A stretch of 44,481 bases of DNA. It comes from a virus. Both the position numbers and the translations under genes were made by a program. The notes under the pieces were generated by a model, which made no database searches, was not told the origin of the DNA, and worked only from the letters and a program-made list of their open reading frames with translations. Below are positions 1 through 44,481 of this stretch, in pieces. The stretch lies in the IMG/VR virus record IMGVR_UViG_3300018082_000015, positions 1 through 44,481 of that record; one strand, 5' to 3'. Positions within the stretch are counted from its first letter, which is position 1. The number at the start of each line of letters is the position of its first letter.

Positions 1-181
1 ACCGTCGGATCATCCTGAAGCTGAGCTCGCGCCAGTGCCGCGTCTTGCGCCCGAGGCGCTCGTGGTTCGCTTGCCGTCGCGGCTTGCCTCGCTCGGCTTC
101 TTCCCGTTTGCAGGCTGGGCAGCGGTCGCCCATCGGAACGAGAGTGCGGTGGCGGTGGCAGACGGTGGCTAGCGGACTCAT
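1..181 (-). CDS. HNH endonuclease, N-terminal part (cut by window edge)
   Basis: The ATG is at 181 and about 60 codons read to the left edge without a stop. Visible are a histidine-rich start (TVCHRHRTL) and a CPACKREEAERGKPRRQ segment, then a basic stretch ending in RHWRELSFRMIRR. This resembles the region just before the catalytic fold of small phage HNH nucleases; the HNH core itself lies outside the window. HNH proteins typically sit just upstream of terS and assist genome packaging. Here the terS fragment at the right edge would be the next gene if the genome is circular. The function is inferred from the partial sequence and this arrangement. Confidence 0.6.
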   Translation of the reverse strand, partial: MSPLATVCHRHRTLVPMGDRCPACKREEAERGKPRRQANHERLGRKTRHWRELSFRMIRR

Positions 182-183
182 GG

Positions 184-288
184 TCAGATCCGTTTGTGGT
201 TGATGTCAGATCGAGCCATCAAGTAACCGACCCCAGAACCAATCACAATTATCCCAACGATCACGAGCACACTGATAAGCCAGATCAC
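184..288 (-). CDS. 34-aa single-span membrane peptide
   Basis: A GTG start shares a GTGA overlap with the stop of the sigma-like gene upstream. The peptide is a hydrophobic span (WLISVLVIVGIIVIGSGVGY) followed by a short basic tail. It ends two bases before the ATG of the HNH gene. The coupling and the clear membrane segment support translation; the function is unknown. Confidence 0.55.
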   Translation of the reverse strand: MIWLISVLVIVGIIVIGSGVGYLMARSDINHKRI

Positions 289-938
289 GCCGCACTCTCC
301 AGCACCTGCTTGGCTCCACGATCTAGCGTGATGACCACCCACTCGGAGAGCGGCCATCCGGTCGTGTCGGCCGCCTGCTGCCAGCGGGAGCGGCGCCGCT
401 CGTCGACCAGATCCTCGAAGTCGGTGTCGTGGTCGGCAGGGTCAGGTTCCAGCCCTCCGAGCGCACGGTCTGGATCTGCCTTACGGTTGAATCCGTTGAA
501 CACGACCCGGTTGTCATTGCCGTACCTGCGGTCACCATTGCCCTCGGACTTCGAGCGAAACCAATCAGGACAACGGTTCGCCATGATGTCGCAGATCCAC
601 GAGTCGAAGTGGCTGCCTCCGTTCGACGCGTAACTCTGCGTCGGATAGTCGGGGCGAAAGCGAAGCGTTGCGGCAAGCGCCTTCTCGAGGACGAAGTCCG
701 CGAGCTCATCGCGACGGTCCTGGGACAGGTACGGGATGTGCAGAGCGACGTAATCGTTCGTGATCTTTCGAGCCGCCTTGTGCAGACGCTCAGGCGTCCA
801 GCCCTGCCGACGAAGTGCGAGCTCGGCCCATGAGCATGAGCGATACGCTGCCAGGATCTCCTCGGTGAACTCATCTCGCCGGCGCGAGAGTTCGCGTGAG
901 GCGGTGGCGATCGAGGGTGGGTCGAGGAGGGTGGTCAC
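285..938 (-). CDS. sigma-factor-like protein, candidate late regulator
   Basis: 217 aa. The GTG start at 938 overlaps the preceding stop (GTGA). Residues about 70-130 resemble ECF sigma region 2: an acidic helix (RRDELADFVLEKALAATLRF), then FDSWICDIMANRCPDWFRSK, which parallels the -10-binding helix of the family. A clear region 4 is not obvious. It is the last sizeable gene of the early operon and would lie just before HNH-terS in a circular genome. That is where siphophages often encode the late transcription activator. An RNA polymerase-binding late regulator is the inferred role. Other starts exist upstream in frame, but the coupled GTG fits best. Confidence 0.5.
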   Translation of the reverse strand: MTTLLDPPSIATASRELSRRRDEFTEEILAAYRSCSWAELALRRQGWTPERLHKAARKITNDYVALHIPYLSQDRRDELADFVLEKALAATLRFRPDYPTQSYASNGGSHFDSWICDIMANRCPDWFRSKSEGNGDRRYGNDNRVVFNGFNRKADPDRALGGLEPDPADHDTDFEDLVDERRRSRWQQAADTTGWPLSEWVVITLDRGAKQVLESAA

Positions 939-1087
939 GCCAACACGAATACCCATATTGCCAAGGCCGCAGTAAGGCCGAAGAGGAATCCCACATACAC
1001 ACCAGCGGAAAAGGCTTCGCGTGAGACTGACCACACGATCCTTTCGGAAGAAGGACCGAGTTGCGATATGGCTTTCCGAGGAATCAC
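935..1087 (-). CDS. 50-aa membrane protein
   Basis: The GTG start has a GGAGG five bases upstream and overlaps the previous stop by GTGA; its own stop overlaps the next GTG in the same way. A soluble N-terminal half precedes one hydrophobic span (VGFLFGLTAALAIWVFVLA). The precise double coupling supports it as a real gene of unknown function. Confidence 0.6.
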   Translation of the reverse strand: MIPRKAISQLGPSSERIVWSVSREAFSAGVYVGFLFGLTAALAIWVFVLA

Positions 1088-1401
1088 GTCGCCTCCACCG
1101 AGTGTACGCGCAGCACGCGCTTGACCTCGGTCTCATCCTCGCCCTCGTCCGAGGTCTTGGAGCGCTCGGACGTCTCGATCACGAACGCGCGCAGCCGCAG
1201 GTCGACGTAGGTGCCCTTCTCGAGCTTGCCGAAAACCTCGAGATCGTCCTCGGACGTGCGGTCGGGCTCCCACGTCCCGAGGCTCACCACGAGCTTGTCC
1301 GCCTTGCGCCCATAGCGATCCTTCGGAATCGGGAGGTCGTACCTGGCCGCGTCGAAGATCGCATCCTCGCTCTGGACTGGCACCTCGGTCAACTCGGTCA
1401 T
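1084..1401 (-). CDS. hypothetical early protein, 105 aa
   Basis: I choose the ATG at 1401 because a strong AAGGAGGA lies just upstream; an alternative start near 1440 overlaps the preceding stop. The protein is acidic and ends in a charged segment (SERSKTSDEGEDETEVKR) followed by VLRVHSVEAT. It has no recognised domain or membrane segment. It sits in the early operon between a zinc-ribbon protein and a small membrane protein. Confidence 0.65.
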   Translation of the reverse strand: MTELTEVPVQSEDAIFDAARYDLPIPKDRYGRKADKLVVSLGTWEPDRTSEDDLEVFGKLEKGTYVDLRLRAFVIETSERSKTSDEGEDETEVKRVLRVHSVEAT

Positions 1402-1436
1402 CACTCCTCCTTGCATCGTCGTTTTCCCGTCGGACA

Positions 1437-1637
1437 TCACGCAGGCTCCGCGTAACGCTCGTCGAGATCGGGCATCGCAGCACGCATGTCCCGCAAGCAG
1501 TCGTCGCAGACGATCACGACATCAGAGAGCTCGCCCTCGGTGAATGTGGGCTGGGCCTTCGCGACCGCTTCCTCCTCGGACCAGCCGTGTTCGAATGTCC
1601 CTCCGCAGGCGTCGCAGGTGTACGTCGGCCTGCTCAC
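1437..1637 (-). CDS. small zinc-ribbon protein, 66 aa
   Basis: Two CxxC knuckles (CDACGGTF near residue 8 and CDDCLRDM near residue 44) form a probable zinc ribbon. Its start overlaps the stop of the upstream 182-aa gene by 4 bases. Small zinc-ribbon proteins are common in actinophage early operons. DNA binding is possible but not shown. Confidence 0.7.
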   Translation of the reverse strand: MSRPTYTCDACGGTFEHGWSEEEAVAKAQPTFTEGELSDVVIVCDDCLRDMRAAMPDLDERYAEPA

Positions 1638-2182
1638 GCGAGCGCCGGCTCCGCGTCCGGGTCGAGCGAAGGTTCGGGATCGAGCGCGAGGTCGGCCAGG
1701 AGCTTGTGCCGCGCTGATGCCCGCTCCTCGGCCTGCGCTTGGATCGACTCGCCCTTCGGCCGGACCTCACCCCACAGCGCGATCATGCGCACCTTGAGGG
1801 GGCCGTCCTCGGCCCACGTCTTGAGACGTCCGAACTCCCCGAATAGCTCTTCGAGGATCTCCTCCTCGCGGTCGAAGTGCTGGCCGGCGACCCGGATCCA
1901 CGCCTCGGCGCGAGCGATCTGCTTGGCGCGCTCGCGCTCGTCCGTCGCGGTGACCTCTTCGAGGGGTCGCATCGCCTCCGAGACGTGCTTGGCCAGCACG
2001 ATCCAGGGGCTTCGCACCTGCCCCGATTCGAAACGTCGGGCGACGTGCTCGATCGCCTCCTGCACGAGCGCCGGGTGCTCCCTGAAGACGTCGATCACGC
2101 GCTGCTCGAGCGTCGCGTCGGGGACGTTTCGGAAGCGCTCGATCGCCACGGCGCGAAGCTCCGTCCAGACGTACTCGCTCAC
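1634..2182 (-). CDS. hypothetical protein after the replication gene, 182 aa
   Basis: The start overlaps the stop of the replication-initiator-like gene by 4 bases, so the two are probably co-translated. The protein is charged and helical, with no Walker A motif. A helicase loader would be expected by position, but I see no sequence evidence for it. Function unknown. Confidence 0.7.
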   Translation of the reverse strand: MSEYVWTELRAVAIERFRNVPDATLEQRVIDVFREHPALVQEAIEHVARRFESGQVRSPWIVLAKHVSEAMRPLEEVTATDERERAKQIARAEAWIRVAGQHFDREEEILEELFGEFGRLKTWAEDGPLKVRMIALWGEVRPKGESIQAQAEERASARHKLLADLALDPEPSLDPDAEPALA

Positions 2183-2883
2183 GTCGTCGCCTCCGTGGGT
2201 TGCAGGCGTGCGAGTTGCTGCTGGACGGTCTCGGCTAGGGGAAGCTCCTCGAGGGAGGGTTCTAGGTCTTCGTTCTGATCGTTTCTGGCAGGCAGGCCCG
2301 TCTCGTCGACCTCGCGCGCGGGTCCCTGCACTACGGCCTGCATGCCTGCAAGGTTTAGATCTTGCTCTAGATCTTTCTCTTCTCCTTCTCTTCTGGGCCG
2401 GACCTCCTCCGGAGCGGTTCCGGCCGCGTTCCGGCGCTCTTCCGGAAGCGTTCCGGAACTCCCTGGAAAGAGAGGGGTTTTTTCACCAAGACCGAAGAGG
2501 GCGGCCGTCCGGCTCTCTTGGGAAGCGGACTTGCCCCGATCGGTGGCCGAATCTGGGAAGCGGCTCTTTCCGGAACGTTTCCGGAAAGCCTCGCGAGGTT
2601 GGTTGGTCTCGAAGTCGACGATCTGTACGACGTACTCGCCACCTGCCTCGTAGACGAGGATCCGCTCGACCGCCTCGAGCTCGATGAGCGCGTAGCCGGC
2701 CTGCTCGTCCGAGTGCCCGAGCATCGGGTAGCAGCGGGCCCTGAGCTTCCGTGGCCGCGCGTCGAGGCGACCCCACGGATCCGAATGCGCGAGCAGCCGC
2801 CAGTAGATCCGCTCCGCGAGGTCGGAAAGCTCGGCCAGCGACTCCGACTGCCCGACCGTGTCCTGGATCGCGCGCCAGGCCAT
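2179..2883 (-). CDS. replication-initiator-like protein
   Basis: 234 aa from ATG 2883, which shares TGATG with the upstream stop. The N-terminal third resembles the winged-helix region of phage replisome organisers: MAWRAIQDTVGQSESL, then AERIYWRLLAHSDPWGRLDA and GGEYVVQIVDFETNQ. The middle (about residues 95-160) is low-complexity and charged. DNA encoding that linker carries phased TTCCGG repeats, an arrangement like lambda O with the origin inside its own gene. The inferred role is recognising the origin and recruiting the host helicase. Confidence 0.65.
   Translation of the reverse strand: MAWRAIQDTVGQSESLAELSDLAERIYWRLLAHSDPWGRLDARPRKLRARCYPMLGHSDEQAGYALIELEAVERILVYEAGGEYVVQIVDFETNQPREAFRKRSGKSRFPDSATDRGKSASQESRTAALFGLGEKTPLFPGSSGTLPEERRNAAGTAPEEVRPRREGEEKDLEQDLNLAGMQAVVQGPAREVDETGLPARNDQNEDLEPSLEELPLAETVQQQLARLQPTEATT
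2350..2586. other. putative phage replication origin (iterons plus pyrimidine/AT-rich tract)
   Basis: TTCCGG begins at 2418, 2429, 2440 and 2451, exactly 11 bases apart, with a near match (CTCCGG) at 2407 in the same phase. A second pair of TTCCGGAA lies at 2568 and 2579, again 11 apart. Since 11 is not a multiple of three, protein repeats cannot explain the spacing. Beside the first cluster, 2350-2397 holds two TAGATCTT copies 12 bases apart and a T/C-rich tract that could melt. Origin function is inferred from this layout inside a replication gene. Confidence 0.6.
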
Positions 2884-3260
2884 CAGCGAACGAGCTCCTT
2901 GGAGACGAGCAGCGGTCGTCGCTTGCGGTCCCAGGGCCAGAAGCCCATGTTGAGTGCCATCCCCATCAGCCACCGGAGCCGATCGTCGATCAGGAACCAC
3001 TCGACGCCCGAGAGCCGATGCCCCATCCAGCCACAGGGCGTGTTGATGATGCGCGTGTAGTCGAACTGCTCGTGCAGAGCCCGCTCGAGGCGGGGCGCAA
3101 CCTCCTCCTCACAGACAACGGCGAAGACCAGCTGCGCGCCGAGCTCCTTCAACCGCGCCGGCGGCCAGTAGGCGAGGCCGATCTTGCAGACGCCGAGGTT
3201 GCGTAGCGGCATCCCGATCTTGCCCGGCTGGGCGAAGTAGACGCAGCGAACGTGCTCCAC
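2883..3260 (-). CDS. GIY-YIG-superfamily (T5orf172/MUG113-like) protein
   Basis: 125 aa, GTG start. CVYFAQPGKIGMPL followed by CKIGLAYWPPARLKEL and a distal EVAPRLERALHEQF...VEWF follow the pattern of T5orf172/MUG113 domains: a Y/F strand, a KIG strand with downstream R, H and F residues, and a terminal EWF. These belong to the GIY-YIG nuclease fold. Nuclease activity is plausible but untested. It is coupled to the replication gene by TGATG. Confidence 0.6.
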   Translation of the reverse strand: MEHVRCVYFAQPGKIGMPLRNLGVCKIGLAYWPPARLKELGAQLVFAVVCEEEVAPRLERALHEQFDYTRIINTPCGWMGHRLSGVEWFLIDDRLRWLMGMALNMGFWPWDRKRRPLLVSKELVR

Positions 3261-3266
3261 CGCCAG

Positions 3267-3377
3267 CTACAGCTCCTCGGCCTCGAGCACGTGCACGGTG
3301 TCGAGCGGGACCGTCACTTCCTCGTCGGTGCCAGGGTGGAACGTGACGGTGGTCGTCTCCTCGGTTGCTCTTGCCAC
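3267..3377 (-). CDS. 36-aa hypothetical protein
   Basis: The GTG start lies six bases after GGAAAGGAG. The peptide is Thr/Glu-rich with strand-like segments (TVTFHPGTDEEVTVPL). It fills the gap between two larger genes. It is supported by the ribosome-binding site and codon pattern only; function unknown. Confidence 0.5.
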   Translation of the reverse strand: MARATEETTTVTFHPGTDEEVTVPLDTVHVLEAEEL

Positions 3378-3399
3378 GATGGGCTCCTTTCCTGCCGCG

Positions 3400-3666
3400 C
3401 TAGGCGGCGTCGATTCCAAGTGCAGTGCGAGCCGCGACCTCACGGCCGGGCTTTACGCGACCTGAGAACGTGATCGGGTCCTGCGGGTGATCCCAGCGCC
3501 GGCGTGGGTTCTCGAGCCAGTCGGGCGGCATCTGCGGACCCGAGCCCGGGCGGATGAAGGCCGGAGCTTCGCCGATCTCGTCCATCGTCCACTCGGCGAC
3601 GTGCCGGCTTCCGTCAGGGAAGTCGATCTCGACGCGGCCGACGGGGATCGTCTTCGGGTCTCTCAC
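3400..3666 (-). CDS. hypothetical protein, 88 aa
   Basis: The GTG start forms a GTGA overlap with the VRR-NUC gene stop. The protein contains VGRVEIDFPDGSRHVAEW, a small beta-rich segment, then a proline-rich middle. No recognised family. Coupling suggests it accompanies the nuclease. Confidence 0.6.
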   Translation of the reverse strand: MRDPKTIPVGRVEIDFPDGSRHVAEWTMDEIGEAPAFIRPGSGPQMPPDWLENPRRRWDHPQDPITFSGRVKPGREVAARTALGIDAA

Positions 3667-4001
3667 GCCGCCTCGCTCTCGTGTCGCGTTCCGCGCTTGA
3701 GCTCAGCCTCGATCAGGCCCGACTCCCAGTCGGCATCGCTCCACACACCCGCGTCGACGCCGGCCGCCCGCAGCGCCTCGATCCACTCGGCCTGCTCGGC
3801 TGTCAGCACGTTCTTTCCGACCTTCAGCTCGCGCACGAGGAAGCGGCCGTGGCCGCAGATGACGAGATCGGGGAAGCCGGCGTTGCCCTGGATGGGCGTG
3901 CGGTAGCCCTTCTGCGACCAGGCCGCCCGCTCGGCGTGGACGAGGTAGCCGAGGATGCGCGCGACGTCGAGGACGCCCTTCTGCAGGTCGCGCTCAAGCA
4001 T
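3663..4001 (-). CDS. VRR-NUC domain nuclease
   Basis: 112 aa from ATG 4001, which overlaps the upstream stop by 8 bases. Motifs match the VRR-NUC branch of PD-(D/E)xK nucleases: ERDLQKGVLDVARILGY at the N-terminus, GFPDLVICGHGRFLVRELKVG (core D, then ExK in VRELK), and LTAEQAEWIEALRAAGVDAG. Phage stand-alone VRR-NUC proteins are thought to act as structure-specific nucleases in replication or recombination. The catalytic D, E and K are all present. Confidence 0.8.
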   Translation of the reverse strand: MLERDLQKGVLDVARILGYLVHAERAAWSQKGYRTPIQGNAGFPDLVICGHGRFLVRELKVGKNVLTAEQAEWIEALRAAGVDAGVWSDADWESGLIEAELKRGTRHESEAA

Positions 4002-4365
4002 GGGGCGCCTCTTCTTCAGTGGCGGCGAGGGCGGCACGAGCGTCAGCCACAAGATGAGCGACGGAGCAGTACGGGCATACCCGCAGCGCCTCCTCCAGCC
4101 GCTCGATGCGAGCTTCGGCTTCCGCCAGTGAAGTCAGGTACTCGACCTGCTGTGGATCGCGAGCTTTGGCCTCCGACCACTTCTCAAACAGGTTTCGATT
4201 CTCTGCGTTAAGGTCGGCGTTTTCGCAGTTGAGGGCCTCGATGCGGGATTGCAGGCGGTCGAGGGCGGCTCGCGCTGAATCGCAGAGGCGCTGTGTTTCG
4301 CCCGTCTGATCTTCGTAGACGCCGATCGCCTCCCGCACGAGAGAAAGATCGTCGGGCGCGGTCAT
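3994..4365 (-). CDS. coiled-coil protein with a CPYC knuckle, 123 aa
   Basis: Residues about 25-90 are a long heptad-rich helix (IEALNCENADLNAENRNL, then EAEARIERLEEAL), followed by CPYCSVAHLVADARAAL. It is probably an elongated helical protein. The function is unknown; similar coiled-coil fillers are frequent in phage early operons. Confidence 0.65.
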   Translation of the reverse strand: MTAPDDLSLVREAIGVYEDQTGETQRLCDSARAALDRLQSRIEALNCENADLNAENRNLFEKWSEAKARDPQQVEYLTSLAEAEARIERLEEALRVCPYCSVAHLVADARAALAATEEEAPHA

Positions 4366-4592
4366 GCCTCTCCTTCCTCAGCCAAGAGAGGGGCGAGGGC
4401 GCGATGTATCGCGTCGGATTGAACATCTTCAAGGTAGTTCGCATTTCCATTTCGGAGAGGTTTTGGCAGTGCTTTGGCAAGCCGCGCCACCTCGATCAGC
4501 GCGCGGAGGTGGTTGCGGAAAATAACCACACGTTCCTCACCGAGGCTGGCCTGCTTGCGCTCGTGGTCGTCCAGCGTGTCGAGGGGGGTCAT
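4362..4592 (-). CDS. hypothetical helical protein, 76 aa
   Basis: ATG 4592 shares one base with the stop of the upstream gene (TGATG), and its end overlaps the next gene by 4 bases. The sequence is helical and charged. No domain recognised. The start was chosen by this coupling rather than the longer frame upstream. Confidence 0.6.
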   Translation of the reverse strand: MTPLDTLDDHERKQASLGEERVVIFRNHLRALIEVARLAKALPKPLRNGNANYLEDVQSDAIHRALAPLLAEEGEA

Positions 4593-4936
4593 CAGAAAAA
4601 ATCCTTCGGCCACGGCTCGTCGGCGCCGAGCTGCGCGCTCGGCTCGCGCGGCGTCTCGTAGGCCGCCGGCACCCAGCCCTCGCCCCGGCGCCGCTTGACG
4701 AGCCCCTTGCCCGCGAGCATGCGCCCGGCCGAAGCACCCTCCGAGGGGCACCACTGGCAGCGCTCGTCGGAGCCGTGACCGCGCCCACCGCGCTCGGCTC
4801 GCCAGGCGTGCAGGCGGGCGCCGAGTTCCTCGGAGGAGAGCGGTCCGAGGCGGGTGATGACGTCGAGCGCGAAGGCTTGCCGCTCGGTCAGCGTGGCCGC
4901 GCGGTCGAGGCCGGGGAGGGCGGGCTGCGGGTTCAT
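4592..4936 (-). CDS. winged-helix-like hypothetical protein, 114 aa
   Basis: TERQAFALDVITRLGPLSSEELGARLHAW resembles the first helices of a winged-helix domain, and GRMLAGKGLVKRRRGEG would be recognition helix and wing. A CQWC pair lies between them. DNA binding is inferred weakly. It is coupled to the methyltransferase upstream by a 4-base overlap. Confidence 0.55.
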   Translation of the reverse strand: MNPQPALPGLDRAATLTERQAFALDVITRLGPLSSEELGARLHAWRAERGGRGHGSDERCQWCPSEGASAGRMLAGKGLVKRRRGEGWVPAAYETPREPSAQLGADEPWPKDFF

Positions 4937-6180
4937 GCGAGGGCCTCCGCGAGTAGCGACTGCTGCCGCGTGCGCGCCTTCGTCATCGCGCAGTAGCGCT
5001 CGTTCAGCTCCACTCCGATCGCGTGCCGCCCGAGCTGGCGGGCGACGAGGAGGGTGGTGCCGGAGCCTGAGAAAGGGTCGAGGATGGTGGCGGGGCCGGG
5101 ATCCCCTAAGTCAGGATGGGCGCACAGAGGAGGGCAGGATGGCCGCCAGCCATGAGTAATCACCACTTTTACTTTCCCCGGAATGAACCCGTCTTTGGCC
5201 CAATTCGTCCCGCGTGTATCGGGTTCCGAAGTAGACGGACGCAAATTGCCCGAGGCACCATCCACTAGTTCGCTTGACGTCTCCCGCACCCACGGCGCCC
5301 CGCACTCCGGGCACACCCCCCGCTCGCTCGTCCCCGCCAGGATCATCCGCCGCACCAGCTCGCGCGGGAACGCCGCGAAGTGCTGTACCACCGGCTCTCC
5401 GCAGTGCTCTCTCGGCGCCCCGCCCTGCCAGTAGGCGTCGCAGATGCGGCAGATGGCGAGGGCGTTGGGCTCGGTGGGGATGGTCCAGACGGAGCGGGCG
5501 TTCTTCTCTGCCACGTAGTCGTTGGTCATCGAATCCCAGCCGCCGTGTCCGTGTCCCGAGGCGGTCTTGGCAGCGCCCTTCGCTGTCTCTCTTGCAATGG
5601 CGTAGCGAGCGTGGGTGTTGACACTCGCGGGCTCGCGCAACGCCTCCGCATCGTAGAAGTACCTCGGCTTCTTCGAGAACAGGAACACGTACGAGTGCGC
5701 CGTCGTCGGGCGGTCGCGCACCGACTCGGGCATCGCGTTCGGCTTCGACCACACGATGCAGGAGCGCAGGTACCAGCCGTCAGCGCGGAGGGCGAAGGCC
5801 AGTAGCCAGGGTGCTCCGAGAAGGTCCTTCGGCTTGTACGGGTGGGGCCGATTTCGTATGCCCTCGGTGTGTGTTTGCCCGCCTTGCCAACGACTCCAGT
5901 CCGAACCGCTAGCCGTGTATGAGTCCCCTATTTCGCACCACAGCGTCCCGTCGTCCCGCAGAACCCGCCGCACTTCCCGAAACACGTCCACGAGGCGAGC
6001 GGCCCATTCGTCGGGGGAGGACTCGAGGCCGATCTGGGAGTCGACGCCGTAGTCCCGGAGCCCGAAGAACGGCGGCGACGTGCAGACCATGTGAACCGAG
6101 CGGTCCGGCAGCTCGCGCAGCACCGTGAGCGCGTCGCCGCAGTGGAGCGTCAGGTCGGGGTCGGCGAGGTAGGGCGTCAC
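4933..6180 (-). CDS. site-specific DNA methyltransferase (beta-class N4C/N6A type)
   Basis: 415 aa from GTG 6180, overlapping the upstream stop. TSPPF at residues 34-38 is catalytic motif IV, of the S-P-P type frequent in N4-cytosine enzymes. DPFSGSGTT at 368-376 is the AdoMet motif I, placed C-terminally as in beta-class enzymes. Between them are CRIC...C and CPECGAPW knuckles that look like a zinc-binding insertion, possibly part of target recognition. No cognate restriction gene is nearby, so self-protection of phage DNA against host restriction is the likely role. Target specificity cannot be read from the sequence. Confidence 0.85.
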   Translation of the reverse strand: MTPYLADPDLTLHCGDALTVLRELPDRSVHMVCTSPPFFGLRDYGVDSQIGLESSPDEWAARLVDVFREVRRVLRDDGTLWCEIGDSYTASGSDWSRWQGGQTHTEGIRNRPHPYKPKDLLGAPWLLAFALRADGWYLRSCIVWSKPNAMPESVRDRPTTAHSYVFLFSKKPRYFYDAEALREPASVNTHARYAIARETAKGAAKTASGHGHGGWDSMTNDYVAEKNARSVWTIPTEPNALAICRICDAYWQGGAPREHCGEPVVQHFAAFPRELVRRMILAGTSERGVCPECGAPWVRETSSELVDGASGNLRPSTSEPDTRGTNWAKDGFIPGKVKVVITHGWRPSCPPLCAHPDLGDPGPATILDPFSGSGTTLLVARQLGRHAIGVELNERYCAMTKARTRQQSLLAEALA

Positions 6181-6302
6181 AGCAGCCCACACGCTCTCGC
6201 CGCGAAGCCGAGTGCGGGCGGGGCGGCATACAGCGCGAACGCGAGCCAGCCCATGAAGGTAGCCAGGAAGCCGAGCTCGTGCAGGATAGGGCGGGGGGTC
6301 AT
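6177..6302 (-). CDS. 41-aa membrane peptide
   Basis: The ATG at 6302 overlaps the upstream stop as TGATG, and its stop overlaps the methyltransferase GTG. One hydrophobic segment (LGFLATFMGWLAFALYAAPP) spans most of the peptide. Both couplings are exact, supporting a real small gene of unknown function. Confidence 0.55.
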   Translation of the reverse strand: MTPRPILHELGFLATFMGWLAFALYAAPPALGFAARACGLL

Positions 6303-6532
6303 CACCAGCCATACTTCGCCGCGAGCTCTTGGCCGCGTTCGATGTCAGCCTGAGTAGCACGTAAAAAAGCGACGACCAGATGCCCGTTCGGGCAGCGTCC
6401 TTCCGCTAGCGGTTCTCCTTCAGCGATCTCTGTGTGATCTCCGAGGTAGATCATCGGCCCCGAGGGGAGACCGCATTCCTGGCAAATCGGTGGTGGCACA
6501 TCTCGAATCGTTGCGGGATCTATTTGTTTCAT
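6302..6532 (-). CDS. zinc-binding hypothetical protein, 76 aa
   Basis: The start is the ATG at 6532, within an ATGA overlap with the upstream gene. CQECGLP near residue 17 and a later CPNGH could bind one metal. The C-terminus is a charged helix. Function unknown. Confidence 0.6.
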   Translation of the reverse strand: MKQIDPATIRDVPPPICQECGLPSGPMIYLGDHTEIAEGEPLAEGRCPNGHLVVAFLRATQADIERGQELAAKYGW

Positions 6533-7407
6533 GCCCCCCGACACCCCCACCCGCTGAACCCATATCGCCGCCAGATCGCGAGCGCGACCTCGTACTGTTG
6601 ACGGGGGGTCGCGAGGTACGCCTCCGAGGGGTAGCCGGGCAGACGGAAGGCGTCCCAGCTCGAGCGGTGGAATCCGAACGCGCCCTGATACGTGCCGCTA
6701 TTCCAGCTGAACGTCGAGTAGGTCTCGCACTGAATGATGCGCTGCCACTTCGCCGGCAGCCACTCGCGCCAGGCGTACTCTCGCCAATGCCACGCCTCGA
6801 ACACCCGCCGCGCCGCCCGCGCCTTGAAGCGCCAGCGCTCCGCGAGGTAGCGAGCACGGGCACAGGAGCGAGGCCGCTCGAGGGTCTCGAGAACCGACGG
6901 CCCCGCCCCCATCCGTTCGCGCCAGCCTCGGTAGGCGGCGCGGTAGAACCGCAGAGCCTTGCGGGCCGAGCGGCACGTCTCGGAGCGGGAGCTGCCCGAG
7001 TCAGCGCCCCTAGCAGCCCGGGGGACGTCGCCGCCGATTCCTTCCCGCTCCGACACGGTCGCACAGTTCTCGGCGAGGCCGCGCCGAGCAGCGCAGCCCC
7101 GCCGAGTCACCTGAATGCCAGTTGAACTGTGCAGATGGCGCAGGAGCAAGTTCTTGGATGCGGCATGGGCATCACCCCCTTCGATGTAGTCGGGCGCGGC
7201 TCGCTCGGGTTCACCACCTGCGGCGGCGACAGAGCCCGAAACGGCGGGGTTGCCCACGGCCGCGCCCGATCTGTCGGCTCCCGCGACGCGGCTCATCGAA
7301 GCCTGCGCTCCGGAAACGCCGGAAGGTGCTCCCACACCCCCGGGAGCCGAGTTCTGAGCGACTTGTGAGCTTGCGATAAGTGCGGTGACGAGTACGCCTG
7401 TTGCCAC
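6529..7407 (-). CDS. secreted Rpf-like transglycosylase
   Basis: 292 aa, GTG start. A hydrophobic N-terminus (ATGVLVTALIASSQVAQ) looks like a signal peptide, followed by a Gly/Ala/Ser-rich linker. The C-terminal domain (about 215-290) carries WQRIIQCETYSTFSW, GAFGFHRSSWDAF and PRQQYEVALAIW, the pattern of resuscitation-promoting-factor/lysozyme-like muralytic domains. Glu228 is the expected catalytic acid. Rpf domains are typical of Actinobacteria, which informs the host inference. It is encoded far from the amidase lysis cassette, so it may act in cell-wall remodelling or lysis. Confidence 0.75.
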   Translation of the reverse strand: MATGVLVTALIASSQVAQNSAPGGVGAPSGVSGAQASMSRVAGADRSGAAVGNPAVSGSVAAAGGEPERAAPDYIEGGDAHAASKNLLLRHLHSSTGIQVTRRGCAARRGLAENCATVSEREGIGGDVPRAARGADSGSSRSETCRSARKALRFYRAAYRGWRERMGAGPSVLETLERPRSCARARYLAERWRFKARAARRVFEAWHWREYAWREWLPAKWQRIIQCETYSTFSWNSGTYQGAFGFHRSSWDAFRLPGYPSEAYLATPRQQYEVALAIWRRYGFSGWGCRGA

Positions 7408-7412
7408 GAGTC

Positions 7413-7652
7413 TCAGGCCACCTTCTCCCGGTCAGCTTCCGGGGCCTCCGCGCTATGAACAGCGCGGGCTTCCCTGAGTTCTCTTGCCAGACGATTCCAG
7501 CAGTCGTTACAGATCGTGACTTCGCCACGAGGGTTATTGGTGCCCTTCCAATGGAAGAACCTCTGGTATCGCCCGCGGTAAATCGACTCCCCCACGAGGA
7601 AAGTGAGATCGCGCTCACAGAGATCGCAATACTCGCGAGTCTCGCGGCTCAT
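7413..7652 (-). CDS. zinc-ribbon protein, 79 aa
   Basis: CDLCERDL near residue 9 and CNDCWNRL near residue 48 form two CxxC pairs. The start overlaps the upstream gene by 4 bases. A generic small phage zinc protein; function unknown. Confidence 0.65.
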   Translation of the reverse strand: MSRETREYCDLCERDLTFLVGESIYRGRYQRFFHWKGTNNPRGEVTICNDCWNRLARELREARAVHSAEAPEADREKVA

Positions 7653-7942
7653 CCCTTCCTCTCCGCGTCCTCGCCGTCGTTCGTGGCGGCTTGCTCGCGA
7701 GCACCTGCCCGTATCTCGTCGCGATGTTCAGGCTTGGCTCCAGCCATGAGCGCATCGCATCTTTCGCAGGACTCCTCGCCATCGTCGCGGGACATCCAGA
7801 CCGCCGAGTACGAGTTGAAACTCACGTCACGTTCTGCCCACGTCTCGCGACGAGCGCCACACGAACAGCGATAGGCGGACGAGTACCAATGGCAGGCGTC
7901 CAGATGGGCAAGCATCTTCCAGCGATGCTGATGCTCACTCAC
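7649..7942 (-). CDS. Cys-rich hypothetical protein, 97 aa
   Basis: It contains CSCGARRETW near residue 27 and CERCDALM near residue 59, a probable zinc site. The GTG start overlaps the stop of a 12-codon open frame upstream (GTGA). No family recognised. Confidence 0.6.
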   Translation of the reverse strand: MSEHQHRWKMLAHLDACHWYSSAYRCSCGARRETWAERDVSFNSYSAVWMSRDDGEESCERCDALMAGAKPEHRDEIRAGAREQAATNDGEDAERKG

Positions 7943-7977
7943 AGCAACCAGCCCTGGAGGAAGTGCGGGCGGGTCAT
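7939..7977 (-). CDS. possible 12-aa coupling micro-ORF
   Basis: MTRPHFLQGWLL starts in an ATGA overlap with the SLOG gene stop and ends in a GTGA overlap with the next start, exactly bridging the gap. It may simply carry ribosomes between genes. Translation is unproven. Confidence 0.3.
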   Translation of the reverse strand: MTRPHFLQGWLL

Positions 7978-8363
7978 GCGGCCACGTACTCTCGGTTCGG
8001 GAAATCCTTGTGCTGTATCTCGACCCGAATCCCGTATCGCGCAGCTACCTCGGTCATATCCTGTGTACCGGTGGAACGTCCGTCCCAGAACGCGATGCAG
8101 AGATCGGCTCCGAGGGAGGCCATGTGCTCGTTGCGAGCCAGCGGCGCACGCTTGGCTCCTACGAATGCAGTAATGAACGGCTGATACGGATGCGGCTCGA
8201 CCAGGAGTCCGAGCTTCTGCGCCTCCTGGTGCGCGATCCGGTCCGCCCCCTTCGCAGCACCGTGGACGATGATCGTGTCACCAGGCAGATCGGCCAGCCG
8301 GTCAGCGATGCGTTCCCGATCAGTCCAACCTCGCGAGCCACAGACGATCACGCGTTCACTCAC
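7974..8363 (-). CDS. SLOG-fold protein (YspA/DUF2493-like)
   Basis: 129 aa from a GTG that overlaps the upstream stop. RVIVCGSRGWTDRERI is the first strand, Gly-rich loop and helix of the DUF2493/YspA branch of the SLOG superfamily. IIVHGAAKGADRIAHQEAQK supplies the second GxAxGAD nucleotide-binding motif. LARNEHMASLGADLCIAFWDG matches the conserved third block. SLOG proteins bind nucleotides or nucleotide-derived ligands; some act in host defence signalling. The phage role is unknown, with ligand sequestration one possibility. Confidence 0.8.
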   Translation of the reverse strand: MSERVIVCGSRGWTDRERIADRLADLPGDTIIVHGAAKGADRIAHQEAQKLGLLVEPHPYQPFITAFVGAKRAPLARNEHMASLGADLCIAFWDGRSTGTQDMTEVAARYGIRVEIQHKDFPNREYVAA

Positions 8364-8578
8364 CACGGCCACGCCCCGGGAAACGGCTCTTCGTCCCTCG
8401 CGTCTCGGCCGTGAACCGGGCATGCCCGGCCCCTACGCTTCCGACACGTGCAGCCCGAGTCGGCGAGGCGAACGCACAGCCGCGCCCAGCCCGTTGAGAG
8501 GCCGTAGACGACAGCGCCCACGAGGAGCAGCGAGGCGCCGAGGATGGCGGCCTGGGCGAGGTCGGCGAGGAGGGTCAA
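8360..8578 (-). CDS. small membrane protein with Cys-rich tail, 72 aa
   Basis: A TTG start at 8578 is preferred because GGAGG lies five bases upstream; a GTG at 8599 is the alternative. One strong membrane span (AAILGASLLLVGAVVYGLS) is followed by a tail with CVRLADSGCTCRKRRGRACP. It is first in this minus-strand block, just after the integrase regulatory region. Confidence 0.5.
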   Translation of the reverse strand: MTLLADLAQAAILGASLLLVGAVVYGLSTGWARLCVRLADSGCTCRKRRGRACPVHGRDARDEEPFPGAWPW

Positions 8579-8796
8579 GGCGTCCTCCACATGACGCACC
8601 GGTACCGCACGCCTTCACCCGCGAGCACGCCCCGGCGACCTGCGACACCGCATAGCTCCGCGGCATGCCGCACCCCTACTGACCAGCCTTCACTCTTGAC
8701 GAGTGTGTTTCCCAACCCACGAGATGCGGGGGAAACCATGTTTCCCCCGAGGGCCATAGTGCACATGTGATGCACGCACGGTAGATTCGACGCCAC
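8579..8796. promoter_or_regulatory. int upstream region; candidate promoter/attP zone
   Basis: About 200 bp without a credible gene separate the leftward block from the rightward integrase. It holds a perfect hairpin (8728-8748) and a CACATGTG palindrome inside GTGCA/TGCAC arms (8759-8775). TAGATT at 8774-8779 is a possible -10 box for int. Promoters for both directions and the phage attachment site would be expected here. No core att sequence can be identified without a host junction. Confidence 0.35.
8728..8748. repeat. perfect 9-bp inverted repeat
   Basis: GGGGGAAAC and GTTTCCCCC are separated by CAT, giving a 9-bp stem with a 3-base loop. It could be a terminator without a T-tract, an operator, or an integrase/excisionase arm site. 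Confidence 0.5.
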
Positions 8797-9780
8797 TTGG
8801 CGACCCTGTACGTGCGTCCCAGAACGCTCCCGGATGGTTCGCGACGCTTCGACGTGAAGTACCGCCGCGGCGGCCGCTACACCCCGCTCGAGCACGGCGG
8901 AACGTTCCGCACGCGCAAGGAAGCCAACGCCCGGCATGGCCTCGTCGCCACCTGGCTCGCGGCCGGCCTGAACCCGAAGGTGGAGCTGCGGCGGGTCGTA
9001 GCTCCGGCGCGGACGCTCGCCGAGTTGCAGGAGGAGTGGCTCGCGGGCAAGCGGCGGATCGCCGACAGCACGCTGCGAGGCTACCGCTCGCGGCAGATCC
9101 GGATCGACGAGGACCTCGGAGAGCGCGCGGTCGCCGAGCTCGGCGTCGCCGACGTCGGCGCCTGGGTAGGAAGCCTCGTCTCCGAGTTCGAGCCGAGCAC
9201 GGTCTCGGGCTACGTCGGCCAGCTTCGCATGATCCTCGATCTCCTCGACACGCCGAATGTCGCGCGCTCGAGGCGCGTCGAGCTTCCCCGCGTCGTACAC
9301 AAGGAGATCGACCCGCCCGACGCCGCCGAAGTTCTCGCGCTCTTTCGGTCTCTGGACGAAGCCGTGCTCTTCCCGGCGCTCGCGATGGAGCAGCTCGGAA
9401 GCCGCGTCTCGGAGACGCTCGGGCTGCGGCGCGACGACGTGCAGGAGGCCGCCGTGCGCTTCCGCCGCGAGGACGTGAAGCGGCAGCGGGGTAGCCGCCT
9501 CGTGCCCTGCTCCTCGTTGGTGGCCTCCGCCCTGGCCGAGCGCGTGCCCTTCCAAACGACGCGCGTGACGGTCTGGCGCAAGCTGACCGATGCGAGCACG
9601 ATCCACCCGCATCTGCTCCGCCACCGCCGCGGGAGTCTCTGGCATCAGCAGGGCGTCGTCGCCGTGGAGCTCGCGCGCAGGCTCGGGCACGCGAAGGCCT
9701 CGATGAGCCTCGACGTCTACAGCCACGCCAAGCCGCTGCGCGAGATCGCGCCTCACGCCTTGGCCTCCTTGCTCAGGTAG
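8797..9780 (+). CDS. int: tyrosine-type integrase
   Basis: 327 aa, TTG start. An N-terminal AP2-like arm-binding region (about 1-60) and a core-binding SAM-like region (about 72-160) precede the catalytic domain. Catalytic residues are visible as Arg203 (GSRVSETLGLRRDD), His272 and Arg275 (HPHLLRH), His298 (LGHAKASMS) and Tyr308 (DVYSH). It would catalyse site-specific integration into the host chromosome. It is one of the few plus-strand phage genes and its 3' end overlaps a converging excisionase-like gene by 28 bases. Confidence 0.92.
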   Translation: MATLYVRPRTLPDGSRRFDVKYRRGGRYTPLEHGGTFRTRKEANARHGLVATWLAAGLNPKVELRRVVAPARTLAELQEEWLAGKRRIADSTLRGYRSRQIRIDEDLGERAVAELGVADVGAWVGSLVSEFEPSTVSGYVGQLRMILDLLDTPNVARSRRVELPRVVHKEIDPPDAAEVLALFRSLDEAVLFPALAMEQLGSRVSETLGLRRDDVQEAAVRFRREDVKRQRGSRLVPCSSLVASALAERVPFQTTRVTVWRKLTDASTIHPHLLRHRRGSLWHQQGVVAVELARRLGHAKASMSLDVYSHAKPLREIAPHALASLLR

Positions 9781-9932
9781 TCGCGGACGGCGTCAGCGGT
9801 GACGTAGACACGCCGGCCGACCGTGATCTTCGGGCAGTGGCGCATGATCCGCTCGGCTGTGTGCAACGCGACGCCTAGCTCGGCGGCGAGCGCCTTGCGA
9901 TCGAGCAGGCGCGGGAGCGTCTTCGTGCTCAC
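9753..9932 (-). CDS. excisionase-like helix-turn-helix protein, 59 aa
   Basis: The GTG start at 9932 lies four bases after the upstream stop. LLDRKALAAELGVALHTAER is an N-terminal helix-turn-helix of the MerR/excisionase type, followed by KITVGRRVYVTADAVRDYL, matching the wing and closing helix of phage excisionases. Its tail is encoded antisense to the last 28 bases of the integrase. It may direct excision and is transcribed with the early operon, so it would be off in the lysogen. Confidence 0.7.
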   Translation of the reverse strand: MSTKTLPRLLDRKALAAELGVALHTAERIMRHCPKITVGRRVYVTADAVRDYLSKEAKA

Positions 9933-9935
9933 GCC

Positions 9936-10391
9936 TCAGTCCCCCCGCCCAAGCGCCAGCTGCCCTCGCTCGATCTGGGGGATGACGGTCTCTCCGATGG
10001 TGCGTCCCATCGGCTCGAGCTCCATGAAGCTGAGGAAGATGTCCTCGAAGCGGATCAGCCCAAACGTCGCAGCCTTGATCGTGCCCTCGAGGTAGTGAGC
10101 GATTCCGCGCCACGCCTGCCGCTCGCGCTGCTCGACAGACTTGCTGACGCCCTTGTGAGATTCGGTCAGGGGATTCACGCGCAGCCGGACCGCCTGGGTG
10201 ACGCCCTGTGCATCGGCGTCGGGCGCGGCCATCGTCCACAGGAAGCGGACGTAGAAGGCCGGCGGGTCAGACCACTCCTCTGAGAACTGCACACCGCTCG
10301 CGCCCGCGTCTCGGAGTAGCCTGCGAATCTGCTCCTGCGAGCGCGAGACCGCGACGCTCGTGTCCTCGAATGGCGTGCGTTCGCGCGTCAC
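9936..10391 (-). CDS. conserved phage protein of recombination cluster, 151 aa
   Basis: The GTG start overlaps the stop of a 16-codon frame. The N-terminus, PFEDTSVAVSRSQEQIRRLL, and the C-terminal GRTIGETVIPQIERGQLAL resemble a phage family usually found beside recombination or replication genes; I recall no established activity. It follows the RecA-like ATPase and RecE-like nuclease in the same operon, so a recombination-accessory role is inferred. Confidence 0.6.
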   Translation of the reverse strand: MTRERTPFEDTSVAVSRSQEQIRRLLRDAGASGVQFSEEWSDPPAFYVRFLWTMAAPDADAQGVTQAVRLRVNPLTESHKGVSKSVEQRERQAWRGIAHYLEGTIKAATFGLIRFEDIFLSFMELEPMGRTIGETVIPQIERGQLALGRGD

Positions 10392-10438
10392 GCGAGCACC
10401 GCCGAGCGGTTCCCGTCCACGATCTCGATCGTCTTCAT
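10388..10438 (-). CDS. possible 16-aa micro-ORF
   Basis: MKTIEIVDGNRSAVLA begins in an ATGA overlap with the upstream gene and ends in a GTGA overlap with the downstream gene. It could be a minute gene or a coupling device. Confidence is low. Confidence 0.3.
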   Translation of the reverse strand: MKTIEIVDGNRSAVLA

Positions 10439-10665
10439 GCCGCCACCCTCTCGTGGCGCCCGCGCCGCTCAGCGGGATCGCCGCCGAGGACCGTCTGCAA
10501 AGGGATGCCGTAGTAGAGGCGGCAGCACGTAGAGGAACAGAACGGCTCCCGCTCGTACACGGCCGGGTCGATGCCGCGAGGATACGAACGGACGATCTTC
10601 CGCGGCTTGCCGCAGCCACGAAGAGCGCAGCGGCCGTCGGCGCGGACAGGCGGGTCCGTCTTCAT
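10435..10665 (-). CDS. Cys-rich zinc-finger-like protein, 76 aa
   Basis: CALRGCGKPRKIV near residue 13 and FCSSTCCRLYYG near residue 43 give two Cys clusters around a basic middle. The pattern resembles small phage zinc proteins. It overlaps its neighbours by 4 bases on both sides. Function unknown. Confidence 0.6.
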   Translation of the reverse strand: MKTDPPVRADGRCALRGCGKPRKIVRSYPRGIDPAVYEREPFCSSTCCRLYYGIPLQTVLGGDPAERRGRHERVAA

Positions 10666-10916
10666 GCCGCTTCTCTCTCTGCTCGCGTGAGGGCTGCTTC
10701 AGCCCAGAGACGAAGCTCATCCGGGATCGGACCCCGGTACGGCTCAGCGCCGGCCGGTGCGTCGCCGAGGAGCGCCTTTAGCGCGAGGACTACTCCACCG
10801 GCGAGGCCGTCGCGGTAGATCCGCGCCTTCGCGGTCTCTATGAGAAGCGCGGTCGGCAACATGGGCTCGGAGATCGAGTCAATCTTCGGACCGAAGAGAA
10901 TGCGGCCGACTTTCAC
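10662..10916 (-). CDS. hypothetical protein, 84 aa
   Basis: The GTG at 10916 lies one base after the ATPase stop. The sequence is helical (LLIETAKARIYRDGLAGGVV, then RLWAEAALTRAEREAA). No domain recognised. It is co-transcribed with the recombination genes. Confidence 0.6.
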   Translation of the reverse strand: MKVGRILFGPKIDSISEPMLPTALLIETAKARIYRDGLAGGVVLALKALLGDAPAGAEPYRGPIPDELRLWAEAALTRAEREAA

Positions 10917-10917
10917 G

Positions 10918-12045
10918 TCACGACTCCTGCGAGCGCCGCGCGACGTATGCCCGCACGGCCTCGCCGAAGGCGGCTTCCTTCGCGTTCTCGCGGTTCCAGG
11001 AGCGCCCGCCCTTCGTCGCCCAGGCCAACCATCGCCAGCCGTCCGTAGTCGCGGCGATCGCGTCGAGGGTCTTGCCGACATTCGGGCCGGGTTTGCCGTC
11101 CGTCGTGTAGTGCGGGATCACGGTCCGCCCGAGCGAGTCCTCAAGCGCGGGCTCGTCGTTGGTGTCAGGAGCCGAGGGGGACGGGGGAGAGGAGGGCTGT
11201 TCGCCCTTCGGGGCATCCCCCTCGGCCTGCTGATCGTCGGGAGCGGCCGCAGAGCTGCCCCCGCCGTCCTCCGGCGCGGCCGCCGGAAGAATCTCGCCAC
11301 CATTGCCTGCCGAGGGATCGCCGATCGCCCATGTCCCCAGTGCCTTGCCGGTGTCCTCGCTGATCGGGACGTCGAGCGGGATGAACGCGCGATGCTGCTG
11401 CTGGAGCTTGATCGGTTTCGGGATCCCTGGCGCGTCTGCCGTCAGAAGGAACGAGAGCGTCAGTTCGTACGGGAGGCTCTTCTCCGAGACCGGCATCCAG
11501 CCGTCGAGGCCGGTCAGCGAACGCTTCGGTCGGACGACGGTCTTGCCGTCCTCCTTGACGATCTCGATCTTCTCCTCGGCGCGGAAGCAGAGGATGACGT
11601 GCGCGCGGATCTGCAGGAGGCGCGAGACGAACTTGCGGTGCGCCATCTTCGGGGCGATCCAAGCTGTCATCTTCACGGCATCCCGACCGCCGAGGCGCTG
11701 GTACTCCTCCTCGTGCCAGTCGAGCAGGCCGCCGTCGCCGGCGTGCTCATGCGAGGCCGAGTCGACGACGATCACCGCGTAGCCGGCCTGGTCAGCCGCG
11801 ATGATCGCTTCCGCGTAGGCGTCCGGCCGGAAAGGCGCATTTAGCTCCCCATGATCGAACTCGAACTCGTCGGCGTAGTGCTTGGCGCGCCCGGCCTCGG
11901 TGTCGATGACTACGAAGCGCTGACCGTTCCCTAGGCCCGTCGCGAGCTTCATCGCCGAGTACGTCTTCCCGCTGCCAGTCCCTCCAGCGAGTCCGATGAG
12001 GAGGCTGACGCTCTCGCGCTTGGCGGGGCGGAAGGTGAAGCTCAT
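10918..12045 (-). CDS. RecA-like AAA ATPase (Sak4-type recombination protein)
   Basis: 375 aa, coupled by ATGA. Walker A is GGTGSGKT (21-28) and Walker B is VIVVD (91-95), followed by SASHEH. A later KMAHRKFVSRLLQIRAHVILCFRA segment matches phage AAA_24/Sak4 ATPases that form RecA-like filaments with single-strand annealing systems. A Pro/Ser/Asp-rich linker (about 260-310) precedes a small C-terminal domain (GWRWLAWATKGGRSWN) that may bind DNA or a partner. The RecE-like nuclease two genes upstream completes a recombination module. Confidence 0.75.
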   Translation of the reverse strand: MSFTFRPAKRESVSLLIGLAGGTGSGKTYSAMKLATGLGNGQRFVVIDTEAGRAKHYADEFEFDHGELNAPFRPDAYAEAIIAADQAGYAVIVVDSASHEHAGDGGLLDWHEEEYQRLGGRDAVKMTAWIAPKMAHRKFVSRLLQIRAHVILCFRAEEKIEIVKEDGKTVVRPKRSLTGLDGWMPVSEKSLPYELTLSFLLTADAPGIPKPIKLQQQHRAFIPLDVPISEDTGKALGTWAIGDPSAGNGGEILPAAAPEDGGGSSAAAPDDQQAEGDAPKGEQPSSPPSPSAPDTNDEPALEDSLGRTVIPHYTTDGKPGPNVGKTLDAIAATTDGWRWLAWATKGGRSWNRENAKEAAFGEAVRAYVARRSQES

Positions 12046-12296
12046 CGCACCGCTCCGTGGCGTTCCTCGAGCACCGCGATCGCGTATAGGTGCTTCCCGA
12101 CGCGGGCCTCGTTGACGCTACGGTAGGTCTCCGTGCCGGCGAACTCGACCCGCTGCATCCGCTCTCTGAGCGCCTGGTAGTTGTCGGTATCGAGGTTGAG
12201 CAGCGCCTTGATCGGATCCTTTACGCGCTCGTCGCACTCGGCGCAGCCGTCGTAGATGATCGTTCCTTCGCGGCCCTTGTGGTAATCGTGGCTCAC
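12042..12296 (-). CDS. small CxxC protein between nuclease and ATPase, 84 aa
   Basis: The start overlaps the nuclease stop as GTGA and the end overlaps the ATPase start as ATGA. The N-terminus has a metal-binding look (YDGCAECDERV), then a helical tail (YQALRERMQRVEFAG). Tight coupling implies a role with the recombination pair. Confidence 0.6.
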   Translation of the reverse strand: MSHDYHKGREGTIIYDGCAECDERVKDPIKALLNLDTDNYQALRERMQRVEFAGTETYRSVNEARVGKHLYAIAVLEERHGAVR

Positions 12297-13153
12297 GCCG
12301 CCTCCACCGCTTCCCGCTCGAACCAGCGCGACTCCTCCCAGGGCGGGAGCTCGGCGTAGCACACCTCGGTCGAATAGCCTGGCCACTCGCCCGACGCCAT
12401 GCACTCACGCCAGCAGCGGACCGCGTATTCGACCTTGCTCTCCGCGACTGCCAGCACATCGGGCCCGAGCGAGACGACGCTAAGCGCATAGGGCGGATAC
12501 GTCTCCTGGACCACGAAGCGCATAAGAGCCTCAGCACCCGTGATCGCCTTGAGCCCGCGCAGGTAGAAGACCACCTGAATGTCCGCCCCGATCGTGAAGA
12601 GCGTGCGCGTCCAGCGATGAGGATCGGCACTCGCCGAGGTCGTCTTGAAGTCGTCGACGCACGAGTAGTCGTCGCGTAGCCAGTCGAGGAGCGCCCGACA
12701 GGTGACATCGCCCTCTTTCCATACGAGCGTCTGCTCGGGCTTCCCATCTGCGAAGAGCGGCGGATCGACATGAATGCGGGCGAGCTGCGTCTGCGCCGCC
12801 TCGACCATCGCCTCCACGTTGGCGAGCTGATCCGCGAGCAGGGGCACTTTGCCAATCGCCCGCGCCTCCTCCCGTGCTTCCTTGGCTGCCTTCGTACGCC
12901 AGTCCGGAGCGTCGATGACGGAGACGATGTCGCGTCCCTCGAGCAGGATCGCGTGCGCGACGGTTCCCACGTCGAACTTCTGGAACTCCTCGCGCTCGAA
13001 GGCGAGGTTCAACCTGGGATGCGCCGTCCGGGCATGCCTCGGAGACTTCGTGCAGAGGATGTGGGCGATCGACGACGAGAGGGACGGCTGCTCGCAGGGA
13101 TCCGCGTGGTAGAGCTCGGCGGTCAGGCCGAAGATGCCGGTTCCCTCCGTCAC
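12293..13153 (-). CDS. RecE/YqaJ-like PD-(D/E)xK exonuclease
   Basis: 286 aa, GTG start in a GTGA overlap. PSLSSSIAHILCTKSPRHA and GTVAHAILLEG (His67) match the start of DUF3799/Cas4-RecB-like phage nucleases. The catalytic set is Glu140 (KPEQTLVW), Asp157 (RALLDWL) and the D-F-K of VDDFKTT (168-170). Such enzymes resect double-stranded ends so an annealing protein can load. Both neighbours fit a phage recombination cassette. Confidence 0.8.
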   Translation of the reverse strand: MTEGTGIFGLTAELYHADPCEQPSLSSSIAHILCTKSPRHARTAHPRLNLAFEREEFQKFDVGTVAHAILLEGRDIVSVIDAPDWRTKAAKEAREEARAIGKVPLLADQLANVEAMVEAAQTQLARIHVDPPLFADGKPEQTLVWKEGDVTCRALLDWLRDDYSCVDDFKTTSASADPHRWTRTLFTIGADIQVVFYLRGLKAITGAEALMRFVVQETYPPYALSVVSLGPDVLAVAESKVEYAVRCWRECMASGEWPGYSTEVCYAELPPWEESRWFEREAVEAA

Positions 13154-13389
13154 GCGCTCTCTCCGGGCACCGACCGCAGCGATGGGCGCCGCCGGTTTCG
13201 CAGCAGCTCGCCCTGGGCAACCGCGCGAACGCGCTCGCCGATCTCATCCAGGTCGTCGACGACGCTCGAAACGGAGATGCCGTCGATCGAGAGGCCCGCC
13301 TCGAAGAGTTCGTCCAGTCGGCGCAGGACCGCGGCGGCTCGGCCACAAGCGAGGACGTGCTCGCGATCGAGACGGATGATGACGCTCAC
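13150..13389 (-). CDS. hypothetical protein, 79 aa
   Basis: The GTG at 13389 overlaps the preceding stop and its own stop overlaps the nuclease GTG. An N-terminal SVIIRLDREHVLACGRAAAV strand-helix and a helical middle are visible. No known domain. Confidence 0.55.
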   Translation of the reverse strand: MSVIIRLDREHVLACGRAAAVLRRLDELFEAGLSIDGISVSSVVDDLDEIGERVRAVAQGELLRNRRRPSLRSVPGESA

Positions 13390-13574
13390 CGTGGGGCTGC
13401 TTCCTGCTCGAGACGGAGCGGCATCGGCGCAAGGGCGCCGACGCGCACGCGCAGCACTACCGAGACGACCCGCTCGGCGTGCGCGTCTGGGTCGACGTCG
13501 ACGCAAGGGCCGAGCGCGGAGCGGATGCGCTCGCGCGTCTGCAGGGCGGCGAGATCGGCGAGGGGGTGCTTCAC
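13386..13574 (-). CDS. hypothetical protein, 62 aa
   Basis: GTGA overlaps on both sides place it firmly in the operon. The sequence is helical at first (HPLADLAALQTRERIRSAL), then strand-like. Function unknown. Confidence 0.5.
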   Translation of the reverse strand: MKHPLADLAALQTRERIRSALGPCVDVDPDAHAERVVSVVLRVRVGALAPMPLRLEQEAAPR

Positions 13575-13900
13575 GCCGCCGCCTCCAGATCCGCGAGCTT
13601 GGCGAGGGCGGCGCGGGCGATTTCAAAAGGTAATCGGAAATCCGGTAGCTTGCTGTTGTGCCGCGTCGTGTCCGAAATCTCCACCAGCGCCTCCCCCAGC
13701 TCAGCGCACAGCCGCGCGAGGTCGGGGGCGAGGGCGATGAGGCGGGCGTCGGTTGGTGCGCGCGCAACAGCAGCATCAAAAGCAGGCTTGTCCCTATGCC
13801 AGGGCCGATCATGAACTGTGAACCAGCGTCCAGCGGTGCCGACTTCCCACGGTCCCGGCGTAGCCTTGTCTGCGAGCGCGCGGAGTTCGTCGGGGGTCAC
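13571..13900 (-). CDS. Ead/Ea22-like hypothetical protein, 109 aa
   Basis: The motif order LRALADKATPGPWEV, then ARLIALAPDLARLCAELGEAL, is the common pattern of small phage early proteins annotated Ead/Ea22-like. The role is unknown. The GTG start overlaps the upstream stop by 4 bases. Confidence 0.6.
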   Translation of the reverse strand: MTPDELRALADKATPGPWEVGTAGRWFTVHDRPWHRDKPAFDAAVARAPTDARLIALAPDLARLCAELGEALVEISDTTRHNSKLPDFRLPFEIARAALAKLADLEAAA

Positions 13901-14850
13901 GCTGCGCCCCTCGCAATCGCCGCCAACACTTCATCCGTCGCATTTTCGGCCTTAAAGACCGAGATCCGCCGCTTGCGTGCATTCGGCCAGCGTGCGGAAG
14001 CCGCGACCTGCTCCCAGAAAGAAATCGTATCTTCAGGAAGATCCCTGGTCACATTCAGCGTGACCCGCGTCCGCGCATACGGGAAGCGGCCCATGACGCG
14101 TCCGACAGCGGGCTTGTCCGGGTTGCGCGGCCACAGAACGCGGTCGTCCACCGTCCAGCCCCACTCGCGCGGCAGAACGCCAAAGAGCGAATCCTCGGCA
14201 CCCGGACGGAGGTAGGAGTCGAACACGGCAAGCTCCTCCTGCTCAATCCTGGAGACACGCCCGTAGCCGTACTTGTCCCCGACTCTGTGTCGGTACTCCC
14301 AATCCGGCAGAACGAAGGAGGACTGATACAGCTCGGCGACGGCGACAGCGGGTGTCGGGCCTTCGGGGTTCCCGTCCGAGCCCGTGCTGTTGAAGTACGC
14401 CTGCCAGTCGATCTGAAACCCCTGGCGCTCGAGCTCGCGGTAGTCGTACTCGACGTGCGAGGCGGAAGCGCCGGCGAGCGATGCGCGACACGGCTTGCCC
14501 GTCTTGGCCGCCGCCTCGAGGACGGTCTTGAGCTTCGCGCCCTTCGTCCACTCGCCTTCGATGTCGAGCAGCCAGCCGTCTGGCTTGAGCGTGTTATCCC
14601 ATGTCTGAATCCAGCCAGCGTCCGCAAGTTGATTCTCTTGGCAGTTGATCCACGCCCACAGCGGCACACCCGCTTCGGTGCGCCAAGCCTGAAACTCGTT
14701 CCGGTTCCTGCCAGGGTGATTCTGGATCGGCTCTAGGTAGTCCGGCCAGACGAGCGCGTACACGGCCTCGATGCCGATGCTCTCATTGAGAGAGCGGGCG
14801 CGGGAGGCGGGGAAGTTGGCGAGGATCTCGCAGAAGAGGGCGAGGCTCAC
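13897..14850 (-). CDS. glycoside-hydrolase-like TIM-barrel protein, 317 aa
   Basis: Segments VPLWAWINCQENQL, GWLLDIEGEW (D-x-E) and GFQIDWQAYFNS look like beta-strand ends of a TIM barrel of the GH25/GH-like type, with possible acidic catalysts Asp and Glu in LLDIEGEW. The C-terminal third lacks a recognised wall-binding repeat. It is encoded at the head of the early operon rather than in the lysis cassette, so its use is unclear. No signal peptide is seen. The fold call is pattern-based. Confidence 0.45.
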   Translation of the reverse strand: MSLALFCEILANFPASRARSLNESIGIEAVYALVWPDYLEPIQNHPGRNRNEFQAWRTEAGVPLWAWINCQENQLADAGWIQTWDNTLKPDGWLLDIEGEWTKGAKLKTVLEAAAKTGKPCRASLAGASASHVEYDYRELERQGFQIDWQAYFNSTGSDGNPEGPTPAVAVAELYQSSFVLPDWEYRHRVGDKYGYGRVSRIEQEELAVFDSYLRPGAEDSLFGVLPREWGWTVDDRVLWPRNPDKPAVGRVMGRFPYARTRVTLNVTRDLPEDTISFWEQVAASARWPNARKRRISVFKAENATDEVLAAIARGAA

Positions 14851-14906
14851 GAGCGCACGTCCTCGCGCGACTTGAACGCTTGGAGGGCTTCGATCAGCAC
14901 GTCCAC
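14847..14906 (-). CDS. possible 19-aa micro-ORF
   Basis: A GTG preceded by AGGAGG at five bases encodes 19 residues (VDVLIEALQAFKSREDVRS) and ends in a GTGA overlap with the 317-aa gene. The ribosome site is good; function unknown. Confidence 0.35.
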   Translation of the reverse strand: MDVLIEALQAFKSREDVRS

Positions 14907-14916
14907 GAGGTCCTCC

Positions 14917-15189
14917 TCACGCGTCTTCCGGAAAGGGGCTCGGTTCAAGATCCGGGTCCAGGAACCACTCGACCTGGCGTCCGGTCGCCTCCGCTATCCG
15001 ACTGAGCATGTCCAGGCGCGGCCGATGCCGCGCCTTCTCAAGACCGATTAGGTGCTGCCGCGACGTGCCAACCAGCGTGGCCAGACGGTCGAGGGAAAGG
15101 TCGCCCTCGCGACGGGCTCTGCGGATTCGCCCTGCGATCAGGCGAAGCGGGGCCTCTCTCAGCTTGTCCTGCTGCTCCACGACTGTCAT
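14917..15189 (-). CDS. XRE-family repressor, 90 aa
   Basis: The helix-turn-helix spans LSLDRLATLVGTSRQHLIGL, followed by EKARHRPRLDMLSRIAEAT, the normal Cro/C1-type fold. ATG 15189 is preferred; a GTG at 15207 adds six residues. It is divergent from another XRE gene, with a 19-bp palindrome between them, so the pair looks like the lysis-lysogeny switch. It leads the minus-strand early operon, as a Cro-like or autoregulating factor would. Confidence 0.75.
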   Translation of the reverse strand: MTVVEQQDKLREAPLRLIAGRIRRARREGDLSLDRLATLVGTSRQHLIGLEKARHRPRLDMLSRIAEATGRQVEWFLDPDLEPSPFPEDA

Positions 15190-15205
15190 GCGTGCTGTTT
15201 CTATC

Positions 15206-15224
15206 ACACGTCAAGTTGATGTGT
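15206..15224. promoter_or_regulatory. palindromic operator candidate
   Basis: ACACGTCAAGTTGATGTGT reads as ACAC-TCAA and TTGA-GTGT around a central G, with symmetric mismatches. It lies between two divergent XRE regulators and abuts the minus-strand start, a classic phage operator position. Confidence 0.6.
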
Positions 15225-15261
15225 CAAGTCTGCCGCACTAGTCAGATACCACGTCGCGCAG

Positions 15262-15280
15262 TCACGCTACGTAAACGTGA
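15262..15280. promoter_or_regulatory. second inverted repeat at the plus-strand regulator start
   Basis: TCACG and CGTGA flank a TACGTA-containing centre and overlap the GTG of the plus-strand XRE gene. It may be a weaker operator for autoregulation. Confidence 0.35.
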
Positions 15281-15633
15281 CGTTGGATGAATTCCTTACG
15301 TTGCCCCTCTCTGAGCGCGTAAAAGCGCTACACGACCAGCGGGGTCCCGAAGGCAAGATGTCTCACGACAAGCTCGCCGCGCGGCTTGGAACCACCAGGC
15401 AGACCGTTATCAGTTGGGAGAACGGCGTCGAGCCGAAGCGGTACGCCGATGCCTTAGCGAAGTTCAGCGGCTTTCCCCGCGAGGCGTTCCTGCGACGGGA
15501 GGGGGAAGCGCTTGCGGTGGAGACATCTCTCGGCCTCCTACGAGGACTCGGAGAGAAGGTCGACCAGATCGCAGGCGACTTGGATGAGCTCGTCGGGCTC
15601 GTGAAAGAGCAGTCTGCTGGTGAAGCCAGTTAA
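15277..15633 (+). CDS. XRE-family regulator, 118 aa
   Basis: GTG start. The helix-turn-helix is MSHDKLAARLGTTRQTVISW, followed by ENGVEPKRYADALAKFSG. The C-terminal half is a helix (GLLRGLGEKVDQIAGDLDEL) likely used for dimerisation. It points away from the lytic operons, as a prophage repressor does, so it is the better C1 candidate of the two. No cleavage motif is seen. Confidence 0.75.
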   Translation: MTLDEFLTLPLSERVKALHDQRGPEGKMSHDKLAARLGTTRQTVISWENGVEPKRYADALAKFSGFPREAFLRREGEALAVETSLGLLRGLGEKVDQIAGDLDELVGLVKEQSAGEAS

Positions 15634-15808
15634 GAGCGGGGGAACGGAGGATGAGTTTCCCGGCTGAGTCGCGTTCCCAGCGGAGCCCCTTGCGGGCGTC
15701 GAGCATCTCCATATGCGGCTCGGACGGCGAGCCTGCCACAGCGACGCCTTCTCCTTCCTCCCTCTGCTCCCTGACCTGCGGCCCGATCCTAACCCGACAG
15801 CGCATCTC

Positions 15809-16063
15809 GTGTCTACTGTCGCGAGCGGCCCTGGCGTGATTCGCGCGATCGGCTTCGCCCTCATCTTCCCGCTCCTGCTCGTCATCATGTGGCGCGACGC
15901 CCCGCCTTGGGCTGTCATCGGAGCCTGGATCGTGGGTTTCAGCCTCCTCGGATACGGCTGGTATCACGGACGGCTCGTGCTGCATTGCCCCTACTGCGGA
16001 AAAGGCGTGAGAATCGGCGCGACACATTGCCATCACTGCGGCCGCCAGGTGGTCGAGTCCTAA
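15809..16063 (+). CDS. two-span membrane protein with C-terminal zinc ribbon, 84 aa
   Basis: The hydrophobic spans are AIGFALIFPLLLVIMW and AVIGAWIVGFSLLGYGWY, then HCPYCGKGVRIGATHCHHCG, a two-knuckle zinc ribbon. The start is uncertain (GTG 15809 or GTG 15836). It lies downstream of the plus-strand repressor candidate, so it may be expressed in the lysogen, perhaps as an exclusion or sensing protein. The 175 bases before it show no convincing gene. Confidence 0.5.
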   Translation: MSTVASGPGVIRAIGFALIFPLLLVIMWRDAPPWAVIGAWIVGFSLLGYGWYHGRLVLHCPYCGKGVRIGATHCHHCGRQVVES

Positions 16064-16293
16064 GTCAGGATCCTGAGCGCCTCGCCCACGCCCGCCCCGC
16101 GCTCGAGCATCTCGCACGCCCGATGCAGATCTACGTCGGAGCGTTCGGCGAGTGAGATCGCGACGTCGACGGGGTAGCCAGCCTCCGTCAGCTGATCGAA
16201 ACGCCAGCTGACGACGTCGAGGTCGAGCACGGCCGCAGTGGCCTCGTCGCCGGGGTCACAGTCGATGTGGATGCGCGGGGGGACGAGGGGCAT
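16060..16293 (-). CDS. hypothetical protein, 77 aa
   Basis: ATG 16293 couples to the upstream stop as TGATG. The sequence is acidic, with RIHIDCDPGDEATAAVLDLD then helices. It ends overlapping the stop of the converging plus-strand gene. No family recognised. Confidence 0.55.
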   Translation of the reverse strand: MPLVPPRIHIDCDPGDEATAAVLDLDVVSWRFDQLTEAGYPVDVAISLAERSDVDLHRACEMLERGAGVGEALRILT

Positions 16294-16562
16294 CACGATT
16301 GTTGTAGCTGCTCGACGGCGGGACAATCGCGCGGCGTCAAGAGATCCCGCTTCGCCTGCTCGAAGAGCCGAGCGCGAAGCGCTGCATCGGGCGCTCCGCC
16401 TTCGCGGGCCGCACGTACACTCGCGTCCATCAAGTAGGCGAGCGTCGCCCGCAGGCACAGGATCTCATTCGAGCGCTGCGCGGAGAGATACCAAAGCGAC
16501 GTGCCCGCCAGGAAGACGGCGACGAGGCAGATCAGACTCGTCAGAGCTAGCAGGCGGGTCAC
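16293..16562 (-). CDS. lysis-cassette membrane protein, 89 aa
   Basis: The GTG overlaps the upstream stop. One N-terminal membrane span (LLALTSLICLVAVFLAGTSL) is followed by a charged helical tail, like a spanin-like or holin-accessory protein. It sits directly after the holin candidate and endolysin. Role inferred from position. Confidence 0.5.
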   Translation of the reverse strand: MTRLLALTSLICLVAVFLAGTSLWYLSAQRSNEILCLRATLAYLMDASVRAAREGGAPDAALRARLFEQAKRDLLTPRDCPAVEQLQQS

Positions 16563-16750
16563 GTCTTCCCCCGCACGGAGAGCACGGTGATTGCGAAGAC
16601 GACCGCCGAACCCGCGATCGAAAGGGTGAGCGTCACGAGCGCCCACACGAGGCGGTCCACCTTCTTCGCGAGCAGAATCACGTCCTTCTCGACCTCGCCC
16701 AGACGGTAGGCGAGCGTGCCGTTGCGGTCGCGGTCTCGTATCTCGTTCAT
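16559..16750 (-). CDS. holin-like protein (XhlA-type), 63 aa
   Basis: An N-terminal charged helix (LGEVEKDVILLAKKVDRLVW) leads into a single C-terminal span (TLTLSIAGSAVVFAITVL), the layout of the XhlA holin-associated family. ATGA coupling to the endolysin gene supports a lysis role. Confidence 0.65.
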   Translation of the reverse strand: MNEIRDRDRNGTLAYRLGEVEKDVILLAKKVDRLVWALVTLTLSIAGSAVVFAITVLSVRGKT

Positions 16751-17298
16751 CGGTCCCGCTCGCCCTCGATCTCGGCGAGGTACTCCGTCACCCACTGCAG
16801 GAAGACGTCCTTCGGAAACCCCGGGCCTGGATCCCAGTGGGAGGATCTCTTGAACACCTTCGACACCTGAACGTGCGTCACGAGCCCGCGCGCCGTTCCG
16901 TTCGCGAGCTGCGTGTCGGTCAGCCAGCGTGCCGGAATGTCGTACAGCCAGCACCACTTGGCGACCTTGAAGGCGGAGCGCCTGAGCATCGGCTCGTGCC
17001 CTCGCCACTGAGCCCGATCCCACTTGGCGAATCCGCATATCTCGATGTGCAGACCGTCCGAGTTGGCACCCGGAGCACCCCAGGGAATGACGAGATCGGG
17101 CAGCATCCGCCAGCACTCCTTGTCGTCGACGGCGAGCTGCGTAGATGCCTGCGCGGAGCCGGCGAAGAAGCTCGCCACGCCCGCCGCGCTCGAGCCCTCA
17201 GCCGAGTGGATGACGACGAGCCGGATTGACGACGCCTTGCGCGGTCCCGAGTCGTGGGCCGCACGCTTCAGCTTGCAGGATGCCCGGTAGTCGGGCAC
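16747..17298 (-). CDS. endolysin: N-acetylmuramoyl-L-alanine amidase
   Basis: 183 aa, a single Amidase_2 domain. Zinc ligands are likely His31 (VVIHSAEG), His142 (LVTHVQVS) and Asp156 in HWDPGPGFP, with Glu86 (LHIEICG) in the active site. It would cut the amide between MurNAc and the stem peptide. No separate wall-binding domain or signal peptide is visible, so export would depend on the holin. It is followed by the XhlA-like gene with a 4-base overlap. Confidence 0.88.
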   Translation of the reverse strand: MPDYRASCKLKRAAHDSGPRKASSIRLVVIHSAEGSSAAGVASFFAGSAQASTQLAVDDKECWRMLPDLVIPWGAPGANSDGLHIEICGFAKWDRAQWRGHEPMLRRSAFKVAKWCWLYDIPARWLTDTQLANGTARGLVTHVQVSKVFKRSSHWDPGPGFPKDVFLQWVTEYLAEIEGERDR

Positions 17299-17301
17299 CG
17301 C

Positions 17302-17382
17302 TTAGCCCCAGCCGTCGAATTTCGCCCAGAGCAGGACGACGAGAATCCCGGCGAGCAGGATGTCGGTGAGGCCGATGCTCAT
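17302..17382 (-). CDS. 26-aa membrane peptide
   Basis: The ATG overlaps the upstream stop (ATGA). The peptide is one hydrophobic span (LTDILLAGILVVLLWAKF) with few charges. It lies just before the amidase and may modulate lysis; unproven. Confidence 0.5.
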   Translation of the reverse strand: MSIGLTDILLAGILVVLLWAKFDGWG

Positions 17383-17546
17383 GGCTTGCCCGGGGTCTGG
17401 TAGACCGCGCCGAGCGCGACGAGGGCGGCGAGTGCTGCGGAGATGTAGTTCTGCGCCGAGAGGGACGTGCTCTCTGCCAGCGACGCCGAGAGAACGCTGA
17501 GACCTGCGACGCGAGCGGCCACGACTGCCTTCAGGTAGTTCTTCAC
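17379..17546 (-). CDS. holin-like small membrane protein, 55 aa
   Basis: Its GTG is found only by the CCGATAGGC box ending six bases upstream. It has an amphipathic N-terminus and a hydrophobic segment, ISAALAALVALGAVY. By position between the tail genes and the amidase it is a holin candidate. Confidence 0.6.
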   Translation of the reverse strand: MKNYLKAVVAARVAGLSVLSASLAESTSLSAQNYISAALAALVALGAVYQTPGKP

Positions 17547-17551
17547 GCCCC

Positions 17552-17560
17552 GCCTATCGG
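17552..17560 (-). promoter_or_regulatory. CCGATAGGC initiation box 1
   Basis: The box sits between the stop at 17566 and the GTG at 17546 (5 bases of spacing). It decides the start of the 55-aa membrane protein. Confidence 0.7.
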
Positions 17561-17565
17561 AAAGC

Positions 17566-18051
17566 TCAGCGGGCGATCACGAAGCCGTCGGGCTGCGAGA
17601 TGACGATGTTGGCGCCGCTCGGGACGACCGCTGCACCCGAGATCAGGAGATCGTGCGCGGTGACCGGGATGATGTTCGCGTCCGTGCCCGCGGCCGTGTC
17701 CGAGTCGTAGCAGACGAGGAGCTTCCGCCAGGAGTCGCCGGCCGAGATCGAGGTGAAGGTCTGGGTGGCGAACGAGAGCTTGATCCAGTCGTTCGTGTCA
17801 TCGACCGTGTACGCGGAGAGATCGGCGTCGGTGAGCGTCTTCCGCGCGTAGCCGGTGTTCGTGACCTCGTTCGTCGTCCCCGAGACGACGGCTGCGAGAT
17901 CGTCCTTGTCCTGAAGGACGGCGTCGGCCTCGAGGCCCGCCGCTGCGAGCACGACCAGAATGAGTGCGCTGTTCGCGGGATCGTTCGAGTCCACGCGACT
18001 ATAGAGCTCGACCTCGCGGCCCTTGGCGATGTTGAAGGTGAAGTTCGCCAT
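17566..18051 (-). CDS. minor structural protein, 161 aa
   Basis: It starts MANFTFNIAKGREVEL and continues with RVDSNDPANSALILVVLAAA, a pattern I associate with small conserved structural proteins at the end of siphophage tail modules. It is beta-rich with no membrane span. Exact role unknown. Confidence 0.6.
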   Translation of the reverse strand: MANFTFNIAKGREVELYSRVDSNDPANSALILVVLAAAGLEADAVLQDKDDLAAVVSGTTNEVTNTGYARKTLTDADLSAYTVDDTNDWIKLSFATQTFTSISAGDSWRKLLVCYDSDTAAGTDANIIPVTAHDLLISGAAVVPSGANIVISQPDGFVIAR

Positions 18052-18055
18052 GCCG

Positions 18056-18208
18056 CTAGTCCGCCGACGGGGCGATCGTCACGGTGACGTTGCCCGGAGC
18101 GGTCGGCGTCGTCGTCTGCGCCACCGAGTACGTCGTGGCTGGGGCGATGTCGGCGGCGAGCGGTTGGCCTGAGTTCGTCACGACGAGCGTCTGCGCTTGC
18201 GCGGTCAC
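18056..18208 (-). CDS. 50-aa structural peptide
   Basis: A GTG five bases after CCGATAGGC opens this short Thr/Ala-rich beta-type peptide (QTLVVTNSGQPLAADIAPAT). Its start is recognisable only through the box. Function unknown; probably a small virion component. Confidence 0.6.
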   Translation of the reverse strand: MTAQAQTLVVTNSGQPLAADIAPATTYSVAQTTTPTAPGNVTVTIAPSAD

Positions 18209-18213
18209 GCTGC

Positions 18214-18222
18214 GCCTATCGG
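18214..18222 (-). promoter_or_regulatory. CCGATAGGC initiation box 2
   Basis: It directly follows the TAA of the 445-aa gene and precedes GTG 18208 by 5 bases. Confidence 0.7.
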
Positions 18223-19560
18223 TTAGGGCATGTCGAAGCGATACACCTGCGGCACGAATCCAGGCTGGGGTCCGAGCGCGATGTGGAATGCCGCCCAGCC
18301 GGGATTCACCGTGCTGTTCGTCACCGTCGTCGCCCCGAACGCGCCCGCTGTCGCCTTCTCGCCTGTTGCGATCCCGATGCCGCCGCCGTTTCCCACGATC
18401 GTCCCATCGTCGAAGCGCTCGGTCACATTCGCCAGGTCGGCGTTCGTCCAGCCAGAGAAGGTCGCTCCCGCCGTGTCATTGCTGTGAGAGCTGGCCGCGA
18501 CCACTAAACAGTCATCCATGGTTGTCGGACCTGACGATGGCGCACCGTTTGTCCCTGAGATGGTGATCGAAGTACCGGTACCACTAGAGTCAGGGGTAAT
18601 GACATTCCAGGGCTCTCCAACCACTGGACAGCCGCGGAAGGCGAGCACGACTGCGGAGATGTGGTTGAGCACGGTCGTGATCCCGCTCGACACGTTCGAG
18701 AGCACGTTCCAGGGCACCCCGGTTGCTATCACTCCTCGGAAGCCGCACACGACCGCGTACTTGTGGTTGGTTCCCGCGCCGACGACGGTAGGTCCGCTTT
18801 CGCTCGCAGTCGCGCGGCGCCAGTAGCGCCGATAGCGCAAGCTCCCACGGTCGAAGGGGGAGCCCGGCAGCTCCGTATACCCGGAGACGGTGACCGTAGC
18901 GTTGGCCTCCACGTCGAGCAGGAAGATGTCGTTTTCCTGCCAGCCCGCCGGCAGGCCGGGAGTTGCATCCACGCCCCCCAACGCCTCAGAGGGCGTGCCT
19001 GCGGCGACGAAGGTTGGAAGTGAGCCGCCCGAGGGAGCGAGCGCGATTTGCAGCCCTATCCAGTCCTCGTTCGCCACGCTCGACGTGAGGGTCGTCTCCA
19101 GGAACTCCCCGGCGCTTGCCTTCTCGCCCGTGACCACGCCGAGCCCGCCCCCGTCGCCGAGCGCCGTCCCGTCGTCGAAGCGCTCCGTCACGTTCGCGAG
19201 GGCGGTGTTGGCCCAACCCGAGAGGGTCGGCCCGGCAACGTCGCGACCGACCGCGATCCCGCCCACGACGAGGCAGTTCGCGACTGTCGTCACGGCCCCG
19301 TTCAGGAAGATGCCGTTGCCGACCGCGTGCGTAACCTCGCTCGCCCCCGCCCGCCGCCAGAAGGTCGATAGCCTCGTGGAGACTGCGGCCTCCGCGTCCG
19401 CCGCGAACGCGTAGCCTCCTGCCCCTACTCCCGACCCGGCATCCGTCTCCGTATAAAGCAGGAAGATGTCGTTTTCCTGCCAGCCCGCCGGCAGGCCGGG
19501 AGTCGTGCTGCTCACCCCATCTGTGTACGTGCCCGCGGCGACGAGGATCGGAAGCGCCAT
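18223..19560 (-). CDS. duplicated-domain tail-tip/surface protein, 445 aa
   Basis: Two homologous halves each open with GLPAGWQENDIFLL (about residues 22 and 202) and end in a block like ANVTERFDDGT...GGGxGxxTGEKAxAG. The second half contains an extra block of about 70 residues holding GFRGVIATGVPWNV and FRGCPVVGEPWNV. The N-terminus resembles the 240-aa protein at 29836, so both belong to one beta-rich phage surface family. It is probably a tail-tip or fibre protein. Confidence 0.6.
   Translation of the reverse strand: MALPILVAAGTYTDGVSSTTPGLPAGWQENDIFLLYTETDAGSGVGAGGYAFAADAEAAVSTRLSTFWRRAGASEVTHAVGNGIFLNGAVTTVANCLVVGGIAVGRDVAGPTLSGWANTALANVTERFDDGTALGDGGGLGVVTGEKASAGEFLETTLTSSVANEDWIGLQIALAPSGGSLPTFVAAGTPSEALGGVDATPGLPAGWQENDIFLLDVEANATVTVSGYTELPGSPFDRGSLRYRRYWRRATASESGPTVVGAGTNHKYAVVCGFRGVIATGVPWNVLSNVSSGITTVLNHISAVVLAFRGCPVVGEPWNVITPDSSGTGTSITISGTNGAPSSGPTTMDDCLVVAASSHSNDTAGATFSGWTNADLANVTERFDDGTIVGNGGGIGIATGEKATAGAFGATTVTNSTVNPGWAAFHIALGPQPGFVPQVYRFDMP
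18917..18963. repeat. 47-bp direct repeat, copy A
   Basis: Identical over 47 bases to 19457-19503, starting 540 bases away, inside the duplicated-domain gene. Neighbouring sequence has diverged. Confidence 0.8.
19457..19503. repeat. 47-bp direct repeat, copy B
   Basis: Partner of 18917-18963; encodes the GLPAGWQENDIFLL segment of the first half of the protein. Confidence 0.8.
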
Positions 19561-20028
19561 CTACGGGCGCGCAAACTCGAGGAAAATGCCGAGTCCCTTA
19601 GTCCCTGTGCCCGCTACGTCCACGTCGATCGCGATCCGGTCACCCATCACGAGGTCATCATTTGCGAGGTCGATGACCGGTGGAGCGGCGGCGGTATAGG
19701 AGGTGAACTCGCTGACGTCAATCGTGATCCGGGTCGAGAGCATGTCGGCCGCCTGCGTGATGTTGCGAAGCTGGATCGTCGGCAGCCCCGAGCTCGAGAC
19801 GGTCGAGACGTAGGCGTCCGCGTCCACGAGGTTCATTCCGTCCATGTCGTCCGAGGCCGCGAAGATGAACTGCCCGTCCCCCGTCGCTAGGATCGCCAGA
19901 TCCGAGATGACCTTGATGTGCATGTGCCCTGGGATCACCGGCGGCGGCCGCTGCGAGAGGCTCACGATGCCCTTTCGCTGTGCCACGAGCCTCTTATGGA
20001 CCGAGGTTTCTCCAGATGGGCGCGTCAT
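19561..20028 (-). CDS. tail-associated protein, 155 aa
   Basis: The start overlaps the upstream tail gene by 4 bases and its stop abuts the next ATG. Beta-rich segments include HMHIKVISDLAILATGDGQF and STRITIDVSEFTSY. No defined family; a virion component by position. Confidence 0.55.
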   Translation of the reverse strand: MTRPSGETSVHKRLVAQRKGIVSLSQRPPPVIPGHMHIKVISDLAILATGDGQFIFAASDDMDGMNLVDADAYVSTVSSSGLPTIQLRNITQAADMLSTRITIDVSEFTSYTAAAPPVIDLANDDLVMGDRIAIDVDVAGTGTKGLGIFLEFARP

Positions 20029-21230
20029 AGCGGCGCATCCGCGCTCGTGACGAGGGGCGGGCGACCGGCGAGCGCTTGCCCGATCGGTTCACCCAGCGCG
20101 ATCACACCGTCGACGTCCCAGCGATAGCTGTATTCCATGACGCGTTGCGTGCCCGAGAAGCCGCCTCCGAAGCTCGCTCCGGCCTCGACATGAATCAGGT
20201 CGCCGACGCCGAAGGCGGGTGCGATCCCGCGCTCGGGCGCCAGGTGCACGAGCGTCTTCGGGTTCGCGCGTAGCCACGACTCCATCTGCCACCAGCGACG
20301 ATGGCCCTCGCGTGCGTCGATTTCGTTGTCGAAGATCCTGACCAGCATCCGTGTGAAGTAGGCCGCGCGCGAGGCGGAGATCGCCGATTCGATCTGCGAC
20401 TGCGAGAGCCGCGGCATGTCCGTGAGTCCTGGATCGTCGGCCGTGATGTTGTACGGCCAGTGCTGTCCGTCCTGCGGAACGTCCTTGTTGCCCTCGCGCG
20501 GACCCCCGTAGATCCAGAGCTTGTTAATGATCTCCGAGTAGTCGCGCGTTCGCCGGCAGCCGCGGCAGTTCGAAGCCGTGCTCATCGCAAACTTGAACGA
20601 GACTTCGCCGGACCGATCGGTGCCGTAGTCGCCGTTGTGGGCGGAGATCGATCCCATGTTGCCACCCGAGTCGATGGGGGTGTTCACGACGTCGAGCTCG
20701 CCCGTCTCGACGAGGAACGCGATCACGTCGGCGATCGACAGGGGGACGTCCGTCGGGTTAAAGGAGAGGTTGACGCCGCCGGTCGCGAACGAGCCGAGCG
20801 CAATCCCCATCGGACCTTCGCCATCGGCGGGCGGCGTATCGTCGAGCGATTGGATGAGGATCTCCTGGATCATCTGCGGGGCAGTCGTGTTGCGTGTCGA
20901 GAACGTCGGCTTCGTGAAGTCACCCGGATCTCCGGAGGCCACCCCGTCCCTGGCCGGGCGCATCTCGAAAATGACCGTCGGATCGGCGAACGTCGCTACC
21001 CGCGACATCGTGTTCTCGTCTCCCTGGTCGTCGATGTGCGAGACCATGCCGTGGAAATCGAGACTGCCGTTGACGACGACTTTCAGCCGCGCAGCGTCCC
21101 ATGACGTCGACACCTGGTCGAGCGGAACACGGACGGTCGCGAACGCCGGCTGGTTGAGCTGGTGAGTGACCGAGCCTTCCTGCACGATGCTCGTGATCTC
21201 TAGGCCGTCGATGTATGACTGGACGGCCAT
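20025..21230 (-). CDS. tail tip/baseplate hub (Tal-like) protein, 401 aa
   Basis: The layout (VQSYIDGLEITSIVQEGSVT, FHGMVSHIDDQGDE, then TAPQMIQEILIQSLDD) matches phage hub proteins of the gp27/Tal type, which follow the distal tail protein. A CRGCRRTRDYSEIINKLW segment comes before a C-terminal barrel. It likely forms the tail tip with the preceding 140-aa protein. Confidence 0.65.
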   Translation of the reverse strand: MAVQSYIDGLEITSIVQEGSVTHQLNQPAFATVRVPLDQVSTSWDAARLKVVVNGSLDFHGMVSHIDDQGDENTMSRVATFADPTVIFEMRPARDGVASGDPGDFTKPTFSTRNTTAPQMIQEILIQSLDDTPPADGEGPMGIALGSFATGGVNLSFNPTDVPLSIADVIAFLVETGELDVVNTPIDSGGNMGSISAHNGDYGTDRSGEVSFKFAMSTASNCRGCRRTRDYSEIINKLWIYGGPREGNKDVPQDGQHWPYNITADDPGLTDMPRLSQSQIESAISASRAAYFTRMLVRIFDNEIDAREGHRRWWQMESWLRANPKTLVHLAPERGIAPAFGVGDLIHVEAGASFGGGFSGTQRVMEYSYRWDVDGVIALGEPIGQALAGRPPLVTSADAPL

Positions 21231-21233
21231 CGG

Positions 21234-21656
21234 CTAGAGCGCCGTCGCGGAGACGAGGCCGAAGACGAAGCCCTTCACGTTCGCGCTCCAGACGGGGAAG
21301 TCGGCGCCGATGTCGCACTGCACGGCGAGCGAGCCGCCCGCGCCGAAGTTGAGCGTCCCGGTCGTCGTCAGTATCGAGCGGAGAGCCGCCTTCAGGTTGT
21401 CCATCTGCGTGTTTCGGTTGGCCGTCGTGTCCACGACCAGTACGCCCGCGATGAGCATGTGCGTGCCCTCCTCGAAGAAGTCGTGCAGGAGGTAGCCCGA
21501 GGTCTGGCCCTTGTCGTCGATCGGCGCGCGCACGCGACCCATGCCGAGCCCGGAGCAACGACTCGGGTCGATCAGGTACGTGTTCCCGCTCGCCGCATTG
21601 AAGGTGATCGTCCCACCCGAAGTGACGAGCGTCGTGATGTCGGAGAAGGAGGCCAC
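21234..21656 (-). CDS. distal tail-like protein, 140 aa
   Basis: It lies immediately after the tape measure gene, where Dit is encoded. The protein is beta-rich, with IAGVLVVDTTANRNTQMDNL then FPVWSANVKGFVFGLVSA. The role is assigned by synteny more than by motif. Confidence 0.55.
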   Translation of the reverse strand: MASFSDITTLVTSGGTITFNAASGNTYLIDPSRCSGLGMGRVRAPIDDKGQTSGYLLHDFFEEGTHMLIAGVLVVDTTANRNTQMDNLKAALRSILTTTGTLNFGAGGSLAVQCDIGADFPVWSANVKGFVFGLVSATAL

Positions 21657-24005
21657 CTAGAATCCGACGCCGAGACCAGCAGCCGACAGCTCTGCGCTGG
21701 CATAGCGTGCTCCTACGTGCCACATGCCGCCGGCCATCCGAGCGAGCGTGCGGTTCTGCTCCCGCAGGAGCTCTGTCTGCACGTACGCATGCGTGGCGAC
21801 TTGGCCCATGCTGCCGCTCTCGTCGATGTTGGAGCCAAACCCGGAGACGACACCATGTAAGCCGGCGAGGAGCTCATGGATTTCGCGCCGAACGTCGGCC
21901 TGAGTTAGTCCCTTCTCGCCCGCCGCCGCACGATCACGCGCTGCTCGGGCCCGCTGCGCCGCAGTACGCTCCGCCTCCGGTCGCATCCGAGCTTGCCCCG
22001 GCGGAAGGCGTCCTCTGAATGCACGCTCGTCCTTGCGTCTGAAGTCCTCCTCCGCTTTCTCGCGTAGTTGTCTGTCGCGTTCCTGCCGTCGTCTGCGTTT
22101 CTCTTCTGCCTTTCTGCGCTGCTCCTCGAGCTTGCGCTCGCCCTCTTCAGCGATCGCGTCCAGCTGCGACTGCACGTTCGCGATCTCGCCGTACAGTCCG
22201 CGCAGCTTCTCCTTCTGGGCTGCGGTGAGATTCTTCCGCGCCTCGAGTGCGCGGATCTGGCGGGCGTAGAAGGCGCGGAGCGCGCGCAGCTCGTCGCGTA
22301 CGTCCCCGCCGCGGGCCTCCTCGCGCGCCAGGGCGAGTTGTAGATCACTCAGGCGAGCTCCCCCGCCTCCTCCGCCTCCGACACCATCACCGGCTCCACC
22401 ACCATCCGCACCCGTATCAGCCGCAGCGCGATCACTGGCGTCACGTCCGCGAAGTGAGGACTTCTTGACGAGAATCCCCCACTTGATTAGCAGCCGTGTG
22501 GGCACTACCTCGTCTGTAAGCCCGTATGTGAACTGCTGCGTGTCGGGCCGGAAAAAGATCGTCATCCCCGCGTGACGTTCCCCCGCCGGAACGTAGCCAG
22601 CACGTTTCGGCGACCCACTCGTATCCCGCGTGAGAATTACGAACGCAGCGACGTAAGCGGCTTGCGGGCCAAAGCTCAGGATCCCCGTCGCGATAGCTCC
22701 ACGCACTCTTCCCAATCCCCTAGTTGTCCCAGGAGTTCCCGGAACAGGCGAGGTTGTGACGACAAGAGCGCGCGGGCGGGTAGCGATATCCCACGCAGCC
22801 CCGACAGCCGCTGCATCAGCAAGCATCTTCGTGCGCGTCGCCGCACTCGCCACAGCCGTCGCGACCAACCCCGCAACTGCCTTGACTTTGAAGGCCACCC
22901 AGCCAAGGGTGGCGAGCCGGATTGCGTTCTCCAGACCACCGAGCAGATCGACGACCGGCTCACCGAATTTGCGAACAAGCTGAAGCGCCCCGGCAAACCC
23001 ACGCACGACCTTCTCACCCGTCTCGACAGCCTCGTTGACACGGCGCTGAACCTCGCGCACGTTGTCGGCATCCGAGAAGTAGTCGGCCAGCTTGTCCGAG
23101 AGCTGCGTAACAGCAGGTAGGAGTCCTCGACCAGCGACTTCCTTCAGGTTCTCCCACTCGACGGCCAGGCGATCGGAAGCCGCGGCCGCCGTGTCCTGAG
23201 CAGCGACAGCAGCTTTACCGTATTGGCTTGTGAGCGCGGCCAGAGCCTCAGTCGCTGTCGCATTCTTGTCGATGTCGATGCCGAGACGCCGAATCGTTCC
23301 GATCATCCCGAGTTGCGCCTTGTTGACGACCTGCGTCCCGAATTCCAAGTCCCTGTAACGTCCGCGAGCTACGGCAGCGGCAAGCCCCACCCGCTCGAGC
23401 GCGACGTCGACATTCCGCGAGCCACGGACGAGCAGCTGGAACGACTTGAGCAGCTCCTCGTCATCGAAGCCGAGCTGCGAGGTTGCCCGGATGACGCGCT
23501 CGATCTTCGCCCTGTGCGCGTCGTAGGAGATCCCCAGCGCATCGAGCGCGACCTTCGTCTGGCCGTGGACGAGCTCCTCCTCCTTGGCCGCGCTGATGAG
23601 GGAGCGAACGCCGGCGACGAGTCCATAGACCCCGACGTAGCCGGCGGCCAGGCCGACCACGCTCCGGGTCAGCCTCCTCTGCGTTGCGTGCTGCCGCGAC
23701 TGTGCTCGGTCGAGCTGCTGCGTCTCGCGGGTTTGCTTGTCCGCCGCGCGGGCAGCGGCTTCTTCGGCGTCCTTGAGCGCGATCGTCGCCCGCTTCGCCT
23801 GCACCGACTCGGCGCCGTAATTCGCGAGGGACTTCCGAAGTCTGTCCTGCGCTAAGTCGAGCTTGAGCGCCTCGCGCGACATCTGACCGACGGACTCCCG
23901 CCACTGCCGCTCGGCCGCTTCGATCTTCGCGTTAAATTGGCCAGTGTCGGCGTTGAGGCGAACGGTCGCGCCGTCGCCTCCCCGGACCGCATCGCCGAAG
24001 GCCAT
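21657..24005 (-). CDS. tape measure protein, 782 aa
   Basis: A long helical protein. N-terminal coiled coil (about 20-115), then GLAAGYVGVYGLVAGVRSL and further hydrophobic stretches, a Gly-rich break near residue 545, and a C-terminal charged coiled coil (RKAEEKRRRRQERDRQLREK). It sits between the tail chaperones and Dit, as expected. Its length sets the tail length, and hydrophobic segments may aid DNA passage. Confidence 0.85.
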   Translation of the reverse strand: MAFGDAVRGGDGATVRLNADTGQFNAKIEAAERQWRESVGQMSREALKLDLAQDRLRKSLANYGAESVQAKRATIALKDAEEAAARAADKQTRETQQLDRAQSRQHATQRRLTRSVVGLAAGYVGVYGLVAGVRSLISAAKEEELVHGQTKVALDALGISYDAHRAKIERVIRATSQLGFDDEELLKSFQLLVRGSRNVDVALERVGLAAAVARGRYRDLEFGTQVVNKAQLGMIGTIRRLGIDIDKNATATEALAALTSQYGKAAVAAQDTAAAASDRLAVEWENLKEVAGRGLLPAVTQLSDKLADYFSDADNVREVQRRVNEAVETGEKVVRGFAGALQLVRKFGEPVVDLLGGLENAIRLATLGWVAFKVKAVAGLVATAVASAATRTKMLADAAAVGAAWDIATRPRALVVTTSPVPGTPGTTRGLGRVRGAIATGILSFGPQAAYVAAFVILTRDTSGSPKRAGYVPAGERHAGMTIFFRPDTQQFTYGLTDEVVPTRLLIKWGILVKKSSLRGRDASDRAAADTGADGGGAGDGVGGGGGGGARLSDLQLALAREEARGGDVRDELRALRAFYARQIRALEARKNLTAAQKEKLRGLYGEIANVQSQLDAIAEEGERKLEEQRRKAEEKRRRRQERDRQLREKAEEDFRRKDERAFRGRLPPGQARMRPEAERTAAQRARAARDRAAAGEKGLTQADVRREIHELLAGLHGVVSGFGSNIDESGSMGQVATHAYVQTELLREQNRTLARMAGGMWHVGARYASAELSAAGLGVGF

Positions 24006-24295
24006 CAGCGCCCGCTCCGAATGCTCTCGGCCTTGGCCGTTAGCTCGGCATGACGTGACATCAGTCGCTTGGTCTCAGCCCTTTCAGCCAGAACCCCGGA
24101 GGCAGCGAGTGCGTCGTACTCGTCAAGAGCTGCGAAGGCCGCTTCCTCGATCAGCCACTGCGTCACCTCGTCCTCGCCTTCCCAGCCACAGCCGCACTCA
24201 CACCGCGCCCACGTCAACCGAGGAAAGGGCTGCGACGAGCTTCTGACAGCCCTCGCAACTCGCATCGCCCGGCTCTCCGCAACCATGAGCCTCAC
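24005..24295 (-). CDS. tail assembly chaperone, downstream (T-like) frame
   Basis: It overlaps the upstream chaperone by about 100 bases in the +1 (equivalently -2) frame. A CECGCGWEG metal-like motif is followed by helices (EEAAFAALDEYDALAAS). It could begin independently at GTG 24295 or ATG 24265 (CGGAGAG upstream), or be made as a frameshift extension of the upstream gene. Its stop overlaps the tape measure ATG. Confidence 0.6.
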   Translation of the reverse strand: MRLMVAESRAMRVARAVRSSSQPFPRLTWARCECGCGWEGEDEVTQWLIEEAAFAALDEYDALAASGVLAERAETKRLMSRHAELTAKAESIRSGR

Positions 24296-24821
24296 GAAAG
24301 GTGGCCCAGCGATCGAGAGGCTCGACGCCGATCCTCACCCCCTTCGCGTCGTGTCCGCGCAGCCGCTGCACGATCTCCGCGACCAGGGCCAGATCGTCCT
24401 CAGGAAGGGCACCTGAGGCGACGTCGTCGGCAGAGAGGCTCACCTCCTGCCACTCACCCGCGGAGGTCTCGACCGCCGTCACAGCGGCTCTCACGAGCTC
24501 GCGCTGGAACGTCCCGTAGCGGCGGATGCGCTCGAGTACCTGACCGCGGTTGTCCCCGTTCGCCCTGGCGAGCTCGGCGGCCAGCTCGCCGGTCGCGCCA
24601 TTCTCAGCCGAGAGCTCGAGCAACGCGATCTCGATTAGGTCTTCCGGCAGGTCGCCGTGCTCGAGCAACGTCCCGATACCGGGGATGCGGATCTTTAGCC
24701 GCTGCCCCGAGGGACAGGTGATCGTGTGAACTGCGCGGGCCTGCCAGGCGCTAAGAGACGAGGTCGAACTCGCCTCGTGCGTAACGCCAGAGGGTGTTTC
24801 GCTCTTCGTCTTCGTGCCCAT
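24198..24821 (-). CDS. tail assembly chaperone, upstream (G-like) protein, 207 aa
   Basis: The ATG at 24821 has AGGAGG upstream. The ITCPSGQRLKIRIPGIGTLL start followed by EDLIEIALLEL and helices fits actinophage tail chaperones encoded between tail tube and tape measure. The C-terminus has HGCGEPGDASCEGCQKL, a zinc-like patch, right before the overlap with the next frame. It probably coats the tape measure during assembly. Confidence 0.7.
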   Translation of the reverse strand: MGTKTKSETPSGVTHEASSTSSLSAWQARAVHTITCPSGQRLKIRIPGIGTLLEHGDLPEDLIEIALLELSAENGATGELAAELARANGDNRGQVLERIRRYGTFQRELVRAAVTAVETSAGEWQEVSLSADDVASGALPEDDLALVAEIVQRLRGHDAKGVRIGVEPLDRWATFREAHGCGEPGDASCEGCQKLVAALSSVDVGAV

Positions 24822-24999
24822 GCTGTGCCTCCTGTGGCTGTGCGTCTTGGGCATGGTGTTCGATGAACGCTTCCGGGTAACGAGCCTCACGCTCGATCTC
24901 CTCTTCAGCTCGAGCGCAGGCGATGGAGAGTTCTCGGAGCAATGGTCGCGCTGCTTTCAGCATCTGCCGAAGCCGCTGGATCTCGACCGACTCGGCCAT
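24751..24999 (-). CDS. small helical protein, 82 aa
   Basis: The ATG is coupled to the tail tube stop as TAATG. Helical and charged (VEIQRLRQMLKAARPLLREL), with a His/Glu-rich C-terminal half. It overlaps the chaperone start by 71 bases. Function unknown. Confidence 0.55.
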   Translation of the reverse strand: MAESVEIQRLRQMLKAARPLLRELSIACARAEEEIEREARYPEAFIEHHAQDAQPQEAQHGHEDEERNTLWRYARGEFDLVS

Positions 25000-25970
25000 T
25001 AGGTCGTGTAGGACGCCGTCAGGTTCTTGGCGATGATCTCAAAGGTGTTGGCGATCGTCGCATCGGGTTTTGCCGACCACTCGATGTCGTAGAAGAGCGG
25101 CGTGCCGGCCGGGTCCGGGACGAGAACACAGTTTCGGATCTCCGCGTTGTTCGTATCGAAGGAGACCTCATCGGCGGTCGCCGAACGCGAGGCCAGGATG
25201 TTCAGCGGCACGGTGTTGATCGTCTGAGAATGGGTTGTTCCCGACGTCGAGTCGGTCAGGTAGTCGCGCCAGATCGCGTCCGTCTCGAAGAGGACGCGCA
25301 GTGTCCCGGTCACACCCCAGCGCCCGGTGACCGAGTCCGAGGCCGTCATACCCGTATCGCCCTGGATCACCGAGGCTGCACGTTCCGAGTTGATCGTGAA
25401 TGACTCCACGATGTCGGTCGTGGCTGAGTTGTAGGAGACGGTCACGTTCGGGTAGACGAGCGGCTCGAACGTCGAGACCGCGAGAACGGGATCCGTCTCA
25501 CCTTCGAGACCAACGAGGCCCATGACTCCCGCGCTATAGGAAAGCGCCTGTCCAGCACCTCCCGAGCAAGTGAGCACAGGGATACGGCAATCGGCCATCC
25601 GCGACACGAGCGCGGTGGAGTCGAAGGCGTTGTGGATCGTCGCGTACGGGAGCTGTGTCGCGGCGGTGATCGTGTGCGTGAAAGGACTGGCGCCCGTCGT
25701 CACGACTGCGCCCATGTGCAGGTAGGCGAGGAAACCGAACTCGTCGGCTCGGACAAAACCGGAGATGCTTCCTTCGATGAGCTCGCCGACCTTGATCGCT
25801 CTCGAGCGCTGGATCGAGGAGTCGGTCTCAGGAAGGTCGAGGATCTGAACTGTCGGGTCGACGATGTCGCCCGTGACGCGCAGCTTGAACTTCGGGGTCG
25901 TCTGCGGCGTGCCCTTCGCACTCTGGCGCCCGATCGCCGCAGTGAAGAAGTTACCGGCGTGGCCCGCCAC
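24999..25970 (-). CDS. major tail tube protein, 323 aa
   Basis: The N-terminus (FFTAAIGRQSAKGTPQTTPK) and the beta-rich body (TYxxI-like blocks, GDTGMTASDSVTGRWGVTGT) match phage major tail proteins. Position between gp10-like/completion genes and chaperones supports it. It should form the hexameric rings of the tail tube. GTG start. Confidence 0.75.
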   Translation of the reverse strand: MAGHAGNFFTAAIGRQSAKGTPQTTPKFKLRVTGDIVDPTVQILDLPETDSSIQRSRAIKVGELIEGSISGFVRADEFGFLAYLHMGAVVTTGASPFTHTITAATQLPYATIHNAFDSTALVSRMADCRIPVLTCSGGAGQALSYSAGVMGLVGLEGETDPVLAVSTFEPLVYPNVTVSYNSATTDIVESFTINSERAASVIQGDTGMTASDSVTGRWGVTGTLRVLFETDAIWRDYLTDSTSGTTHSQTINTVPLNILASRSATADEVSFDTNNAEIRNCVLVPDPAGTPLFYDIEWSAKPDATIANTFEIIAKNLTASYTT

Positions 25971-25971
25971 G

Positions 25972-26154
25972 TCAGTCCTCTGCCTTCGGGCTCTTCACAC
26001 GCCTGACGGCGTGCGGTGCTGCATCGAGCTCACGCATGACCTGCGGATCCCCGGTCGTCAGGTTCTTCCCGGCCTCCACACGGATCTCGGAGCCGTCGCC
26101 CATGTGACAGACGAAGTGGCCGTCCGGCGAGATCAACTCGTACGTCACCTCCAC
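25972..26154 (-). CDS. 60-aa hypothetical protein
   Basis: The GTG lies six bases after CCGATAGGC. Beta-strand content (VTYELISPDGHFVCHMGDG), then a basic tail. Small proteins before the tail tube are common; function unknown. Confidence 0.6.
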   Translation of the reverse strand: MEVTYELISPDGHFVCHMGDGSEIRVEAGKNLTTGDPQVMRELDAAPHAVRRVKSPKAED

Positions 26155-26160
26155 GCCCGC

Positions 26161-26169
26161 GCCTATCGG
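26161..26169 (-). promoter_or_regulatory. CCGATAGGC initiation box 3
   Basis: Spaced 6 bases from GTG 26154; flanked by CG on both sides, extending the small CGCC/GGCG stem around GATA. Confidence 0.7.
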
Positions 26170-26183
26170 CGAGGGTGCGGGTC

Positions 26184-26609
26184 TCAGAGGCGATTCAGAC
26201 GCTCGATCAGGCTCTTACGCGCGGCCGTGCCGCCTTTCTCGAGGAAGCCGGACCCTTTGATTCCTCGAGAGCTTCCCACGCGAGCGAGACGCGCCTGGCC
26301 CGATGCTGACTGGCGACGGCGCAACGTCGCGGCCTTCACCTTGCGGGATCGGCTCCCGAGTGTGCCGGTGGACTGCCATCCGGCATAGAACGCGCGAGAG
26401 AAGAAACCACCGCTCCATCCCGTCGGTGTTGGTTTCACTGGCAGCGTTTCCATCGTCGCCATTCGCCCAGTGCGCCTAGGCGCAGCTGCGCCCGCCACTC
26501 GTGCTCCATCTTCCGATGCCTGCTCGACCGCTATTCGTACCTGGCGGTTCACACGCCGCGCGAAGTCCTGCCCCCAGCCGCCGACGACATTCACATTGGC
26601 CGAGATCAT
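26184..26609 (-). CDS. HK97 gp10-like head-tail protein, 141 aa
   Basis: The ATG is in an ATGA overlap. GWGQDFARRVNRQVRIAVEQ, then AGAAAPRRTGRMATMETL and WSGGFFSRAFYAGWQSTGTL, is the standard HK97-gp10 pattern (helix, P-x-x-T-G, strand, aromatic Y/W-x-E-like segment). These proteins complete the neck or tail terminus. Confidence 0.75.
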   Translation of the reverse strand: MISANVNVVGGWGQDFARRVNRQVRIAVEQASEDGARVAGAAAPRRTGRMATMETLPVKPTPTGWSGGFFSRAFYAGWQSTGTLGSRSRKVKAATLRRRQSASGQARLARVGSSRGIKGSGFLEKGGTAARKSLIERLNRL

Positions 26610-27046
26610 GCGAGCACCGCCACGTTTCTCGCGAAGCCGAGGAGCCGCGCCTCGACGCCCCACTCGTCGGGATCCTCGTCGATCACGACCGACTCGACGC
26701 GAAAGTACCAGAGGTCGTCCACGGACAGCTCGATCTCCTTCTGCCGCGCCTGTAGAAGCATCATCAGGTCGACCGACGCCTGCTCGAGCTCCGTCGGATC
26801 GGCGGGACTGTCCGCGGCCGGGAGATCGCCCCGCGCCGGCCAGAAACGGATGACCATAACCGGCCGAGCGACGACGACTCTGTCCGGCTGCTCTCGATAG
26901 CCGTCGAAGAAGACGGTGATGCGCTGCTCTCGGCTCACGCCCGAGCGGCGGCCACTCGTCAGGAGCGCGTCCGGGTATGCCGTCTGTAGCTCGGAGCGCA
27001 GCGCACGCCGCCAGTCGGAGATGAGATTCGCGGCGAGGAGCGGCAT
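26606..27046 (-). CDS. head-tail joining/tail completion protein, 146 aa
   Basis: Coupled by TGATG to the connector gene and by ATGA to the gp10-like gene. The N-terminal helix LLAANLISDWRRALRSELQT and beta body fit a minor neck protein. Assigned by position. Confidence 0.55.
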   Translation of the reverse strand: MPLLAANLISDWRRALRSELQTAYPDALLTSGRRSGVSREQRITVFFDGYREQPDRVVVARPVMVIRFWPARGDLPAADSPADPTELEQASVDLMMLLQARQKEIELSVDDLWYFRVESVVIDEDPDEWGVEARLLGFARNVAVLA

Positions 27047-28158
27047 CAGGCGACGAGCGGAAGCGCGTAGCTCTGCACGACCCGCCGCCCACCCGCGAAG
27101 AGCGCGCCGATGTTGACCTCGCCGAGCGCTTCTGCAAAGGCCGTGCCCGCGAGCGCCGGATTGGAGACGTACTCCACGACGACGAGACCGGCGCACGCCT
27201 CGCGCAGATCGTCCGGCACCGACGGGAAGCCCCACGTTCCGGCTACCTCAACCAGATCCCCCACAGTAAGGGAAGCTGCAGCAGCCGAAGAAGGCGGGAA
27301 GAAGAGCCCGGTGATCGGTTCCCACGCCTGCCTAGTGCGGGGAAGCAGAACGTAGTTCGCCGAGCTCACGGTCTCGACCTCGGTCGTCTGGTCGGAGTCG
27401 ATGACCTTGACGACCAGCCCCACGCTCGTGGAGAGATCCCCGATTCGCACCTTGCGCTCGCGGACGTTCCAGAGCGCGAGATCGAAGCGGCGGGTTCCTA
27501 CCACTGGACTGATCGCCCGAAACTCGCGGCCCGTCTCCCGCTGGATCAAGCGCGACTTGGCGAGCACGTTACGTAACAGGAGCGCGTCCGTCTCCTCATC
27601 CGAGCGGTAGCCGCGGGCATAGGCGAGCACGTCTGAGAGCTCGCACAGACCCTGCGAGACGAGAGTTGGATCCTCGACGAAGATCTGGAACGTCGGGGTC
27701 TCTTGGACGAGAGTGCTGGGAAAGACGACTCTGTGCCAGGCGATGAACTCGGCAACCTCGTCTACGTCCGCTGCGGCCCAGTCGTAGCGGACCCCGCCCC
27801 GCTGGGAGACGGCGGCAGAAGCTGCGATCGTTCCCTCACCACCTCGACAGCCCAAAAAGGTGTTGCCCGAGATTTCGTCGTACTCGACGATCTGAGATCC
27901 GACGTTGAGCGCACCATGAGGTATGAACCCCGTTGTCGCAGCGACGGTAATCGCGGGCTCGGGAAGAACGGTCTGCGCCGAGAGAGTCGTGGAAGCGGTG
28001 ATGATCGTCTCGGCGGTGTCGATGACGAGCGTCGCCACTGCCTCTGTTCGCGCCTGAAGCTTGACAGTTGCCCCGGTCAGATCGGTAGCGACTCCGAGCT
28101 GGCGGATCGTGTCGTAAAGAGAAGGACTGCGGTTGTTCTTACGCAGCGTGACAGCCAT
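27046..28158 (-). CDS. BppU-like N-terminus fused to gp6-type head-tail connector
   Basis: 370 aa. Residues 1-150 resemble the BppU/DUF2479 adaptor fold (LYDTIRQLGVATDLTGATVK), interrupted by a small beta domain (VGSQIVEYDEISGNTFLGCR). From about 170, LCELSDVLAYARGYRSDEET and LLLRNVLAKSRLIQRETGRE match the helical gp6/adaptor connector, ending in a second half of strands. Connector and BppU parts are normally separate proteins. The start is ATG 28158 with ATAGGAG upstream. Confidence 0.65.
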   Translation of the reverse strand: MAVTLRKNNRSPSLYDTIRQLGVATDLTGATVKLQARTEAVATLVIDTAETIITASTTLSAQTVLPEPAITVAATTGFIPHGALNVGSQIVEYDEISGNTFLGCRGGEGTIAASAAVSQRGGVRYDWAAADVDEVAEFIAWHRVVFPSTLVQETPTFQIFVEDPTLVSQGLCELSDVLAYARGYRSDEETDALLLRNVLAKSRLIQRETGREFRAISPVVGTRRFDLALWNVRERKVRIGDLSTSVGLVVKVIDSDQTTEVETVSSANYVLLPRTRQAWEPITGLFFPPSSAAAASLTVGDLVEVAGTWGFPSVPDDLREACAGLVVVEYVSNPALAGTAFAEALGEVNIGALFAGGRRVVQSYALPLVA

Positions 28159-28178
28159 GATGGCTCTCCTATCGTCCG

Positions 28179-29117
28179 CTACAGGTCTGGGTCAGGCCGA
28201 TCGAAGGTAGCTGCATCTGCATCTGTAGAAGACTCGGAAGTGGGATCGGGACGATCGAAGGAGCTGAAGATACGCACCGTGACCGCAGCGACGAAATCGG
28301 CAACAAGCGTTGCCAGCGTTCCCACCGTGGCACTCAGCGTCTTGGTGATCTGCTTGGTGATCGTGGCGCTCGTACCCACCACGTTCGCCGTCAGCGTCTT
28401 CCCGACTTGCCGGGTTATCGTCGCACTTGTGCCTACGCTGGCCGTGAGCGCTCTGACCGCAGTCTTGGCCCTGGTCATCGTCGCGCTCGTGGCGATGCTC
28501 GCAGTCAGCGTCTTCGTCACCTGCCGGATCAAGCTCGCGCTCGTGATGACGGCAGCGCTGAGCGTCTTTCCGACCTGACGACTCATCGTCGCGGTGGTTC
28601 CCACGGTAGCGCTCATCGTGACGAGGAAGACCCTGATCGCAGTCAGAGTCGCCACAGTCGCGACCGTGGCCGTCAGCGTCTTTCCTACTTGCTTCACGAG
28701 GGTAGCGCTGGTCGCGACGCTGGCAGAGAGCACCTTTCCTACCTGCCGCGTCATCGTGGCCGTGGTACCTACAGTCGCAGTGAGCGTCCGGTTGATGATC
28801 TTGCTCGCCGTGAGTGAAGCCACCGTCGCGACGGCCGAGGCCGTGAGCGTCTTCCCGACCGACTTGACGAGTGTCGCCGTCGTTACAACACTGGCGCTCA
28901 GCATCTTGGGGACCTGCCTGACCATCGTGGCGGTCGTCCCTATAGTCGCGGACAGGATCTTGCCCGTGGAGCGCACCATCGTCGCGCTCGTCCCCACCGT
29001 CGCGGTGAGTACCTGCGGAGTGTCGACAGCGGCAGGTGCGGGTTTGAGTCCCTGGATAACGCGCGAGACACGTACCCGCCCACCCCAGCCTCGAGTCGGC
29101 GGTGCCCAGCGACTCAT
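28179..29117 (-). CDS. tandem-repeat phage protein, 312 aa
   Basis: After a basic N-terminus (about 1-36), roughly 13 imperfect repeats of 17-21 residues follow, with consensus LTATVGTSATMTRQVGKT. A 40-residue acidic tail with two FDRPDPD-like motifs closes it. The alternating Thr/Val/Ala pattern suggests a beta-solenoid or fibrous shaft. ATGA coupling to the preceding surface protein places it with virion adhesins. No characterised homologue is known to me. Confidence 0.6.
   Translation of the reverse strand: MSRWAPPTRGWGGRVRVSRVIQGLKPAPAAVDTPQVLTATVGTSATMVRSTGKILSATIGTTATMVRQVPKMLSASVVTTATLVKSVGKTLTASAVATVASLTASKIINRTLTATVGTTATMTRQVGKVLSASVATSATLVKQVGKTLTATVATVATLTAIRVFLVTMSATVGTTATMSRQVGKTLSAAVITSASLIRQVTKTLTASIATSATMTRAKTAVRALTASVGTSATITRQVGKTLTANVVGTSATITKQITKTLSATVGTLATLVADFVAAVTVRIFSSFDRPDPTSESSTDADAATFDRPDPDL
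28302..29009 (-). repeat. about 13 degenerate coding repeats (54-60 bp period)
   Basis: The repeat region of the 312-aa gene. Repeats vary in length and end, and several lack the R/K-Q-V-G-K motif, indicating drift after tandem expansion. Confidence 0.7.
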
Positions 29118-29836
29118 TCAGCCCACCCCGGAGGAAGGTAGGACATGAGGATCTGCGGGATGACTATGAGCGGAACGCTGGGGCGGATCTCGAAACCGAT
29201 GACGCCGACAGGATCGTTGGCGGTCGCGGAGGAGCCTCCGGACACCGTGCCGGGATCACCCGTGGGAGTAGTCGTCTGAAGCTGAAGCGCCAAGCCCGGT
29301 GTAAGAGCGGCCAAGAAATCGGCTACCGCTTCCACCCAGTCCCCACCCGTCTCACCCGTAGCCGAAACCTGCGCGTTGTTGTCGTTCTGTCCGACGAGGG
29401 CAACCGCCAACGCACCCGCGATGGTGGTGGTCACAGTCGGCATCTGCGGATCGGTGGCGTGGGATATGTGCGAGAAGCTGACCGCTGGACAGACATCCGT
29501 GATCGTCCCCGAGACCCAGCCCGTAAAGCGGTAGATGCGAGCCGCTCGCATCGTTGTAACAGCCTGGCTACCGAAGACAATGGGCGTGTTGTCCTCTGTG
29601 CCGTCAGCGATCTTGCCATATACCCAGTGGCGGGCGATCGTGGTCTCGATCACGCGCGGCCCGTCAAGCAAGGTGAAGCCTGAGGGAGTAGTAGGAGCCG
29701 TGGTCGTGCCCTCGAAGTAGGCGTGACCTATGAGGATGTCGTTAGCGTTTACTGCCGCGGGGGTATTGGGAGAAAGCTCAGCGCCGCTCGTCTCAGTTGC
29801 TTCCCCGGCCCCCGCGTCCGCGAATGCAATAGCCAT
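29114..29836 (-). CDS. surface protein of the ANDI family, 240 aa
   Basis: NANDILIGHAYFEGTTTAPT and ARHWVYGKIADGTEDNTPIV parallel the ENDIFLL...FWRRA blocks of the 445-aa protein at 19560. The protein is beta-rich, ends in a hydrophobic strand, and overlaps the repeat protein by 4 bases. Likely a virion surface domain. Confidence 0.55.
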   Translation of the reverse strand: MAIAFADAGAGEATETSGAELSPNTPAAVNANDILIGHAYFEGTTTAPTTPSGFTLLDGPRVIETTIARHWVYGKIADGTEDNTPIVFGSQAVTTMRAARIYRFTGWVSGTITDVCPAVSFSHISHATDPQMPTVTTTIAGALAVALVGQNDNNAQVSATGETGGDWVEAVADFLAALTPGLALQLQTTTPTGDPGTVSGGSSATANDPVGVIGFEIRPSVPLIVIPQILMSYLPPGWAE

Positions 29837-29865
29837 TCAGATCACCGCCCGCACGGCGGGTCCGG

Positions 29866-30300
29866 TTACTCGTCCCAGACGAACGTGAAGTCGAGGTGCT
29901 GCCCTGTGCCTGTCGGTAGGTAGATCCCGACACCGTTTGCCGTGCCCTCGGGAATGACGATGCCCGACTCCCCGAAGGTCCAGATCACGGCCGACCCGAT
30001 CGCCGCGCCCAAGACGCTTCGCCGAAGTATGGCCCCCGCGGTGGCGTCAACCGTGTGCGTATTGAATCCTGTGCAGTCGGGATCGGCGAAGTTCGTATCC
30101 CAGGGTGCCTCGACAAGCGCCGTACCCTGAGTGCCCGTGGCTGTCCAGCGGATGAGACCGATGACGACCGCCGTCGACGTCGTAGTCGCAACCTCGACTT
30201 CCCGGACTCGAGCCCCGGCAGCGGCGGCGGCGTAGAGCGAAGGGCCGCGCAGCGCAGTCGGTAGCGCGTCGGTGCGACCGGTTACCGAGTGGCGGGGCAC
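29866..30300 (-). CDS. structural protein, 144 aa
   Basis: The GTG lies five bases after CCGATAGGC. Beta-rich sequence (ARVREVEVATTTSTAVVIGL, then GIYLPTGTGQHLDFTFVWDE). No catalytic motif. Probably a small surface or fibre-associated protein. Confidence 0.6.
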   Translation of the reverse strand: MPRHSVTGRTDALPTALRGPSLYAAAAAGARVREVEVATTTSTAVVIGLIRWTATGTQGTALVEAPWDTNFADPDCTGFNTHTVDATAGAILRRSVLGAAIGSAVIWTFGESGIVIPEGTANGVGIYLPTGTGQHLDFTFVWDE

Positions 30301-30305
30301 GCCCC

Positions 30306-30314
30306 GCCTATCGG
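30306..30314 (-). promoter_or_regulatory. CCGATAGGC initiation box 4
   Basis: Immediately after the TAG at 30316 and 5 bases before GTG 30300. Confidence 0.7.
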
Positions 30315-30315
30315 C

Positions 30316-31053
30316 CTACCAGCGAAGCCCCGAGGTTACGGTCCGGAGGATCGGTTGCGGGTTGCAGGCGCTCGGCGAGTTGAGCGGGTGGGCAACCGTG
30401 GTCGTTCCGGTCACGGTGCCGTCGTTGGTTCCCCAGTCGTCGATCTCTGGAGAGTCAGTACCACAGAGACGAAGCAGCGCTATCTGGTTGGCCCCCCGGA
30501 TCGTCGAGGGCTCGGCACCGTTGCCGAGCATGTGCGCCTCTGTCGCATTGAGTTCCACATTCCAGAACGCGCCATCAGCCAAACTCGCAGCATGGAAAAA
30601 ACCTGGGGCACCTGATCCCCCACGACAGCCGAACTGACAAGCAACATTGTTCAAGATCGAGGCAGAGAGCGAATCCGCCGTCCCCGCCTGGTAAGCCGCC
30701 TCCGCGCCGTTGAGGTAAATCTTCGTACCTGCAAGCGTCGAGGAACCGCTGTAGGTACAAAGAACGTGAATCCATGTCGCGGTCGCATGGGCGACATCGA
30801 TCTCGCGCAGGATCTGATTTCCGGCGGAGTTACGCAGCTCGAATACGATCCGCGGCCCCTCGAAGGTCTCGTTGGAGATGCTCCAGCCCTCAAAGTTGCC
30901 GGAGTTCACCTGCTTGGCGACGTACGCCCCAGACGTATTCGCAGGCAGGTAGAACGGAAAGGCGATTGAGAACGGATCGGTGCGCTCGCGGTCGAAGTTC
31001 GCCTCGTTTGCAAGATCAATGCGGTCGTCGATGCCGTCGAAGGAGCGAGCCAC
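30316..31053 (-). CDS. LamG/concanavalin-like adhesin, 245 aa
   Basis: The opening RSFDGIDDRIDLANEANF, then TWIHVLCTYSGSSTLAGTKI and YLNGAEAAYQAGT, with DGAFWNVELNATEAHMLGNG, is the diagnostic order of LamG/laminin-type jelly rolls that bind glycans. Found between capsid and connector genes, it is likely a virion surface adhesin. GTG start abutting the upstream stop. Confidence 0.8.
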   Translation of the reverse strand: MARSFDGIDDRIDLANEANFDRERTDPFSIAFPFYLPANTSGAYVAKQVNSGNFEGWSISNETFEGPRIVFELRNSAGNQILREIDVAHATATWIHVLCTYSGSSTLAGTKIYLNGAEAAYQAGTADSLSASILNNVACQFGCRGGSGAPGFFHAASLADGAFWNVELNATEAHMLGNGAEPSTIRGANQIALLRLCGTDSPEIDDWGTNDGTVTGTTTVAHPLNSPSACNPQPILRTVTSGLRW

Positions 31054-31308
31054 TTACTTCGCCGTCACGGAGCAAGCTCCCTGTCCCTCATCGTGGCGGC
31101 ACAGGTGATAAAGCACCTTGTCAGTCGGGCTGTTCAGATCCCGCGTCAGTGCGAGAGTGTCCGCGAAAGTAACGATGGCAACATCCGTACCTCGGATCAT
31201 TTTTCCCGTTCCACCGTAGAGCGCCTGTTTACTCACGAGCTCGGTCTGCAGGACAGTCCCCACTTCACCTTTGCCCGATCCAGTCTGTATCTGAATAACG
31301 TGCTCCAT
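31054..31308 (-). CDS. hypothetical structural protein, 84 aa
   Basis: Follows the beta-helix protein after three bases. Strand-rich (GTDVAIVTFADTLALTRDLN), with a C-terminal Cys pair. Function unknown. Confidence 0.5.
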   Translation of the reverse strand: MEHVIQIQTGSGKGEVGTVLQTELVSKQALYGGTGKMIRGTDVAIVTFADTLALTRDLNSPTDKVLYHLCRHDEGQGACSVTAK

Positions 31309-31311
31309 CAG

Positions 31312-32511
31312 CTACGGGTAACTGTCCCCCTCGAGCACGCCCAGCGCCTCGACCCTGTATGGCTCCTGCCCCTTGGCGAAGACGACGGTCGTCCGAGCAG
31401 GATCGAAGGTGTGAGACCACTTCGGCGCGCTGCCGGAAGACTGGAAGCGGTATCCGATTGCGTTCGGCACAGCGTCCCAGCCGAGCGTGATCTTCGCTTC
31501 CGTCTCCGAGACCTTGCGCAGTGTGAGCCCGGCAGGAGGCGGCGGCGGTGGCGGCGGCGGTGGAGGAGGCGGGGGAGTGCCAGCGTTCGTGTCGGTGCCC
31601 TTCGCACCGGACTTCCAGACGTTGCGGTCGTACTGAACGCCTGGGACGTACAAGGCGGGTGAGTCGAACGTGTTCTCGACCGCCCGCACGTTCGTGAGCT
31701 GCGCGTTGTTCTCGTCGATGAGGTACTGACCGGCGACGAAGGAGTTGCGCTGGGCGAGGATGTTCGCGATGCGGTTTGAGCCGAGGGTGAGCGCTGTGTT
31801 GCGCTTCCCGCCGCGTCCATCGGTGACGTTCCCGAAGGCGCAGTCCTCCACCGTCAGCGAGAACTGCGGGTACTGCCCCGAATCCCACTGGCAGAAGATG
31901 TGGTACGTCCAGTTGTCGTCGAAGCGCGAGTTGCGGACGACGACGTCCTTCCCGCCGAAGACGATGAGCCCTTCGCCGTGGCAGTCGTAGGAGCCGCCGT
32001 AGCCGATGCACGTCGGGCCGAACGTGTAGCCGCGGATCGTCACGCCGTCGATCAGGATGTTGTCGTTCAGCGGCGGACTGCCTCGATCGATCTTGCAGTT
32101 GGGCGTCCCCGGAGCCGAGTCCGGACGCGGGTCGAAAACACCACCGCGGATCGTGAGGTTCTGGGCGCCGTTGACGTAGAACGATTTAGCCGAGAAGCCC
32201 TCGATCAGGATGTCCCCGGCGTTGCCTCCTGCCACGAACAATTCCGTCCCCGGCAGTCCGGTCATTCCTCGGAAGGTCAGATGCGAGGGGGCGCGCATGT
32301 CATCGACACCCGCCCCGAGCCGAAGGCCGACGCGCACCTGGGCGGCGCCGTCGAAGACGACGTGCGGCGCCAGACCGGGCGTATTCTTGGCCGTCTTCGT
32401 CGTGATGACCTGTGTCCCGTGGTCACCCGGCTCGACACTGAGCAGCTGCCCGAGCGACGCTGCGGCATAGGCCGCGTCCCAAGAGGAACCAAGCTGCACG
32501 TCGTAGCTCAC
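31312..32511 (-). CDS. beta-helix spike with proline linker and Fn3-like C-terminus, 399 aa
   Basis: Residues about 40-310 contain repeating strand-turn units (DILIEGFSAKSFYVNGAQNL, DNILIDGVTIRGYTFG, KDVVVRNSRFDDNW) typical of right-handed parallel beta-helices of pectate-lyase type. A run of 14 prolines follows, then an Fn3-like fold (AKITLGWDAVPNAIGYRFQS). No obvious catalytic triad, so binding or depolymerase activity is open. The GTG start is set by the CCGATAGGC box. Confidence 0.75.
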   Translation of the reverse strand: MSYDVQLGSSWDAAYAAASLGQLLSVEPGDHGTQVITTKTAKNTPGLAPHVVFDGAAQVRVGLRLGAGVDDMRAPSHLTFRGMTGLPGTELFVAGGNAGDILIEGFSAKSFYVNGAQNLTIRGGVFDPRPDSAPGTPNCKIDRGSPPLNDNILIDGVTIRGYTFGPTCIGYGGSYDCHGEGLIVFGGKDVVVRNSRFDDNWTYHIFCQWDSGQYPQFSLTVEDCAFGNVTDGRGGKRNTALTLGSNRIANILAQRNSFVAGQYLIDENNAQLTNVRAVENTFDSPALYVPGVQYDRNVWKSGAKGTDTNAGTPPPPPPPPPPPPPPAGLTLRKVSETEAKITLGWDAVPNAIGYRFQSSGSAPKWSHTFDPARTTVVFAKGQEPYRVEALGVLEGDSYP

Positions 32512-32516
32512 GGTCA

Positions 32517-32525
32517 GCCTATCGG
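32517..32525 (-). promoter_or_regulatory. CCGATAGGC initiation box 5
   Basis: Five bases before GTG 32511 of the beta-helix gene. Confidence 0.7.
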
Positions 32526-32537
32526 CCGGGCGGGTGC

Positions 32538-32936
32538 TTAGTTCGTCAGCTGAACGTTGAACGTGAAGGCGATCGAGTCGCCCAAAGCGAGCCCGATCCC
32601 CGTGAAGTCACCCTTCATGAACAGCAAGCCCCCAGAAGCCGCATCGAAGAGGCCAGCGTTCGTAACCGTCCCCACACCGGGCGAGGTTGTGGTGCGAGTG
32701 CCCGTGACCCTGTACGTGTCGTCGGTAGTCGTCGTCGTCTGTTGCGAGGACGTGCCCAACGTGTGATCCGTCGTCCCGGCCGCTAGGGTCGTAAGCGCCT
32801 CGGTAAAGAGGGAGGTATCGGTGGCGGCGGCCGTGCCGGCCCCAGTGCCCCAGGCGATGTGCAGCGGCTCCGTTCCCACGCCGCGCAGACGAGCGGTGAG
32901 GATGTCCAAGCCCTGGTCGACGCAGAAGGTCGCCAC
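32538..32936 (-). CDS. tail-fibre-type structural protein, 132 aa
   Basis: Beta-rich with VGTEPLHIAWGTGAGTAAAT and NAGLFDAASGGLLFMKGDFT, the pattern of small phage proteins often encoded near fibres. Its C-terminus (DSIAFTFNVQLTN) is a typical closing strand. A fibre or decoration role is inferred. Confidence 0.55.
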   Translation of the reverse strand: MATFCVDQGLDILTARLRGVGTEPLHIAWGTGAGTAAATDTSLFTEALTTLAAGTTDHTLGTSSQQTTTTTDDTYRVTGTRTTTSPGVGTVTNAGLFDAASGGLLFMKGDFTGIGLALGDSIAFTFNVQLTN

Positions 32937-33140
32937 TTAGCCCCTACCGACCATGTAACGCGGAAAGTCTCGCAGGTTCATTGCGAGTGCCCGCAAGTGT
33001 CCATGATCCAGATTCCAGCAAAAGACCCGGAACCAATAGCGGCGCGTGTGGACAAGCCCAAAGTCGCACCACTCTCCATCTGGCCCTTGGACTGACGCAC
33101 TGACCTCGCGCACGAGTTTTGCCTTGGCTCCGAGCTCCAT
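32937..33140 (-). CDS. hypothetical protein, 67 aa
   Basis: The ATG lies 7 bases after CCGATAGGC. The first half is Lys/Val-rich, the second aromatic-rich (TRRYWFRVFCWNLDHGHLRA). No family recognised. Confidence 0.55.
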   Translation of the reverse strand: MELGAKAKLVREVSASVQGPDGEWCDFGLVHTRRYWFRVFCWNLDHGHLRALAMNLRDFPRYMVGRG

Positions 33141-33147
33141 CGGCTGC

Positions 33148-33156
33148 GCCTATCGG
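33148..33156 (-). promoter_or_regulatory. CCGATAGGC initiation box 6
   Basis: Between the glycosyltransferase stop and ATG 33140; spacing 7 bases. Confidence 0.7.
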
Positions 33157-33157
33157 C

Positions 33158-33814
33158 TCAGGCGGGCTTGGGCTCTATCTCGGACGGGTCATAGCGCCAG
33201 AGCGGCGTGATCTGCCCGCCGCCGACGTCGAGAGCAGTCCCGAACCATTCCCCCTGCCACATGGGATAGACACCGAAGATCCCAATGTGACCGAGACGCG
33301 CGTCAACGTCGCAGTGAAGCGTAAAGCCCGCCTCGCGGATCTTCCGGCAGAGCACGAGATCCTCGTCCTGCTGAACACCCGAGGTCTCGAAGACCGGCCG
33401 CTCGAGAGCATCTAGAACATGGCGGCGGATGAGCATCCCCGCGCTTCCGGCTGCATGGATCTCGACCAGTCCCCTCTGCGGCAGATCGGCCCCGAAGTAG
33501 CGCGTAAGACCATCCTCACCGACCGCTTGCGAGCCATAGACGACGGGCTCGAAGGGAGCCTGCTTCTTCAAGCAGAGCGGAACCACGACGTCGAGTTCGT
33601 GAGAAAGGAGCTGAACGAGAATCGTGGGATCGAAGACGTGATCGTCCCCCATGATCCACAGCCAATCGCCCTCCATCGCCTCCACGATCTTGTTGAAGCT
33701 CGCGGTCACGTCCATGCCCTTGATCCAAATCACCCGTGTATTGGGCGGACGCACGAGACGCAGCATGGAGGTCGCAAACTCCACATGAACGTACTCGCGT
33801 GAGGGAATGCCGAT
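33158..33814 (-). CDS. GT-A-type glycosyltransferase-like protein
   Basis: About 218 aa. IGIPSREYVHVEFATSMLRL opens a nucleotide-sugar-binding domain, GDWLWIMGDDHVFDPTIL contains the DDH metal site (DXD equivalent), and CLKKQAPFEPVVYG and QDEDLVLCRKIREAGF match phage GT2-like enzymes. It may glycosylate virion proteins or act on cell-wall sugars. No ATG/GTG/TTG fits the expected start: the codon before GIPSREY is ATC (33814) and the one before that is ACG. The nearest TTG is at 33910, inside the upstream gene, so the start is unresolved. Confidence 0.65.
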   Translation of the reverse strand: MGIPSREYVHVEFATSMLRLVRPPNTRVIWIKGMDVTASFNKIVEAMEGDWLWIMGDDHVFDPTILVQLLSHELDVVVPLCLKKQAPFEPVVYGSQAVGEDGLTRYFGADLPQRGLVEIHAAGSAGMLIRRHVLDALERPVFETSGVQQDEDLVLCRKIREAGFTLHCDVDARLGHIGIFGVYPMWQGEWFGTALDVGGGQITPLWRYDPSEIEPKPA

Positions 33815-33825
33815 CGTGCCAGGAT

Positions 33826-34035
33826 CTACAGCGGGCCGTACTCCTTGATCCGCTTCGCGTCCGCCAAAAACTGTCGGTTCGATACTTGTACCGCATAAGC
33901 GCCTAGCCAACCCGCCGCGTCCTGCATCATCTTCGGTAGAGACTTCTCCTGCAACATTGTTGAAGAGCGGCGGTACTCGTGGACGATGAGATCGCCGAGA
34001 TAGAACGTGATCTCGATGCGCGCTGGCCCTTCCAC
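33826..34035 (-). CDS. hypothetical protein, 69 aa
   Basis: The GTG is coupled to the upstream stop as TAGTG. A beta-strand start (RIEITFYLGDLIVHEYRRSS) and a helical tail. Position after the head genes suggests a minor virion role. Confidence 0.5.
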   Translation of the reverse strand: MEGPARIEITFYLGDLIVHEYRRSSTMLQEKSLPKMMQDAAGWLGAYAVQVSNRQFLADAKRIKEYGPL

Positions 34036-34259
34036 TACGTGCCACGCTTCTCACCGGGTCCGGCGGTCATCTGCTCGACGTCGTAGTGAACGCTGATCGG
34101 CTCGAAGTACTGCGGGAGAGCCCTCGCGAGCTTGTGGCCTACTCTGACTCGCGTCACCCCTTTGTGAAAGATGAACTCCTCACCGTCGAGGGTAGTCGTC
34201 CCGGAGTCTGTCGCGATCAGGATCTCGCCTTCGGCGGGCTTCTTACGTGGTCGTCCCAT
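34035..34259 (-). CDS. small head-module protein, 74 aa
   Basis: The ATG at 34259 follows GAGGAGGCAGTA. Contains MGRPRKKPAEGEILIATDSG, then GEEFIFHKGVTRVRVGHKLA, a short beta-type protein seen after capsid genes of actinophages. Role unknown. Confidence 0.55.
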   Translation of the reverse strand: MGRPRKKPAEGEILIATDSGTTTLDGEEFIFHKGVTRVRVGHKLARALPQYFEPISVHYDVEQMTAGPGEKRGT

Positions 34260-34279
34260 TACTGCCTCCTCAGGGTTTA

Positions 34280-34308
34280 GGGGCGGCCACCCTGAGAGGG
34301 ACCGCCCC
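34280..34308 (-). terminator. strong hairpin after the capsid genes
   Basis: GGGGCGG pairs with CCGCCCC and an inner CCCT-CTC-AGGG stem adds stability. No T-tract follows; TAAACCC and a ribosome site come next. It may partly terminate or protect the capsid transcript. Confidence 0.45.
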
Positions 34309-34326
34309 CGTCTTTGGGCTGGTGTC

Positions 34327-34494
34327 CTACCCCCAGCGCGCCTTTTTCTTCGCCTCGGCGTACTTGGCAGCTCGCTCGTTGAGCTCCTCGTCGGACTCGC
34401 CCTCTTCGGCAGCGCCAACCGCAGCGAGCGCCAAGGCCGAGGGAGTCGGTGGCACTTCGACCGTGCTCTCCGGCTTGTCCTTGCTCTCGGCCAT
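34327..34494 (-). CDS. 55-aa charged protein after capsid
   Basis: The ATG is coupled to the capsid stop (TGATG). Acidic then Lys-rich helix (EEGESDEELNERAAKYAEAK). The hairpin lies between it and the next gene. Function unknown. Confidence 0.6.
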   Translation of the reverse strand: MAESKDKPESTVEVPPTPSALALAAVGAAEEGESDEELNERAAKYAEAKKKARWG

Positions 34495-35939
34495 CAGCTG
34501 TCCAGCACCTTGAAGGCCGTAGTCGAGAGGACGCCCGCGCCGTTGCGCCAGTAGGCGTAGAGGCCGCGCTGTCCACTCGGCCGGTTGTTGGCCGTCGCGA
34601 ACATGTGTGGAATCAGCTCCACCGAGAGTCCCACCCGATCGGCGATCAGGTAGTAGGAGAAGTCCCCGAAAACGATGATCTTCGCTCCGGTCGTAACCGT
34701 CGCTGCCATTGCCGAGGACTCGTACGCTCCGTAACCGAGCACCCGTGCCCCGTCGCCGTAACTGCCCGGCGTTGGAACCTGATTCGGGAGCCCGACTCGC
34801 AGGTTGTCCAGCCACACACCCGAGCCGCCAGCCGTATCGAATTGGCGGATCTTCTGCGCGATTGCCCGGTTCATCACCATGACCGCACGCGGCCTGAAGC
34901 GCGGTCCGAGTGCATTCTCGAGCGCGTACAGATCCGCGATGACGAAGGCGTTCGCCGTCGCCGTATCCGTCGTCGAGGTCGCCCCGGTGATGACACCCGA
35001 GGGCTCATTGGTACCCGAGCCAACGGCGAATTTCGATGCCTCCAGCTCGTCCTTCGCGTCCTGAAGCAGCCGAGCCATCTCCGTCTGAAGCCCCGCCCAG
35101 TCCATGCCGATCTCGATCGAGAAGGGCACGAAAGCCTGCGCCTTCTCCGTGGAGACGGTCGGCTGCACGAGCGTGGGTGCGTTGTCGGAAGCCTCGGTGA
35201 CTTCCGCCGCGTAAGCCGCGGTGATGCCCGCCGAGGAGACTCCTCGCCACTCATCGACCAGGATCTGCTCCACCCGCGAGATCGCCCGAAACGGGTTGAC
35301 CGCCAGGTTGGAGGTCGGGATGATCGTCGGATCGAGCACGAACGGCACCGCGAACCCGCCCGCCGAGGTCGTCAGCGAGAGGGCGCGCTGCTCGTCCTGG
35401 TTCAGCATCTGCCCGCTGATGTACTTCCCGAAAGCCCGCTTGTACGCCGGGCTTCCGGTGACGAGCATGTGCCTCGCGAGCGTCCCCTGCCTGTCGTCGA
35501 TCGAATCGAGCATCCGCGCCAGGTGTCCCTGCACGCTCTCACGATCCGCCCGCTCGTGCGGAAACGTCGCAGCCTCGACCGCACGCATGGCGCGGTCACG
35601 GAGCTCCGTCTTCGCCTCTTCGGGGCTCGAGACCGATGCTCGCACCGTCGAAAGGTCGTAGATGTCCTCTCCGCGCACGACGCCCGGGCGCGGAGTGTGG
35701 AATCCCGCTCCAGTCTCCTGTGAGCCGGGGACTTGGCTCAGCTCGTCGACACGAGCCTTGCGAGCGCGAAGCTCGCCTATGAGGCTCGTGTTCGCCTCCT
35801 GCTCGTCGTTCAGCCGGTTCCACTCTTCCCGGCTGTCGTCGGGGAGAGCTTGGCCGGCGAACTCCGCGTCGATCTCCTGGAGGCGGCCTTTGATCTCGGT
35901 CTGACGTGCCTCCAGCTCTTCGATGGTCACAGTCGCCAC
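34494..35939 (-). CDS. major capsid protein, HK97 fold
   Basis: 481 aa; GTG start with AAGGAGGA six bases upstream. The N-terminal helical delta domain (VTIEELEARQTEIKGRLQEI) is a scaffold part removed by the protease. The body has AVPFVLDPTIIPTSNLAVNP, VPFSIEIGMDWAGLQTEMAR, GSGTNEPSGVITGATSTTDT and GDFSYYLIADRVGLSVELIP, all hallmark blocks of HK97-type capsids. The protease start lies upstream and overlaps by 13 bases. Confidence 0.9.
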   Translation of the reverse strand: MATVTIEELEARQTEIKGRLQEIDAEFAGQALPDDSREEWNRLNDEQEANTSLIGELRARKARVDELSQVPGSQETGAGFHTPRPGVVRGEDIYDLSTVRASVSSPEEAKTELRDRAMRAVEAATFPHERADRESVQGHLARMLDSIDDRQGTLARHMLVTGSPAYKRAFGKYISGQMLNQDEQRALSLTTSAGGFAVPFVLDPTIIPTSNLAVNPFRAISRVEQILVDEWRGVSSAGITAAYAAEVTEASDNAPTLVQPTVSTEKAQAFVPFSIEIGMDWAGLQTEMARLLQDAKDELEASKFAVGSGTNEPSGVITGATSTTDTATANAFVIADLYALENALGPRFRPRAVMVMNRAIAQKIRQFDTAGGSGVWLDNLRVGLPNQVPTPGSYGDGARVLGYGAYESSAMAATVTTGAKIIVFGDFSYYLIADRVGLSVELIPHMFATANNRPSGQRGLYAYWRNGAGVLSTTAFKVLDS

Positions 35940-36676
35940 GCTGGTTCCTCCTTCTGATCTCGTAGGTGGTCACGCCCTTGCTCGCGGCGCGCCTGCCCCG
36001 AGGTGGAAGACCCGGCGTCGGGTGTGGCGGGTGCGTCGTCCCCAGCAGGGACGAGTGCTGCAAGTCGAATCAGCTCGCGAGCCCGGTCCGGGTTACTCGC
36101 GATCTGCTCGAACAGAAAGTGGTCGGTGAGTGAGCGGACGCCGGCCGTCGCCTCCGCATAGGCGGGGAACGTGACCGGTCCGAACTCGAAGAGGCGGACC
36201 TCTTTCAGCGTGCGCTCGGGAAGCGCATTTGGATTGTCGTCTGAGGCTTCCGGCTTCTCGACGCGCTCCTCGCGCATTACCTCGAACCGGAAGGAAGCCC
36301 CGTAAAGGCCCGCCTCGAGTCCTGGAACGAGCTCCCGGTTGTAGGACGTGTCGAGAAGCGGGACCTCGTAATACGGCCCCTCATCCTCCTCGCGCAGCTC
36401 CGTGATGGGGCCGAGCGGCTTGTCACCGGCCTGCGGGTCGCGTCCGTGCTGGAAGAGCGCCCGGATCTTGTCCCGGTTCTCGCGAAACGTCTTCTTGAAG
36501 GCTCCCGGAGCGATCCGCTCGAGGAAGTGATCCTCGAACCAGGAATCGATCTCCGCCCAGCGGTTGAAGACGGCGAAGTGGCCGAAGAGCGTCGGCATCC
36601 CACCATCGCCATCGGCCCGCAGCTCGGGTCCCGGCTGGAGTGCGCGGATGAGCTGCTCACGCGGCTTATCACTCAC
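35927..36676 (-). CDS. prohead maturation protease (HK97 U35/S78 type)
   Basis: 249 aa from GTG 36676, set by a CCGATAGGC box ending six bases upstream. FGHFAVFNRWAEIDSWFEDH and FLERIAPGAFKKTF give the family start. Likely catalytic His77 (LFQHGRD) and Ser128 (LYGASFRFEV) are present. It would cleave the capsid delta domain. The same frame extends upstream into the split small gene and then into the mobile element, where a GTG (36769) can start a fused product. The ancestral frame also joined the two without a stop. Confidence 0.85.
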   Translation of the reverse strand: MSDKPREQLIRALQPGPELRADGDGGMPTLFGHFAVFNRWAEIDSWFEDHFLERIAPGAFKKTFRENRDKIRALFQHGRDPQAGDKPLGPITELREEDEGPYYEVPLLDTSYNRELVPGLEAGLYGASFRFEVMREERVEKPEASDDNPNALPERTLKEVRLFEFGPVTFPAYAEATAGVRSLTDHFLFEQIASNPDRARELIRLAALVPAGDDAPATPDAGSSTSGQARREQGRDHLRDQKEEPAWRL

Positions 36677-36682
36677 GCCCGC

Positions 36683-36691
36683 GCCTATCGG
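36683..36691 (-). promoter_or_regulatory. CCGATAGGC initiation box 7
   Basis: Precedes protease GTG 36676 by 6 bases. Here the box itself is translated in the upstream frame (as SPIGA), unlike most others, which follow a stop. Confidence 0.65.
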
Positions 36692-36743
36692 CGAGGATGA
36701 AGACTCCTGAGCGTACAGAGCCGCCATCTGCTTCTCGGCTCCC
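36692..36743 (-). pseudogene. 3' remnant of the interrupted small gene
   Basis: It reads GAEKQMAALYAQESSS in the protease frame. Joined to the 5' part at 41109-40998 with one 8-bp target copy, it rebuilds a continuous product. The remnant now lies between the element and the protease. Confidence 0.75.
36736..36743. repeat. 8-bp target duplication, left
   Basis: CGGCTCCC abuts the left inverted repeat of the element and matches 40998-41005. Confidence 0.85.
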
Positions 36744-36760
36744 GGTAGTGGGTCAGTTTG
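36744..36760. repeat. left terminal inverted repeat
   Basis: GGTAGTGGGTCAGTTTG; one mismatch to the right end. Read on the minus strand it encodes part of the new protease-frame N-terminus. Confidence 0.85.
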
Positions 36761-36948
36761 GCTAGTCACTCAGTAACGTTATGGCTCCGCCCGCCTTGAG
36801 AGCCGATACGTCTGCGTGAAAAGGTTGTTACGCTCTGGGGCTTGTGACATGCGAAACAAGTCGGCGCTGGCATCATCGATTGTGCTGTCCTCGTTGGAAC
36901 GAACCAACATGTGCACATTTGGTGCTGCCTCAATAGACTCTCGCCACC

Positions 36949-37275
36949 GTGCCTGGCTCAGGCGCTCAGGAGCAGCAGCAGCATGAATTGGCGCTCTTTC
37001 GTGCCCGGCGGCGCTACGACCTCCTCATGCGGATTTTCTCGGCGGGCTCGCCGCTCGGAATTGCTGCGCTCTACTTCCCTTTCCGAGGCGCGGTTCCCAT
37101 TGTGGAGGCACTATCCGGCGAAAGCACGAGCATCAGCGTCAAGGCGTCCATTGGCGTCACGATCACGTACGCGCTGGCCATCACGATCGGAGCCATTGTG
37201 CTGGTAGTCAGGAATCAAGCTCGATCCAGTGAGATTCAGAGGCTACGGGAACGCCTTGGCGAGGAAGTTCCATGA
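36949..37275 (+). CDS. cargo membrane protein A, 108 aa
   Basis: GTG start after TAGACT, a possible -10 box. The N-terminus is cytosolic and basic (LALFRARRRYDLLMRIFSAG). Two membrane spans follow (SPLGIAALYFPF and SIGVTITYALAITIGAIVLV), with a C-terminal charged coiled coil (RSSEIQRLRERLGEEV). It overlaps protein B by ATGA, so the two are likely a complex. No family recognised. The 190 bases before it hold no clear gene beyond a weak 45-codon frame. Confidence 0.65.
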   Translation: MPGSGAQEQQQHELALFRARRRYDLLMRIFSAGSPLGIAALYFPFRGAVPIVEALSGESTSISVKASIGVTITYALAITIGAIVLVVRNQARSSEIQRLRERLGEEVP

Positions 37276-37943
37276 CCGCTCTAGCGGTAGTGGCGGTTTG
37301 CGTCATGGCGCTAGCCGCTTGGGTTTCGATCTTTGTCGTGATCCCGTCATGCGCCCGAAGCTTCTTTCGGTACAGGCTTTGGAGGCTGCGGGACCTCGTG
37401 ACAGATGAGATCCGAGAGGGGGCCTATTTAGACAAGCACCAGCCTCGTCTCTTGGTCAAAGAAATCGACGCGGGGATTTTTCTTGGTTCGCAGCTAAGTC
37501 TGTTCAGGCTCACGCTGGCCGCCTTGAACTGGCGGAACCTCGAGCCGCACGATGAGGAGGAATGGTTCGATCTCAGCGCCGCAAATGCAGCGGACAGTGA
37601 CCGCTTGCGTGAGCGGTCTAACGAACTTCACTATGCGTTCGCGAAGTTCATGGTTCTTGGTTCCCCGAGCGGATGGCTATTCGGTGCTGTCATGTTCCCT
37701 CTGGCACTCACAGTCACGCTTTGGACGACTTTTTCTGACAGCAGCAGCGTCCCCGCTCGTGATGTTCAAGTGCGACGAGGTGAGCTCCGTCGCCGGCTCG
37801 CCGTCATTCGGCTCGCGGTGTCGGATGTGTTCCTTCAGGCTAGGTCGCGGGTGCGAGACGAAGTACCTTTCGAGCCGGAGACAGCACTTGCGCGGCTCCT
37901 GGGCCAGCAAATCGATCGGCCCTCGCACGCGGGCTACGCCTAA
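37272..37943 (+). CDS. cargo membrane protein B, 223 aa
   Basis: Span 1 is at the N-terminus (LAVVAVCVMALAAWVSIFVV) and span 2 near 145 (WLFGAVMFPLALTVTLWTTF). Between them is a soluble, charged loop of about 115 residues (DEIREGAYLDKHQPRLLVKE) and after span 2 a basic tail with a helix (RRLAVIRLAVSDVFLQARSR). No known catalytic motif. Coupled to protein A by ATGA. Possibly a membrane effector with A as partner; this is inference. Confidence 0.65.
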   Translation: MTALAVVAVCVMALAAWVSIFVVIPSCARSFFRYRLWRLRDLVTDEIREGAYLDKHQPRLLVKEIDAGIFLGSQLSLFRLTLAALNWRNLEPHDEEEWFDLSAANAADSDRLRERSNELHYAFAKFMVLGSPSGWLFGAVMFPLALTVTLWTTFSDSSSVPARDVQVRRGELRRRLAVIRLAVSDVFLQARSRVRDEVPFEPETALARLLGQQIDRPSHAGYA

Positions 37944-37984
37944 CAAGTAGGGCATACGCCGCGCGGGCTGCTACGCTCGTGGCG

Positions 37985-38224
37985 ATGCCTGACCGCTCAC
38001 GCAAGCGTCCACGCGACCCAAACGAACTCGCCCGCCAGATCGTGGACGAGGCTACCGGCGAAGCGCCGCCGTTCGACCCCGACGAGGGGAAGAATCCTGC
38101 CGCCGTCGCGCTCGGGCGAAAGGGCGGGCTCAAAGGTGGGAAGGCGCGCGCGGCGAAGATGTCGCCTGAGCAACGATCGGAAGCAGCACGGAAAGCAGCG
38201 CAGGCTCGGTGGCGTAAGCCCTAG
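37985..38224 (+). CDS. KGG-motif basic small protein, 79 aa
   Basis: PDRSRKRPRDPNELARQIVD leads to a conserved C-terminus (GRKGGLKGGKARAAKMSPEQ, ending RKAAQARWRKP) resembling widespread small basic proteins with KGG repeats. ATG 37985 lies 7 bases after TACGCT, fitting leaderless initiation; GTG 37979 is an alternative. Probably nucleic acid-binding. It converges with the ImmA/IrrE gene, sharing 4 bases at their ends. Confidence 0.65.
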   Translation: MPDRSRKRPRDPNELARQIVDEATGEAPPFDPDEGKNPAAVALGRKGGLKGGKARAAKMSPEQRSEAARKAAQARWRKP

Positions 38225-39324
38225 CCGGCTGTTCCGTCCACGAGCCTAAGCTCGCCGAGCGGGGACATAGGTTTACCACCCTCACCGCTGCCTTCTAGCG
38301 GCGTCATGACGAGGCCGAACATGAGCGCCCGAAGTTCGCTCATCGGCAGATCGAGTGCTTCGGCGATATGCGACTTGCGCACACCCTCTTTGCGAAGTTG
38401 CGCCAGGACTTTGGCCAACACCTGTGAGCTTTCTCGTTTGATGGGCTCGGGCTCGTTCTTCCTATACCCGCGTCGGGAAATGTCCATGTAGAGAGAGCGA
38501 TACTGCCAGTCTGAAAGCAATCCGAGATCATGCATGCGGTATGTCAGTGCAGCTACGGCGACCTTCCATCTTTTCTTTGCGACGATGAGTTGATCCAATG
38601 ACGGGAACCGTGGCGCATGGGCTTTCACATCGCCCTTTGGCATCAGGAACGCGGAAGCGAAGTCTCTCGCTTCCTTTTCGATCTCGCGCCCACGCGTAAT
38701 CTGCGCTCGCGCGTGGAGCACGAGATGACCGAGTTCATGTGCGGCATCCATACGGCTACGCTCGCCCGACTTCTTCGTATTGAGAAACACGAACGGCAAG
38801 CCGTGGCGCCATGTCGAGAAGGCGTCGAGCTCGGCGTAGTCCTCAGCAAGCGAGAAGACGCGCACCCCGTGTGCTTCCAGTAGGTGGATCATGTTGGGGA
38901 TCGGCTTTTCGCCAAGTCCCCATTCCATGCGCACTACTTCAGCTGCACGCTCGGGGTCCTCGCCGTCGAGATGCTGCGGAAGATCTGGAGTAGGCAACCG
39001 GAACCGCTCAGCGAGCCAGTCATGGACGGCACAGGCGAGCGTTCCTCCAGCGACAGCGCGCCCAACCTGCTTCGCCGTGAGCTTGCTTAGGGCACGAAAG
39101 CTTGCCGTATCGGGCGTGAGTTCCTCGAGATCAGGACCTTCGAAGAAGCCAACCGGGAAGTCGAGCACGCGAGCAAGTTCGTCGACAGTCTCGGGAAGCG
39201 GCTCGTGTTGGTCGCTTTCCCAACCTGTGATGCTGCGCACCGAGACGCCGGCGAGCTTTGCGAGCTCAGTCTTCGTAAGTCCCCTGCGCTTTCGCGCAAG
39301 AGAAAGACGAGACGAATGAAACAT
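38221..39324 (-). CDS. XRE-HTH fused to ImmA/IrrE metallopeptidase
   Basis: 367 aa. N-terminal helix-turn-helix (GLTKTELAKLAGVSVRSITG, residues about 15-34). The zinc protease motif HELGH is at 196-200 (DAAHELGHLVLH), with the distal glutamate in EKEARDFASAFLMP. Such proteins cleave phage or element repressors, or sense damage. The C-terminal 100 residues contain KSHIAEALDLPMSELRALMF, a second DNA-contact-like region. It is co-transcribed with the 215-aa partner upstream (TGATG). Confidence 0.85.
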   Translation of the reverse strand: MFHSSRLSLARKRRGLTKTELAKLAGVSVRSITGWESDQHEPLPETVDELARVLDFPVGFFEGPDLEELTPDTASFRALSKLTAKQVGRAVAGGTLACAVHDWLAERFRLPTPDLPQHLDGEDPERAAEVVRMEWGLGEKPIPNMIHLLEAHGVRVFSLAEDYAELDAFSTWRHGLPFVFLNTKKSGERSRMDAAHELGHLVLHARAQITRGREIEKEARDFASAFLMPKGDVKAHAPRFPSLDQLIVAKKRWKVAVAALTYRMHDLGLLSDWQYRSLYMDISRRGYRKNEPEPIKRESSQVLAKVLAQLRKEGVRKSHIAEALDLPMSELRALMFGLVMTPLEGSGEGGKPMSPLGELRLVDGTAG

Positions 39325-39971
39325 CAGATGCGTTCAACGGCGATATCGAGGTCGCCCTCATTCTCGTCGTCATCCTGTTCTCGATCGCGTCTACCAACCG
39401 GCTCGTTGGTGTCGATCATCGGCAGGATGATCCGCTCACCTTCGAAGGCGACTCGGCCGTTGACCTCGCGCGTGGGTTCGGAGAGCTCGGAGTAGATGAT
39501 GCCGTTTTTCCGAGCGATCAACAAAGTCCAGATCTCGTCAGGGAGTTTGGGTGCCGCAAGTGCATCATCCTCGGGCAAGAAAGACAGCTGGTCCCGAATC
39601 CGCAAGAGCTCGAAGAAGACCTCGCCCTTCTTGTGGCGAGTGTGCGGGGAGGCACCGTCCCGTCCGGCGCGGTCATCGCCAGTGGCGACCATGAGTGCGA
39701 CACCACGATCGGGCCGGACCGTCAGCGAGAACATGTGCAGCTCCTCGGCCGTCCAACTACTCGGTACAAGCTCCTCGCGCAACCCTCTGACAGTTCGCCC
39801 CCAGCCGAGAATTCCTCCCAGGATTCGCGGGTCGAGGCGCGTGCAGCTTCGGCGCTCCGACTCACCGAACAGCACCGCCGCTCGCAGGGTTTCCAGCGTG
39901 ACCCCGATAAGTCGGAGCCGCGCTTTCACGAGGTCTTCTCGGACGTAGATCTTGCGGACGGGCTCGTTCAT
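39324..39971 (-). CDS. partner of the ImmA/IrrE protein, 215 aa
   Basis: The ATG follows GGGAGG. The sequence opens with RKIYVREDLVKARLRLIGVT and includes WGRTVRGLREELVPSSWTAE, then FAxx-like and acidic tail segments (DREQDDDENEGDLDIAVERI). No known fold recognised. It is coupled by TGATG to the protease gene. The pair may be a regulator/substrate and protease, or a toxin-antitoxin-like module. Confidence 0.6.
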   Translation of the reverse strand: MNEPVRKIYVREDLVKARLRLIGVTLETLRAAVLFGESERRSCTRLDPRILGGILGWGRTVRGLREELVPSSWTAEELHMFSLTVRPDRGVALMVATGDDRAGRDGASPHTRHKKGEVFFELLRIRDQLSFLPEDDALAAPKLPDEIWTLLIARKNGIIYSELSEPTREVNGRVAFEGERIILPMIDTNEPVGRRDREQDDDENEGDLDIAVERI

Positions 39972-40050
39972 GGCCGACCTCCCTTCATCGTTTCCTGTTA
40001 CGCTACCTCATCTGAGGCGAAGAAACAAGCAACGATTGCCTGGAAACTGC

Positions 40051-40078
40051 TTGACATGCAAGACCGCTCACGTATAAT
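40051..40078 (+). promoter_or_regulatory. consensus promoter of the transposase (leaderless)
   Basis: TTGACA (40051-40056) and TATAAT (40073-40078) are both perfect with 16 bases between. The ATG at 40086 is 7 bases after the -10 box, so the transcript would start at or next to the start codon. Confidence 0.75.
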
Positions 40079-40085
40079 GGTCAAT

Positions 40086-40988
40086 ATGAATCGGCTTTCG
40101 GCGGAGAGGCGTATTGCGGTTGTAGCAGCGCTGTCGGAGGGCAACAGCATCCGCTCCACGTGCCGAATGACCGGCGTGGCGAAGAACACCGTCACCAAGC
40201 TGCTCATCGATCTCGGGACAGCCTGCTCGGTCTTCCAAGACCGCGTGATGCGCGACCTGACGTGCGAGCGCATCCAGGTCGATGAGATTTGGGCGTTCGT
40301 CTACAGCAAGCAGAAGAACGTTCCTAAGCACAAGCGCGGCGAGGCTGGCGACGTGTGGACGTGGGTTGCGATCGACTCGGATACAAAGCTCGTCCCGACC
40401 TATCGGATCGGAGCCCGCGACATGGTCGATGCTCGCGCGTTCATCGAAGACCTCGCCAGTCGGCTGAGCAATCGCATCCAGCTGACAACGGACGGCCATG
40501 TTCCGTACCTCACGGCTGTCAAGCATGCCTTCAGGGGCGAGATCGATTACGCGCAGCTGGTGAAGATTTACGGCCGAGACACAAGCGGACGGCCAGAACG
40601 CCGCTACTCGCCAGCCGTCTGTCTCGGCGCAGACTCGCGCACGGTCAGCGGCGATCCCGACCCCGACTACATCAGCACAAGCCACGTCGAGCGGCTGAAC
40701 CTGAGTATGCGAATGGGCATGCGGCGTTACACGCGTCTGACCAATGCCTTCTCCAAGAAGGTCGAGAACCTGGCCGCAGCCGTGAGCCTTCACTTCATGC
40801 ACTACAACTTCTGTCGCGTCCACAAGACACTCGGTACGACCCCGGCTGTGGCGGCAGGTGTGGCCGATCACGTCTGGACATTGGCTGAGTTGATCGGTCT
40901 GCTTGAGGCAGCCGAGGCCACGACGATCAAGCGCGGCCGATACGCCAAGACCCGCGACCGCCGCCACCGGGGTCAGGTTTCAGACTGA
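40086..40988 (+). CDS. IS1-family-like transposase, 300 aa
   Basis: The N-terminal helix-turn-helix (NSIRSTCRMTGVAKNTVTKL) is followed by a DDE catalytic domain: first Asp in IQVDEIWAF, second in LTTDGHVPY, and Glu in STSHVERLNLSMRMGMRRYT. The closing block KKVENLAAAVSLHFMHYNFC is typical of the group. It would move the whole 4.25-kb element. Unlike classic IS1, it is one unbroken frame. The TGA lies in the right inverted repeat. Confidence 0.85.
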   Translation: MNRLSAERRIAVVAALSEGNSIRSTCRMTGVAKNTVTKLLIDLGTACSVFQDRVMRDLTCERIQVDEIWAFVYSKQKNVPKHKRGEAGDVWTWVAIDSDTKLVPTYRIGARDMVDARAFIEDLASRLSNRIQLTTDGHVPYLTAVKHAFRGEIDYAQLVKIYGRDTSGRPERRYSPAVCLGADSRTVSGDPDPDYISTSHVERLNLSMRMGMRRYTRLTNAFSKKVENLAAAVSLHFMHYNFCRVHKTLGTTPAVAAGVADHVWTLAELIGLLEAAEATTIKRGRYAKTRDRRHRGQVSD

Positions 40989-40991
40989 CCC
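40970..40991. repeat. inverted repeat at the right end
   Basis: GGGTCAG and CTGACCC flank GTTTCAGA. It may act as a transposase terminator, or as a second transposase-binding copy of the end sequence. Confidence 0.5.
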
Positions 40992-40997
40992 ACTACC
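40985..40997. repeat. right terminal inverted repeat (core 13 bp)
   Basis: CTGACCCACTACC is the exact reverse complement of the left end core; the match extends to 16 of 17 bases from 40981. Confidence 0.85.
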
Positions 40998-41109
40998 CGG
41001 CTCCCGCTTTGGAGATATGGCAGGCGACGATAGAGCCATCCGAGTCCTTGATGAGCGCCCACGGCTTGGTGGACGGGCAGCGGGAGGACTTCGCGACATG
41101 CCAGGGCAC
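40993..41109 (-). pseudogene. 5' remnant of the interrupted small gene
   Basis: GTG 41109, after CCGATAGGC by 6 bases, reads WHVAKSSRCPSTKPWALIKD then SDGSIVACHISKAGAG and stops at TAG inside the element end. The CPxxKPWAxIKDSDG pattern is that of a small actinophage protein found between portal and protease, whose usual end resembles KAxAEKxxAALYA. The 3' part survives at 36743-36692. The 38-residue truncated product may still be made. Confidence 0.8.
40998..41005. repeat. 8-bp target duplication, right
   Basis: CGGCTCCC, identical to 36736-36743. Confidence 0.85.
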
Positions 41110-41115
41110 TGCCGC

Positions 41116-41124
41116 GCCTATCGG
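41116..41124 (-). promoter_or_regulatory. CCGATAGGC initiation box 8
   Basis: Directly after the portal TAG and 6 bases before GTG 41109 of the interrupted gene. Confidence 0.7.
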
Positions 41125-41125
41125 C

Positions 41126-42544
41126 CTACTCCACGACTACGGGCTCCTCGACCTTGCCATTCGAGTTCGTAGGCTCGCCGCCGGGATAAAGCTGCACGCT
41201 CGTCTTGCCCGAGTGCTTCAAGCGCTTGAGATCGCCGGAAGTGACCGCATCGACGACCGAGGAGGGTTCGTATCCGCCATCGGTGCCCTCCCGAATCGCG
41301 GACATCTGAATCTTAATGACCTCAGCGGCGTCCTTGACGTCTTCCTGCAAAAACGGGATGTCGCGGTCGTCGTACCAGAGCTCAGCGGCCGGCGGAATAT
41401 CAATGATCGACGAGAGCGAGCCAGCGATATTCCGCCAGAGCGGCCGCATCGTTCCGTCCGCGAAGCGTCGGCGCGCCTGCCCGTAGTTCGAATACGTCGC
41501 TGCCTGAAGCCCCTCGGAGAGACCCACGATGACGGGAGGAACGCCAGCGGCGGCCGCGATGCGCGTCTCGCCTGCGCCCTGGGTGGCCTTGAATTCGACT
41601 TGCTTGAGATCCGAGCCGACGATCTTCGCGTCCGCACCGCCGGCCAGGAACATCGTCTGGTAGGCGTCGATTGTCGAGCGGTGGTGGTCTTTGAAGATGC
41701 TCACCCATTCGGCGAACTTCTTGGGATCGGTCTCCTGCGAGATGACAGCGAGGTTCGGGGTCGCCCCATTCTCGAAGTAGTTGAGCTTGTGCTCGGTCGC
41801 GGCCTTGTCGCCCATGATGTCCCGCAGCACTGGTGTCAACCAGGACATCCCCCGGAAGCGCGCCACCGGATCCGGGATGGGCGCGAAGTGGCAGACCTGC
41901 TCGGGTAGAAGCGGGACTGGCTTGCGAGTCCCGCGCGGGCCTCCCGGCTTGTACATGTAGCCGATGACCTCGGCGTCGGACGCAAAACCTGCCTCGTTCG
42001 GCTCGAGTTCGGAGCCGAGCACGATCGTCACCCAGTCCGGGCGAAGCCGTTTGAGCGTGTTAGCCTGGCGCACCGCGTAGAAGTTCCCGGCGAGATCGGC
42101 GTCCTGGATCGCTCGGGCCAGAAGATCGCCGGTCGTGCCATTCGGCCAGGGTCGCTCGAGGATTGCGAGTGCCTCCGTTCCGAAGAGATCGCCCGGACGT
42201 CCCGAGCGCAGCTGACGAAACTGGAAGCGGGCCTCCGAGAAGAGCAGGAAGCGGACGAGCATGCAGGCGAAGACGACGCCGTTCGTCTTGTACGCGCCCT
42301 GGACGTAGCCCTCGAAGGTCGGCTCGGGCTCCTCCTGCGGCTTGCCGCCCTGCGAGAGCGCCGGCATAAACGGATAGTTCTTCCCCTGGAAGCTGAACCA
42401 GGACATCCACTCGTCGAAGGAGAGCGGCTGAATCCCGGTAGAGCGCTCGAGATCCTGCCGCTTCTTCGCCTGCCTTATGTCGCGTCGCGTGGTGATGCGG
42501 AGCTGGCCGCTGCCAGGGATTTCTAGGTACCGACTCTCACCCAT
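41126..42544 (-). CDS. portal protein, HK97-type
   Basis: 472 aa. GATPNLAVISQETDPKKFAE, RSTIDAYQTMFLAGGADAKI, AGVPPVIVGLSEGLQAATYS and NYGQARRRFADGTMRPLWRN are signature portal blocks (clip/stem and crown-proximal helices). It forms the dodecameric ring for DNA entry. The start at ATG 42544 is one base after a 9-codon frame opened by the CCGATAGGC box, so the true N-terminus is uncertain. Confidence 0.9.
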   Translation of the reverse strand: MGESRYLEIPGSGQLRITTRRDIRQAKKRQDLERSTGIQPLSFDEWMSWFSFQGKNYPFMPALSQGGKPQEEPEPTFEGYVQGAYKTNGVVFACMLVRFLLFSEARFQFRQLRSGRPGDLFGTEALAILERPWPNGTTGDLLARAIQDADLAGNFYAVRQANTLKRLRPDWVTIVLGSELEPNEAGFASDAEVIGYMYKPGGPRGTRKPVPLLPEQVCHFAPIPDPVARFRGMSWLTPVLRDIMGDKAATEHKLNYFENGATPNLAVISQETDPKKFAEWVSIFKDHHRSTIDAYQTMFLAGGADAKIVGSDLKQVEFKATQGAGETRIAAAAGVPPVIVGLSEGLQAATYSNYGQARRRFADGTMRPLWRNIAGSLSSIIDIPPAAELWYDDRDIPFLQEDVKDAAEVIKIQMSAIREGTDGGYEPSSVVDAVTSGDLKRLKHSGKTSVQLYPGGEPTNSNGKVEEPVVVE

Positions 42545-42545
42545 G

Positions 42546-42575
42546 TCAGCGGCCGAGCGTTGAGCGGAGGCCCAT
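42546..42575 (-). CDS. 9-codon frame between terL and portal
   Basis: ATG 42575, 5 bases after CCGATAGGC, encodes MGLRSTLGR and stops one base before the portal ATG. MGL(R)-type starts are frequent in portal proteins, so this may be the real portal N-terminus displaced by a frameshift, or a coupling micro-ORF. Confidence 0.35.
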   Translation of the reverse strand: MGLRSTLGR

Positions 42576-42580
42576 GTCGG

Positions 42581-42589
42581 GCCTATCGG
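42581..42589 (-). promoter_or_regulatory. CCGATAGGC initiation box 9
   Basis: Between the terL TGA and ATG 42575; spacing 5 bases. Confidence 0.65.
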
Positions 42590-42591
42590 AC

Positions 42592-44193
42592 TCAGGCCCA
42601 GGCGACGAGGGGTTCGGCCGTGAAGAACTCCTCCAGGTGCTCCGCGGCGTACGCTCCCATCACCGCCGCCGCGAGCCCGTCGATCGGCCCATCACCGAGC
42701 TTCTCGACGTGCCAGTTGCGGGCGCGGTTTCCAGTGCGCCGGCCCAGCGCGTTTCGGACGTGTGCGGCGAAGACGGGATCTCCGTCGTGGACGATGCGCG
42801 GGCTCTCGCCGACGTGGACGAGGTCGTAGTAGAGATCCCAGGCGGCATTCATCTCGGCCTTCCCCTGGTGCATCTCGACGCAGGTCATGCCGAGTTCCGA
42901 GAGATCGTTGGCCTGAGTGTCGAAAAAGCGCTCATCGTAGAAGAGCACACGCGCCTGATAGCGCTCCATCAGCTCCTCGGTGATGAAGTCCCGGACCTCG
43001 TCGTTATTGATCCGCCCACCCGGCGCGAAGACATGATGTGGGTTCTTCTCACGCGCCGACCAGACGCGGATCCGCTGGACGATCTTGCCGGTCTCGGGAT
43101 CCATCCAAGACCAGTTGCAGGCCGTGCAGTCGCGCGTCTTGGCCGCGTCGACGCCGACCACGATCTCGGCGCCCTCGGGAATCTCAACTGGAGCCTGGCA
43201 TTCGCGCCAACGCTCGTCGGTGATCCACTTGCCGGCCGTGCGCTCGGTCGGCTGGTTCAGGAAGTAGCGGCGAAAGTCGGATGCGTCGGTGTCGGGGTCG
43301 CGGGCCTCGGCGACCAGACGCTCGAAGTCGATCCACGCGGCCGCCTGACCGTACGACTCGACGAGGGCTGCACGAAGCGCGTCGTCGTCGCCCCACTCGA
43401 ACTCACGCGGCCCTTGCCGGTGATCGAAGAAGAAGCCCGAGTCGCTGATGGCTCCGCTCGCAATCGCCTCCGCGTAGCGGTGCGAGCTCTCTGCGACGGA
43501 GTTCTCGCCCGGCGCGTACATGGTCGACGTCTCGAGCGACCACGGCTGGGCGGCTTTGCGCTTCGCGAGGTTGCGGCGGATGGTCGCGTGCAGGCGGCGG
43601 AGCTCGTCGGTGACGTACAGGTGCGTCTCGTCGAAGACGGAGAACGTCTCCTTGCCGCCCTCCTTTGAGGAGGCCTTGGCCGTGAGCGCGACGATCTTCC
43701 CGCCGCCGGGGACGAATGTCCTGGTCATGCCAACATCGAGGCCTTCGAGCGACAACCGCGAGATGGGGCCGTAGCGGAGCATGTATTCGACCGCGGCGTA
43801 GGTGTTGCCCGCCTGCCCCTCCTCGGTCGCGACGAGCGGGATGTACGGTGCGCGTTGTTGACGGCCAAGGGGTCGGCCGTCATGATCCCAGCCGGCGAAG
43901 CGAACCGGGCCAAGGGCTTCGGCGGCAGCGATCATCGCCGCGAACTCGGACTTTGCCCACCCCTTCGAGCGGAAAAGCGCTGCGCGACGCACGAGCCGGC
44001 GCCCGTTGGCGTCGATCGCGTACGCGTTGAGAAGGAAGCGCACGCGCTCGTCGTCGAGCTCGACCCGCTGGCCTTCGACATCGCCCGGACCATGGACGAG
44101 CTCGCGCTCGATCCAGTTGACGACGAGGGGGCCGAGCGTCCGTTTGAGGTTAATCGTGCCCGGTTTGCGGGCTACTTGACGGCGCGGAGCCAT
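42592..44193 (-). CDS. terL: terminase large subunit
   Basis: 533 aa. The ATPase has a deviant Walker A, RSKGWAKS (75-82), and Walker B VFDE (186-189) followed by THLY. The nuclease domain shows Asp349 (VVGVDAAKTRD), FYDERFFDTQANDL and the final acidic GPIDGLAAAVMGA. It cuts and translocates DNA into the prohead through the portal. ATG 44193 is preferred because it overlaps the terS end by 22 bases and opens a basic N-terminus. Confidence 0.92.
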   Translation of the reverse strand: MAPRRQVARKPGTINLKRTLGPLVVNWIERELVHGPGDVEGQRVELDDERVRFLLNAYAIDANGRRLVRRAALFRSKGWAKSEFAAMIAAAEALGPVRFAGWDHDGRPLGRQQRAPYIPLVATEEGQAGNTYAAVEYMLRYGPISRLSLEGLDVGMTRTFVPGGGKIVALTAKASSKEGGKETFSVFDETHLYVTDELRRLHATIRRNLAKRKAAQPWSLETSTMYAPGENSVAESSHRYAEAIASGAISDSGFFFDHRQGPREFEWGDDDALRAALVESYGQAAAWIDFERLVAEARDPDTDASDFRRYFLNQPTERTAGKWITDERWRECQAPVEIPEGAEIVVGVDAAKTRDCTACNWSWMDPETGKIVQRIRVWSAREKNPHHVFAPGGRINNDEVRDFITEELMERYQARVLFYDERFFDTQANDLSELGMTCVEMHQGKAEMNAAWDLYYDLVHVGESPRIVHDGDPVFAAHVRNALGRRTGNRARNWHVEKLGDGPIDGLAAAVMGAYAAEHLEEFFTAEPLVAWA

Positions 44194-44481
44194 CGACCGT
44201 CGCCCTCGTCCTTCTCGCCCTTGTGACTCTCCTCCGCGAGGGCCGCGTCTCGCCCTTGCTCGAGCTCCCATTCGAGTCGGCGACGGGCGAGCGGCGAGAG
44301 GCCGAAGCGATCCTCGAGCTGGCGGATCTCGGAGAGGATCATCGCGCTCACCTGGCCGCGTCCCACAAGCTCGACGAGCACCGCCAGCCGCTTAAGCGTC
44401 GGGACGTCCGCCTCGATCCAGGTAACCGACATCGGCGATTGCCAGATCGTCGTCCACCATGCTCGGGTTGTCTTGAGCCAG
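44172..44481 (-). CDS. terS: terminase small subunit, P27-type (5' end outside window)
   Basis: The frame is open to the right edge, so the N-terminus is missing. WLKTTRAWWTTIWQSPMSVT, then WIEADVPTLKRLAVLVELVG and IRQLEDRFGLSPLARRRLEW is the standard P27 C-terminal pattern (SP, W, D, fGLxPxaRRRLxW). It recognises the packaging site. An internal ATG at 44432 is not the real start. Confidence 0.85.
   Translation of the reverse strand, partial: WLKTTRAWWTTIWQSPMSVTWIEADVPTLKRLAVLVELVGRGQVSAMILSEIRQLEDRFGLSPLARRRLEWELEQGRDAALAEESHKGEKDEGDGRWLRAVK

Follow-up and report, generated by a model that had tools for sequence, protein, structure and literature searches.

A candidate lambda-type replication origin with one-turn iterons inside the initiator gene of an uncultivated phage

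Introduction

Origins embedded in the initiator gene are known for lambda and the Stx phages (PMC7466680), and in lambda O, phi80 gene 15 and the O gene of Stx phages the iterons are located directly after the DNA-binding domain (PMC7466680, PMC5043065). In SPP1, a Bacillus phage, oriL includes direct repeats within the gp38 initiator gene and an AT-rich unwinding element (PMC6316719). Helical phasing of iterons is known for plasmids (PMC5043065). For the initiator family of the PHROG 5810 group, no description of 10- or 11-bp iterons was found in the open-access literature.

The window analysed here is the whole virus record IMGVR_UViG_3300018082_000015 (44,481 bp), which represents an uncultivated phage known from environmental DNA alone. 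As in lambda, phi80 and the Stx phages, iterons lie inside its initiator gene after the DNA-binding domain, and the layout also resembles that of SPP1, with repeats within the initiator gene and a candidate unwinding element; SPP1 has, however, a second origin (oriR), and none was seen in the window. We propose, with a probability of about 0.88, that this locus is the phage replication origin, embedded in its own initiator gene and representing a compact variant of the lambda type with one-turn iterons, for which we infer binding, melting, helicase loading and initiation. An uncultivated phage is thereby given a precisely located candidate origin, and the arrangement known from lambda O/ori would extend to a wider initiator family unassigned in Pfam.

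Results

The initiator gene at 2179..2883 (minus strand) encodes a 234-aa winged-helix protein, as assigned from PHROG profiles, an AlphaFold2 model and Foldseek. The product matched PHROG 5810, 16167, 1408 and 12556, all annotated as 'replication initiation protein', with E values from 4.5e-9 to 1.7e-4, and belongs to the winged-helix family of the PHROG 5810/16167/1408 initiators, including the Paenibacillus phage Mock2 DnaD domain protein, JBD44 gp2 and HK639 gp54. In the AlphaFold2 model (46 aligned relatives), a winged-helix-like fold was predicted with confidence for residues ~1-115, followed by a low-confidence region (residues ~130-210), probably a disordered linker, and a short C-terminal helix (216-226). 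Among the viral Foldseek matches (best E 1.4e-7) were replication proteins and replisome organizers of phages, while the PDB gave generic winged-helix proteins alone, including ArsR and BlaI-like ones, none below E 0.001. A sequence search of the initiator against solved structures gave no match, and in Pfam no family was found up to E 1, so that plasmid Rep families (Rep_3 and similar) were also without a match.

The relation to lambda O is distant, consisting of a shared PHROG profile only: phrog_5810 matched both the window initiator and lambda O (the latter at 1.2e-13). Pfam Phage_rep_O (PF04492) recognised lambda O (5.7e-36) and phi80 gp15 (6e-25), but neither the window protein nor that of a sister phage, L177. 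All 46 members of group A4 matched the group profile, and hhalign of the A4 alignment with the single sequence of either lambda O or phi80 gp15 was not significant.

The first-pass annotation had placed TTCCGG at 2418, 2429, 2440, 2451, 2568 and 2579, and CTCCGG at 2407, and all these positions were correct. The main array, with the core (T)TCCGG(AA), is slightly longer than first noted and counts six 11-bp units at 2396..2461 (minus strand), because GGCCGGACCTC at 2396 carries the CCGG core in the same phase. CCGG occurs at 2398, 2409, 2420, 2431, 2442 and 2453 (through 2456), forming the longest constant-period 4-mer chain in the record, and the four TTCCGG copies are the sole hexamer chain of at least four members at periods of 7-25 bp across the 44.5 kb. 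None of 100 Markov genomes contained a hexamer chain of at least four members at a non-codon period, and the TTCCGG chain was not reproduced in any of 2000 shuffles of the initiator gene among synonymous codons. Since 11 is also no multiple of the codon length, these results uphold the initial argument that coding cannot cause the 11-bp phase.

The second cluster (2568..2586, minus strand) consists of two copies of TTCCGGAA spaced 11 bp apart, at a distance of 117 bp from the main array; of the five TTCCGGAA octamers in the genome, all but one fall in the two clusters. Within the gene, the main array (nt ~423-488) codes for the disordered linker, and the second cluster (nt ~298-316) for the basic end of the winged-helix domain. 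With the period chosen for best fit, the eight cores lie on one helical face at a repeat of ~10.7-10.75 bp (resultant 0.97), but not at exactly 11.0 bp (0.62).

Immediately 3' of the main array in gene orientation, and directly adjoining it, is a candidate DNA unwinding element (2346..2396, minus strand), purine-rich on the gene strand. Nearest-neighbour stability placed the least stable 30-bp (from 2354) and 50-bp (from 2346) segments of the whole 44.5-kb record within this tract; among 80-bp segments it ranks eighth, not first. The T/C-rich tract pointed out beside the repeats is thus real, and coincides with the record-wide minimum of duplex stability at the two shorter lengths. It contains weak, short imperfect tandem repeats in two rows, 2356-2380 and 2375-2394. 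The GC skew, also suggested in the first-pass annotation, gave no origin signal at 2.4 kb and is uninformative here, and no DnaA boxes were found near 2.4 kb.

Downstream, where lambda has P, lies a gene for a 182-aa protein of no recognised family (1634..2182, minus strand); the two genes share 4 bp (GTGA) at the initiator stop. Overlaps of 4 bp also occur in the lambda O/P and phi80 15/14 gene pairs and in the corresponding pair of L177, where a homologue aligning at 66% identity directly follows the initiator gene. The model of the 182-aa protein is all-helical with low confidence (pLDDT 52); by analogy with the lambda arrangement, the product is a candidate partner or helicase-loading factor. 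No helicase or helicase loader, including a P homologue, was recognised among the window ORFs scanned. The initiator genes of relatives adjoin DnaB, DnaC-like or phi80-14-type genes.

As controls, lambda O and phi80 gp15 were analysed by the same pipeline, which recovered the lags of 20, 23 and 24 bp for the former and 21 bp for the latter. The annotated lambda iterons start at 39034, 39054, 39078 and 39101, corresponding to nt 349-433 of the gene (start at 38686), and the phi80 sites are located at nt 365-441; these locations (nt ~350-440) are close to that of the main array in the window, and in each case the stability minimum follows, the within-gene 30-bp minima being at nt 446 (lambda O) and nt 449 (phi80 gp15), after the sites. 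The lambda iterons are ~18 bp long and spaced 20-24 bp apart, whereas the window carries 11-bp units in two clusters, and the spacing in L177 is 22 bp. The parallel with lambda O/ori drawn at the outset therefore holds for the layout, the gene position and the melting tract, but does not extend to membership in Pfam Phage_rep_O or to the spacing, one turn against 20-24 bp. On these two grounds the locus is classed as working like lambda O/ori, and not as a Pfam O member.

The L177 initiator is 51% identical to that of the window. In a codon alignment of the two genes, the six 11-bp units stay in register with no gap and the flanks differ, the window units TTCCGGAACGC, TTCCGGAAGAG, CGCCGGAACGC and so on being aligned with TTCCGGACAGC, GTCCGGCGCAC, AAGCGGACAGT, GTCCGGCAAGG, CGGCGGACACT and GTCCGC of L177. 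The amino-acid identity across the array is low (0.35), yet the 11-bp register is still free of gaps. L177 repeats CGGACnnnGTCCG at intervals of 22 bp; this lag was significant (p<0.001), and lag 11 alone was not (p 0.58). In the 8.6-kb L177 locus, the least stable 30-, 50- and 80-bp segments have their starts at 3778-3804, just past the array.

The survey was then widened to 168 relatives, dereplicated to 124 genes including that of the window (123 relatives). Counting at most three pairs per gene, 7-mer pairs in the 124 genes were far more frequent than in synonymous shuffles at lag 10 (142 against 16.8 expected) and lag 11 (129 against 13.7), and mostly located at gene nt 300-480. Lag 10 or 11 was individually significant (p<0.05) in 87% of the genes of group A2 and 59% of those of group A3, as against 3-21% of genes for the control lags 8/9 and 13/16; the 10/11-bp phase was absent (p>0.2) in 20 of the 123 relatives. 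In one gene, L129, an HNH-endonuclease-like segment, recognised by eye, appears to replace the phased array in the linker (~nt 330-480), and no 10/11-bp signal was detected.

The motifs vary among relatives, including TTGCGGC, TCAATTG and CACCGTG at 10 bp, CAAGCAC and CCAAGGC at 11 bp, and others. The first-pass annotation had proposed looking for relatives with the same phase but a different motif, and such relatives were found with the repeats at the same gene location, L177 among them. The PHROG 5810-group initiators resemble that of the window in having repeats, phased or tandem, in this linker DNA, but differ in motif and period (10 or 11 bp), and many of them carry clear tracts of 5-7 bp period, of which the window has no more than a weak counterpart.

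Enrichment was also seen at further short lags (5, 7, 14 and others), because a tract of shorter period lies downstream of the iterons: its period is 5-6 bp in A2 and 7 bp in A3, and it comes after the iterons in 63 of the 66 genes having both. Part of the 10-12-bp signal in A2 arises from this tract, since two units of 5-6 bp make up 10-12 bp. Examples are AATCC/GAATCC in A2 (L025, L093 and L038, ~nt 370-480) and CTGATTC in A3 (L115, L121 and L124). The 5-7-bp tract is widely shared despite the changing iteron motif, and is possibly a single-strand recognition tract; in the window it is marginal (p 0.053). In both A2 and A3, the 40-bp minimum of stability downstream of nt 240 is most often located at nt 360-440.

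The similarity of motifs in A2 follows the identity of the winged-helix domain (rho 0.48, partial 0.475, permutation p 0.003), the value for the C-terminus being 0.003. The correlation is weaker in A3 (partial rho 0.164, against 0.095 for the C-terminal part). It could arise in part because the array DNA is physically linked to the domain that precedes it, and shared ancestry is a further caveat.

Discussion

The origin interpretation put forward in the first-pass annotation is supported by the PHROG families, the linker array beside the stability minimum, the relatives, and the lambda and phi80 controls. The N-terminal winged-helix domain would bind the TTCCGG iterons; with one unit per 11 bp, the protomers on the main array would be lined up along almost the same side of the helix for about six turns, and two further protomers would occupy the upstream cluster. 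The protein-DNA complex formed in this way, bent or wrapped, may melt the adjacent purine-rich tract of low stability (2346-2396), and the flexible linker and C-terminal helix, perhaps together with the 182-aa downstream protein, would recruit the helicase. By analogy with lambda, replication could be of the theta type.

The strongest competing explanation, itself improbable, is that the repeats are operators through which the initiator or a phage repressor regulates transcription of the initiator's own gene, without a role as origin. Winged-helix folds do resemble those of transcriptional repressors, as in the ArsR and BlaI-like matches above E 0.001, and autoregulation is common among initiators. 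The array is, however, located in the middle of the gene, and no promoter-like site was detected within 1600-3500 by a scan for the sigma-70 type; moreover, the array adjoins the record-wide stability minimum at a position matching the known lambda and phi80 origins, and the protein family is annotated as replication initiation.

We consider it very unlikely that the array is a partition centromere, with parS-like iterons bound by another protein. Phased tandem sites are typical of centromeres too, but no partition gene was recognised among the ORFs searched, and in the relatives the motif varies with the winged helix encoded by the very gene that carries the array. Equally unlikely is a cluster of sites that the N6/N4 methyltransferase of the phage itself would modify, for regulation or for protection. 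The methyltransferase gene (4933-6360) is near the initiator locus, but methylation has no need of an 11-bp phase, the motifs are quite different in relatives, and the target-like sequences occur genome-wide at close to expectation (CCGG 296 against 343, TCCGGA 13 against 15). The weakest explanation, that the repeats stem from biased coding or composition in a low-complexity linker, can be set aside: the linker is disordered, and repetitive in relatives, but the synonymous shuffles refute this explanation, and the non-codon period and the gap-free register with the diverged L177 also speak against it.

Taking the embedded lambda-type origin as the preferred reading, we extend it tentatively, and with some doubt, to a broad initiator family in phages of both Gram-positive and Gram-negative hosts. 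Its members would carry contiguous one-turn (10- or 11-bp) arrays in the linker DNA, seating a continuous helical row of protomers, with a site sequence that changes rapidly together with the winged helix; the following 5-7-bp tract may be read single-stranded, like DnaA-trios. The joint variation of motif and DNA-binding domain among many phages makes the relatives a natural experiment on the co-evolution of initiator and origin in DNA that also encodes protein, and the set could be a source of many orthogonal initiator/origin pairs.

With respect to the remainder of the genome, no similar DNA was found in the phages collection, and no close relatives in the genome-contig scans. The contig IMGVR_UViG_3300018077_000028 (L007, 2744-3151) matches both window ends (1 and 44481) at 100% identity, and the phage map is probably circular with ~44.9 kb, because this second contig bridges the two ends via 406 extra bases. 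The gene directly upstream of the initiator (2883-3260, minus strand) carries a T5orf172/MUG113 (GIY-YIG-like) domain. An AAA_24/Sak4-like ATPase gene adjoins that of an exonuclease VIII-like nuclease (10918-12045 and 12293-13153, minus strand), and the pair is a probable phage recombination module. The gene at 6529-7407 (minus strand) encodes a Transglycosylase-like domain (PF06737), which is usual in actinobacterial Rpf-type proteins and gives a weak hint of an actinobacterial host.

Follow-up and report, generated by a model that had tools for sequence, protein, structure and literature searches.

A cargo-bearing IS1-like element in a phage protease frame represents a widespread and apparently undescribed family

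An IS1-like element between phage portal and protease genes

The window analysed here comprises positions 1 to 44,481 of the IMG/VR virus record IMGVR_UViG_3300018082_000015. At positions 36744-40997 it holds a 4,254-bp unit with base-exact borders, and the region comprises the following features.

35927-36743, minus strand: catalytic portion of the prohead protease, lying downstream of the insertion (Pfam Peptidase_S78, E 1e-21)
36736-36743: left copy of the 8-bp target duplication, CGGCTCCC, identical to 40998-41005
36744-36760: left terminal inverted repeat, GGTAGTGGGTCAGTTTG, with one mismatch in 18 to the family consensus GGTAGTGGGTCAGTTTGA
36949-37275, plus strand: cargo ORF, 108 aa, with hydrophobic stretches and no convincing family (one PHROG match, E 0.094)
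37272-37943, plus strand: cargo ORF, 223 aa, with a hydrophobic N-terminus (weak PADLOC 1TM-TIR match, E 0.018)
37979-38224, plus strand: small protein, 81 aa, a core gene rather than cargo (profile match in 59 of 64 elements)
38221-39324, minus strand: predicted RmrA, antitoxin half of RosmerTA, with an XRE helix-turn-helix and an ImmA/IrrE-type peptidase M78 domain (PADLOC RmrA, E 3.1e-151)
39324-39971, minus strand: predicted RmrT, toxin half of RosmerTA (PADLOC RmrT, E 3.7e-41)
40086-40988, plus strand: IS1-like DDE transposase, 300 aa, single frame (Pfam DDE_Tnp_IS1, 26.7 bits, cut-off 24.1)
40981-40997: right terminal inverted repeat, matching the reverse complement of the left end at 16 of 17 positions and overlapping the 3' end of the transposase gene
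40998-41005: right copy of the target duplication, CGGCTCCC
41006-41125, minus strand: detached 5' part of the protease frame, which now stops inside the right end of the element
41126-42544, minus strand: portal protein, encoded immediately upstream in the late operon (Pfam Phage_portal, E 9e-31)

Within positions 36500-41300, five overlapping inverted pairs reached 16/17 matches and only one of them also had identical 8-bp flanks; each of six mononucleotide shuffles of this region gave no pair at 16/17 and none with identical 8-bp flanks. Across the whole window, the family end consensus (≤4 mismatches of 18) matched only the two ends of the element. A second IMG/VR record, L082 (IMGVR_UViG_3300018077_000028), contains the same insertion at 100% identity along 10,396 bp that span both borders. 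It represents the same phage, and a separate sample origin was not established. The initial annotation had proposed a cargo-bearing IS1-like element inserted in the late operon, with inverted ends, exact 8-bp duplications, base-exact borders and an outward-ending transposase, and all of this was borne out, as the unit lies between the portal and prohead protease genes and the transposase gene reaches its right end. The five further genes it had counted are all present as ORFs, one of them being the conserved core gene and not cargo. The annotation had noted neither this core gene, nor the RosmerTA identity of two others, nor the interruption of the protease frame. A composite transposon with two IS copies around the cargo was ruled out, given that the record has one transposase of this kind and a single pair of ends.

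Joining the flanks at the junction gave a single open frame of 315 codons. Since 43 of these lie upstream of the junction, the restored protease frame begins inside the final portal codons. The junction was read across in 13 of 80 portal-related phage loci. In Gordonia phage Kita, whose portal is 46% identical to that of the window, the portal and protease genes overlap and there is no insert. The restored frame and the read-through in several related phages indicate that the site was once empty, and insertion into the 5' part of the phage protease frame is confirmed. A cassette native to the phage at this site was ruled out by the read-through loci, by the overlapping Kita genes and by the absence of a pair of family ends from all 79 portal-related phage loci searched (L121 and L130 each had one isolated end-like match). 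The host phage also carries an integrase gene.

Distribution and structure of the element family

Among 100 loci retrieved with the transposase, 61 had both ends and a duplication, including the same phage (L082), and they spanned at least 11 phyla. The duplication was exactly 8 bp at 60 of these loci and had one mismatch at the other, in line with the 8-bp length that had been taken to fit the IS1 family, in which target duplications are about 8-9 bp. The remaining 39 loci lacked a matching pair: 12 had both ends without a duplication, 2 had ends at a contig edge, 22 had one end and 3 had none. Furthermore, three of four plasmids read for close relatives added elements with exact 8-bp duplications. 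The proposed check, a search for the same ends elsewhere with other cargo, was therefore met at 60 of 99 loci beyond the same phage and on three complete plasmids. Neither outcome that would have refuted the proposal, namely the same passengers between portal and protease in related phages without these ends or no other copy of the ends, was encountered. What did not hold was the view of cargo as exceptional for such an element, as in its own clade cargo is the rule. The 64 elements span 1.4-4.8 kb, and only L091 (1,365 bp), a minimal element consisting of ends, small gene and transposase, has no room for it.

In the close relatives L014/L033, L064/L086 and L004/L007, the left block and the transposase were kept and most other DNA was replaced. 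Copies inside one genome differed by 10-29% in aligned parts, which argues against recent bursts. In the 64 duplications, T was scarce at the first two positions, and position 7 was mainly C or T. A RES-Xre pair in an Acidiphilium record was dropped as cargo, being located beyond the right end. No description of the family was found in open-licence PMC papers (ISfinder, TnPedia and most subscription papers were outside this scope), and the family is apparently both widespread and undescribed.

A small protein conserved in the elements

The profile of the small protein was built from 47 members of the same elements. In 511 kb of flanking DNA it had one match outside an element, in L003, adjoining a second, inverted transposase copy. 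The gene starts 54-91 bp from the left end in 41 of 59 family copies, and 1.25 kb from it in the phage element. None of the 47 members matched any Pfam family, PDB yielded neither a fold nor a sequence match, and tblastn against plasmids found no match; the C-terminal motif matched phrog_2384, of unknown function (E 9e-7). After the profile search, a nine-member cluster of minus-strand ORFs was rejected and interpreted as shadow ORFs opposite the small gene. In an M. loti element, a short gene labelled 'histone H1' was accepted by the profile.

Retrieval with the small protein was the only one independent of the transposase. It yielded 14 loci matching over nearly the full length of the protein (same phage excluded), 12 of them with both ends; 8 of these 12 had a duplication with ≤1 mismatch. 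Of the remaining two, one had a right end and a transposase and L225 had neither.

We infer that the small protein probably assists transposition by binding DNA or by regulation, taking the position of InsA in classical IS1, a function that has not been tested. An unlikely but still viable alternative is that the gene regulates the cargo or acts as its partner, or that it persists merely because the left end is required in cis. This could account for the N-terminal fusion of its C-terminal motif to P63C-type and BstA-type cargo proteins, for the motif alone outnumbering the element (22 of 37 loci), and for the retention of the gene in the transposase-less copies L212, L214, L217 and L218 (some such copies also keep ends). 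Nevertheless, the gene accompanies widely differing cargo and is also present in L091, which has none. Its dN/dS of 0.04-0.22 (five pairs) indicates purifying selection and speaks against a role in cis only, which would not give such values. As a candidate transposition factor, the small protein is open to experimental test.

Toxin-antitoxin and defence genes among the cargo

In the phage element, the 223-aa ORF overlaps the preceding 108-aa ORF by 4 nt; the latter had no Pfam, NCBIfam or PADLOC match. The antitoxin candidate also matched Pfam M78 (E 8e-19) and HTH_3 (E 8e-13). RosmerTA is recognised by adjacent RmrA and RmrT genes, and the two genes here abut at 39324; judged by these matches, they are a RosmerTA toxin-antitoxin pair. 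For the RosmerTA of another phage, the available part of PMC10440598 reports anti-phage activity and toxicity neutralised by RmrA; relief of toxicity by RmrA and phage defence are inferred for the pair in the window. Searches of IMG/VR with the 223-aa protein and RmrT matched only the same phage. Gordonia phage Kita, according to the same excerpt (PMC10440598), likewise has a phage-borne RosmerTA; unlike the window element, Kita has no end-like sites (≤4 mismatches). With only a weak 25% RmrA fragment and no match to the window RmrT in its genome, Kita was ruled out as the source.

Recognisable cargo across the family included RosmerTA, PD-Lambda-2-like, BstA, methylase, Abi_2 and Panacea proteins, and cargo types were scattered over the transposase tree. 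Pfam assigned 42 families to 145 cargo proteins versus 181 to 140 flank proteins. It is improbable, in our judgement, that the element is a passive transporter IS in which random DNA was caught between the ends without benefit, its defence content reflecting general abundance near mobile DNA. Much of the cargo is indeed unannotated (5 of 10 examined proteins match no Pfam family), PADLOC matched flanks too (163 models versus 239; mad2, 3 members versus 4), AAA_21 was equally common in flanks and cargo (3 and 3), and transporter IS with assorted passengers are already described in the accessible portions of PMC9330008, PMC3129680 and PMC7986276. However, the same kinds of modules recurred in distant elements (9 PD-Lambda-2_B-like, 5 RmrA-like and 7 P63C). 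HTH_3 (15) and M78 (9) were much commoner in cargo than in flanks, where these two and P63C reached at most 2 of 140 each, a ceiling set by their absence among the 25 flank families listed. Similarly, the PADLOC model PD-Lambda-2_B (9) and the RmrA models (5-7) had at most 1 of 140 in flanks.

Affiliation of the transposase

Classical IS1 members encode InsA plus a frameshifted InsAB', an arrangement not found here, where the transposase is one open frame. Since single-frame groups exist within the IS1 family, the missing pair does not exclude membership in the wider family. The residues D66, D136, E202 and R209 were invariant in 87 aligned transposases, as expected of a DDE(K/R) enzyme; D122 and D154 were invariant too, so the assignment of the catalytic D is inferred. 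A PDB sequence search gave no match. Membership in another DDE family (IS6 or IS1595) seems highly doubtful. Pfam DDE_Tnp_IS240 passed its cut-off (27.8 versus 27), and NCBIfam IS1 scored below its own (54 bits versus 100). However, the latter was the best transposase model by about 30 bits, and most annotated relatives carry the name IS1 family. The GGTAGT starts of the ends and the 8-bp duplications also agree with the Deinococcus relative L264, a plain element of 1,178 bp, annotated as IS1 family, whose ends read GGTAGTT and whose target duplication is 8 bp. It was the only one of four distant relatives (L263, L264, L265 and L186) with a convincing pair of borders.

Interpretation and relation to known transposons

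The best overall explanation, which we hold with good confidence, is that the element is an IS1-like 'transporter IS' (tIS) unit transposon with a core and exchangeable cargo; no transposition was observed. The transposase would bind the ends of about 18 bp and insert the element at a staggered cut of 8 bp. The transposase and the left end with its small gene, which make up the core, would stay, and DNA between and to the right of these core parts might be exchanged by recombination. As an addiction and anti-phage module the cargo may keep the element in its host, a benefit that is inferred. Having settled in an integrase-bearing phage, the element could protect its lysogen from other phages. 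That the contig is an assembly chimera of bacterial-element and phage DNA is scarcely credible: both records are IMG/VR virus contigs that may share a source, and the borders lack read mapping, yet the second record agrees across both, the 8-bp duplication is exact and the joined flanks restore an open frame.

A broader proposal remains tentative, and we give it less than even credence: a cosmopolitan IS1-derived class, with a transposase and a small helical DNA-binding protein, would be dedicated to shuttling defence and toxin-antitoxin modules, its cargo slots being refilled through recombination at conserved blocks; copies without a transposase would be mobilised in trans, acting as defence cassettes that pass among bacteria, plasmids and phages. 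Such movement in trans is itself inferred.

IS1-type elements are usually regarded as transposons of minimal content. The present clade reaches at least 11 phyla and is almost never without cargo, repeatedly including defence and toxin-antitoxin modules; it offers a small, base-precise vehicle to explain how such genes get to phages, plasmids and chromosomes. The ends and the small gene can serve as search handles for marking out unknown cargo, and in this way point to candidate new defence systems.

A passenger-carrying habit is known from the IS1595 family. Tn7-like elements have a multi-gene machinery and a larger size, unlike the present family with one IS1-like transposase in a unit of <5 kb. 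In both, defence and toxin-antitoxin genes are carried among distant hosts (for Tn7-like transposons, the available text of PMC8649781). Tn3-family transposons, in the part of PMC9330008 at hand, also have toxin-antitoxin passengers, and the window element resembles them in its passenger pair and differs in its transposase. The tIS are defined, in the available excerpts of PMC9330008, PMC3129680 and PMC7986276, by a single pair of IS ends enclosing a transposase plus passenger genes; with one end pair around its transposase and unrelated passengers, the element fits this definition. The family departs from other tIS in having cargo in nearly every member, a second core gene and recurring defence and toxin-antitoxin modules. 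The tIS kind itself is already known; apparently new is the IS1-like variant nearly always with cargo and with a shared unnamed small gene. With classical IS1 (compare the 1,178-bp Deinococcus relative) the family shares a related DDE transposase, ends beginning GGT and a short target duplication, whereas its members are single-frame, 1.4-4.8 kb long, and combine cargo with a conserved small protein without a Pfam match.

Element borders and predicted cargo

The IS1-like element and the other features considered here are as follows.

36744–40997: IS1-like element, 4,254 bp
36949–37943: two overlapping membrane-like ORFs
37979–38224 (+): small gene, 81-aa product
38221–39324: RmrA, antitoxin (PADLOC E 3.1e-151; HTH plus M78 peptidase)
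39324–39971: RmrT, toxin (PADLOC E 3.7e-41)
40086–40988 (+): transposase
8797–9780: integrase gene (PHROG E 7e-34)

The initial annotation had defined the borders to the base, and this was borne out. The inverted repeat ends match at 16 of 17 positions, identical 8-mers CGGCTCCC flank the element on both sides, and among five overlapping inverted pairs of 16/17 quality in the surrounding 4.8 kb exactly one has matching 8-bp flanks; six shuffles of the sequence yielded no such pair. The same insertion, with zero differences over 10.4 kb, was present in a second IMG/VR record of this phage (L082), although the origin of the two records from different samples is not established. Because L082 joins window ends 1 and 44481 by 406 further bases, the phage genome is, as judged from these sequences, circular or circularly permuted and about 44.9 kb long. 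The integrase gene suggests that the phage is temperate. Just outside the element, two copies of a 19-nt direct repeat that differ at 2 positions (36674–36692 and 41107–41125) lie one on each side, within the interrupted reading frame; this is probably a coincidence.

By homology alone, the ORFs at 38221–39324 and 39324–39971 are a RosmerTA pair. RosmerTA pairs are anti-phage toxin–antitoxin systems; for the pair of Gordonia phage Kita, toxicity-neutralisation assays were positive and protection from some coliphages was reported (PMC10440598). Kita's sequence contains no match to the window RmrT, and the toxins therefore differ. No convincing match was found for the two membrane-like ORFs.

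Insertion between portal and protease

The late genes lie on the minus strand in the order portal, protease, capsid. Joining the flanks with a single copy of the duplication restored an open frame of 315 codons. This frame opens among the final portal codons and continues into the protease, with the junction 43 codons in. Among 80 portal-related loci, a single unbroken match spanned the junction in nine (L107, L118, L152, L153, L161, L164, L169, L170, and L171); in a further four (L109, L128, L129, and L131) the spanning match was short. With the phage itself excluded, none of the remaining 79 loci has a pair of element ends; L121 and L130 have a single end-like match each. In Kita, a named phage related through its portal (46%), the portal and protease genes overlap. 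The S78 domain of the protease is intact. The separated 5' part of the protease frame now stops inside the right end of the element, and a GTG at 36769, in the left end region, is in frame with the protease; the insertion could supply this GTG as a new start codon, whose use is unknown.

A family of cargo-bearing elements

Transposase relatives were collected from a genome scan (best 80 of 192 kept) and a viral scan (20 loci), giving 100 loci including L082. Both ends and a duplication with at most one mismatch were found in 61, exact at 8 bp in 60 of them, and these elements include at least 11 phyla according to record titles and tree taxonomy. The remaining 39 comprised 12 with both ends and no duplication, 2 with ends at a contig edge, 22 with one end, and 3 with none. 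Four plasmids were read for close relatives: those of Mesorhizobium loti, Hoeflea, and Acidiphilium were three further exact examples, and that of Methylocapsa had both ends without a matching duplication. The 64 elements measured 1,365–4,779 bp, with an upper-middle value of 3,218 bp; the shortest, L091, has only ends, small gene, and transposase, and the next is 1,993 bp. In Deinococcus, a distant relative (25%) proved to be a plain element of 1,178 bp whose ends are GGTAGTT and whose target duplication is 8 bp; three other distant relatives examined showed no convincing borders. The 321-kb genome of Brevundimonas phage vB_BpoS-Gurke (L186, 171821–178666) has a distant transposase relative (35%) in a region where a single gene is annotated, and only a family-like right end.

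Of 396 genomes drawn evenly from one phylum (that of G002, which the title of the L003 record gives as Actinomycetota), 11 had the transposase at E 1e-20 or better, two of them only as fragments, and 20 had an RmrA-like protein. The two lay at most 250 bases apart in three genomes (G042, G317, and G245, the last with a transposase fragment).

A second core gene

The ORF at 37979–38224 belongs to a protein family with the consensus KRPRDxNQLA...KNPAAVALGRLGGLKGGKARAxKLTPxxRxEIAxKAAxARW. A profile built from 47 members matched 59 of the 64 elements. In 41 of these the match begins 54–91 bp from the left end, and in the window element it begins at 1.25 kb. Of the other five elements, L064, L072, and L086 have a minus-strand match to the C-terminal part, which in L064 and L072 forms the beginning of a larger protein; L081 and L090 had no profile match. 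In 511 kb of flanking DNA, the only match outside elements was in L003, adjoining a second, inverted transposase copy. The dN/dS of the small gene is low (0.04–0.22 in five pairs, with dS >1 in three), and the gene therefore encodes a protein under purifying selection. None of the 47 members matched Pfam, and the window protein matched two PHROGs of unknown function via its C-terminal motif. An AlphaFold model has three helices (pLDDT 85.6, pTM 0.43), with no fold match in the PDB. Cargo proteins of P63C and BstA type also begin with a fused copy of this C-terminal motif, KGGKARA...ARW (L014, L027, L030, L033, L058, L064, L072, L074, and L080).

With the small protein as sole query, IMG/VR yielded 37 loci. 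Besides the same phage, 14 had a near-full-length match. Both ends were present in 12 of these, and in 8 of the 12 the duplication had no more than one mismatch; of the other two, L209 has the right end and transposase, and L225 neither. Four of the 14 loci (L212:5935–8373, L214:3122–4729, L217:5836–7117, and L218:3897–4508) have both ends and the small gene without a transposase gene, and are apparent non-autonomous copies. Duplications are exact in L212, L214, and L218, and L217 has no matching one; L214 retains a 16–23-residue transposase trace and a small protein extended to 176 aa, and the L218 element measures just 612 bp and its small gene is truncated. In the remaining 22 loci the match is chiefly to the C-terminal motif and no element ends are seen, one (L238) adjoining a transposase of the family; the motif is evidently commoner than the element.

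Cargo exchange and inferred mechanism

Close relatives have in common a left block (about 150–320 bp) and the transposase block at 78–88%, the rest being mostly unrelated. The core is kept with unlike cargo in L014 (P63C) versus L033 (BstA), L064 versus L086, and L004 versus L007, the last pair having a further 70 bp in common. L042 and L052 also have cargo pieces in common, and L083 and L084 only the transposase block. In a tree of 87 transposases, from which L011 and L039 (stop in extended frame) and L100 (partial) were left out, carriers of RmrA (4 of 5 in the tree) and of PD-Lambda-2-like proteins (7 of 9), labelled from ORF clusters of element cargo, were scattered.

Ends, duplications, invariant DDE residues, a conserved core, cargo replacement, and insertion into a phage gene were demonstrated. 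We infer that the transposase would join the element at an 8-bp staggered cut, that the small protein may be accessory, and that RosmerTA may serve the element, the phage, and the phage's lysogen both for addiction and against other phages. The element qualifies as a transporter IS (PMC9330008, PMC3129680, and PMC7986276) and resembles Tn7-like transposons (PMC8649781) in having defence genes as cargo. Searches of open-licence PMC papers gave no description of the clade, of the small protein, or of the habit of carrying cargo.

Defence content of the cargo

We scanned 145 of 271 called cargo ORFs (≥125 aa), together with 140 of 195 flanking ORFs called likewise. The cargo ORFs came from 73 elements, made up of the 61 and a further 12 that have an imperfect duplication or lie at a contig edge. 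The commonest PADLOC models in cargo were PD-Lambda-2_B (9 members) and RmrA (5–7, several models), each found at most once in flanks. Pfam matches in cargo included HTH_3 (15), M78 (9), P63C (7), DNA methylase (3), Abi_2 (2), and Panacea (2); HTH_3, M78, and P63C were absent among the 25 families listed for flanks, and so number at most 2 each there. Reading the cargo as defence genes is nevertheless weakened by PADLOC matching flanks as well (163 models versus 239 in cargo), by AAA_21 occurring as often in flanks as in cargo (3 in each), and by the poor annotation of cargo (42 Pfam families versus 181 in flanks).

Single proteins were identified as BstA in L033 (E 2.8e-118), which the L080 protein resembles at 41%, RmrT in L065, PD-Lambda-2_B with an adjoining HigB-like toxin in L006, and a methylase–Mrr fusion in L004. 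Five of ten further large cargo proteins had no Pfam match at E 0.001. A 321–374-aa protein recurs in seven elements (L012, L042, L052, L062, L071, L077, and L098); its L012 member, the sole one scanned singly, matched neither Pfam nor PADLOC, and the protein is a candidate new system.
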